DNA of 45,493 bases from Salinivirgaceae bacterium. GTDB taxonomy: Bacteria > Bacteroidota > Bacteroidia > Bacteroidales > SZUA-534. The notes beneath the pieces are model-generated. The model searched no databases. It saw only the letters and a list, made by a program, of their open reading frames with translations, and had not been told where the DNA came from. The stretch is from contig JAEINW010000017.1 in assembly GCA_016342715.1 (NCBI GenBank), positions 1 through 45,493 on the forward strand. The letters are read 5' to 3'. A program made the translations under genes and the position numbers. Shown here piece by piece: positions 1 through 45,493 of the stretch (positions are counted from its first letter, which is position 1; each line of letters starts with the position of its first letter).

Positions 1-1923
1 GCTAACTTCAATTGTTTTGTATCCAACAGATGAAAATACCAAGGTTTTATCTTTGCCTGTATTTTCTATACTAAATTTACCTTCAATGTTGGTTGTGGTT
101 CCATGCAGCGATTCTTTAAAATATACATTGACATTTGAGAGGGGTAGGCCTGAGATATCTTCGATAACAGCTCCATAGACTTCTCTGGCTAGTGTATCCC
201 GTAAACTATTTGTTTGTCTTTTTAAAATAATTTGTTTACCAATAATTTCATACGAAATATTATTTATTGAAAAAATATCATTTTGTGGATTATTTGTACA
301 GTATAAAGTAACACCCTCTTTAATTTTAGCTGATTTTACATCGCTATTAAAATCAATATATTTTGGGGTAAACTTCATGGGTTCAATTTGCTCTAGTTTT
401 TTAGCAAATGATGAAGTTGCAGCTGTATTTGAAACAACCGGTTTAAATCCAGGTTTTTCAATTTTGTCTTTTTTAGCTTTACCCATACCTGAGAAAAAGG
501 CTAGATAATCATTTCCATAATATTTATTTGCCACACGAATAATATCTTCTTTGGTAATTTTATTGATACGCTCCGGGTAGCTTCTTAATTGAAATATATC
601 ATGATTCATAGCAAAGGTTTCTCCCAAAAGCACTCCTCTGTATTTATTGGTTTCCATCGATTCTTGGTGCTGACGATATATTTCCTTTTTTACCGCATCT
701 ACTCTCCAGTCATCAAATTCACCTGTTTTAACAAGATTAATTTTATCAAGCAACAACTTTTCAGCATCTTCAAGGCTTTGACCTACAATTTTAGGCACAA
801 AAAAGGCTATACTTAAGCCGTAATCAAAATAAGGATACGAAAATAATTGAGCGGCTAATAATTCATTATTTAAGGCTAGTTGATCCATTAAGCCCGAACC
901 ATTTTCATTTGATAAAATGCCCCCTAAAACTTCAAGAGCCAAAGCATCTTCGTGCCCTTCGGGTACGGTAGCAAAACCTAACATTCCTATTTTTACAGGA
1001 GACATTTTAACTTCAACCAATTCTCTTCCAACGGGAGGAGTCTCTTTCCAGATTTTTCTTTCGGGAGTTTCTTTTTGTTCCCAAGATCCAAAAGCTTTTT
1101 CTATCAGAGGTTTTATTTGCTCGCTATTAAAATCACCAGATAAAACCAAAGCCATGTTGTTTGGAACATACCAGGTTTTATAAAATTCATGCATTTTTGT
1201 GAGCGAAGGGTTTTTCAAGTCATCGCTTGTTCCAATAATGGTTTGTTGTCCATAAGGGTGAACTTTGAAAAAGTTGTTTTGGAAAGCTTCCAACATGTTC
1301 ATGAAAAAATTGTCAGAATACATGTTTTTTTCTTCGTAAACGACTTCAAGTTCCGATTGAAATCCTCTAAAAACGGCATCTTGAATTCTATGGGCATATA
1401 ATTCTAGCCAAGGCTCAATTTGGTTTGAAGGAAATGTATTAAAAAAAACAGTACGATCGGGTGATGTATTTGCATTTAGCCCAGTACCTCCCATTTTTTT
1501 TACAACATTTGAGAATTCATTGGGAATAGCATACTTGTTTGCTTCAATAGATTGTTCGTTAATTTTCGTTTGAATTGCTTTGCGGGCTTCTTCATCAGTG
1601 GTTTTACCCAATTCATCATACAATTTAAAAATGGCATCGATATGAACTTTTTCTTTTTCCCAATCGGTAGTTCCTAATTGAGAGGTTCCTTTGAAAAGCA
1701 TATGTTCCATGTAATGGGCCATACCAGTTGCATCTGAAGGATCGTCTTTTCCTCCAGCTTTACATACCATGTATCCAAATACTTCGGCACGAGTTGGGTC
1801 TTGATTTAAAATAATGGTTAATCCATTATCTAGTTTGTATTGTTCTAAATGCTTTATTCCTTGTGCGTTGGAGAATAAAAATGCAGATAAAAATAACGTA
1901 AATAATAATAGTGTTTTTTTCAT
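1..1923 (-). CDS. M16 family (insulinase-like) zinc peptidase, partial; runs off the left edge; C-terminal part resembles STN plus carboxypeptidase-regulatory-like domain
   Basis: ATG at 1923 (minus) followed by a hydrophobic signal peptide (MKKTLLLFTLFLSAFLFSNAQG). HYMEH (HxxEH zinc motif) at 1716-1702 is in frame. The same frame reaches the edge with ...NPQNDIFSINNISYEIIGKQIILKRQ...VYGAVIEDISGLPLSNVNVYFKESLHGTTTNIEGKFSI...LVFSSVGYKTIEVS. Confidence 0.85.
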   Translation of the reverse strand, partial: MKKTLLLFTLFLSAFLFSNAQGIKHLEQYKLDNGLTIILNQDPTRAEVFGYMVCKAGGKDDPSDATGMAHYMEHMLFKGTSQLGTTDWEKEKVHIDAIFKLYDELGKTTDEEARKAIQTKINEQSIEANKYAIPNEFSNVVKKMGGTGLNANTSPDRTVFFNTFPSNQIEPWLELYAHRIQDAVFRGFQSELEVVYEEKNMYSDNFFMNMLEAFQNNFFKVHPYGQQTIIGTSDDLKNPSLTKMHEFYKTWYVPNNMALVLSGDFNSEQIKPLIEKAFGSWEQKETPERKIWKETPPVGRELVEVKMSPVKIGMLGFATVPEGHEDALALEVLGGILSNENGSGLMDQLALNNELLAAQLFSYPYFDYGLSIAFFVPKIVGQSLEDAEKLLLDKINLVKTGEFDDWRVDAVKKEIYRQHQESMETNKYRGVLLGETFAMNHDIFQLRSYPERINKITKEDIIRVANKYYGNDYLAFFSGMGKAKKDKIEKPGFKPVVSNTAATSSFAKKLEQIEPMKFTPKYIDFNSDVKSAKIKEGVTLYCTNNPQNDIFSINNISYEIIGKQIILKRQTNSLRDTLAREVYGAVIEDISGLPLSNVNVYFKESLHGTTTNIEGKFSIENTGKDKTLVFSSVGYKTIEVS

Positions 1924-2023
1924 AATAAGTTTATATCTAATTTGATTTTCGGTTGATAAGACTGCAAGATTGTGTTTTAGTTACAAAACGATTAATATTT
2001 AAAATGATTGCAATGATATAAAA

Positions 2024-2048
2024 AAAGCCTGAAATGAATTCAGGCTTT
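2024..2048 (-). terminator. Rho-independent terminator of gcvP
   Basis: Stem AAAGCCTGAA/TTCAGGCTTT followed on the minus strand by a T-run, just after the gcvP stop. Confidence 0.85.
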
Positions 2049-2070
2049 ATATTTTATTGTTAAGGCATTC

Positions 2071-4938
2071 TTAATCTTGATATTCTGAAATTGGAGCACA
2101 AGTACAAACTAAATTTCTGTCGCCATAGCCATCGTCAATTCTGGCAACTGTTGGCCAGAATTTATTATAGGTAATCCAATCAAGTGGATAGACAGCTCTT
2201 AGCCTGCTATATGAGTGATCCCAATTGTCATCTACTGCTTCAAGAGCTGTATGTGGAGCATTTTTTAGAAGGTTATCTTTTGCATCTAAATTTCCATTCT
2301 TAATTTCTTGAATTTCTTCCATAATGGATGCCATAGCTTCCACAAAGCGATCAATTTCTTCTTTGCTTTCACTTTCAGTTGGTTCAACCATTAATGTTTC
2401 ATGAACAGGAAATGATAAAGTAGGAGCATGGAATCCATAATCCATTAAACGTTTAGCAATATCAACCGTTTCAATTCCATATTCGTGGCGGAAGTGGCGG
2501 CAGTCAATAATCATTTCATGACCAACTCTGCCATTGGCTCCAGTATAAAGTATATTAAAATTTTCTTTTAATTCATGGGCTATGTAGTTGGCATTTAAAA
2601 TAGCCATCTTAGTCGACCATGCCAATCCATCGGCTCCTAGCATTTTAATGTAAGCATGTGTAATAGATAGCACAAAAGCACTTCCGTATGGTGCACCTGC
2701 AACGGCTTTGATTCCTTTATCACCACCTGTTTTAACTATTGGGTGTGTTGGTAAGAATGTAACTAAGTGTTTGGCAACTCCAATTGAGCCAACACCAGGA
2801 CCACCGCCACCATGAGGAATGGCAAATGTTTTATGTAAGTTTAAATGGCAAACATCGGCACCAATAAAACCAGGGCTAGTTAATCCAACCTGTCCATTCA
2901 TATTTGCTCCGTCCATATAAACTTGTCCACCATTTTCATGAATAATGTTCATCATCTCCATAATTTCAACCTCAAAAATACCGTGGGTTGAAGGATAGGT
3001 GATCATAAGTGAGTGGAGATTATCTTTATGTTCTTCCGCTTTTGCTTTTAAATCATTTATGTCAGTATTCCCTTTTTCATCGCAAGCAACTATAATAATA
3101 TTTTTCCCTGCCATAGCAGCACTTGCTGGATTTGTTCCATGAGCTGATGCTGGAATTAAAATGATATTTCTGTAATCTTCTCCTCTTGATCTGTGGTATT
3201 CGCTAATTACCATTAAACCAGCATATTCACCTGCAGCGCCTGAATTTGGTTGAAGAGACATTCCTGCAAAGCCCGTAATTTCAGCTAAATCGTTTTCAAG
3301 TTCTTCAATTAATATTTGGTATCCTTCGGCTTGTTCTTTTGGAACAAAAGGATGAATATTACCAAACTCTGACCAGCTTAAGGGAAGCATTGAAGTGGCA
3401 GAGTTTAATTTCATGGTACATGAACCTAGCGGAATCATTGAGTGTGTAAGTGAAATGTCTTTACGTTCCAACTTTTTTATGTAACGCATCATATCGGTTT
3501 CGGAGCGATATAAATTAAAAATTCGCTCTTCTAAAATAGGAGTGTTGCGCAAATACACTTCATCAAAATATACATTTTCTGTGTATTCTGAAATTTGAAT
3601 AGGTTTTTTACCACCTGATTGAGCAATAATTCTTATAATTTTATTTATATCTTTTATTGTAGTAGTTTCATCTAAACTAATTCCTATGGTTTTTTCATCA
3701 ATGTAGCGGAAATTAATTTCTTCGTCATAGCCCAAAGCTATTAGGTTGTTTGCGTTTGTGCAGGTTAATTTTACACGCAAAGTATCAAAGAAATTCTCAT
3801 TTTCTTGTTCGTTCGAGAGGCTTTCTAAACCTTTGTTTAATAAGCCAGTTAAGGCATGAATTTTATGAGCTATTGCTTTTAAACCTTCAGGACCATGATA
3901 AACTGCAAACATTCCAGCCATATTTGCTAAAAGAGCTTGTGCTGTGCAAATATTTGAGGTTGCTTTTTCACGTTTAATATGTTGTTCGCGAGTTTGTAAA
4001 GCCATTCTTAGTGCTTGATTTCCATTTCGGTCAACGGAAATACCAATGATTCTGCCAGGCATGCTTCTTTTTAATTTTTCAGTGGTGGCAAAATATCCAG
4101 CATGTGGGCCACCATATCCCATGGGTACTCCAAAACGTTGGGTAGTACCACAAACAATATCGGCTCCCCATTCTCCAGGAGGCACTATTATGGTTAAACT
4201 CATTAAATCGGCAATAACAGTTACCATTGAGTTATTTGCGTGCACTTTTTCAGTGAATCCTTTGTAATCTTCTATCGAACCATCGGAATTTGGATACTGA
4301 ATTATTGCACCAAAAACTTTATCGGTAAATTCAAATGTTTTATAATCGCCAATTTCAATTTTGATGCCCAATGGTTCGGCACGAGTATTTAGAACATCTA
4401 GCGTTTGTGGGAATATTTTTTCATCAACAAATAATATGTTGCCTTCATTTTTAACAAACGATTTGTCACGTTTGCTATACATCATAATAATTGCCTCGGC
4501 AGCTGCCGTTGATTCATCTAATAACGAACTATTTGCAATTCCCATTCCGGTTAAACTAGTAACCATTGTTTGGTAATTTAACAGTGCTTCGAGTCTGCCC
4601 TGCGAAATTTCTGCTTGATATGGGGTGTATGAAGTATACCAGCTTGGGTTTTCAAAAATATTTCTTAAAATAACCGAGGGAGTTATGGTATTGTAATATC
4701 CCATCCCAATATACGATTTGTACATTTTATTTTTTGATGCAATTTTTTTAATATGATTTAAATATTCATATTCAGTCATTGCATTTGAAATTTTTAATGA
4801 AGCTTTTAATCGGATGTTTGATGGAATGGTTTGATCAATCAACTCATCGATAGAAGAAACTTCTAACTTTGAAAGCATACTATCGATGTCTGTGTTGCGA
4901 GGCCCTATGTGGCGCGACAAGAAATTATTTGATGACAT
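2071..4938 (-). CDS. gcvP: Glycine dehydrogenase (aminomethyl-transferring), P protein
   Basis: 955 aa; PLP-lysine region NLHKTFAIPHGGGGPG; full-length GcvP with N-terminal SRHIGPR. Confidence 0.97.
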   Translation of the reverse strand: MSSNNFLSRHIGPRNTDIDSMLSKLEVSSIDELIDQTIPSNIRLKASLKISNAMTEYEYLNHIKKIASKNKMYKSYIGMGYYNTITPSVILRNIFENPSWYTSYTPYQAEISQGRLEALLNYQTMVTSLTGMGIANSSLLDESTAAAEAIIMMYSKRDKSFVKNEGNILFVDEKIFPQTLDVLNTRAEPLGIKIEIGDYKTFEFTDKVFGAIIQYPNSDGSIEDYKGFTEKVHANNSMVTVIADLMSLTIIVPPGEWGADIVCGTTQRFGVPMGYGGPHAGYFATTEKLKRSMPGRIIGISVDRNGNQALRMALQTREQHIKREKATSNICTAQALLANMAGMFAVYHGPEGLKAIAHKIHALTGLLNKGLESLSNEQENENFFDTLRVKLTCTNANNLIALGYDEEINFRYIDEKTIGISLDETTTIKDINKIIRIIAQSGGKKPIQISEYTENVYFDEVYLRNTPILEERIFNLYRSETDMMRYIKKLERKDISLTHSMIPLGSCTMKLNSATSMLPLSWSEFGNIHPFVPKEQAEGYQILIEELENDLAEITGFAGMSLQPNSGAAGEYAGLMVISEYHRSRGEDYRNIILIPASAHGTNPASAAMAGKNIIIVACDEKGNTDINDLKAKAEEHKDNLHSLMITYPSTHGIFEVEIMEMMNIIHENGGQVYMDGANMNGQVGLTSPGFIGADVCHLNLHKTFAIPHGGGGPGVGSIGVAKHLVTFLPTHPIVKTGGDKGIKAVAGAPYGSAFVLSITHAYIKMLGADGLAWSTKMAILNANYIAHELKENFNILYTGANGRVGHEMIIDCRHFRHEYGIETVDIAKRLMDYGFHAPTLSFPVHETLMVEPTESESKEEIDRFVEAMASIMEEIQEIKNGNLDAKDNLLKNAPHTALEAVDDNWDHSYSRLRAVYPLDWITYNKFWPTVARIDDGYGDRNLVCTCAPISEYQD

Positions 4939-5117
4939 AGTTAATAATTTTATTTATTTGTGTCAGTATTAATTTGTTGCAAAAATAAATGATTCTCTAA
5001 TGAATAGATGACCAAAACTTACAATTATTACATGTTAAAAAGCAAGACTAAAAAACATATTAAATAAAATGAGGAATAAATTGGTCAACCTTTTTTCATT
5101 ATCGATGGTTTATTTAT

Positions 5118-5125
5118 TAGTTTTG
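5118..5125 (+). promoter_or_regulatory. Bacteroidetes -7 type element TAGTTTTG (TAnnTTTG) upstream of the ORF at 5152
   Basis: Exact match to TAnnTTTG 27 bp before the ATG; no convincing -33 element seen. Confidence 0.4.
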
Positions 5126-5151
5126 AAAGATAATTTTATAAGTAAATAATA

Positions 5152-5808
5152 ATGAAAATTCTTAAAATATACATTCTTGCAGTTGTTAATATGCTTATTG
5201 TTAATAATTTACTAATTTCTCAAGAAACAACTATTTGCTTGCTTGATGGTAAAAAAGTTTTAGTTAATGATTATAAGATTGATAATCCAGCTGATGAAGA
5301 GGGAGTTTTGTTTTATAATAATGCAAAGGGAAAGCAAAAGAAGCAATATTTAGACAATGTATTTTCTATTGTTGAGAATGGTACAGAAAATATAATTTAC
5401 AAGCAAAACATTGAAATGGGTGACATTTTAACTCCCGAGCAAATGAAAATGTATGTTAAAGGTTTGAGCGATGCACTTGAGAATTATAAAGTACCCGATT
5501 GGGTGGTTGCAGGTGGCTTTGCATCCGGTTATTTAGGAGGAGTTCTTCCTCAGCCAACCTTAGAGCTTGAGGGTTCTGAAATGGGTCTACCCTTAGGAAT
5601 ATTAATACCTGTTGCTTATATAGGTGCTGTAGGCGCTGGTAATGCCGATGCGAATGCATTGAATAATTCATTTCCCGAATCTGTTCAAAACGAATACTAT
5701 TTGATGGGCGTTGAAAGTGGAGTGCAGAAAAAACGAATTAAAAAAAGCTTAATAGGTGGAATACTTGGTTTTACAATGGGAGTATTAACCTATGCGGTAA
5801 TAAATTAA
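5152..5808 (+). CDS. Hypothetical secreted/membrane protein
   Basis: 218-aa ORF with N-terminal hydrophobic signal and Gly-rich hydrophobic C-terminal segments. Confidence 0.7.
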   Translation: MKILKIYILAVVNMLIVNNLLISQETTICLLDGKKVLVNDYKIDNPADEEGVLFYNNAKGKQKKQYLDNVFSIVENGTENIIYKQNIEMGDILTPEQMKMYVKGLSDALENYKVPDWVVAGGFASGYLGGVLPQPTLELEGSEMGLPLGILIPVAYIGAVGAGNADANALNNSFPESVQNEYYLMGVESGVQKKRIKKSLIGGILGFTMGVLTYAVIN

Positions 5809-5879
5809 AATAAACTGCAATAACTTATTTATTAAATTCCACAATGTGGGTTCATATTAACTTCGTTGAGCTCCTTGCA

Positions 5880-5957
5880 GTCGGTTCCCCGCAGCTTGCT
5901 GCGAGAAAACAAAAGTTCTACTATTTTGATACCTTGTCTGCTTGCAGTTAGGTAGTT
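5880..5957. repeat. REP-like imperfect palindromes (CGCAGC-TT-GCTGCG and TACCTTGTCTGCTTGCAGTTAGGTA)
   Basis: Two adjacent palindromic units with CAGCTTGCTG / CTGCTTGCAG cores in the gap between convergent genes. Confidence 0.5.
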
Positions 5958-5972
5958 CATTGCAGTCGACTC

Positions 5973-6737
5973 TTATTTTAAAAACGGATTGTTTCTTTTT
6001 TCTTCGCCAATAGTTGTTTCTGCTCCGTGTCCTGAAAATACTTTTGTTTCGTCAGGCAAAATAAGTAGTTTTTCTTTTATTCCAGAAATTAATAATTCAT
6101 GGTTGCCTCCGGGTAAATCGGTTCGGCCGATGCTTCCTTGAAAAAGAATATCGCCACAAAATAGCAAGCCCTCTTTTTCATTATAAAAAGCCAATCCACC
6201 CGCAGAATGACCGGGTACTAAAATTACTTTTAATTCGGTAGTTCCAAATTTAAAAATTTCACCATCGCTTAATAAAATTTCAGGTTTTGGAGCATCTGCT
6301 TCAATGTTTAAACCATAACCTTGGCAAGTTGATTTAAAATTATCAATCCATGGCAATTCTTTTTCGTGACAAGCTACTTTTACACCGTATTTATCGACCA
6401 AATAGCGTGAACCAAAAATATGGTCGAGGTGATTGTGTGTATTTAAAATGTGAGTGAATTTTAAATTGTGGTCTTTAAAAAAGGTATCGAGCTGTTCGTT
6501 TTCTTTCGGGAAAAAGTTACCTGCATCAATAACAATGCATTCATTGCTTTCATCGAAAAGAACATAAGTGTTTTCCTGAAAAGGACTAAAAACAAAGGTT
6601 TTGTATTGCATATTTGTTGAGTTTTTATCTGTTTTATATGAATGAATGCAATTTGAGAACAAAATTAAAGCGAAAAATGAAATTAATATTAAGCTCAAAT
6701 GCTTCATTGATTTGATTTTTTCAAAATATATTGACAC
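5973..6737 (-). CDS. MBL-fold metallo-hydrolase (glyoxalase II-like), with N-terminal lipoprotein-like signal
   Basis: HNHLDH motif, CGDILF, SGHGAETTIGEE. Confidence 0.88.
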   Translation of the reverse strand: MSIYFEKIKSMKHLSLILISFFALILFSNCIHSYKTDKNSTNMQYKTFVFSPFQENTYVLFDESNECIVIDAGNFFPKENEQLDTFFKDHNLKFTHILNTHNHLDHIFGSRYLVDKYGVKVACHEKELPWIDNFKSTCQGYGLNIEADAPKPEILLSDGEIFKFGTTELKVILVPGHSAGGLAFYNEKEGLLFCGDILFQGSIGRTDLPGGNHELLISGIKEKLLILPDETKVFSGHGAETTIGEEKRNNPFLK

Positions 6738-6810
6738 AAAAATAGTTTTTTATTAGCTATCTTAATTTCTAATTCCTAAAATTCTGAATTCTAATTTCAG
6801 AAACATACAT

Positions 6811-9327
6811 TTGCATAAAAAAGAAGATAACGTGATATTTCCAGAGAATTTTGAACATAAGATTGATTTTGTAAAAGTTAGAGAGCTTTTGAAAGAGCAT
6901 TGTTTGAGTGAAATTGGGCAAAGTTTGGTTGGCGATATGAAGTTTATGAATCGCTTTGATTCCATTAAGGCGCGACTTAATGAAACCAATGAATTTAAAT
7001 CAATTCTGAAAAGTCAGCAGGAATTTCCGGTAGAACATTATTTTGATTTGCGACCTGCTATTCATAAGATTCGACTTACAGGATCTTTTCTGGAAGTAAA
7101 AGAATTGTTTCAGTTGCGTAAGTCCATGCAAACGGTTAAATTAATTATTCTTTTTTTTAAAAAGGAAGATGCTGAGGCGAAATATCCAACATTAAAAGGA
7201 ATTTCAAAAAATGTGGTAGTTCACCCTTATGTTACCGATGGCATTGACAGAATTTTAAATTCTCATGGAAAAATAAAAGACAAAGCATCGCCAGAATTGG
7301 CAAAAATTAGAAGTGATTTAGCAGCAAAACAATCGTCAGTTTCAAAGCTTATTCATAGAATAATCCATCAGGCACAAAAAGATGGATGGGTAGATGCTGA
7401 CGTTTCACTGGTAATTCGCGATGGACGCTCGGTTATTCCAGTTCCTGCATCGTTTAAACGAAAAATTCCTGGCATCGTTCATGATGAATCGGCTACTGGA
7501 AAAACCTGTTATGTGGAACCCACACCAGTTGTTGAAATTAACAACGAGCTAAATGAATTGGAAGCCGAAGAGCGCCGCGAGATTGTGAAAATTCTAAAGG
7601 AATTTACCGATACCATTCGCCCCTATGCCGATGATTTGGAAGATGGCATTGTGTTCTTAGGAATTATGGATTTTATTCGTGCAAAAGCAAAATTCGCTTT
7701 ACGTATTAATGCATCACTTCCGATGCTAAAAAATGAACCGGAAGTAAATTGGCAAAATGCCATTCATCCTTTATTATTTTTAACATTTCAAGAAGAGGAA
7801 CGCCAAGTAGTACCCTTAACTTTGAAACTTGATGTTGAAAAACGAATATTACTAATTTCAGGACCCAATGCTGGTGGTAAATCGGTTTGTTTGAAAACGG
7901 TTGGTTTACTTCAATACATGTTGCAATGCGGCATGTTAATTCCGGTTGAAAAGAAAAGCGAAGCTGGAATTTTTTCCAATCTATTTATTGATATTGGCGA
8001 TGAACAAAGTATTGAAAACGATTTGAGTACCTATAGCTCACATCTGTTAAATATGAAGCATTTTACAAAAAACGCCAATGAAAAAACATTAGTATTAATC
8101 GATGAATTTGGAACAGGTACGGAACCTATGTTGGGTGGAGCCATTGCCGAGTCGGTTTTGAATAAATTAAATAATGATAAAGCTTTTGGCGTGATTACCA
8201 CACATTATACAAATCTAAAACATTTTGCATCGTCGCAAGAGGGAATTGTAAATGGAGCTATGTTGTACGATTCGCAAAAACTGGAGCCTTTATTTAAACT
8301 CGAAATAGGAAAGCCAGGTAGCAGTTTTGCTTTCGAAATTGCTTATAAAATTGGCTTACCACAAGATATTATTGATGATGCAAAATCGAAAGTAGGAGAG
8401 GATCATGTGAATTTTGACAAACATTTGAAAGAAATTTTGCGTGATAAAGCTTACTGGGAACGAAAACGACAAAACATTAGAAAGGTGGAACGCCGTCTGG
8501 AAGAGATGATGGAGAAGGAGAAGGTGGAACTGGAGCAAGCCAAAGAAATTAGAAAAGAAATTAAAGAAAAAGCACAAATCGAAGCTCATAAATTATTGGC
8601 TGATTCCAATAAATTAATTGAAAATACGGTTCGTAAAATTAAGGAATCGCAAGCAGATAAAGAAAAAACTAAAGAAGTTCGAAAAGAAGTTGATGTATTT
8701 AAGGATAAAATATCAAAAGTAGATAGTGCTGAAGAAGAAAGAATTAATCGCAAAATGCAAAAGATTCGCGAACGCGAAAACAGAGTAATTAAAAAGGACG
8801 ATAAGAAGGATGATTCAGCTCTGGTGGAAAAACCCAAAAAGTTGGTTCGCGAAAAGGAATTTACCATTGGAATGCCAGTGAAAATAATTGGGCAAAAGTC
8901 TATTGGCGAAATTATGGAACTTAGCCATAAAAATGCAGTAGTTGCTTTTGGTAATTTATTAACTACCATTGATATTAAGAAATTGGAACATCTTGATAAT
9001 AATGAGAAAAAGCAAGTATTAAGAGCTTCTTCGAGGACAGGAGCTTATACACAATCGTACGATTTAAATCAGCGCCGAATAAGATTTAAACCAGGACTTG
9101 ATGTTCGCGGCAAACGTGCCGAGGAAGCCATACAAATGGTTACTGAATTTATTGATGAAGCCATAATGCTTAATGTTTCAGAAGTTAAAATTTTACATGG
9201 CACCGGAAGCGGTATTTTACGCCAATTGATTCGCGAGTATTTATCAACCGTTGATGTGGTTGCTCGTTTTAAAGATGAAAAAATAGAATTTGGCGGAGCT
9301 GGAATTACAGTGGTGCAGATTGGGTAA
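6811..9327 (+). CDS. mutS2: Endonuclease MutS2 (MutS-like ATPase with C-terminal Smr domain)
   Basis: Walker A GPNAGGKS; DEFGTGTEP; C-terminal Smr LDVRGKRAEEA...ILHGTGSGILR. TTG start likely. Confidence 0.94.
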   Translation: MHKKEDNVIFPENFEHKIDFVKVRELLKEHCLSEIGQSLVGDMKFMNRFDSIKARLNETNEFKSILKSQQEFPVEHYFDLRPAIHKIRLTGSFLEVKELFQLRKSMQTVKLIILFFKKEDAEAKYPTLKGISKNVVVHPYVTDGIDRILNSHGKIKDKASPELAKIRSDLAAKQSSVSKLIHRIIHQAQKDGWVDADVSLVIRDGRSVIPVPASFKRKIPGIVHDESATGKTCYVEPTPVVEINNELNELEAEERREIVKILKEFTDTIRPYADDLEDGIVFLGIMDFIRAKAKFALRINASLPMLKNEPEVNWQNAIHPLLFLTFQEEERQVVPLTLKLDVEKRILLISGPNAGGKSVCLKTVGLLQYMLQCGMLIPVEKKSEAGIFSNLFIDIGDEQSIENDLSTYSSHLLNMKHFTKNANEKTLVLIDEFGTGTEPMLGGAIAESVLNKLNNDKAFGVITTHYTNLKHFASSQEGIVNGAMLYDSQKLEPLFKLEIGKPGSSFAFEIAYKIGLPQDIIDDAKSKVGEDHVNFDKHLKEILRDKAYWERKRQNIRKVERRLEEMMEKEKVELEQAKEIRKEIKEKAQIEAHKLLADSNKLIENTVRKIKESQADKEKTKEVRKEVDVFKDKISKVDSAEEERINRKMQKIRERENRVIKKDDKKDDSALVEKPKKLVREKEFTIGMPVKIIGQKSIGEIMELSHKNAVVAFGNLLTTIDIKKLEHLDNNEKKQVLRASSRTGAYTQSYDLNQRRIRFKPGLDVRGKRAEEAIQMVTEFIDEAIMLNVSEVKILHGTGSGILRQLIREYLSTVDVVARFKDEKIEFGGAGITVVQIG

Positions 9328-9342
9328 TATGCTAATATAACG

Positions 9343-9381
9343 CTGACAGAACTATTTCACAGGATAAAATAGTTCTATCAG
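9343..9381. repeat. Long near-perfect hairpin between mutS2 and manA
   Basis: CTGACAGAACTATTT / AAATAGTTCTATCAG, 15-bp arms with one mismatch. Confidence 0.7.
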
Positions 9382-9394
9382 GGTTAAAAAATTA

Positions 9395-9561
9395 AACCTA
9401 AGTTGAGCGATTTGAATAAAATGAAAGGCGCTATACTTAGAGTTAACCCCGACCTAGAAATTGTTGGTTTTCACAATTTGAGTGAAATGAAAAATTTGAA
9501 AACCTTACAATAACTCAGTCGATTGAGCAGAATAGCGATAGCTAATCGCTCAATTTGGGTT
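9395..9561. mobile_element. MITE-like segment bounded by 18-bp terminal inverted repeats
   Basis: AACCTAAGTTGAGCGATT (9395-9412) versus reverse complement of AATCGCTCAATTTGGGTT (9544-9561): 16 of 18 match. Confidence 0.4.
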
Positions 9562-9565
9562 AAAA

Positions 9566-10552
9566 TCAATCAATATAAACCTCCAATATTTTCGATTCTT
9601 TTGAAAGAGGTTCTAAACCAATTTCAGGCAAAATAGCGGGAATTAATAAAGTCTCTCCTTTTTTTAAAATTATTTCCTCAGTTTCTGAATAGGTAATTTT
9701 GGTATCCCCATCAATGCCCATATAAATTACAAAAGAGTCTAAGCTAAAATAGTCTTTAACAACTTTAGAGTTTAGATTAATAATGTTGGTTGTAAAATAT
9801 GGACACTTAATAATTTCAGAGCTTTTATTAATTTCCTCTTTGTATGGTGTCTTAACTTCTTTATGATAGTTATAATCAATAGCATCAATGGCTAGTTCAG
9901 TGTGCATTTCACGCGGTTTTCCATCATCTCCAAAACGATCCCAATCGTAAATACGGTAAGTAATGTCTGATGTTTGTTGAATTTCAGCAAATAAAATACC
10001 AGGTCCGGTCGCATGAACTCTACCAGCAGGCATAAAAAATACATCCCCCGTTTTTACTTTTTCAAAATTCAATACTTCGCGCAAAGTTCCTGAGCCAAAA
10101 TGCTGTAAGTATTTTGTTTTATCCATTTCCTGATTAAAACCAGCAATTAATTCGGCCTCTTTTTCAGCGTCAATTACATACCACATTTCAGTTTTGCCAT
10201 ATGAGTTGTGTCTTTCTCTGGCCAAGTCATCATCGGGGTGCACCTGAATAGATAAATAATCGTTGGCATCAATATATTTAATTAGTAAGGGAAATTCCAA
10301 TCCAAATTGCTCGTAAACTTTATCCCCAACTAAATCGCCCATATATATTTCAATAAGTTCCTCAATAGTATTGTCTTGTAAAAATCCGTTTTCAACCACC
10401 GATAAATCTCCAGATACTCCTGAGATCTCCCAGCTTTCTCCCATTTTTATATTTTCATCGACAGATTTATTTAACAAATTCTTTAATTTTTGGCCACCCC
10501 AAATTTTTTCTTTAAAAATGGGATTGAATTTTATTGGATAAAGTGTGCTCAT
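9566..10552 (-). CDS. manA: Mannose-6-phosphate isomerase, class I
   Basis: QVHPDD, GKTEMWYVIDA, AGRVHATGPGILFAEIQQTSDITYRIYDWDR. Confidence 0.93.
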   Translation of the reverse strand: MSTLYPIKFNPIFKEKIWGGQKLKNLLNKSVDENIKMGESWEISGVSGDLSVVENGFLQDNTIEELIEIYMGDLVGDKVYEQFGLEFPLLIKYIDANDYLSIQVHPDDDLARERHNSYGKTEMWYVIDAEKEAELIAGFNQEMDKTKYLQHFGSGTLREVLNFEKVKTGDVFFMPAGRVHATGPGILFAEIQQTSDITYRIYDWDRFGDDGKPREMHTELAIDAIDYNYHKEVKTPYKEEINKSSEIIKCPYFTTNIINLNSKVVKDYFSLDSFVIYMGIDGDTKITYSETEEIILKKGETLLIPAILPEIGLEPLSKESKILEVYID

Positions 10553-10702
10553 AAATACGTGTGTTTTTATTTTTGTACAAAATTAGTAAAGTTTACAAAT
10601 AAATATTTTTAAACATTAAATGTTTACTTGGAGCAATATTTTTAATCAAATTATTGTAAAAATTGTATCTTGCAATCCGTAATTTTCACACATTATTATA
10701 AC

Positions 10703-11320
10703 ATGCTTGTAATTGGAATTGCCGGAGGAACCGGTTCAGGTAAGACAACCGTAGTGAGAAAAATTATGGAAAGTCTTCCAAAAAATGAAGTTTCGTTAGT
10801 TTCTCAGGATTCGTATTATAAAGATAATGGCCATTTGCCTTTAGAGGAACGTCAAAAAATTAATTTCGATCACCCCGATGCCATTGAGTTTGAATTGTTA
10901 ACCAAACATGTGGGTGAGTTAAAAAATGGTCATGCGGTTCAAGAACCTATTTATAGTTACCTAAATTGCACTAGGTCAGCAGAGTCAAATACTATTCATC
11001 CAACAAAAGTTGTTATTGTTGAGGGGATTTTGATTTTAGGAAATCCTGAATTGCGCGATTTGTTTGATATTAAGGTTTTTGTTTCGGCCGATGCCGATGA
11101 TCGGTTGATTCGTGTAATTAATAGAGATATTGTTGAGCGGGGTAGAACGATAGATGTAGTGTTAGATCGTTATCATAAATCGGTTAAACCCATGCATTTG
11201 CAATTTATTGAACCGACCAAACGATATGCCGATTTAATAATGCCTCAAGGTGGACACAATACGGTGGCCATTGATATTTTAACTTCCATTATCAAAATTA
11301 ATTTGCAAAAAGAAATTTAA
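10703..11320 (+). CDS. udk: Uridine kinase
   Basis: GIAGGTGSGKTTVVRKI P-loop; QDSYYKD; FDHPDAIEF. ATG at 10703 preferred over the upstream TTG at 10670. Confidence 0.94.
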   Translation: MLVIGIAGGTGSGKTTVVRKIMESLPKNEVSLVSQDSYYKDNGHLPLEERQKINFDHPDAIEFELLTKHVGELKNGHAVQEPIYSYLNCTRSAESNTIHPTKVVIVEGILILGNPELRDLFDIKVFVSADADDRLIRVINRDIVERGRTIDVVLDRYHKSVKPMHLQFIEPTKRYADLIMPQGGHNTVAIDILTSIIKINLQKEI

Positions 11321-11322
11321 TT

Positions 11323-12054
11323 ATGTTCGATAAAGTTAAAGAAGAAAATATTCTTTTTCTTGACATTGAAACTGTTTCGGCAACTTATAAATTCGAAAAC
11401 TTAAATGAACGATTTAAGAATTTATGGGCCAAAAAAATGAGTTTTTTTATGGAGCGTGATGGAAAGTTGGCCGAAGAATTATATACTAAAGCTGCTATTT
11501 GGGCAGAATTTGGTAAAATAGTTTGCATTTCGGTGGGTTATCTGATTAATAAAAATGGCAAAAAAATTCTTCGCATTAAATCCTTTTCTGATGCATTAGA
11601 AAAGGACTTATTGGAGAATTTTGGAGCTTTATTAAATGAACATTTTTACAAAGACAAGCATTTTTTGTGTGCTCACAACGGAAAAGAATTTGACTTTCCG
11701 TATATAGCTAGGCGAATGCTGGTTAATGGAGTTCAGTTGCCAAAATTATTAAATATTGCGGGTAAAAAACCATGGGAAGTTAAGCATATTGACACCATGG
11801 AACTCTGGAAATTTGGCGACCATAAACATTATACGAGCCTTGATCTTTTAACCGAACTTTTTAATGTTGATTCTCCTAAAAGCGAAATGGATGGGAGTAT
11901 GGTAAGTAAGGCTTATTGGGAAGACAAAAAGTTGCATAAAATTGTAGCCTATTGCCAGAATGATGTTGTGGCATTATGTAAGGTATTCTTAAAGTTTTGT
12001 GGAAAAGTCGATTTGACTGATTTGGAAATTGAAATTGTAGAGCCAACAAGCTAG
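11323..12054 (+). CDS. 3'-5' exonuclease (predicted PolB-like, RNase H fold)
   Basis: LFLDIETVS, CAHNGKEFDFPYIARRM, YCQNDVVALCKVF (DEDD-type motifs). Confidence 0.85.
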   Translation: MFDKVKEENILFLDIETVSATYKFENLNERFKNLWAKKMSFFMERDGKLAEELYTKAAIWAEFGKIVCISVGYLINKNGKKILRIKSFSDALEKDLLENFGALLNEHFYKDKHFLCAHNGKEFDFPYIARRMLVNGVQLPKLLNIAGKKPWEVKHIDTMELWKFGDHKHYTSLDLLTELFNVDSPKSEMDGSMVSKAYWEDKKLHKIVAYCQNDVVALCKVFLKFCGKVDLTDLEIEIVEPTS

Positions 12055-12855
12055 CTACATTAAAAACTCTTTAATTAGCGATAAAAATTCCTCTGGTTTT
12101 TCGGCATGTACCCAATGACTAGCTCCCTTAATTGTTTTAATAGTTGAATTTATAAAAAGTTCATCAATTAAGCTTTCATCAATTTTCAGAATGTAATCAG
12201 AAAGTTCTCCTTTAATAAATAATGCAGGGTTTTTATATTCATTTAAATCTTCTCGTTCATCTTCGAGCCCAACCAATACACTTGCTAAATTTGCTTGAAG
12301 TACATCTAAATTAATTTTCCATTCAAACGATTTATCCTTATTGCGGTGCAAGTTCTTTAAAAGAAATTGACGAACCTTGGTTGATTTGATTTTTTGTGCA
12401 ATCATGGCATCAGCTTCTTTTCTGCTTTTTAAATTAATTAAATCAACATTTGCAAGAGCTGTTAAAATTATTTCATGATCGGTTTTTTGTAAATCGCCCA
12501 AATTATAAGCGTATGATCGTGGACTAATATCAACCACAATTAATTTTTTAACTCTTTCGGGATGCAAAGCGGTAAAGGACATGGCAACTTTTCCACCCAT
12601 GGAATGCCCCAATAAAATAGCTGAATAGATATTCTGATTGTTCATAAATTCCAACAAATCATCGGTCATTACCTGGTAATTATGGTCTGGGAGATGTGGA
12701 GAATCCCCATGATTTCGTAAATCAAGAATGTAAACTGAAAAATGCTGCATTAATTCACGACCAATACTTACCCAATTATCTGACGATCCGTATAAGCCAT
12801 GAAGAATAATTAAAGATGGGCCTTCGCCTAAAAATTTATAATTTAATTTTGCCAT
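12055..12855 (-). CDS. Alpha/beta hydrolase (YbfF-like)
   Basis: LHGLYGSSDNW, LLGHSMGGKVAM (GxSxG), DLRNHGDSPH. Confidence 0.92.
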   Translation of the reverse strand: MAKLNYKFLGEGPSLIILHGLYGSSDNWVSIGRELMQHFSVYILDLRNHGDSPHLPDHNYQVMTDDLLEFMNNQNIYSAILLGHSMGGKVAMSFTALHPERVKKLIVVDISPRSYAYNLGDLQKTDHEIILTALANVDLINLKSRKEADAMIAQKIKSTKVRQFLLKNLHRNKDKSFEWKINLDVLQANLASVLVGLEDEREDLNEYKNPALFIKGELSDYILKIDESLIDELFINSTIKTIKGASHWVHAEKPEEFLSLIKEFLM

Positions 12856-12958
12856 TTTCGTTATTAAATAAATTAATGGTGTTAAATGTCATATTTATCA
12901 AACAAATATGCAATAATGTTCAATTTTATATATTTTTACGGTAATTCAAAATAATTAT

Positions 12959-13624
12959 ATGATTGCAGCAGAATTATTATCAGAAATTATCCCGGCCATT
13001 CACAAAGATGATATAGCAAACGAGGCTCTTAATTGGATGGATGTTTTTAAAGTTTCACATTTGCCTATTGTTGAGGGAGATGAGTACTTGGGAATAATAT
13101 CAGATGCTGATATTATTGATAAAAATTCTCCTGAAACTCCTGTTTGTAGTCATCAGTTGTCTTTACAAAGACCTTATGTGAAGATTGATCAGCATATTTT
13201 TGAGATTGTTGATTTGATTTCAAAGTTTAAATTAACTGTGGTTCCGGTGCTTGATGAAAAAGATAAATATGCCGGTGTAATTACAGTGATTGATTTGGCG
13301 CATGAGTTATCCCATTTAATGTCGGCAGAAAATCCTGGAGGAATTTTAATTTTAGAACTCAAAACAAATGATTATTCGCTAAGTGAAATTGCTCAAATAA
13401 TTGAAGGTAACGATACAAAAATATTAAGCCTGTATGTTAGATCAGATAAAACCAGTGATAATGTAAATATAACTATAAAGCTGAACAGAACTGATATTTC
13501 AGCTGTTATCCAAACCTTTGAACGTTATAGTTATAAAATTAAAGCTATTTTTGCAGACAGTGAGGAAATCGATTCGATGCTTAAAGATAGATTAGATTCC
13601 TTTTTTAAATACCTAAATATATAA
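12959..13624 (+). CDS. CBS-domain-pair protein
   Basis: Two CBS-like units (VSHLPIVEGDEYLGIISDADI; LTVVPVLDEKDKYAGVITVIDL). Confidence 0.85.
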   Translation: MIAAELLSEIIPAIHKDDIANEALNWMDVFKVSHLPIVEGDEYLGIISDADIIDKNSPETPVCSHQLSLQRPYVKIDQHIFEIVDLISKFKLTVVPVLDEKDKYAGVITVIDLAHELSHLMSAENPGGILILELKTNDYSLSEIAQIIEGNDTKILSLYVRSDKTSDNVNITIKLNRTDISAVIQTFERYSYKIKAIFADSEEIDSMLKDRLDSFFKYLNI

Positions 13625-15046
13625 GTGAGAACGCATTATCCATCCATTATTTTTCTTTTATTAGTTAGTTTTACTTCTTTTGGAAATACAGCAAAGCCAA
13701 GGGATAAAATGCTTGCTGATTCCACAATTGTGATAATAAATGATATTTTAATTGGTGGAAATAAAAAAACCATTAAGAAAGTAATTCTGCGTGAATTAAT
13801 GTTTGAAAAAGGCGATACGGTTTATCAAGAAAATCTAATTGAATTAATTAAGATTTCAAGACAAAATTTATTAAATACCTCCTTATTTAATTATGTAACA
13901 ATAAATATTATTGATGAAAACGATATTTACAAAAGTATTTTTATTCTTGTTGAAGAACGTTGGTACTTATGGCCGAATTTAATTTTTGAGCATGCCGATA
14001 GAAATTTGAGTGCTTTTTTGCACGAAAAAGATTGGTCGAAAGTTAATTATGGGTTTAGCGTAACTAAGTTTAATTTTCGCGGACGAAGGGAAAAATTAAA
14101 GATGAAATTTAGATTGGGTTATAAGGAGCAATTTCAGATACAATATGAAAATCCAATGCTGTTTAATTTAAAAAGACATGGAATGTCATATGAATTTAGT
14201 TGGTATCGGCAAAACGAAACTTCAGTAATTAACAATGAGGATAAGCAGATTTATTATAAAGAAGAAGGAAGTTATGTGCTTAAATATTATACCACAGGGC
14301 TTTCTTATAAATACAGACATGAGTATTTTTACAAACATGGCTTATCATTAAATTACACTTTTGCTAGCGTAAATGATAGCATAATAAGTTTGAATAATAA
14401 TTACTTTGGTAATAAAGTCAATACTACACAATTCATGACCCTAATATATGATTTTGATATTGATAAAAGAAATTATCGACATTATCCATTGAATGGTTAT
14501 AAATTTGAAATTCAAGCTAAACAAAATGGCTTAGGATTGTTAAAAAACGAGATGGAAAGTGTTTGGGAATTTAGGGCTGAACATACTCAATTCTTTGATT
14601 TGTCAAATCGCTGGTATTCTGGATTGGGTGGTGTTATTAGACTTTCATCAAACAAAAAACAAGCATATTTTATTGAGAGTGGTTTAGGTTATAATGATTA
14701 TTTGAGGGCTTATGAATATTATGTAATTAATGGGCAAAATTATTTCACTGCACGTAGTTTTATTAAATATGAAATTATACCAACCCAAATAAAAGAAATA
14801 GGTTTTTTTAGTTGGGAGAAATTCAATAAAATCCATTATGCACTATATGCAAATATATTTTTTGATAGTGGATATATAACATCAATTGATGAATCGGTGA
14901 ATAGTAGATTTTCAAACCAATTTTTAATGAGTACAGGTATTGGAATAGATTTAGTTGCATATTATGATCAAATTTTAAGATTTGAATATTCAATTAATCG
15001 CGAGTTTGAACATGGTTTTTTTCTACATATAGGAATGGCTTTCTAA
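13625..15046 (+). CDS. BamA/TamA-family outer membrane protein with POTRA-like N-terminus
   Basis: 473 aa, GTG start directly after the previous stop; ILIGGNKKTIKKVILRELMFEKGD POTRA; C-terminal beta-barrel. Confidence 0.8.
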   Translation: MRTHYPSIIFLLLVSFTSFGNTAKPRDKMLADSTIVIINDILIGGNKKTIKKVILRELMFEKGDTVYQENLIELIKISRQNLLNTSLFNYVTINIIDENDIYKSIFILVEERWYLWPNLIFEHADRNLSAFLHEKDWSKVNYGFSVTKFNFRGRREKLKMKFRLGYKEQFQIQYENPMLFNLKRHGMSYEFSWYRQNETSVINNEDKQIYYKEEGSYVLKYYTTGLSYKYRHEYFYKHGLSLNYTFASVNDSIISLNNNYFGNKVNTTQFMTLIYDFDIDKRNYRHYPLNGYKFEIQAKQNGLGLLKNEMESVWEFRAEHTQFFDLSNRWYSGLGGVIRLSSNKKQAYFIESGLGYNDYLRAYEYYVINGQNYFTARSFIKYEIIPTQIKEIGFFSWEKFNKIHYALYANIFFDSGYITSIDESVNSRFSNQFLMSTGIGIDLVAYYDQILRFEYSINREFEHGFFLHIGMAF

Positions 15047-15125
15047 TCTTTAATTAAATTTGTTAGCAAATACATTGATTATGAAATAGCCATAAGCAAT
15101 AAATTGCATTCAAACGGCAATGATT

Positions 15126-15198
15126 ACTGGCAAAGCCAGTGAGAACGCTTTGCTAAGTTATTTATGGTATATTAGCTTCGCTGAACCCTTCGGGGTTC
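15126..15198. repeat. Two strong short hairpins upstream of nadK
   Basis: ACTGGC-AAA-GCCAGT (15126-15140) and GAACCC-TTCG-GGGTTC (15183-15198, UUCG tetraloop). Confidence 0.6.
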
Positions 15199-15233
15199 CA
15201 TCTGAACGATTTAATGAAAATAAAAATAAACAG

Positions 15234-16112
15234 ATGAAAATAGGTATTTACGGAAAATATGTAAACGAGAAGTATAAAGAGTCTATTTATAAAATATTTG
15301 AAGTTTTTGTGGAATTTCAAATATCCTTATGGATTCACAGAAGTTATGCAAAAGTTTTAAAGGAATCGTTTCCTAATATTTTTGAAAGATTGATTATTAA
15401 TAATTCTGAGTTAATGCCTGTCGATCTTGATTTTATGATTTCAATTGGTGGAGATGGCACTTTTCTTGAAGCATTTGCAAGTTTAAAAATGAAAAACATT
15501 CCATTATTAGGAATTAACACTGGTCGATTGGGATTTTTAGCTGACATTTCGCACGATGAAGTGGAAAAAACCATGGAACGCTTATTAAATAAAGACTATT
15601 TAATTGAAAAAAGGAGTGTAATAAAAACAGAGTTATCAAAAGATCAGGGAATAAGTTTTCCGTATGCAATTAATGATGTAACTGTGCATAAAAGAGACAG
15701 TAGTAGTATGATAACCATTCATGCTTATTTAAACAATGAATATTTAACTACCTATTGGGCTGATGGTCTTGTAATTTCAACTCCTTCGGGTTCAACAGCA
15801 TATTCAATGAGTGCTGGAGGTCCAATTGTAACACCCGACAGCCAGAGTTTAATTATTACGCCCATTGCAAATCATAATTTAACCGTTCGTCCACTAGTGC
15901 TTCCTGACACTAATAATATTTTATTAAAAATTGAAGGAAGGCAGAGTAAGTTTTTATTGTCGCTAGATTCAAGATCATACGTGATTGAGGAATCGCTTGA
16001 AATTGAAATTTACAAAACTATTGAGCCGATGAACCTTGTTAAATTTAAAGACATGAGCTATTATAATACCTTAAGAAATAAATTAATGTGGGGTGTTGAT
16101 AAAAGAAATTGA
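15234..16112 (+). CDS. nadK: NAD kinase
   Basis: SIGGDGTFLEA (GGDG), NTGRLGFLADI, TPSGSTAYSMSAGGPIV. ATG at 15234 preferred (MKIGIYGKYVNE). Confidence 0.94.
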   Translation: MKIGIYGKYVNEKYKESIYKIFEVFVEFQISLWIHRSYAKVLKESFPNIFERLIINNSELMPVDLDFMISIGGDGTFLEAFASLKMKNIPLLGINTGRLGFLADISHDEVEKTMERLLNKDYLIEKRSVIKTELSKDQGISFPYAINDVTVHKRDSSSMITIHAYLNNEYLTTYWADGLVISTPSGSTAYSMSAGGPIVTPDSQSLIITPIANHNLTVRPLVLPDTNNILLKIEGRQSKFLLSLDSRSYVIEESLEIEIYKTIEPMNLVKFKDMSYYNTLRNKLMWGVDKRN

Positions 16113-16185
16113 TGCAATTATGCGGCTTATTGGGCATTTTGTAAATAAAATAAAAGTTAACACAGGGTCATTAAAAAAATATTGT

Positions 16186-16193
16186 TATTTTTG
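16186..16193 (+). promoter_or_regulatory. TATTTTTG, TAnnTTTG-type -7 element upstream of the OM-protein/uppS/bamA cluster
   Basis: Exact TAnnTTTG match 56 bp upstream of ATG 16249; no clear -33. Confidence 0.35.
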
Positions 16194-16248
16194 ACCTTAT
16201 ACATATATTAATGAATTCATTCTGACCTCTATAAGAAAAAAAACATAT

Positions 16249-17187
16249 ATGAAGAAATTCATCGTGACACTATTGATAGGATTATTTGTTGTTCAATTTA
16301 ATGCATTTTCACAGTCAAACAGGTGGAAAAGAACTAGGTATGAACTAGTTGGTGGGATTGGAGCAACATCATTTATGGGTGATTTAGGGGGTGGCGATAA
16401 CGCCTCGCATTTCATAAGCGACTTTAATTTTTCTGCTCAAAGGCCATTGTTACATGCAGGCTTTAGATATAAAATACTCGAGCCATTAGCTGTTAAAACG
16501 GCAATTTCCTATGGTTGGGTGAGTGGAGATGATAAAAAATCGGATAATATTTATAGATTAGATAGAAATCTTTCTTTTCGTTCACCAATTGTTGAATTTG
16601 CATCGCAATTGGAATATTCTATTATAAAAGAACCAGCGAGTCATAGATATAGTTTGCGAAGAGGCAAAAGATTTTCATTGAAAACCATAACTGTTAATAC
16701 CTATTTATTTGCAGGAATCGCTGGATTCTGGTTTAATCCTCGTGGCTTAGATGACGGTCCCGGAGGGACAAATAAATGGGTTTCTTTGCAGCCTTTGGGT
16801 ACCGAGGGGCAGGGGCTAATGGAGGGGCGCGAAAAATATTCCAGATTGGCTTTGGCATTGCCATTTGGTATAGGTTTTAAATATAGTTTGAATCGAGTGA
16901 TAAGCGTTGGCGTTGAATTTGGTGCACGCTATACTTTTACTGATTATATTGATGATGTAAGTACAACATATGTTGACAATACTTGGTTAGCCTCTGAAAA
17001 TCCATTAGCAGCACGTATGACAGATAAGAGCACATATACCGAGAACCCCTTACCCAGTAAGGAACTAATCCCTTACGAACCAGGTGGTCAAAGAGGTAGT
17101 TCTCAATACAATGATTTTTATATGTTTTCGTTAGTTACTGTATCATATAAATTAAGAACGGGTAGAAATGGTCTGCCGAAATTTTAG
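16249..17187 (+). CDS. Outer-membrane beta-barrel protein (DUF6089-like), paralog 1
   Basis: Signal peptide; YELVGGIGATSFMGDLGG; C-terminal VSYKLRTGRNGLPKF. Confidence 0.8.
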   Translation: MKKFIVTLLIGLFVVQFNAFSQSNRWKRTRYELVGGIGATSFMGDLGGGDNASHFISDFNFSAQRPLLHAGFRYKILEPLAVKTAISYGWVSGDDKKSDNIYRLDRNLSFRSPIVEFASQLEYSIIKEPASHRYSLRRGKRFSLKTITVNTYLFAGIAGFWFNPRGLDDGPGGTNKWVSLQPLGTEGQGLMEGREKYSRLALALPFGIGFKYSLNRVISVGVEFGARYTFTDYIDDVSTTYVDNTWLASENPLAARMTDKSTYTENPLPSKELIPYEPGGQRGSSQYNDFYMFSLVTVSYKLRTGRNGLPKF

Positions 17188-17222
17188 TATTTATTAATTA
17201 TTTTTTTATCTTTATTTACAAG

Positions 17223-17975
17223 ATGAAGCTTATGAAGAGCAAAACAATAGTCATTTTATGTTTACTCGTGTTGCCATTTATTGTAAATGCCCAATACTGG
17301 AACAGACATAAATATGAATTTTCATATGGCATAGGAGCTTCGAACTTTATGGGTGATATTTCGGCACCAATAAATACAAATCAATTAGTGTGGGTTAAAT
17401 TATTTAATTCGGTAGGACCTGTTGCTAATGTGAGTTTAAAATACAATTTACAGAATCGGCATTTTGTTACTGGAGCTGTTTTTTTTGGACAAATGTATGC
17501 TGAAGACCCAATTGGAGACATAAACTATTGGGATGCAGGTAGAAAAATGAATACTTTTTTTACTGAAATAAGTGGCAGATACGAATTTCAATTTTTTAAA
17601 GAAAAAAATAAGAAAACGGTATATCGAGTTTTGGGTGAGTCACCTTTTAAAAATTTATCGGTACCGAGTTATGTATTTATTGGTTTGGGAGGAATGATTA
17701 ATTTGGGTGGTTTTACTCAAATTAATAAAGTTACTAGTGCAATTGTAAACGAAACATATGTTGCTTTTACTCCAGTTATTCCGATTGGAATTGGTGCAAA
17801 GATTAGAATTAACAAACTTACTTATTTGGGAATAGAAGCAGGTACGAGAATTGCTTTTTCCGATAAAATTGATAACGTATCTAATGGATGGTTTGATCAA
17901 TACCAATTTGTTACGTTTAATCTGTCTCACAAGCTCCGCTCAAATCAAAATGGATGGCCAAGGTTTCGTAAATAG
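17223..17975 (+). CDS. Outer-membrane beta-barrel protein (DUF6089-like), paralog 2
   Basis: Signal peptide; YEFSYGIGASNFMGDIS; C-terminal NLSHKLRSNQNGWPRF, parallel to paralog 1. Confidence 0.8.
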   Translation: MKLMKSKTIVILCLLVLPFIVNAQYWNRHKYEFSYGIGASNFMGDISAPINTNQLVWVKLFNSVGPVANVSLKYNLQNRHFVTGAVFFGQMYAEDPIGDINYWDAGRKMNTFFTEISGRYEFQFFKEKNKKTVYRVLGESPFKNLSVPSYVFIGLGGMINLGGFTQINKVTSAIVNETYVAFTPVIPIGIGAKIRINKLTYLGIEAGTRIAFSDKIDNVSNGWFDQYQFVTFNLSHKLRSNQNGWPRFRK

Positions 17976-17995
17976 ATTTAAATAAAGGAAATTGA

Positions 17996-18661
17996 ATGTT
18001 TTCAAAAAATAGATTTTTACTCTTTTTCTTCATGTTTTTTACAATCACTTTATTTGCTCAAAAACCAAATAGAGGAGAGATTGGTATATTTGGTGGAGGT
18101 GCATATTATTTAGGCGATGTTAATAAAATCCCTTTTATAAAAACAAAACCTTCTTTTGGTGCCTTCTTTCGTCACTCGATAGACACAAGATTTAATCTCA
18201 CTGGTAGTTTTGTTTATGCAAAAATTTCAGGGTCTGATGCTGAAAGTAAAAATGCTTACTATATTTCAAGAAATAAAAGTTTTAGTCATTCAATTTATGA
18301 ACTTTCATCAAAGCTTGAATTTAATTTTATCCCATTTATAGCTGGAGATAAAAAAACTAAATATACACCCTATACATTTGCGGGCTTGGCTTTTTCATAT
18401 ACCACTAATGCATACACAAATTATTTGTTTAGTATTCCATTTGGAATAGGCTATAAATATAATTTAACTGAAGATTTTATAATAGGAGCTGAGTATTCCA
18501 TGAGAAAAACTTTTACTGATAAATTAGACTTTCCTGAAGAACCTTATATTCCTGGTTCAAAACAACAAAATTATGCGGCCAACTCAGATTGGTATTCCAT
18601 ATTTGGAATTTATTTAGCATATAAAATAAAATATCGAATGAAATGTCCCGCATTTGACTAA
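17996..18661 (+). CDS. Outer-membrane beta-barrel protein (DUF6089-like), paralog 3
   Basis: Signal peptide; GEIGIFGGGAYYLGDVN; SIPFGIGYKYNL shared with paralog 1 (ALPFGIGFKYSL). Confidence 0.78.
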   Translation: MFSKNRFLLFFFMFFTITLFAQKPNRGEIGIFGGGAYYLGDVNKIPFIKTKPSFGAFFRHSIDTRFNLTGSFVYAKISGSDAESKNAYYISRNKSFSHSIYELSSKLEFNFIPFIAGDKKTKYTPYTFAGLAFSYTTNAYTNYLFSIPFGIGYKYNLTEDFIIGAEYSMRKTFTDKLDFPEEPYIPGSKQQNYAANSDWYSIFGIYLAYKIKYRMKCPAFD

Positions 18662-18682
18662 ATTTGTCACAAATTTTCATAA

Positions 18683-19420
18683 ATGTCGCTAAAAGATAAA
18701 TTAATAGCAGAAAAGCTGCCTAATCATATTGCCATAATTATGGATGGGAATGGTCGTTGGGCAAAAATGAAAGGCAATTCTCGAATATTTGGGCATAAAA
18801 ATGGGGTGAATGGAGTTAAGGAGTCTTCAGAAGCTTGTGCGGAACTTGGTATAGATTTTTTAACATTATATGCTTTTTCAACTGAGAATTGGAGTCGACC
18901 TAAGTTAGAAGTTATGGCATTGATGGAGTTATTAATTTCTACAATAAATTCTGAAGTTGATACACTAATGAAAAATAATATCCGTTTGAATGCTATAGGA
19001 AATTTATCAGATCTCCCAAAAAAGGCATATGAGAAATTAATGAATGCAATAGAAAAAACAAAAAATAATTCAGGTTTAACCTTAATATTAGCACTTAGCT
19101 ACAGCGCTAAAACAGAAATTATTAACGCTGTAAAATTAATTTCCGAAAATGTTAAAAATGGTGAGATGGATATTAATGATATTAATGAAAAAGTTTTTGA
19201 AAATTATTTATACACCGCTGGAATTCCCAACCCCGACTTAATGATAAGAACAAGTGGTGAGCAACGGATAAGTAATTTTTTATTGTGGCAGTTGGCTTAT
19301 TCAGAATTATACTTTACTGAAGTACTTTGGCCCGATTTTAATAGAGAAGAATTATACAAAGCTTTATTTGACTATCAAAATAGAGAAAGAAGATATGGAA
19401 AAATTAGCGAACAATTATAA
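18683..19420 (+). CDS. uppS: Isoprenyl transferase (undecaprenyl diphosphate synthase)
   Basis: IMDGNGRWAK; FLTLYAFSTENWSRP; DLMIRTSGEQRISNFLLWQLAYSELYF. Confidence 0.96.
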   Translation: MSLKDKLIAEKLPNHIAIIMDGNGRWAKMKGNSRIFGHKNGVNGVKESSEACAELGIDFLTLYAFSTENWSRPKLEVMALMELLISTINSEVDTLMKNNIRLNAIGNLSDLPKKAYEKLMNAIEKTKNNSGLTLILALSYSAKTEIINAVKLISENVKNGEMDINDINEKVFENYLYTAGIPNPDLMIRTSGEQRISNFLLWQLAYSELYFTEVLWPDFNREELYKALFDYQNRERRYGKISEQL

Positions 19421-19458
19421 AATATAAATAAGTAAATAAAGATTACAAAACATAAATA

Positions 19459-22032
19459 ATGAGAAATAAGTTCTTTGCGATAGCAATATTTTCAATTACC
19501 AGTCTTACATTATTTTCACAATCAACTACAAATTCAAAGCTTGATAAAATTGATTATTTAAAACCAAAAGACTATGAAATTGGAGGAGTAACAATATCAG
19601 GAATTAAATATCTTGATAAAAATGTGCTTGTTCATTTGTCGGGTCTTAAGGTTGGTGAAACTATCACTGTGCCTGGTGATGATATAACCAAAGCAATAAA
19701 TAATCTATGGAAACATGGCCTTTTTGGTGATGTTGAAATTAGTGCAACTAAAGTTATTGGGGATAAGATATTTTTAGATATCTACTTAAAAGAAAGACCT
19801 CGACTCTCAAAATTTTCATTTACCGGGGTTAAAAAAGCAGAAGCAGAGGATCTTAGGGATGAGATTAAGTTAATTAGAGGTAGTCAGGTTACTGATGATA
19901 TTCTTAATTTGACAGAGAACAGAGTTCGAAAATTTTATGTAGCAAAAGGTTTTTATAATACCGAGGTAAATATTGTTCAACAAGATGATTCGTTAATGCC
20001 AAATACGGTTATATTAACCATTAATGTTGACAAAAATCAACGAATTAAAATTAACGAAATTTATTTTGAAGGTAATACCGTTTTTTCTGTCGCAAAATTA
20101 AGAAGGTCAATGAAAGACACCAAAAGAAAAATATGGTATAATATTTTTAAATCGTCAAAATATATAGAATCGGTATTTAATGAAGATAAGAAGAAAGTAA
20201 TTGCAAAGTATAATGAACAAGGGTATAGAGATGCCAATATAGAAATTGATTCGGTTTATGTATATGATGAAAAAACAGTAAATATTTATTTAAAAATTAA
20301 TGAAGGGAAACAATATTTTTTTAGAGATATTTCATGGGTAGGAAACACAAAATATCCTTCGGAATTGTTAGACCGTGAACTTGGAATTAACAAAGGAGAT
20401 GTTTTTGACCAATCGGTATTAGACAAAAGATTATTTGGAGAAGAAAATGCAGTTTCTGCCTTATATCTCGATAGAGGATATTTATTTTTCTCAGCAGTAC
20501 CTGTTGAAGTAAATATTGATAATGATTCCATTGATTTAGAAATTAGAATTTACGAAGGAAAACAAGCTAGGATTAATAAGATTATAATAACTGGAAATAC
20601 CAGAACAAATGAACACGTTATTAGACGTGAAATTTGGACCAAACCTGGAGAACTGTTTAGTAGATCTGATATTATAAGAACAAACAGGGAGTTGGCTACC
20701 TTAGGTTATTTTGACCCAGAGAAATTAGATGTTAAACCTGTTCCAAATCAAGCCGAAGGAACCGTTGATATAGAATATATTGTTGAGGAACGAGCTTCTG
20801 ATCAAATTGAACTTTCAGGTGGCTGGGGTGGTAACATGTTTATTGGTACTCTTGGCTTGACTTTTAGTAACTTTTCTCTTCGTAATATTGCGAACCTAGA
20901 ATCTTATCATCCGCTACCAACAGGTGATGGTCAAAAACTTTCTATTAGAGCGCAAACGAATGGTACCTACTATCAATCATACAGTATGAGTTTTACAGAA
21001 CCTTGGTTAGGGGGTAAAAAACCAAATTCATTATCGTTTTCAATGTATCATTCTTTACAATCGAGTGGTAATTGGTATAATAGAGCTGATGATGAGAAGG
21101 GTAATAATATGAAAATCACAGGCGTTTCACTGGGATTAGGGCGAAGACTTGCTTGGCCAGATTCTTATTTTACTTTATATCATGAGGCTAGTTATCAGCG
21201 ATATAAACTTAATAATTATACAAGGTCATATTTCCAGTTTACCAATGGAACTGCAAATAACTTTAATTTCACCACTGTTTTTGGAAGAAATTCGGTCGAT
21301 CAGCCGCTCTATCCAAGAAGAGGAGCAAACATGTCGCTTTCGTTATCAGTAACGCCACCATACTCATTGTTTAAAAAGAATGATTTTTGGAAATTAGGGG
21401 ATTCTGAGATAGCGGAGATAGAAAGCATATACGATGATCCTTCAAGAGAAATAAACCAACGCGAAACTGCCAATAGAATTAAATTTATTGAGTATCATAA
21501 ATGGAAATTTAAATCAGATTGGTACACTCAAATAGTTGACAAACTGGTTTTACGAACAAATATTGAATTTGGATATTTAGGAACTTATAGCAAAAACCTT
21601 GGATATTCGCCATTTGAAACCTTTCAATTAGGTGGCGACGGAATGTCTGGAATGGGTGGTGGATCGTATTATTATGGTACCGACATAGTTCCATTAAGAG
21701 GTTATTCTTCGGGCAATGGAACTGGTTCTATTACAGCAAGTCCCCAAGGTAATATTTACGATAAATTTGTAATGGAATTACGTTACCCGCTAACTTTAAA
21801 TCCTTCGGCTACTATTTATGCTTTGGCATTTTTAGAGGCTGGGAATTCATGGTACGAAATGAAAGACTTCAATCCTTTTGGAGTGTATCGCGCAGCTGGT
21901 GTTGGTTTAAGATTTTGGTTGCCAATGTTTGGTATGTTAGGTATTGACTGGGGCTACGGCTTTGACGATGTTCCTGGCAAACCTAAGGCGAATAAAGGAC
22001 AGTTTGGATTTACAATTGGTCAGCAATTTTAA
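19459..22032 (+). CDS. bamA: Outer membrane protein assembly factor BamA
   Basis: 857 aa, multiple POTRA repeats and Omp85 barrel; PLRGYSSGNGTGSI (lid-lock loop), C-terminal FGFTIGQQF. Confidence 0.93.
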   Translation: MRNKFFAIAIFSITSLTLFSQSTTNSKLDKIDYLKPKDYEIGGVTISGIKYLDKNVLVHLSGLKVGETITVPGDDITKAINNLWKHGLFGDVEISATKVIGDKIFLDIYLKERPRLSKFSFTGVKKAEAEDLRDEIKLIRGSQVTDDILNLTENRVRKFYVAKGFYNTEVNIVQQDDSLMPNTVILTINVDKNQRIKINEIYFEGNTVFSVAKLRRSMKDTKRKIWYNIFKSSKYIESVFNEDKKKVIAKYNEQGYRDANIEIDSVYVYDEKTVNIYLKINEGKQYFFRDISWVGNTKYPSELLDRELGINKGDVFDQSVLDKRLFGEENAVSALYLDRGYLFFSAVPVEVNIDNDSIDLEIRIYEGKQARINKIIITGNTRTNEHVIRREIWTKPGELFSRSDIIRTNRELATLGYFDPEKLDVKPVPNQAEGTVDIEYIVEERASDQIELSGGWGGNMFIGTLGLTFSNFSLRNIANLESYHPLPTGDGQKLSIRAQTNGTYYQSYSMSFTEPWLGGKKPNSLSFSMYHSLQSSGNWYNRADDEKGNNMKITGVSLGLGRRLAWPDSYFTLYHEASYQRYKLNNYTRSYFQFTNGTANNFNFTTVFGRNSVDQPLYPRRGANMSLSLSVTPPYSLFKKNDFWKLGDSEIAEIESIYDDPSREINQRETANRIKFIEYHKWKFKSDWYTQIVDKLVLRTNIEFGYLGTYSKNLGYSPFETFQLGGDGMSGMGGGSYYYGTDIVPLRGYSSGNGTGSITASPQGNIYDKFVMELRYPLTLNPSATIYALAFLEAGNSWYEMKDFNPFGVYRAAGVGLRFWLPMFGMLGIDWGYGFDDVPGKPKANKGQFGFTIGQQF

Positions 22033-22050
22033 TTTGAAAAATATACAACT

Positions 22051-22563
22051 ATGAAAAAAATATTGTTTGTGTTATCATTTATGTCCATTGTAACTTTTTC
22101 AATGGCCCAAAAATTTGCATATGTTGATACAGATTACATATTAAAAAGTATTCCAACATATGAATCGGCTCAAGATCAATTAGATATTATGTCATCTGAT
22201 TGGCAATCAGAAATAGAATCGAAATATGCTGAAGTTGAGAAATTATACAAAGAATTTCAGGCTGAAAAAGTTTTACTTACTGAAGAAATGAAAGTAAAAA
22301 GAGAAGAGGAAATTATTCAGCAAGAAAAAGAAGTGAAAGACTTGCAAAAAAAATATTTTGGGTCTGAAGGGAGTTTGTTTAAAAAGAGAAAAGAACTTAT
22401 TGAGCCCATTCAAAACGATATTTTTAATGCCATTAAAGAAATTGCAAGTGAAGGAAATTATGCAGTAATCTTTGATGCATCAGGAGGAGCAAATATGTTG
22501 TATTCTGACCCCAAATATGATAAGAGCGACCTTATACTTGAAAAGCTTGGATTTAAGAATTAA
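22051..22563 (+). CDS. OmpH/Skp-family periplasmic chaperone
   Basis: Signal peptide; FAYVDTDYILKSIPTYESAQ; coiled-coil; YAVIFDASGGANMLYSDPKYDKSDLILEKLG. Confidence 0.9.
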   Translation: MKKILFVLSFMSIVTFSMAQKFAYVDTDYILKSIPTYESAQDQLDIMSSDWQSEIESKYAEVEKLYKEFQAEKVLLTEEMKVKREEEIIQQEKEVKDLQKKYFGSEGSLFKKRKELIEPIQNDIFNAIKEIASEGNYAVIFDASGGANMLYSDPKYDKSDLILEKLGFKN

Positions 22564-22622
22564 TTTTTATATTTGCTACAAGTAAAGAACTAAGAAAAGT
22601 AAAAACTTAAAAAAAATAAACG

Positions 22623-23141
22623 ATGAAAAGAATTTTAACACTAGCCCTTATAGTTTTTGCACTTGTATTTAGTAATAGTACAAATGCTCAAAATAAATAT
22701 AAGTTCGGTCATATCGACTCAAATCAATTGTTGTCAATTATGCCTGAAAGAGTAGCAGCTAAAAAACAATTAGAAAATTTAGCTAAGCAATTGGAAGATA
22801 ATTTGACTTCAATGCAAGCAGAATTTGAAAAAAAGTACACTGAATATGTTGCTAAGGCCGATTCATTATCACCATTGATTCGTCAAACTAAAGAAGCCGA
22901 ATTGGGTGAAATGCAACAACGAGTTCAGGCCTTTCAACAGAATGCTCAAAAAGAATTGTCTAATAAAGAAAGTGAATTGCTTCAGCCAATAATTGAAAAA
23001 GCAAAAGATGCAATTTCTTTGGTTGCCGATGAACAGGGTTTTACTTATGTTTTTGATATTGGAACTGGCGTAGTTTTATATTTTTCTGATGACAGTATTG
23101 ATATTCTTCCTTTGGTAAAAACAAAATTAGGAATTCTATAA
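22623..23141 (+). CDS. OmpH/Skp-family periplasmic chaperone, second copy
   Basis: Signal peptide; KFGHIDSNQLLSIMPERVAAKKQLE; FTYVFDIGTGVVLYFSDDSIDI. Confidence 0.9.
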   Translation: MKRILTLALIVFALVFSNSTNAQNKYKFGHIDSNQLLSIMPERVAAKKQLENLAKQLEDNLTSMQAEFEKKYTEYVAKADSLSPLIRQTKEAELGEMQQRVQAFQQNAQKELSNKESELLQPIIEKAKDAISLVADEQGFTYVFDIGTGVVLYFSDDSIDILPLVKTKLGIL

Positions 23142-23163
23142 ATTGAAAATATTTTTAAATTTG

Positions 23164-23200
23164 AAGGTCATCAATTAGTTGATGGCCTTTTATTTTTTTT
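23164..23200 (+). terminator. Rho-independent terminator after the second ompH
   Basis: AAGGTCATCAA-TTAG-TTGATGGCCTT followed by T-rich tract. Confidence 0.8.
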
Positions 23201-23205
23201 GATTA

Positions 23206-24003
23206 ATGAAAAAGCAGCCAATTGGGATTTTTGATTCAGGAGTTGGTGGGTTAAGCGTACTACTTGAGATAAACGCATTCCTGCCGAACGAAGATGTTAT
23301 TTATTTGGCAGATAGCAAGAATTGTCCATATGGTCCAAAATCTGATGAGCAAATAATCAAACTTTCCATTCGTAATTGTGAATTTCTTATTGCAAATTCG
23401 TGTAAAGCTATTGTTGTTGCTTGCAATACCGCTACAGCTGCGGCTATTGAGGTGTTAAGGTCAAAATTTAACATTCCAATCATTGGAATGGAACCAGCCA
23501 TTAAACCAGCAGCATTAAATACAAATACGGGAAAAATAGGAATACTAGCAACAAAAGGTACCTTTAATGGGAAATTGTATAAAGATACTTCGGAAAAATA
23601 CGCAAATAATATAGATAAAGTAGTTCAAATTGGTGATGGATTGGTTGAGTTGGTTGAAAATAATATGCATAATTCAGAAGAAGCAAGACAACTAATTTTT
23701 AAATATATTTCTCCAATGATTAATAATAACGTCGATCAAATTGTTCTCGGTTGTACACATTACCCTTTTTTCAAATCATTGATTTTAGATATATTACCAG
23801 AACATATAAAATTAATTGATCCATCACTTGCAATTGCAGTCAGACTTAAAAGTGTTTTGAAAAAAGCAGGTATTTTATCGGTGAAACCCCAAGGAAAATT
23901 AATATTTTATTCAAGCGGAGAGATAAACACCTTGCAAATTTTAGTGAAAGAATATTTTCAAAAGGTAGAATCAATTCAAAAAATCACTCTTGATACCAAC
24001 TAG
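23206..24003 (+). CDS. murI: Glutamate racemase
   Basis: GIFDSGVGGLSVL; VACNTATAAAIE; LGCTHYPFF. Confidence 0.96.
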   Translation: MKKQPIGIFDSGVGGLSVLLEINAFLPNEDVIYLADSKNCPYGPKSDEQIIKLSIRNCEFLIANSCKAIVVACNTATAAAIEVLRSKFNIPIIGMEPAIKPAALNTNTGKIGILATKGTFNGKLYKDTSEKYANNIDKVVQIGDGLVELVENNMHNSEEARQLIFKYISPMINNNVDQIVLGCTHYPFFKSLILDILPEHIKLIDPSLAIAVRLKSVLKKAGILSVKPQGKLIFYSSGEINTLQILVKEYFQKVESIQKITLDTN

Positions 24004-24499
24004 CATACATTAAATAATTGTTTGCTATTTTATTTATCATTTCTTTCGTCTGTTCTGGTTCAATATTCTTTACTTTTTTTGCTGGAACGCCTGCATAAAC
24101 ACTATTGGCTTCTATTATGGTGTTACTTAAAACCAATGCATTTGCTGCAATAATCGAATTCTCATGAATCACCGCATGATCGAGAATCGTTGCACCAATT
24201 CCTACCAATACATTATCCATTATTTTTGCTCCATGAATGGTTACATTGTGACCAATAGATACATTGTTTCCGATTTCAATGATCGATTTTTGATACAGTG
24301 TGTGCAAAACCGATCCATCTTGAATGTTTACCCTATTTCCAATACGAATGGAATTTACATCGCCACGCAAAACGGCATTAAACCATATACTACAATCATC
24401 GCCAAGAATTACATCGCCAACAATTGTAGCATTTTCAGCAAAGAAACAATTTTTTCCATAAGTAGGTGAAAAGCCACGAACGGTTTTTATTAAGGCCAT
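23984..24499 (-). CDS. Gamma-carbonic anhydrase family / hexapeptide-repeat protein
   Basis: Left-handed beta-helix hexapeptide repeats; VLRGDVNSIRIGNRVNIQDGSVLH; GHNVTIHG; GIGATILDHA. Confidence 0.9.
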   Translation of the reverse strand: MALIKTVRGFSPTYGKNCFFAENATIVGDVILGDDCSIWFNAVLRGDVNSIRIGNRVNIQDGSVLHTLYQKSIIEIGNNVSIGHNVTIHGAKIMDNVLVGIGATILDHAVIHENSIIAANALVLSNTIIEANSVYAGVPAKKVKNIEPEQTKEMINKIANNYLMYASWYQE

Positions 24500-24713
24500 C
24501 GTTTTATAAAATATTTAATAAAAAAAACAAAATATGAGTACAAACTTAAAGCAATTGCAAACTTAGTAATAAATAGCTCGAAAATGATTGAAATAATAGT
24601 GTTTTTGAAAAGCTAAATATTGTTATGTTCTACAATATAAAGGCATGTCATTTTACTTTTTTTTGGCTTACTTTGTTGAATTAAATTGCTTTAAAAATCA
24701 ATTACAATATACC

Positions 24714-26558
24714 ATGAGCAAGAACGCTAATATTGTTGAAAAAGAAGATGTGGTAATCCGTTTTTCGGGTGACTCAGGTGATGGTATGCAGTTAACTGGA
24801 ACTCAGTTTTCGAATACCTCAGCATTGTTTGGAAATGATGTCTCAACTTTTCCGGATTACCCTGCAGAAATTAGAGCTCCTCAGGGAACTGTAGGTGGTG
24901 TTTCAGGTTTTCAATTGCATTTCGGACATAGTGAAGTAAATACACCTGGCGATTATGCTGATGTTTTAGTTGCTATGAATCCAGCTGCACTAAAATCGAA
25001 TATTATTTGGGCAAAAAAGGGTGGCACGATTATTATTAATGAAGATGCTTTTACTGAAAAAAATTTAGTGCGTGCAGGATACGATTTTGATCCCATAGAA
25101 AAATATAAAAGAGATTATAATTTTATTTGTGCACCAATATCCAACTTAACAAAAGAGGCTTTAAAGGATTTTGAAATGGATCAAAAAAGTATTCTTCGTA
25201 CAAAGAATATGTTTGCCTTAGGTATGGTATATTGGTTGTTCGATCGTCCTTTATGCTATACGGAAAAGTTTTTTGAAGAAAAATTTAGAAAAAAACCACA
25301 AGTGGTTGAAGCAAATAAATTAGTTCTTAGAGCGGGTTTTAATTTTGCTGAAACTATTGAGGCCTTACCAATGCACTATAAAGTAGCTCCAGCAAAAATT
25401 AAGTCTGGAACCTACCGAAACATTAGTGGGAATACGGCAACGGCATGGGGCTTAATAGCAGGCGCAGAGAAAGCAAATTTGCCATTATTTTGCGGCTCTT
25501 ATCCAATTACTCCAGCAACTGAAATTCTTCATGAACTTGCCATGCGAAAAGATTTGGGAGTAAAAACTTTTCAAGCGGAAGATGAAATTGCGGGTATATG
25601 TACTGCTATTGGTGCCGCATTTGCCGGAAATTTAGCTTGTACTACAACTTCAGGGCCAGGTTTGGCTTTAAAAACAGAAGCTTCAGGTTTAGCGGTTATT
25701 ACTGAGCTTCCGCTAGTAATTGTAAATGTGCAACGAGGCGGACCTTCAACGGGGTTACCTACAAAAACAGAACAATCTGATTTACTGCAAGCACTACACG
25801 GAAGAAGTGGAGAAGCCCCACTTGTTGTAATCGCAGCAAGTACTCCTTCAAACTGTTTTGATTATGCCTTTGAAGCATCAAGAATAGCTTTAGAGCACAT
25901 GACTCCAGTTATCTTACTTACCGATGGTTTTCTTGCCAATGGATCAGAACCATGGAGAATACCAAAAATGGAATCTTTACCAACAATAAATGTCCCTTTT
26001 GCAACTCCTGAAGATGAAAATTATTTACCTTACAATAGAGATCCTGAAACATTAGTTAGAAAATGGGCTATACCTGGTATGAAAGGTTTGGAACATAGAA
26101 TAGGTGGATTAGAAAAGATGGATAAAACAGGTGCGGTTTCTTACGTTCCTGAAAACCACGAGGTAATGACATACCTTCGCGACGATAAAATAAAACAAGT
26201 GGCGCAAACAATTCCGGAACTTAAAATAATAGGTGACGAAGATGCCGACTTGCTTGTAATAGGATGGGGTGGCACTTATGGACACCTATATTCTGCAATT
26301 AAAGATATAAGAAAAGAAGGTAAAAAAATTGCCTTTGTACACTTTCATTATTTATGGCCATTGCCAAAGAATACAGTTGAGCTAATTGGTAAATTTAAAA
26401 AAGTGGTTGTTTGTGAATTGAATTTAGGTCAATTAGCCGATCACTTAAGAGTGAATGTGCCCAAATTAGAGTGCGAAAAATTTAATAAGATACAAGGACA
26501 ACCATTTACAATAGTTGAACTTAGCGAAAAGTTTAACCAATTATTGGAGGAATTATAA
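24714..26558 (+). CDS. korA: 2-oxoacid:acceptor oxidoreductase subunit alpha (gamma-alpha fused)
   Basis: RFSGDSGDGMQLTGTQF; GSYPITPATEILHELA; TTTSGPGLALKTEASGLAV. ATG 24714 preferred. Confidence 0.93.
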   Translation: MSKNANIVEKEDVVIRFSGDSGDGMQLTGTQFSNTSALFGNDVSTFPDYPAEIRAPQGTVGGVSGFQLHFGHSEVNTPGDYADVLVAMNPAALKSNIIWAKKGGTIIINEDAFTEKNLVRAGYDFDPIEKYKRDYNFICAPISNLTKEALKDFEMDQKSILRTKNMFALGMVYWLFDRPLCYTEKFFEEKFRKKPQVVEANKLVLRAGFNFAETIEALPMHYKVAPAKIKSGTYRNISGNTATAWGLIAGAEKANLPLFCGSYPITPATEILHELAMRKDLGVKTFQAEDEIAGICTAIGAAFAGNLACTTTSGPGLALKTEASGLAVITELPLVIVNVQRGGPSTGLPTKTEQSDLLQALHGRSGEAPLVVIAASTPSNCFDYAFEASRIALEHMTPVILLTDGFLANGSEPWRIPKMESLPTINVPFATPEDENYLPYNRDPETLVRKWAIPGMKGLEHRIGGLEKMDKTGAVSYVPENHEVMTYLRDDKIKQVAQTIPELKIIGDEDADLLVIGWGGTYGHLYSAIKDIRKEGKKIAFVHFHYLWPLPKNTVELIGKFKKVVVCELNLGQLADHLRVNVPKLECEKFNKIQGQPFTIVELSEKFNQLLEEL

Positions 26559-26560
26559 TT

Positions 26561-27586
26561 ATGGAACAAGTTGAATATAAATTAACAGCCAAGGATTTTA
26601 AAAGTGATCAGGAGAACCGATGGTGTCCTGGTTGTGGCGATCATGCCATTTTGAATTCTATACAGAAAGCCATGGCCGAATTAGATATAGCACGAGAGAA
26701 AATTGCTGTTATTTCAGGTGTCGGATGTTCGTCTCGCTTTCCATATTATATGAATACTTACGGTTTTCATAGTATACATGGTAGAGCTGCTGCAATAGCT
26801 TCTGGAGTAAAAGTTGCTAATCCGGATTTGGCCGTTTGGCAAATTTCTGGTGATGGTGATGCAATGGCTATTGGAGGAAATCATTTTATTCATGCTATTC
26901 GCAGGAATATTAACATGAATATGATCATTTTTAATAATGAAATATATGGTTTAACTAAAGGACAATATTCTCCAACTTCTCCCTTTGGTGCAGTAACTAA
27001 ATCATCTCCTTTTGGAACGGTTGAACAGCCATTTCACCCAGGCGAATTAGTTATTGGTGCACAAGGAAAATTCTTTGCGCGTTCTATTGACTATAATGTA
27101 AAACTTACAACGGATGTTTGTGTTAAAGCAGCGAAGCATAAAGGAACATCGGTGGTTGAAATTTTGCAAAATTGTGTTATTTATAATGATGCATGTCATG
27201 CAGCATTAACCGATAAAGAAGAAAAGGAAAATAGAACCATTGTATTAAAACATGGAGAACCTATGATCTTTGGCAAAGAAAAAGATAAAGGATTGATTCT
27301 TGATGGAATGAAATTAAAGATTGTTACTTTAGCTTCTGGTGGTTTTACTATAGATGATTTGTTAGTTCACGATGCACATGAAAATAATCCTGGAATTCAT
27401 ACTATGTTAGCAAATATGAGATACCCTGATTATCCGGTTGCATTAGGGGTTATCCGACAAGTTAGTGCGGTTACATATGAAGAAAGTGTGGTAAATCAGA
27501 TTTCAAAAGTAAAACAAACTGCTAAATTTAAAAGTATGAATGATGTATTGTTTAGCGGAAATACTTGGGAAGTAAAAGATAAATAA
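26561..27586 (+). CDS. korB: 2-oxoacid:ferredoxin oxidoreductase subunit beta (TPP-binding)
   Basis: WCPGCGDHAILNSIQ; GVGCSSRFPYYMNTYGFHSIHGRA; SGDGDAMAIGGNHFIHAIRRN. Confidence 0.95.
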   Translation: MEQVEYKLTAKDFKSDQENRWCPGCGDHAILNSIQKAMAELDIAREKIAVISGVGCSSRFPYYMNTYGFHSIHGRAAAIASGVKVANPDLAVWQISGDGDAMAIGGNHFIHAIRRNINMNMIIFNNEIYGLTKGQYSPTSPFGAVTKSSPFGTVEQPFHPGELVIGAQGKFFARSIDYNVKLTTDVCVKAAKHKGTSVVEILQNCVIYNDACHAALTDKEEKENRTIVLKHGEPMIFGKEKDKGLILDGMKLKIVTLASGGFTIDDLLVHDAHENNPGIHTMLANMRYPDYPVALGVIRQVSAVTYEESVVNQISKVKQTAKFKSMNDVLFSGNTWEVKDK

Positions 27587-27607
27587 GATAGAATTATTAT
27601 ATTAGAG

Positions 27608-27634
27608 AAAGCTCCATTATTGGGGCTTTTTTTT
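27608..27634 (+). terminator. Rho-independent terminator of korAB
   Basis: AAAGCTCC-ATTATT-GGGGCTTT followed by TTTTT. Confidence 0.88.
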
Positions 27635-27836
27635 GTATCTGACCTCTATGGTATGCCCATTCATACAACTTATGAAATCTACGGTAGTTCTTTGTCTTTT
27701 TATCCTCAAAGGCTCTTTGGCAAAGTGCGGTCTAAATTAGGGTCGGATGTGTGACTTTGTAATGTGCCTGAAATAGCGTTGGTTTTTTTGGGATTGTAAG
27801 CAATAAACGTTTTTTATCGACTTGTTGTGTGGCGTT

Positions 27837-28628
27837 TTATTCTGTAATATTTATTTTTGAATTATAGTATTCTAAGAATCCATTTTGCCCTTTCAATTTT
27901 AGGATATTTTGATTCTCTATAAAATTCTGTCCATATTTTTCCCAGCGTTTAGTCCAACTTTTGAATTTTTTACATGGGAACTCATCACATTGATAACAAT
28001 ACGATACACCTTTATCTTTACAGCACAAATGAAATGTCTTACAGTTTTCACATCTGGCATAATTTATTTCGGCACCTGGGCATGGTTTTTTTTCTCTGGT
28101 ATAAGTTGGACATCCACCACAAAAACAGCCACAAGCTGGCACTCTCCCTTGATAGTTTTTAAGTTCTAATTTTTGAATGGAGGCTTTAACCAATTCAAGA
28201 GGCATTGAAATTATTTCTGAAATTTCTTTTAATGTATTTCCTTCTTTAGTTAGTCTATATGCAAGAAATTCCATTGATTCTCCAACTTCTATAATATTTT
28301 TATCGAGGTCGTAAAATCTTATTACTTTTTGTCTCCATGGTTGTTCTCTTAATTCGTGAACAAAATCAACTTTGATTTCACTCAATTTATTTTCTAATTG
28401 TTGGAGATTGTCATATTCAAAATATAATTCAAAATTATTGCAGTTTGTCTTTATCTCTTTATTATCAATTAGCTTTTGAAAGTGCGATTTCTTATGAATG
28501 GCAAAATCTCCTTCAAAAGTTACATTCTCGCCAAAATCAAATTTCACTTTTTGCTCTAAAACTTTCTCATAAAATTCACGTGATTTTTTAATATCGGCAA
28601 CTGTTATTAAAGGGCAAATAAATTTCAT
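27837..28628 (-). CDS. VOC (glyoxalase/bleomycin-resistance) domain fused to a DUF3795-like Cys-rich domain
   Basis: N-term ICPLITVADIKKSREFYEKVLEQKVKFDFGENVTFEG (VOC); C-term CGCFCGGCPTYTREKKPCPGAEINYARCENCKTFHLCCKDKGVSYCYQCDEFPCKKF (DUF3795-like). Confidence 0.85.
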   Translation of the reverse strand: MKFICPLITVADIKKSREFYEKVLEQKVKFDFGENVTFEGDFAIHKKSHFQKLIDNKEIKTNCNNFELYFEYDNLQQLENKLSEIKVDFVHELREQPWRQKVIRFYDLDKNIIEVGESMEFLAYRLTKEGNTLKEISEIISMPLELVKASIQKLELKNYQGRVPACGCFCGGCPTYTREKKPCPGAEINYARCENCKTFHLCCKDKGVSYCYQCDEFPCKKFKSWTKRWEKYGQNFIENQNILKLKGQNGFLEYYNSKINITE

Positions 28629-28699
28629 TTTTTTTAGGCTTAATAGTTATTCTGTTCATCAATTTTATAAAAACTCTTAGTCTCAGGTTCTCCAAAATG

Positions 28700-28968
28700 C
28701 CTTACAAGTCACTAATAGCATTTAAAGTATGGTGTTAGCGGCTTGTAAGGTTTTATGCATTGTCATAGCAAATCAATTTTACTCGCAAATATAAAAATAT
28801 TTATTTGCGCTTGTGAGCTAAAGATTCGAGTGCCAATTCCTGCCTGGCAGGTAGGCAAGGCAGGAAATTTTATTTTTCAGCGAAGAATTAATTTGCAGGC
28901 TTTCAAATATATATTAGGTTTGCAAACGCACTTAACTCGTATTTTTTATAGGCATATACAAAGGGCGT
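28700..28968. repeat. Dispersed intergenic repeat, copy A (with nested palindrome)
   Basis: Shares GTTAGcGGCTTGT, CATAGCAAATCAATTTTACTC, GAGCTAAAGATTCGAGTGCCAATT and CGTATTTTTTAT blocks with copies B and/or C; nested TTCCTGCC...GGCAGGAA at 28837-28866. Confidence 0.75.
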
Positions 28969-30165
28969 TTATTGTATTATGAATTTTTTCGTTGCAATTC
29001 CTTTGTCCGTTTTTGCTTTTATAATATAAATTCCGCTTGAAAAATTTATTAGATCAATTGTTGTTTTTGTACTTGATGTATTCAAGGTTTTTACGATTTG
29101 TCCTTGCTCATTAATTATTTGAATTGTTCCATTATTTAATCCAGTGATTTCAATTTTATCATTTGCAGGATTTGGGTAAATACGGATATTGTTTTCTGTA
29201 AAATTATTATTTTGAATAGAGGTAACATAGTCATTGCAATAATAAACGCCAGTGTCAATACATGCAAAAATAGTGATACTGCTAAGTACAGGATTTACTT
29301 TAAACTTGTGAATATTTTTATTGGGTAGCCCTGTATTTAAAAAAGTAAAATTATTAGCAGTTGTATCGTAAATGGCAACTCCTTCGAAAGGTGCAGAAGC
29401 TCCATTAAAGCCAGTGAATATTTTGCCTAAAACATCAAATCCAACGGTGTTCATATTGTCAATATAATATTCTATATTCCATGTATGGCCGAAATTGTAT
29501 GAAATATACAAGCCCGATGAATTTGACATTCCGGTAAACACACCGTATAATATTCCGTTTTGATTAAACGCAATGTCATGAATGATAACGACTGATGATG
29601 ATTGATTCCATGTGTTACCGCTGTCGTCTGAATAATAGGTGGCAAATATGTTGTTTTCTTGAGTTACTACAATATGCTGTTCGTAGAAATCCATAGTAGT
29701 ACATCCTTTGTCCTGAAAGTAGGGAACTGCTTCCCATGTTAGCCCATCGGAAGAGCTCAGCATCCCGTTGTATCTTGTTCCAGCATAATATGTATTATTG
29801 ATAGTATTGTACTTGATGAATGTTGGATTGAAGCAATATTCTACCAAATAAAAAGTGTTGGTTGATAAGTTGAGTTTATAAATACCGTCGGAATAACTTC
29901 CGTTTCCCATGACAAGAAGAATGTTACTTGTGTCAAAGGGAATCGCTTCCATTACCGGAAGACCATAATTAATTGTATTCCATGAAGCACCTACGCCGTT
30001 ATTTACACAAACTCCGCTATCAGTGCAAATTACATCATAACCGTCACTACCCGCACCAAACAAGATGTTGTTGGCATGAATTCCAGTGGGACCGTATGTT
30101 GTCCAGTTGAAACTGAATACAGTCACATACAGGGTCATTAATAATAGTGTAAAAATTGTTTTCAT
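28969..30165 (-). CDS. Secreted protein with T9SS type A sorting domain (BNR/photosystem-like repeat family)
   Basis: Signal peptide; SSDGLTWEAV, SDDSGNTWNQSS repeats; C-term IRIYPNPANDKIEITGL...GIYIIKAKTDKGIATKKFIIQ. Confidence 0.88.
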   Translation of the reverse strand: MKTIFTLLLMTLYVTVFSFNWTTYGPTGIHANNILFGAGSDGYDVICTDSGVCVNNGVGASWNTINYGLPVMEAIPFDTSNILLVMGNGSYSDGIYKLNLSTNTFYLVEYCFNPTFIKYNTINNTYYAGTRYNGMLSSSDGLTWEAVPYFQDKGCTTMDFYEQHIVVTQENNIFATYYSDDSGNTWNQSSSVVIIHDIAFNQNGILYGVFTGMSNSSGLYISYNFGHTWNIEYYIDNMNTVGFDVLGKIFTGFNGASAPFEGVAIYDTTANNFTFLNTGLPNKNIHKFKVNPVLSSITIFACIDTGVYYCNDYVTSIQNNNFTENNIRIYPNPANDKIEITGLNNGTIQIINEQGQIVKTLNTSSTKTTIDLINFSSGIYIIKAKTDKGIATKKFIIQ

Positions 30166-30316
30166 AATTTCTCCATTTTAAAATAATGTTTAATATTTGA
30201 CTATTTCATATTTACATGAGGGGTTTATAAACTATTCCTATTTCTCCATTATTACTATGTTAGGTTAGTACTTTTTTTTGCCTTGTGTATAAAGTGTGTT
30301 GGCTGGCGGTTTAACT

Positions 30317-31045
30317 TTAACAAATTTGTCTTTCATATAATAGTCTTTTTCCGTATGATTCAATAGCACCTTTTCCTCTTAGGAAACAGCTTGTAAGTAA
30401 ATCTATGTCATTAGTGAAATCTAAAGCTTTATTCAGTAATTCTTTTTCTTTATCAGACCACGGTTCATAGGCTCTAGGGTATTGTATTCTTGCTTTTTGT
30501 ATATATTCAGAAAGATTTTCAACTTTAGTAATTTCTAATTCTGAAACTTTTTGTTTTAATTGATTAATTGCATTCTCTGATAGTTTATTAAAGGTTTGCT
30601 GTTGAAAAAAATCAATATTTGACCACGGATCTTCATTCCTTTCTTTTTTTGTTGATGGATAAAATTCATTAAGAAATTCAGTTAAATGATCTGTGAGAAA
30701 ACCTTTTGTTTTAATAAATTTATATTTACCATAAAGTTCGTTTTTATTTATTTCTTCTTGTTTAAATTTCTTTACACCTAGAAGAAAGTTTGTCAATCTA
30801 TTAGGTGTAAGATTAATTTTAGATTGTTTGAAAACTTCGATTGAATTTCTAATATCCTCTTCACTAATTTGAATTTCTTTTCGATTGGTATAAGAGTTTA
30901 ATTTTAACTCATTAATTGCAATTTGAAGAGCTCGAATAACATTTCTTTCATTCAGTACGTTATCTTTTTCAAGTTCTTCTCCTGTAGTAGGGGAATACCC
31001 AGAAGCAAGTGCTTCTAAAATTTCAATTACAGTATTTTTTTCCAT
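30317..31045 (-). CDS. Hypothetical protein, 242 aa
   Basis: Intact ORF with coding-like composition; N-terminal LASGYSPTTGEELEKDNVLNERNVIRALQIAI motif. Confidence 0.7.
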   Translation of the reverse strand: MEKNTVIEILEALASGYSPTTGEELEKDNVLNERNVIRALQIAINELKLNSYTNRKEIQISEEDIRNSIEVFKQSKINLTPNRLTNFLLGVKKFKQEEINKNELYGKYKFIKTKGFLTDHLTEFLNEFYPSTKKERNEDPWSNIDFFQQQTFNKLSENAINQLKQKVSELEITKVENLSEYIQKARIQYPRAYEPWSDKEKELLNKALDFTNDIDLLTSCFLRGKGAIESYGKRLLYERQIC

Positions 31046-31084
31046 AATTTTAATTTTGTAGTGTGCTTTTAGTAACTAGCAGCC

Positions 31085-31320
31085 AATTTACAAGTTATGA
31101 AAAGAGCTGTATTAGTGGCTTGTATCGTTTTAGCAACCTTCATAGTAAATCAATTTCACTCATAAATATAATAATATTTTAATGCGCTCGTGAGCTAAAG
31201 GTTCGAGTACTAATTTAAGCAAATTATATTTTTATAAAAAATAATTTGCTGTAAATCCAAGTTCGAATGAAGTTTCAAGCTGAACATTGTCCGTATTTTT
31301 TATGCATTGTGTGTGCTCAT
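31085..31320. repeat. Dispersed intergenic repeat, copy B
   Basis: ATTAGTGGCTTGTA, CATAGTAAATCAATTTCACTC, GCGCTCGTGAGCTAAAGGTTCGAGT, AATTTAAGCAAATTAT, CGTATTTTTTATGCATTGTG. Confidence 0.75.
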
Positions 31321-31371
31321 AATGGCTTCCATAGCCCACACTTGTAAGGTATAGTTGATATTTTCCAAAGA

Positions 31372-31660
31372 GTGTGATTAAAGTTGATAAAGACATTAAC
31401 AATAATCAAGTCTCGAAATGCTTAGCAGTGGGGCATTAAAGTTGAAGGAAAGGGCGCAGTGGGCAACCACAGGTATGAACCGACCAAAGGGAATAACTAA
31501 AAAGCTGTAGGCATGATCTGTACTGACGAACGGATATTGTAGAACTATAGTAAATCATACAAGGTGTATATGAGGCATATTGAGTTCGATAAGGTGACAC
31601 ACCTCGCCTAAGTAAACTGAAATGAAGCTGAAACAGGCTAAAGTCGTCCCAATTATTCAC
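31372..31660 (+). mobile_element. Probable 3'-truncated group II intron remnant (5' ribozyme domain only)
   Basis: GTGTG 5' consensus (GUGYG) at 31372; structured purine-rich non-coding RNA-like sequence with GTGG-GCAA-CCAC GNRA hairpin and AGGTGT/ACACCT pairing; no RT ORF or domain V downstream. Confidence 0.5.
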
Positions 31661-31814
31661 TTCACTTCACCGCTTTTTGCTATATTGCGTGTTAACAACT
31701 GGCTTTCTTTTCAGTATTCAATTGTTTATCATTTTAAGTACTAATTATTCTTGATTGCACAATAGATATCCTAGATGCTTAAAATTAAGGAATTTAGCAT
31801 GTTTTGTTTAAGTT

Positions 31815-33410
31815 TTATTTTAAGTGATTAAGACGTTTTGTTTCAACAAATTTATTGTCAACATTAAGAGAATAGAAAAATATTCCACTTGAATATTTAT
31901 TTGCATTCCATATTACCTCATGTTCACCGGCATTAAGTCTTTCGTTTACAATCGTTTCTACTTCTTGCCCCAAAATATTAAAAATTTTAAGTGATACCTT
32001 ATTTTCTTTTGGAATAGTAAAATGTATTGTTGTATATGAATTGAACGGATTTGGATAATTTTGTGAGAGTGAAAATTCGCTCGGTGTTTGATTGTTTTCA
32101 AGTATACCTGTTGGTCTCGAATATTCATAAGCACCCATATCAATTCTGCCCCCTATAATTCTGGCATTCCCGTCAATATCGTATAACGGAAGATGTAAGC
32201 CACTTGTATCAGGACTACCTGCGTTATTGCACGGAGAATTTTTTGTTAAATGATAATCATAATTATTTTCATCAACAAAAAACGGATTTTCATTTATATT
32301 TCCTTCGCCTGCCCAATCTTCTGAAATATTTGAATAAGTTATTATCACAGAATCTTGAGGCCCGAAATAATCGATTTGGTCAGGTGTATTACCCCATATT
32401 ATAGAATTTATTAATAATGTTGAATAACAATAAATTCCTCCGCTTTCAACTGAAGCTGAATTATTTGCTATTGTTACATTGATTAATTTTGTATTTACAA
32501 TTCCTTCGTAATAAATGCCTGCACCATATTCTGAATTATTATCAGTAATGAGAACATTTTTTAATGTAGGACAATTATTTTCACCACCAAAATTCCAAAA
32601 TAATATTCCTCCTGCCAGAAAATTAGAAGAATTTTTTGATATTATAGAATTTTCAATTAACGGATTTGCATCTGCAATATAGCATCCTCCACAAACTGAT
32701 GTAGCGTGATTTTCGGAAACAATTAAGTTCGTCAATATTGGATTTGATTCAATTATTACTATACCACTTCCGTTATTTGCAGAATTGTTATTAATGTCAA
32801 TATTTGTAAAAGTTGTATTTGCATTGACCCAATTCATTATCCCGCCACCTACATGCGAGGAATTATTTGATATTGTTAAGTTTTCAAAACAAGAATTTGT
32901 TTCTTTTAAAAAAATACCGCCACCCCAATCAGCAACCGAATTCTGATTTATTATTAAGTTTTTAAATTGGGGATTTGCGGAAATACAACAAATTCCGCCA
33001 CCTGCATATACCCAAAACTCGGGAGTATCATCATAAGGTTGAATATAATTGCCGCTTCCGTTTGTTATAGAAAAACCGCATAAGACAGCAGTAGAATTTT
33101 CGTCGTTATTAAACGTAACCACACTACCAAAATCTGAATTAACAAGACTTCCTCCGTCAATTACTGTTTGCGTAATATAATTTTCGTCGTGTGTTGTCAG
33201 GAACCAGGAAGCTACCACAATATTTTTACCATTGAAATTTACGTTCTCATAGTAAGTGCCCGGGGCAACAAGAACCGTATCATGCTCCAAAGCTGTATTC
33301 ATTCCCTGCTGAATAGATGGTTGGTCGGCTGGAACGTTGACGATAGCAGCATTCAAAAAGGAGGTAAAAATTAGTAAGCTAAGTAATATAATTATATTTT
33401 TCATTTTCAA
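31815..33410 (-). CDS. Secreted right-handed parallel beta-helix protein with T9SS sorting domain
   Basis: Signal peptide; repeated NNSA..GGGI / NPILTNLIVSEN units; C-term FSLSQNYPNPFNSYTTIHFTIPKENKVSLKIFNILGQEVETIV. Confidence 0.9.
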   Translation of the reverse strand: MKMKNIIILLSLLIFTSFLNAAIVNVPADQPSIQQGMNTALEHDTVLVAPGTYYENVNFNGKNIVVASWFLTTHDENYITQTVIDGGSLVNSDFGSVVTFNNDENSTAVLCGFSITNGSGNYIQPYDDTPEFWVYAGGGICCISANPQFKNLIINQNSVADWGGGIFLKETNSCFENLTISNNSSHVGGGIMNWVNANTTFTNIDINNNSANNGSGIVIIESNPILTNLIVSENHATSVCGGCYIADANPLIENSIISKNSSNFLAGGILFWNFGGENNCPTLKNVLITDNNSEYGAGIYYEGIVNTKLINVTIANNSASVESGGIYCYSTLLINSIIWGNTPDQIDYFGPQDSVIITYSNISEDWAGEGNINENPFFVDENNYDYHLTKNSPCNNAGSPDTSGLHLPLYDIDGNARIIGGRIDMGAYEYSRPTGILENNQTPSEFSLSQNYPNPFNSYTTIHFTIPKENKVSLKIFNILGQEVETIVNERLNAGEHEVIWNANKYSSGIFFYSLNVDNKFVETKRLNHLK

Positions 33411-33703
33411 TAAGGTTTCAATTTATTGTTGAATTTAAATTATAAATGCAATTTTTTCGGATAAGCTGGTGTGGTCAGCAATCTTTCCGATTGGTTTGTT
33501 TTGTATGTCATTATATGTTTTTGCATCATGTTGTATACTGTAGTTGTCTTTTTTGCCTTGTTGTAAACAACGGATGGTTCTGAATAGTTGCCGAATGTGG
33601 GTTACTTCCCTTTCCATATACGATGAATATAGCGCGGGCTAAAACTGTTGAATAACCTACTAGACGGCAATTATTTATGATCTAATTGTTGGTAACTGTA
33701 TTT

Positions 33704-35065
33704 TTATTCTACAGCATAAACAGCATATCCGCGTGAAGGAGCCCAAAATTCCCCCCAGAAATTATAAGTCTTCGCATCTTGAGGCGAATTTGAATCATTG
33801 TTACCTCTCCATGCTACAGGTTTAAAACTACAATTCTCCCATTGGGTTTTCACACATTTACCAGCCCAGCGACCTTCATTTTTATTAAGGACATATACTA
33901 AGCCTTTTTTATCGTTAAACCCTCTTCTTTGCATAATGTATAAGCCTGAATCTGCATACAAAACATCGGCGTCTCCTCCCGCATATTTTTCATGAGCAGA
34001 AATAAGTGCATCAATTCCGCTATTGTTTTCTGACTGTGCTAAATCAAAATTGAAATAATCTTGCCAAAAAACACATGGATAACCAGGGTGAGTAAGTATA
34101 AACGAATATGCAAGCATTTTATCAGCAAAAATCTCTTTATCAGAAACATCAGGATGAGGCCAGCACGTATCATGGTTTTCTACAAAAGTAACAGCATTAT
34201 ATGGCCTATCCAACAAAGTATTATTCCAATAAGCTAAGTCTCTTAAATCATACTCTTTATCAAGACAAAGTTTTCTTAATTTACTTCTCAATGGGAAATC
34301 AAAAGCAGAAACAGGATTATCTGAGAAATTATTGATTTCATTTAACCAATATTCTATAGTTTGGTCATTATCATCCCAAAGCTCTCCAACTCCAAAAGGC
34401 TTATAATATTCAGAAAAATCATTAGATACTTTGTATCTCATTTCCTGAATAGATTTAGTCATCCAGCCTCCATATCCTTTAACACAATCGTACCTAAAAC
34501 CATCAAAACCGATTTCTTCAATTAGCCATTTACAGTAATCTAATATTTCTTTATATATCAAAGGATTTCTATGGCATAAGTCTGTTTTAGAATATCCGCC
34601 AAATGTACTTCCATCATAAGATTCATAAACAGATGGGTGAAAAGAATCATAATCTCTTTCAAATTTTCCACTTTTTGGACTAAATTTTGTGTACCATTTA
34701 TCTCCTGTATGAGGATTTTCTTCTAATTCACCACCACTACAATGGTTAAAAACTAAATCTGCTAAAACTTGCATATCCTCGTTATGGGCTGTTCTGATTA
34801 GGGAAAGTAAGTCATCTTTCGAACCATACCACGTTTCTTTTCCGTCATGATGCTTTTGCTGAAACTCTCCTAAATCATAAAAATCACTAGGGTCATACCC
34901 CATACTAATAACATCTTGTGCTTTACAAGCAGGAGGTAACCATAAAGCTGTTATACCTGAATTTTTTAATTGAGGTATTTTTTCTTTAACATGTTTCCAC
35001 CATTTGAACTCTTGATTTGCAACTCTTGGACAATCCCAATAGAATGCTTGCATTAAAACTCCCAT
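33704..35065 (-). CDS. Alpha-amylase (GH13), no signal peptide
   Basis: VLADLVFNHCSGGE; FDGFRYDCVKGYGG; GVGELWDDN; VTFVENHDT (GH13 conserved regions). Confidence 0.92.
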   Translation of the reverse strand: MGVLMQAFYWDCPRVANQEFKWWKHVKEKIPQLKNSGITALWLPPACKAQDVISMGYDPSDFYDLGEFQQKHHDGKETWYGSKDDLLSLIRTAHNEDMQVLADLVFNHCSGGELEENPHTGDKWYTKFSPKSGKFERDYDSFHPSVYESYDGSTFGGYSKTDLCHRNPLIYKEILDYCKWLIEEIGFDGFRYDCVKGYGGWMTKSIQEMRYKVSNDFSEYYKPFGVGELWDDNDQTIEYWLNEINNFSDNPVSAFDFPLRSKLRKLCLDKEYDLRDLAYWNNTLLDRPYNAVTFVENHDTCWPHPDVSDKEIFADKMLAYSFILTHPGYPCVFWQDYFNFDLAQSENNSGIDALISAHEKYAGGDADVLYADSGLYIMQRRGFNDKKGLVYVLNKNEGRWAGKCVKTQWENCSFKPVAWRGNNDSNSPQDAKTYNFWGEFWAPSRGYAVYAVE

Positions 35066-35117
35066 AGTATTTGCATTTATGTGAAATAATATTGTAGTGT
35101 ATTCTTCTAGCTATTGT

Positions 35118-35300
35118 TGCCAACGATAATGCTATGAAAAGTACGGTATTAGTGGCTTGTGGCGTTTTTAGTCCCTTCATAGCAAATCAATTTTCGAGTG
35201 CCAATTTAAGCAAATTATTTCTATACGAGAAATTGTTTGCGGGCTGTCAAGTACAGAATAGTTTTGCAATAGCACCGTATTAGTATTTTTTGTAGGTTTT
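35118..35300. repeat. Dispersed intergenic repeat, copy C
   Basis: GCTATGAAAAGTACGGTATTAGTGGCTTGT, CTTCATAGCAAATCAATTTTC, TCGAGTGCCAATTTAAGCAAATTATTT, CCGTATTAGTATTTTTTGTAGG. Confidence 0.72.
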
Positions 35301-35506
35301 GTTATCATTTGTGTTTTGATTGGTTCGCATAACAAAACTATATCAAGGATTGTATTAATAGACTATTGAGTGCAAATATTTTACAAGAAAAGCGATCAAA
35401 TGATAGATAGTAAAGTTTAAAAAAAAATATTAATGAATTTGAACAAGATTACCATAACGGAGTTCTTATTTTAGACTTTTGAATTATCCAATTTAAAATC
35501 TCATTT

Positions 35507-37906
35507 ATGAGGCTGATATCTTATGTTGTTTTAAGCTTTTTTTTACTTATTTCTGCTCAGAGTTTTTCTTCAGAACGAAAAAAAATTCTTGTACTGCATT
35601 CTTATCATCAGGGATTGCGGTGGACTGATAATGTAAATCTAGGTATCAAGGAAGTTATGGATTCATTGGGAAATGAATACGAATTGGATTACGAATATCT
35701 TGATACAAAACAGAATCCTTCCTTGGAATATCTTAATAAACTAGTTGAGCTATACGACCTGAAATTGGAAAAGGAAGAATACGATGCCATTATCGTTTCC
35801 GATAATAATGCCTTATCTTTTGTAAAAGATCACCGAAATAAGTTTTTTAATAATACACCGATCATTTTTTGTGGAATTAATCATTTCAAAAATGAATTCA
35901 TTGAGGGCTTAAACAATATTACCGGAGTTGCCGAAGTAGTAGATTTGGAAGGGACTATTGATTTGGTGCTGAGCACCAGACCAAACACCAAACATCTTCT
36001 TATTATCAACGATAACAAAACGACTACAGCCAGGTTGAACAAACAACTGCTACTTGATCTTGAAAATAAATATACGAAGAGGCTGAATTTTATTTATTAC
36101 GAGGATCAAAGTCTTGAGGAATTGGTTGGAAATATCCAAAAAGTTAAAGGGGACACTTCAATTTTATTACTGACTTTCAATAAAGATAAAAATGGAAAGT
36201 TCATTAGTTTTCAGGATAATTTAGATATTATAGTGCCCCAATGCAGCGTGCCCGTTTATATTGCATGGGCATTTTTCATATCCGATGGGGTACTTGGTGG
36301 AAAGGTGGTGAGTGGGAAACTTCATGGGAGAATGGCAGCTCAAATGCTTGTTAAAGTAATTTCCGGAACACCCGCAGATTCAATTCCAATTTACCTTAAA
36401 CCGCTTGACAGGTATGTGGTTAATTACAACGAGCTTAAGCGTTTTAATATAGATAAGACGACCCTTCCCCTTGAAACTTATATTGTAAACGAACCCCAGA
36501 CCTTTTATAGTGAAAACAAGGAATGGGTTCATATTATTTTTGGGATCCTATTTCTTGCAATTGTTATAATAATTGTTCTTTCCAGGGCTGTTTTACTTAG
36601 AGTTAAGGCAGAAAAAGCCTTAATGAGAGAACGGAATCTATTAAAGATATCCATAATGCATGAGCGCTTGATTGGTAAGATAGGACGTTTGTTAAATGCT
36701 TCGGAAGACTTTAAAAATGTTTTGGATGATGTCTTAAAATTGATGACCGATCAGTTAAATGTTGCAAGGATAAGTCTCTATTCTTTTAATGATTCATTAA
36801 ATTCAGGTGTAAAAATTAAGAGTCGTGTTTCAACTAAAGGTGAACGTATAAAGGATGTTGATCAGTTTTATTTTTCTGAAATTAAGGATATTATTACCAG
36901 AGTAAAAATGAATCTAAGTATCGTTTCTCACGATTTATCAGACCTAAATAAAAAGGAACAAGATTATTATAGGAAAAGAAATATAAAAGCTGTTGTTGTA
37001 TTGCCAGTGATGGTTGAGAATGAAGTGCGGGGCTTGATGGGGTTTTCACAAAATACGGTTCATCATTGGACCAGAGATGAAATCAGTATCTTTTATTCTA
37101 CCGTCAACATGATAGCGAATGCATGGGAGCGTAATTCTTTAATGAACGATAGATTAGAAGCGGAGCAAAAAAATATAGAGGCCGTGAGAATGTTGGAGGA
37201 ATCGTCTCTCCTGGCATCAATTGGGGTTTTGTCTGCGGGGATAACTCATGAAATTAATCAGCCTTTAAATGCTATTAAAATTACGGCTGATAGTGTTTTG
37301 TATTGGCAGAAGAGAAATCCTGGCCTATTGCCCGAAATGTTTGTTCGGAAAATTAATACGATTTCGGAAGAAACCTCACGCATTGATTCAATCATCAAAC
37401 ACATGCGAACATTTTATGACAAACAACCTGTGGCTTTGAATGAGACCATAGATATGGTTGAAGGGGTGAAACGATCTTTGTCTTTGGTTAAACGTCAAGT
37501 GAGTGATCATAGCATTGAATTGGTTGAAGAACTTCCTAAAACACCTTTGCTTGTGTGTGCAAATTATGTGCAGTTTGAACAGATTGTTATAAATTTGGTT
37601 GTAAATGCAATCCATTCTCTGGATCAGGTTCAAAAGGATACTAAAAAAATAAGACTCCATGTTTATCAGGATTCCACTCATGGTATTTTGGAAATTCATG
37701 ATAATGGTGAAGGGATTGATAATTCTATTCGTGAGAAAATATATGATCCTCTTTTCACAACAAAAGGATCAGAAAGTGGAAGCGGCTTGGGTATGGCCAT
37801 AGTAAAATTGTTTATTGATAGATTTCAGGGTGAAATATCAGATTATAATAATGATGAAGGGGGAGCTAGTTTTATATTGCGTTTTAAATTACACGATCAG
37901 ATATAA
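35507..37906 (+). CDS. Sensor histidine kinase: ABC-substrate-binding-type sensor, TM, GAF, HisKA, HATPase
   Basis: [23 protein letters not shown] periplasmic domain; TM near residue 350; H-box [49 protein letters not shown]. Confidence 0.92.
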
Positions 37907-38057
37907 TGTACCATAATATAGGAAATAGTTAACGAATAAAACGAGCCATGATGTTGCTGAATAAGAGATGTATACTGACGGGAGCAGAGCCGTGCACCGA
38001 ACTTTTTCGAAAGGATTTGGTGCGTTTGATCTGACCATTAAAAATAAATTATAAAAG

Positions 38058-39503
38058 ATGAATATTCTTATTGTTGATGATGATAAATCAAGTGGTTCTG
38101 CAGTGGCAGAATTCATTGAGGAGCAGCTGGGTCATAAAATTAAACTTTGTCATAATGGTGAAGATGCCTTGTCTTTTTTAAAGGATGACGATTATCAAAT
38201 GGTTATATCTGACATAAGAATGCCAGGTATTTCGGGTTTAGATCTTTTGAAAAGAATAAAGCAATTACCCAATGGAGCAACCATTGAAGTTGTTATAATG
38301 ACTGGTTTCGGAGATATGGAAACATCTATTGAAGCCTTGCGTGGTGGGGCTTACGATTATTTACTTAAACCTGTTAATATTGAGGAGTTAGCCATTCTGA
38401 TTGAACGTATTGCTGAGAATATTCGATTAAAATATGAAAACAGCCATTTAAAAGAGAATTTTAAACAGGAAATTTCCAATGTAAAAAAGGAAGAGGCTGA
38501 AAGAATTAAATACTATCAAACAACCATTCGAGAAATCACCAGTGTTGGTAAAGTTGGTGTTTTTTCTGATGCAATGCGTGAAGTAGTTAAGATGGCAGAA
38601 CAATTTCATGAAGACAGAACCGTACCTGTTTTGATTGAAGGGGAGACGGGTACAGGAAAAGAGGTGATGGCTCGTTTGGTTCATTTTGGGCAACAAATTG
38701 ATATTCTTCAACCTTTCATATCCATCAACTGTTCCGCCATATCACCAACTTTGTTCGAAAGTGAACTTTTTGGATACGATGAAGGCGCATTTACCGGAGC
38801 CCGGAAAGAGGGGAAATTAGGAAAACTGGAACTGGCACAAGGGGGAACGCTGTTTTTGGATGAAATTGGTGAATTGCCTCTTGATATGCAACCCAAATTG
38901 TTGCGGGTTTTAGAGCAAAAGGAGATGTATCGGGTTGGTGGAAACAAACCCATAGTTTTGGATGTCAGAGTCATTTTTGCCACAAATCGAAATCTGAAAC
39001 AAATGGTGGCAGAAAAAACCTTCCGAAGTGATCTGTATTATCGGTTGAATACGGGTAGGCTGTTTATTCCTCCATTACGCGAACGCAAAGAGGCTATTTT
39101 ATCCTTTTCACAAGTTTTTTTGGATCAGTATTCTAAAAAACGGGGACGTAAATTCCGCTTTATTAGTAAGGAGGCAAAAAAAATGATGCAGGAATACGAT
39201 TGGCCGGGAAATATCAGAGAACTTAAAAACTCCATTGAAAGAGCCACATTGCTATTTGATGATATTGAGTTACGACCTGAGCATTTACGGTTTTTACAAG
39301 CTGAGGATAATGAATTCCAGGCCTCAGAACGACCCATTGTTCCCGGAAGAATTGTATTGCCTGAAGATGAATTACCCATTGAGCAGTTGGAGTTGGAGAT
39401 TGTTCAAAAAGCCTTGAAAAAATTCGAAAATAACAAATCTAAAACTGCCGACTACTTGGGTATTACACGAAGTGCGCTTCGAAGTAGAATGAATAAACTT
39501 TAG
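38058..39503 (+). CDS. Sigma54-dependent response regulator (NtrC family: REC-AAA+-HTH)
   Basis: VDDDKSSGSA, ISDIRMPGISGLDLL; EGETGTGKEVMARLVH; ESELFGYDEGAFTGARKEG (GAFTGA); C-terminal Fis-like HTH NKSKTADYLGITRSALRSRM. Confidence 0.96.
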   Translation: MNILIVDDDKSSGSAVAEFIEEQLGHKIKLCHNGEDALSFLKDDDYQMVISDIRMPGISGLDLLKRIKQLPNGATIEVVIMTGFGDMETSIEALRGGAYDYLLKPVNIEELAILIERIAENIRLKYENSHLKENFKQEISNVKKEEAERIKYYQTTIREITSVGKVGVFSDAMREVVKMAEQFHEDRTVPVLIEGETGTGKEVMARLVHFGQQIDILQPFISINCSAISPTLFESELFGYDEGAFTGARKEGKLGKLELAQGGTLFLDEIGELPLDMQPKLLRVLEQKEMYRVGGNKPIVLDVRVIFATNRNLKQMVAEKTFRSDLYYRLNTGRLFIPPLRERKEAILSFSQVFLDQYSKKRGRKFRFISKEAKKMMQEYDWPGNIRELKNSIERATLLFDDIELRPEHLRFLQAEDNEFQASERPIVPGRIVLPEDELPIEQLELEIVQKALKKFENNKSKTADYLGITRSALRSRMNKL

Positions 39504-39550
39504 GTATTCCTTAGACATCTTCTTTAAAAACATAAATAAACAATAATATT

Positions 39551-39602
39551 ATAGTCAATCTTACTTGTGTATAGCTCACATGTAGGATTGACTATTTTTT
39601 TT
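39551..39602 (+). terminator. Rho-independent terminator after the response regulator
   Basis: ATAGTCAATCTTACTTGTG-TATAGCT-CACATGTAGGATTGACTAT followed by T-run. Confidence 0.9.
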
Positions 39603-39800
39603 GTATGATTTTGTATATGTGTTTATCCCAAATCGATCATTAGAAAAGAGAAACGTGGCGTAAGGATTACTATTGCCAGATTTCAACAAATTCAGAATTA
39701 AAAAATATTGCGTTTCAACTTTTTGAAATGTGTAAATTTTGTTCGTCTGGATGTCATTGCGAGTATTATAAATCCTGTTAATTATATGACTGTTTTTTAC

Positions 39801-39867
39801 TGTTCAGAAACCGCCAACTGTTCAGTACTGCATAGTGCGTGCCTTACACGTGTTCAGAAATGAACAG
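39801..39867. promoter_or_regulatory. Putative activator-binding sites: three direct TGTTCAG and one inverted TGAACAG
   Basis: TGTTCAG at 39801, 39819, 39851; TGAACAG at 39861; last pair forms palindrome GTTCA-GAAA-TGAAC. Confidence 0.6.
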
Positions 39868-39979
39868 TTTTGCAAACGATTTAAATTGATCGTTATGCAA
39901 ACCTTTTCTCTACCTAATGTATTGATATAGAGAAGCGTATTATTTAGAAGGATTCTATATAACGATGCTTTTAATATTA

Positions 39980-39995
39980 TGGCATTCCTATTGGA
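39980..39995 (+). promoter_or_regulatory. Putative sigma54 (-24/-12) promoter upstream of lutC
   Basis: TGGCATTCCTATTGGA: GG-N10-GG, close to the GG-N10-GC consensus; ~115-180 bp downstream of the repeats. Confidence 0.5.
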
Positions 39996-40045
39996 TAGCG
40001 TGTTCACAACAAACCTAAAGAACAGTCACTCAAAATATTAAAATC

Positions 40046-40519
40046 ATGATACTATTAGATCAGTTTTTAGAAAAATCAGCCCTTGTGGGAAATGAAAACC
40101 GCATAATGAAAATGGCTGATTTTAAGAATGAATTTAAAAAAGGAGATTTTGAATATATAAATGCTCCGGGTTTTCAACTTTTCTTTGATATTAGGGCAGG
40201 AGAAAAGGGAATAAGGAGTGCATTGGTTGAAGCAGATTTTGCTATTGCAGAAACAGGGTCGGTAGTTATTGATAGCTCTAACGAAAATTTGCGATTAGCG
40301 ACCTGCTTGGCCGAAAAACTAGTCGTGGTTTTCCCTTTAAGCAAACTGGTTGATAGTTTGCATGATGTCGCTGAATTTCTGGAAGAAAGAACTTCAGGTA
40401 TGGGGGGCTATGTTGCTTTTATTACAGGAGCCAGCCGTACAGCCGATATTGAGCGGGTACTAACGGTTGGAGTACATGGGCCTAAGGAAATGACAGTAAT
40501 TATTATAAATGATTTATAA
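40046..40519 (+). CDS. lutC: LutC/YkgG-type LUD-domain protein (lactate utilization)
   Basis: LVEADFAIAETGSVVIDSSNENLRLATCLAEKLVVVFPLSKLV, TGASRTADIERVLTVGVHGPKEMTVIII. Confidence 0.9.
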   Translation: MILLDQFLEKSALVGNENRIMKMADFKNEFKKGDFEYINAPGFQLFFDIRAGEKGIRSALVEADFAIAETGSVVIDSSNENLRLATCLAEKLVVVFPLSKLVDSLHDVAEFLEERTSGMGGYVAFITGASRTADIERVLTVGVHGPKEMTVIIINDL

Positions 40520-40528
40520 GCAGAAGCC

Positions 40529-42676
40529 ATGAAAATACAGACCAAAATAGACGAGAAATTAAATGATAAGATATTGTATCAAAACCTTAAGGGTTTTGCC
40601 ACAGCATATAAGGCATCAAAGGAGAATGCCTACAAAGGATTGGACTTCGAAGTGTTACGAACCATAGTTCATGATTTAAAGGATCGTGATTTAAATAAAG
40701 TCATGCAACAATTCAACCAATTTAAAGAGAATGTTGAGATACATGGTTGTAAAGTATTTCAAGCTAAAACGGGTGACGATGCCTGCAGATATATTGCTGA
40801 TGTCATGAAAAATCATGGCGTGAAATATATGGTGAAGAGTAAGTCTATGACCTCTGAAGAAATTCAATTGAATCAGTATTTAGAGAAAGAAGGCTTGAGT
40901 CCTATTGAAACAGATTTGGGCGAGTGGATTCTGCAGATTGCCAATGAGCATCCATCACATATGGTGATGCCTGCCATTCATAAAACCCGTCAGCAGGTGG
41001 CTAAAATATTCTCCGATTATACAGGCGAAGAGGTCGACCCTGAGGATATTAAAGCCATGGTTGAGATTGCCCGCAGGTTTCTTAGAGAATCGTATTTTAA
41101 AGCCGGAATTGGAATGACAGGTGCAAATGTTGCTGTTGCCAGTACGGGAACTATCGGCTTGATAACCAATGAAGGAAATGCACGATTGACATCTACTGTT
41201 CCTCCCGTGCATATTGTTCTGGTTGGATATGAAAAACTTTGCGACAATTTTAATCAGGCCCTGGATATTGTTCGCGTTTTACCCAAAAGTGCCACCGGTC
41301 AAATTATAACATCCTATGTGTCCTGGATAAAGGGAAGAAATATTTCTTATAAAAATGAAGAGGGTATTAAAGAGACACATTATGTTTTTCTTGACAATGG
41401 GCGATTGGCTTTTTTCGAACACCCCAAATTCAAAGAGGCTCTTAAATGTATTCGTTGCGGAAGTTGTGCCAATATCTGTCCTGCCTATGAAATGGTTGGT
41501 GGTCATGTTTATGGAGATCGATACATTGGCTCCATTGGACTGATACTTACAGCCCTTTATCAAGGGGATGAAGCTGCAAAAGATATTCTTAAGATGTGTA
41601 TTGGATGTCGGGCCTGTTCCTTTAATTGCCCTTCAGGGATAGATCTGCAAAGTTTAATTTCGGATTTAAAACTTGTTGTAGGTAAAAAATATGGCATCAA
41701 TCCCATTAAGGCAAAGGTGTTTAAAACGGTGGTTGCCAAACCCAAAAGAATGAAATCCCTTTTAAGCATGGGAGCAAGTTTCCAATTCCCATTAACCACA
41801 ACTCATAAGTTAAATCAGGAAAAAATAATAAAGATGGTTCCCATGTTGCCCAAAGAGATGGATTTTAGAAAATTTCCGGCTTTGGCTGCTAAAACATTTA
41901 GTAAACGATTCTTTAGGGAAGGGTATGATCAGTTTTCATCGCATCGTAAAGTATTCTTTTATCCGGGTTGTGCCATCGAGTATTTCTATCCTGAAATGGG
42001 ATTGGCTATGGTTAAGTTGCTTCAGAAGAGTGGTATCCAGGTTGATATTCCCAAAAAAGCAGCCTGTTGTGGAATTCCTGCTATTGCTTCGGGAGATCCT
42101 GATAATGCCAAGACAATGATCTTTAATACGCTCGATAGTTTAAATAATACAGAAGATTATGAAGCCTTATTGGTTCTTTGTCCAACATGTGGGGGAGCTA
42201 TAAAACATGAGTTTTTAGATTTTACAAAAGAAGATCCCGATCGCTATAAAAAAGCTGCTCAATTGGGACAGATGGTTACTCCTGTGGGAAAATTTCTTGA
42301 AGATAATAATATTAAGTTTCAGGTGATAGATCAAAAGAAAGTGACTTATCATACGCCTTGTCATGATACCCGATCTCTTGGGTATTCTGCAGAAGTTTTC
42401 CTTTCATCTATTCTGGGATCGCAATTTGTTCCTCTTACTGATAGCAATGTTTGTTGTGGGTTTGGGGGTACTTATTCTCTCGATTTTTCAAGTATTTCAA
42501 ATGGAATACTAAATAAGAAAATTGAAAATATTGAGGCTACGGAAGCTGAAATTCTTGTAACGGACTGTCCGGGTTGTGTTATGCAGATAAATGGAGGCTT
42601 AATGCATCAAAATAAAGCGGTAAAGGTTTTACATCTCACCGAATTTATCGAAAATCACCTGATTGTTGTTGAATAG
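40529..42676 (+). CDS. LutB-LutA fusion: LUD + 4Fe-4S ferredoxin + CCG (heterodisulfide-reductase-like) domains
   Basis: TGANVAVASTGTIGLITNEGNARLTS; CIRCGSCANICPAY, CIGCRACSFNCPSGID; FYPGCAIEYFYPEMG..ACCGIPA; CCGFGGTYSLDFSSIS..DCPGCVMQINGGL. Confidence 0.92.
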   Translation: MKIQTKIDEKLNDKILYQNLKGFATAYKASKENAYKGLDFEVLRTIVHDLKDRDLNKVMQQFNQFKENVEIHGCKVFQAKTGDDACRYIADVMKNHGVKYMVKSKSMTSEEIQLNQYLEKEGLSPIETDLGEWILQIANEHPSHMVMPAIHKTRQQVAKIFSDYTGEEVDPEDIKAMVEIARRFLRESYFKAGIGMTGANVAVASTGTIGLITNEGNARLTSTVPPVHIVLVGYEKLCDNFNQALDIVRVLPKSATGQIITSYVSWIKGRNISYKNEEGIKETHYVFLDNGRLAFFEHPKFKEALKCIRCGSCANICPAYEMVGGHVYGDRYIGSIGLILTALYQGDEAAKDILKMCIGCRACSFNCPSGIDLQSLISDLKLVVGKKYGINPIKAKVFKTVVAKPKRMKSLLSMGASFQFPLTTTHKLNQEKIIKMVPMLPKEMDFRKFPALAAKTFSKRFFREGYDQFSSHRKVFFYPGCAIEYFYPEMGLAMVKLLQKSGIQVDIPKKAACCGIPAIASGDPDNAKTMIFNTLDSLNNTEDYEALLVLCPTCGGAIKHEFLDFTKEDPDRYKKAAQLGQMVTPVGKFLEDNNIKFQVIDQKKVTYHTPCHDTRSLGYSAEVFLSSILGSQFVPLTDSNVCCGFGGTYSLDFSSISNGILNKKIENIEATEAEILVTDCPGCVMQINGGLMHQNKAVKVLHLTEFIENHLIVVE

Positions 42677-42757
42677 TTGTTTTGCAATTACGGCTTTAGT
42701 AAAACAACAAGTAAATATGATAAAAACGCATACAAATCATAACAAAAAATATAAATT

Positions 42758-44416
42758 ATGAACGCAATATTAGCATTTTCACCCATTCTGTTAACCATTA
42801 TCCTGATGGTTGGCTTTAACTGGGGAGCAAAAAAGGCCCTGCCTTTATCATTATTACTTGCTATAGCTATAGCTCTGGTTGTATGGAAAATTGACCTGCA
42901 TCATGTTTTGGGCTATTCTTTTTTCGGGTTTTTAAAGGCATTTGATATTCTAATCATCATATTTGGGGCCATTCTGATTCTGAATACCATGAAAATTTCA
43001 GGAGCAATGGCAGCCATTAATAATGGCTTTAATGGTATTACAACAGATAGACGCATACAGGCGATTATTATTGGTTTTATGTTTGGAGCCTTTATTGAAG
43101 GTGCGGCAGGTTTTGGAACGCCTGCAGCTTTAGCAGGACCTCTTTTGGTTGGCCTTGGTTTTCCACCTTTAGCGGCAGCGATGGTCGCTTTAATTTATAA
43201 TTCGGTACCTGTTCCTTTTGGGGCCGTGGGAACACCTATCAGTGGAGGAGCTATGGTCACTTTGGAACAAAATCTATTGAATGTAGGAGCAAACGTTGAA
43301 GGGTTTAAATTGATGCTTACCAAGTGGATTGCCATACCTAATGCCATGGTGGGGATTTTTATTCCTTTATTGGGGCTGATCATTCTGACTCGATTTTTTG
43401 GAAAAGAAAAATCAATAAAACCGGCTTTGGCAGCTGCTCCTTTTGCAATATTTGCAGGATTGGCCTTTGTTATTCCTTATGTTTTAATTGCCGTGACTTT
43501 AGGGCCCGATTTGCCCTCTCTGTTGGGAGGGTTTATAGGTTTGGGGATCGTTGTTTTTGCAGCAAAAAAAGGTTTTCTTGTACCTAAGAAGAAATGGGAT
43601 TTCCCTGTTAAATCAGAATGGGAGTCCTCATGGATGTCCAAAGAGACTGTTGTGGAGCCAACTCAAACAAATATGAGTCTTTTTAAAGCCTGGTTACCGT
43701 ATGCAATGATTGCAATCATTTTAGTCGTAACACGTATTCCTTCATTGGGACTGAAAGGTTTCCTGTCTTCTCAAACCTTAAGTTTATCTAATGTATTGGG
43801 TATTGAAGGGCTGGATTACGTATTGAAATGGGCTTATTTGCCAGGTACGATTCCTTTTATCATGGTTGCTTTAATGACGAATGTGATTTATCGAATGAAG
43901 GCTAAGGAAATCGTAGCGTCGTGGAAAACAACGTTTAAACAATTAACTGGTGCTGCTATAGCCCTGTTAGCTGGTGTTGCAATGGTTCAACTGATGTTAA
44001 AGTCGGGAACAAATGGTGCAGGACTGGATAGTATGCTAACGGTGATGGCTAATTCAATTGCTGATCTTTCTGGTGCTGCTTATCCTGTGATATCACCTAT
44101 TGTTGGCGTATTGGGTTCTTTTATGTCAGGTTCAGCAACGGTATCCAATTTGTTGTTTGCTTCCCTGCAATTCGAAACAGCTTCCATCCTGCAGCTTCCT
44201 GAAATATTGGTTGTGGCAGCGCAAACCAGTGGAGCCGCTCTTGGAAATATGATTTGTGTTAACAATGTTGTGGCTGTTTGTGCTACAGTAGGCTGTGTAG
44301 GAGCCGAAGGTATAATTATACGTAGAAATGCCATCCCGGCTTTCATCTATTATCTGCTCATTATGCTGATTATTACAGTTTTAATTGTTTTAGGTGTTAA
44401 CCCAATGCCTTTATAA
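42758..44416 (+). CDS. lctP: L-lactate permease (LctP family)
   Basis: 552 aa polytopic; [58 protein letters not shown]. Confidence 0.95.
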
Positions 44417-44568
44417 GCAAACAAGAAATCGTGAATTACAATATGAGATCTTTTGTTTTAATCAAAAGGATTAATTTATCATCTCTTTTACCAGTTTGGA
44501 AATAGGTTTTACCTCAAAATTAACAAGAACTTGAATGAATATTTGGAATCAAAATAAAAAATAAGACT

Positions 44569-45423
44569 ATGTTGAAAGAAAATTATAAGAAATTTTACGA
44601 TGAGATACAATCTACGATTGAAAAATCGAGATTATATACAGATAAGCTTAGAAATCTGGCTTATGGAACTGATGCTGGTTTTTACCGTCTTATTCCTCAA
44701 ATCATTATCCGTGCAAAGAATGAAAAAGAGGTGCAAAAGGCTCTTATTTTGGCTAATAAATATAATCTGCCTGTTACTTTTAGGGCGGCAGGAACGAGTC
44801 TGGCAGGACAGGCTATTACCGATTCGATACTCATAGTTGCGGGGAAAAACTGGGAAGAGTATGATGTGCTTGAGAATGGTGATGTCATTCGAATGCAACC
44901 GGGTATAGTTGGGGCACGTGTGAATCAGATTCTTGTTCCTTATGGACGAAAACTGGGACCCGATCCAGCCTCTATCAATTCTGCCATGATCGGGGGGATT
45001 GTGATGAACAATGCTTCGGGCATGAATTGTGGAACACATGAGAATTCGTATAAAACAATTCTTTCTGCACGTTTGATTTTTGCTGACGGAACAGTTCTCG
45101 ATACAGGGAGTGATGAAAGCAAAAATAATTTTTTGAAGTCGCATGCCTCTTTTATCCGGACGATTGAAGCGATGCGCGATAGGGTTCGTGCCAATGAGTC
45201 TTTGGCAGATCGCATTCGTTACAAGTACAGCATTAAGAATACCACAGGTCTAAGCATAAATCCTTTTATCGACTATACTGATCCCTTTCAAATTATTGTG
45301 AATTTAATGGTGGGTTCAGAAGGAACCCTGGCTTTTATGTCGGAGTTGACAATGAAGACTGTTGTAAACCCCAAATTTAAGGCCAGTGCTATGATTTATT
45401 TCCATGATATCGTGCGAGTGTAG
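44569..45423 (+). pseudogene. FAD-linked oxidase / D-lactate dehydrogenase-like (GlcD/Dld type), 3'-truncated
   Basis: VTFRAAGTSLAGQAITDSILIV; GPDPASINSAMIGGIVMNNASGMNCGTHENSYKT; NTTGLSINPF; GSEGTLAFMSELTM. Homology stops at ...MIYFHDIV, then stop at the IS-like end. Confidence 0.85.
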
Positions 45424-45493
45424 TCAGTAACTTGCAATCATCAATTTTTCGCAAAAGTAAATCGTCAAATTTTGGCAAAAGTAAATCGCCAAT
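45419..45493. mobile_element. Terminal end of an IS21-like insertion sequence (continues past window)
   Basis: TGTAGTCAGTAACTTGCAATC followed by 24-bp tandem units CAATTTTTCGCAAAAGTAAATCGT / CAAATTTTGGCAAAAGTAAATCGC at the point where the host ORF is interrupted. Confidence 0.6.

Follow-up and report, generated by a model that had tools for sequence, protein, structure and literature searches.

A probable integron cassette array with unusually long attC-like sites and no adjacent integrase in a Bacteroidales genome

Gene Content and Repeats of the Island

The window analysed here is a stretch of 45,493 nucleotides from a Salinivirgaceae bacterium (contig JAEINW010000017.1 of assembly GCA_016342715.1, positions 1 to 45,493). 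Five minus-strand genes (27837-35065) lie between korA/korB and a histidine kinase gene, and both flanks are encoded on the plus strand, confirming the opposed orientation described in an initial annotation of this DNA. The products of the five genes are mutually unrelated. Listed in the direction in which the genes are read, the island contains the following features.

35118..35312, minus strand: attC-like site C, first of the array, about 200 bp, with R' = GTTGGCA and R'' = GATAAC
33704..35065, minus strand: cassette gene 5, a GH13 alpha-amylase by its matches to Pfam PF00128 and NCBIfam alpha-amylase
33563..33696, minus strand: putative gene 5 attC of a different sequence type, read from the sequence, with R'' GTTACCAAC, L'' AATAATTGCCG, L' CGGCAACTATT and R' GTTGTTTAC
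31815..33410, minus strand: cassette gene 4, encoding a secreted protein that carries choice-of-anchor Q and T9SS sorting domains
31671..31703, minus strand: putative R''/L'' half of the gene 4 attC, also read from the sequence, GCCAGTTGTTAACACGCAATATAGCAAAAAGCG
31331..31670, strand not applicable: non-coding filler separating site B from the half-site of gene 4
31084..31314, minus strand: attC-like site B, whose core has decayed to ATTGGCT
30317..31045, minus strand: cassette gene 3, orphan of 242 aa with no family assigned
30280..30309, minus strand: apparent collapsed attC between genes 3 and 2, R'' (CCGCCAGCCAACAC) directly against R' (TTTATACACAAGGC), hairpin lost
28969..30165, minus strand: cassette gene 2, secreted protein with a T9SS sorting domain
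28700..28966, minus strand: attC-like site A, whose core has decayed to GTAAGGC
27837..28628, minus strand: cassette gene 1, glyoxalase-fold (VOC) protein with DUF3795
27808..27834, minus strand: putative R''/L'' half of the last attC, CGCCACACAACAAGTCGATAAAAAACG

The three full repeats at gene boundaries (A, B and C) are real, all lie on the minus strand and are 65-79% alike across their shared stretches. The three short fragments downstream of gene stops (27808-27834, 30280-30309 and 31671-31703) are likewise where the initial annotation had placed them, and are recognized here as inverse-core halves. Pieces of the filler at 31331..31670 are present again on four other contigs, and the filler has no Rfam or plasmid match. 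A group II intron at 31331-31690, proposed by eye, found no support in Rfam, in a DNA search of the same genome, or in the ORFs near two of the recurrences. An Rfam scan of the whole island gave no match above chance.

A Family of Long Sites Across the Assembly

The assembly comprises 5.54 Mb on 358 contigs, in which copy A alone has some 27 additional hits at E<1e-3. Two sequence models were built from the 3' and 5' halves of the repeat; at E<1e-3 in this assembly the 3' model found 37 sites and the 5' model 30, merging to about 39. Seven of the 118 genomes searched, including the present one, have sites of the family. Copies A, B and C, themselves in the training set, are matched at E 7.8e-19 to 3.3e-15 by the 3' model and at E 9.9e-16 to 5.8e-15 by the 5' model.

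The placement of these sites is tied to gene boundaries rather than random. None of the 39 site midpoints falls within an ORF of 100 aa or longer. Of the neighbouring genes, 28 of 34 upstream and 31 of 37 downstream share the strand of the site, and the exceptions look like array ends. Several contigs start or finish in a site, as expected where repeats break an assembly. In gene direction, a site consists of the gene stop, about 5-30 nt, an inverse core ending in ..YAACA, an L'' arm (GC)TTATAAAAAATACGG, a variable middle, an L' arm CCGTACTTTTNATAGC, 5-6 nt, and a core GTT followed by the next gene. The middle is made up of optional hairpins (TACTCACAGCC..GGCTGTGAGTA; TGCCTACCGG..CAGGCA; CTCACGAGCGC..GCGAGT), which account for the spread in site length of 148-338 bp (median 225.5 bp, about two thirds of sites >200 bp). 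The GTT of the core is well conserved, with the full GTTRRRY present in a minority only. The initial annotation had seen no recognizable attC consensus, but the sites have both an attC-type core (GTT..) and an inverse core (..AAC).

Toxin-antitoxin genes, including HigB, ParDE, HepT/MntA-like and PIN cassettes, adjoin sites on several contigs. Long units hold several genes together with other attC types, leaving some sites without a resolvable partner. An exact-pattern scan for the 3' block against 84,980 species genomes gave no match, suggesting that identical cores are rare outside the genome in which they were found.

Complementarity Between the Ends of Units

In an integron cassette, the first bases (TTRRRY past the crossover) are complementary to the cassette's own last bases (RYYYAAC), the two having been joined in the circle. 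Such complementarity was assessed by an anchored test, in which a 13-nt segment starting at the GTT core was matched against the 45 nt past each downstream stop, so that ends were not hand-chosen. Across 39 sites, at least 33 from this assembly and the remainder from three relatives, with the window units included, own pairs scored 12.38 in comparison to 10.71 +/- 0.32 for permuted starts (0/20,000 permutations; z 5.3). Gene-level complementarity tests gave z 3.7 and 3.9, against z 0.7 for control genes on the same contigs. Examples of complementary starts and ends are GTTATAGGGCATT/..GCCCTATAAC, GTTGTATGGC/GCCATACAAC and TTAGCAACAAGCA (13/13), and the pattern is repeated in the independent genome G001 (GTTAGCTGC/GCAGCTAAC) and in genome G107 (GTTAGGGGTA/TACCCCTAAC).

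Within the window, three units are paired at 7, 11 and 11 nt past the stop, each ranking singly only in the top 15-23%. The putative gene 5 attC ends in ACAGTTACCAAC, 7 nt past the stop and complementary to the cassette start GTTGGCAAC; the gene 3 unit shows its complementarity 11 nt past the stop; and in the gene 1 unit the cassette start has its complement in ACAACAAGTCG, also 11 nt past the stop. A wide-region test of starts and ends on the five window genes alone is not significant, significance being reached only in the anchored genome-wide test.

These results bear on whether the repeats could be interspersed non-autonomous elements of the MITE or REP kind, inserting after stops without moving genes. 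Their similarity within the genome, their intergenic position and their hairpins with optional inserted modules would suit such elements. However, their orientation is fixed relative to both neighbouring genes, the two ends of a unit are complementary in a way that repeat insertion would not yield, and cognate short cores occur at unit ends even where no full repeat is present, making this origin very improbable.

Predicted Folding of the Sites

The L'' and L' arms pair better than shuffled arms (19.1 vs 13.4), with 4.05 expected pairs in the predicted ensemble vs 0.75 in the control, and the intact site L041 folds into a clear stem containing a bulged base. Covariation of the L arms with their own rather than another partner is not significant (p 0.13). 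The island's own sites are degenerate: A, B and C form no L stem in the predicted ensemble, and the folds of C and A are not significantly better than those of shuffles (z -1.75 and -0.77). Direct folding of the attC-like site on the integrase-bearing contig (C173, below) is similarly no better than shuffles. Unlike described attC, in which the bottom strand is favoured, the family sites have no such bias in their predicted fold, with the bottom strand more stable in just 10 of 28 sites.

An Integron Integrase Elsewhere in the Assembly

The initial annotation reported no recognizable integrase in the window and proposed looking for a co-occurring tyrosine recombinase or HUH enzyme. The array in the window indeed has none next to it, but the assembly encodes one integron integrase, on contig C173 (8676-9641). 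This protein matches TIGR02249 at 470 bits (cut-off 265) and the Vibrio integrase VchIntIA (2A3V) at 327 bits over its full length, including the IntI-specific insertion. The same contig bears one site of the family type (5397-5530, 134 bp), which is the best match of both site models there, in the correct order and on the same strand; neither it nor the integrase is adjacent to the window array. The contig ends about 113 bp upstream of intI, and as regards a possible attI site, nothing but a 70-bp repeat ending in GTTATCG was seen in that stretch.

In addition, C173 carries a GyrI/Cass2-like gene, a GmrSD-type restriction gene and phage-like genes (DprA-like, HNH and homing endonuclease), with no capsid or terminase gene seen on its 9.8 kb. 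Its composition and GC are in line with the genome, but Shine-Dalgarno-like motifs precede 5 of its 8 ORFs, compared with 14 of 179 ORFs elsewhere, and the half of the contig away from the integrase looks phage-like. Given the Shine-Dalgarno-like signals and phage-like genes, the integrase may be mobile, misbinned or foreign to this genome.

The partly foreign look of C173 also lends itself to another explanation, a cassette-like system whose attC-shaped sites are served by some other enzyme, such as one of the several tyrosine recombinases on C153, C177 or C322, with the C173 integrase a phage-borne or contaminant bystander. G001 and G107, which bear sites and encode no IntI over the cut-off, would be accommodated by this explanation, as would sites far longer than described attC and lacking a bottom-strand bias. 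It is nonetheless unlikely, as the layout of core and inverse core and the start-end complementarity are of the IntI-cassette type, and C173 itself bears a family site. Moreover, the other tyrosine recombinases of the assembly match the IntI family in two halves only, leaving out the IntI-specific stretch, and neither the 3' nor the 5' model found a family site on their contigs.

A Probable Cassette Array Without an Adjacent Integrase

Integron cassette arrays lacking an integrase are known as CALINs (Cury et al.; PMC9024848, PMC8618304), and their proposed origins include off-target insertion by an integrase located elsewhere (PMC8618304). The attC anatomy, the start-end complementarity, the integrase in the assembly and the toxin-antitoxin cassettes together argue that the island is a short, partly decayed CALIN with sites of a long-attC family, a reading to which a probability of roughly 0.87 can be given. 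The cassette logic of the initial annotation, with unidirectional units and recombining repeats at gene boundaries, is supported; its proposal of a candidate undescribed system is not.

In the CALIN reading, each unit would be an accessory gene with its attC site, inserted by IntI through recombination of folded single-stranded attC at the GTT core, with the integrase acting either in trans or at a time when the array still had its platform. The repeats would form one family of long attC, to which optional nested hairpins in the middle add length. Recombination by IntI, the strand used and the C173 integrase as the acting enzyme are inferred. The mechanism is then an ordinary one, and what is unusual is the Bacteroidales host and the length of the sites, about twice the usual.

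As in known CALINs, tandem co-directional genes are each followed by an attC-like site, with degenerate end sites and no adjacent intI, and here an integrase is found elsewhere in the assembly. The island differs from known CALINs in its Bacteroidales host, an order in which complete integrons are almost unknown (PMC9024848), in having several attC sequence types interleaved, and in the share of its site family exceeding 200 bp. The Vibrio cholerae superintegron, a sedentary chromosomal integron, offers a second comparison: there too, one genome-typical attC family (VCR) with a long branched terminal structure accompanies mostly accessory genes and toxin-antitoxin cassettes. Unlike in the superintegron, the sites here are spread over many short contigs and loci with no single platform, in a fragmented assembly. 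C173, with an integrase and cassettes beside phage-like genes, may be akin to phage-borne integrons (PMC9892861), differing in that no capsid or terminase was seen.

The default attC limits of IntegronFinder are 40-200 bp. As the sites here are about twice the usual length, default search settings probably miss most of them. The same limits were used in one published run (PMC13203075). Described attC are 57-141 bp long and bounded by RYYYAAC and GTTRRRY (PMC3053210, PMC5371416), a range that is descriptive rather than a mechanistic requirement and that the 148-338 bp found here do not match; those of sedentary integrons are mostly 120-129 bp (PMC5371416), as against the median of 225.5 bp here. 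Integrons have been reported as very rare in Bacteroidota, with IntegronFinder 2 finding only In0 elements and then one complete integron, in Salinibacter ruber (PMC9024848). In the present Bacteroidales assembly alone, about 39 attC-like sites of one family are present. If these sites recombine, integron-borne gene exchange in Bacteroidota has been under-counted, and the length range assumed for folded attC needs revision. A wider proposal would be a Bacteroidota integron lineage with oversized modular attC (150-340 bp) and cassettes spread between families, possibly served by a non-canonical recombinase and mostly overlooked by search tools that set a 200-bp ceiling on attC; this extension is tentative and rather doubtful.

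Distribution Among Relatives

Integron integrases over the cut-off are found in 2 of the 118 relatives and in 2 of 395 genomes of the class, the present genome counted, and neither G001 nor G107 is among them. The nearest relative by korB is a Salinivirgaceae MAG (L105; korB 83%), in which the korA/korB neighbourhood is retained but the island and any family site are absent. A precise empty site at korB could not be read from this MAG, as its downstream genes differ too and leave no readable junction. One site of this genome has a counterpart with 94% identity over 185 bp in G107, which belongs to another family of the same order, and window copy C has one with 89% identity over 167 bp in G001, from another genus.

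Ordinary intergenic regulatory or terminator elements of a vertically inherited operon would be expected among co-directional genes and as hairpins past stops. Yet the genes bear no relation to one another and are missing from the nearest relative that shares the korA/korB neighbourhood, and the element recurs at 94% identity in another family and belongs to no Rfam family, so that this explanation is barely credible. The near-identical sites in G107 and G001 suggest horizontal spread. A HigB-type pair adjoins a site in both G000 and G001.

Variation within the attC-like sites

The middle of the attC-like sites holds optional nested hairpins that are present or absent copy by copy, as if small elements had inserted into attC. 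Sites with such hairpins lie at the following loci of the assembly:

L043, 2469-2753
L044, 5578-5907
L051, 11746-12035
L056, 7704-7964

At 30280-30309 of the window, an attC has apparently been reduced to its inverse core (R'') and core (R'), with precise loss of the hairpin. The non-coding stretch at 31331-31690 is flanked by a half attC (31671-31703) and the full copy B (31084-31314), and pieces of it recur on contigs C20, C42, C46 and C93 of the same assembly with 78-97% identity. A by-eye likeness of this stretch to domain I of group II introns lacked support from Rfam, and this reading was rejected.

Integron integrases

Contig C173 (locus L039, 1-9750) of the same assembly encodes an integron integrase (intI), a Cass2/GyrI-like protein and a GmrSD-type restriction protein, and its other half carries phage-like genes (DprA-like, HNH and LAGLIDADG). 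Among the sampled Bacteroidia, the only other integron integrases detected are those of loci L103 (genome G026) and L104 (genome G258), which have no sites of the window's attC-like family nearby. On C173, a 70-bp repeat that ends with GTTATCG or GTTAGCG lies upstream of intI and of the GmrSD gene alike. Adjoining the Cass2/GyrI-like gene is a short VCR-like attC (7910-7965; TATAACAACGCATTCCAGCGG..CCGCTGAATTTGAATGTTATAC), a type more characteristic of gammaproteobacterial integrons.
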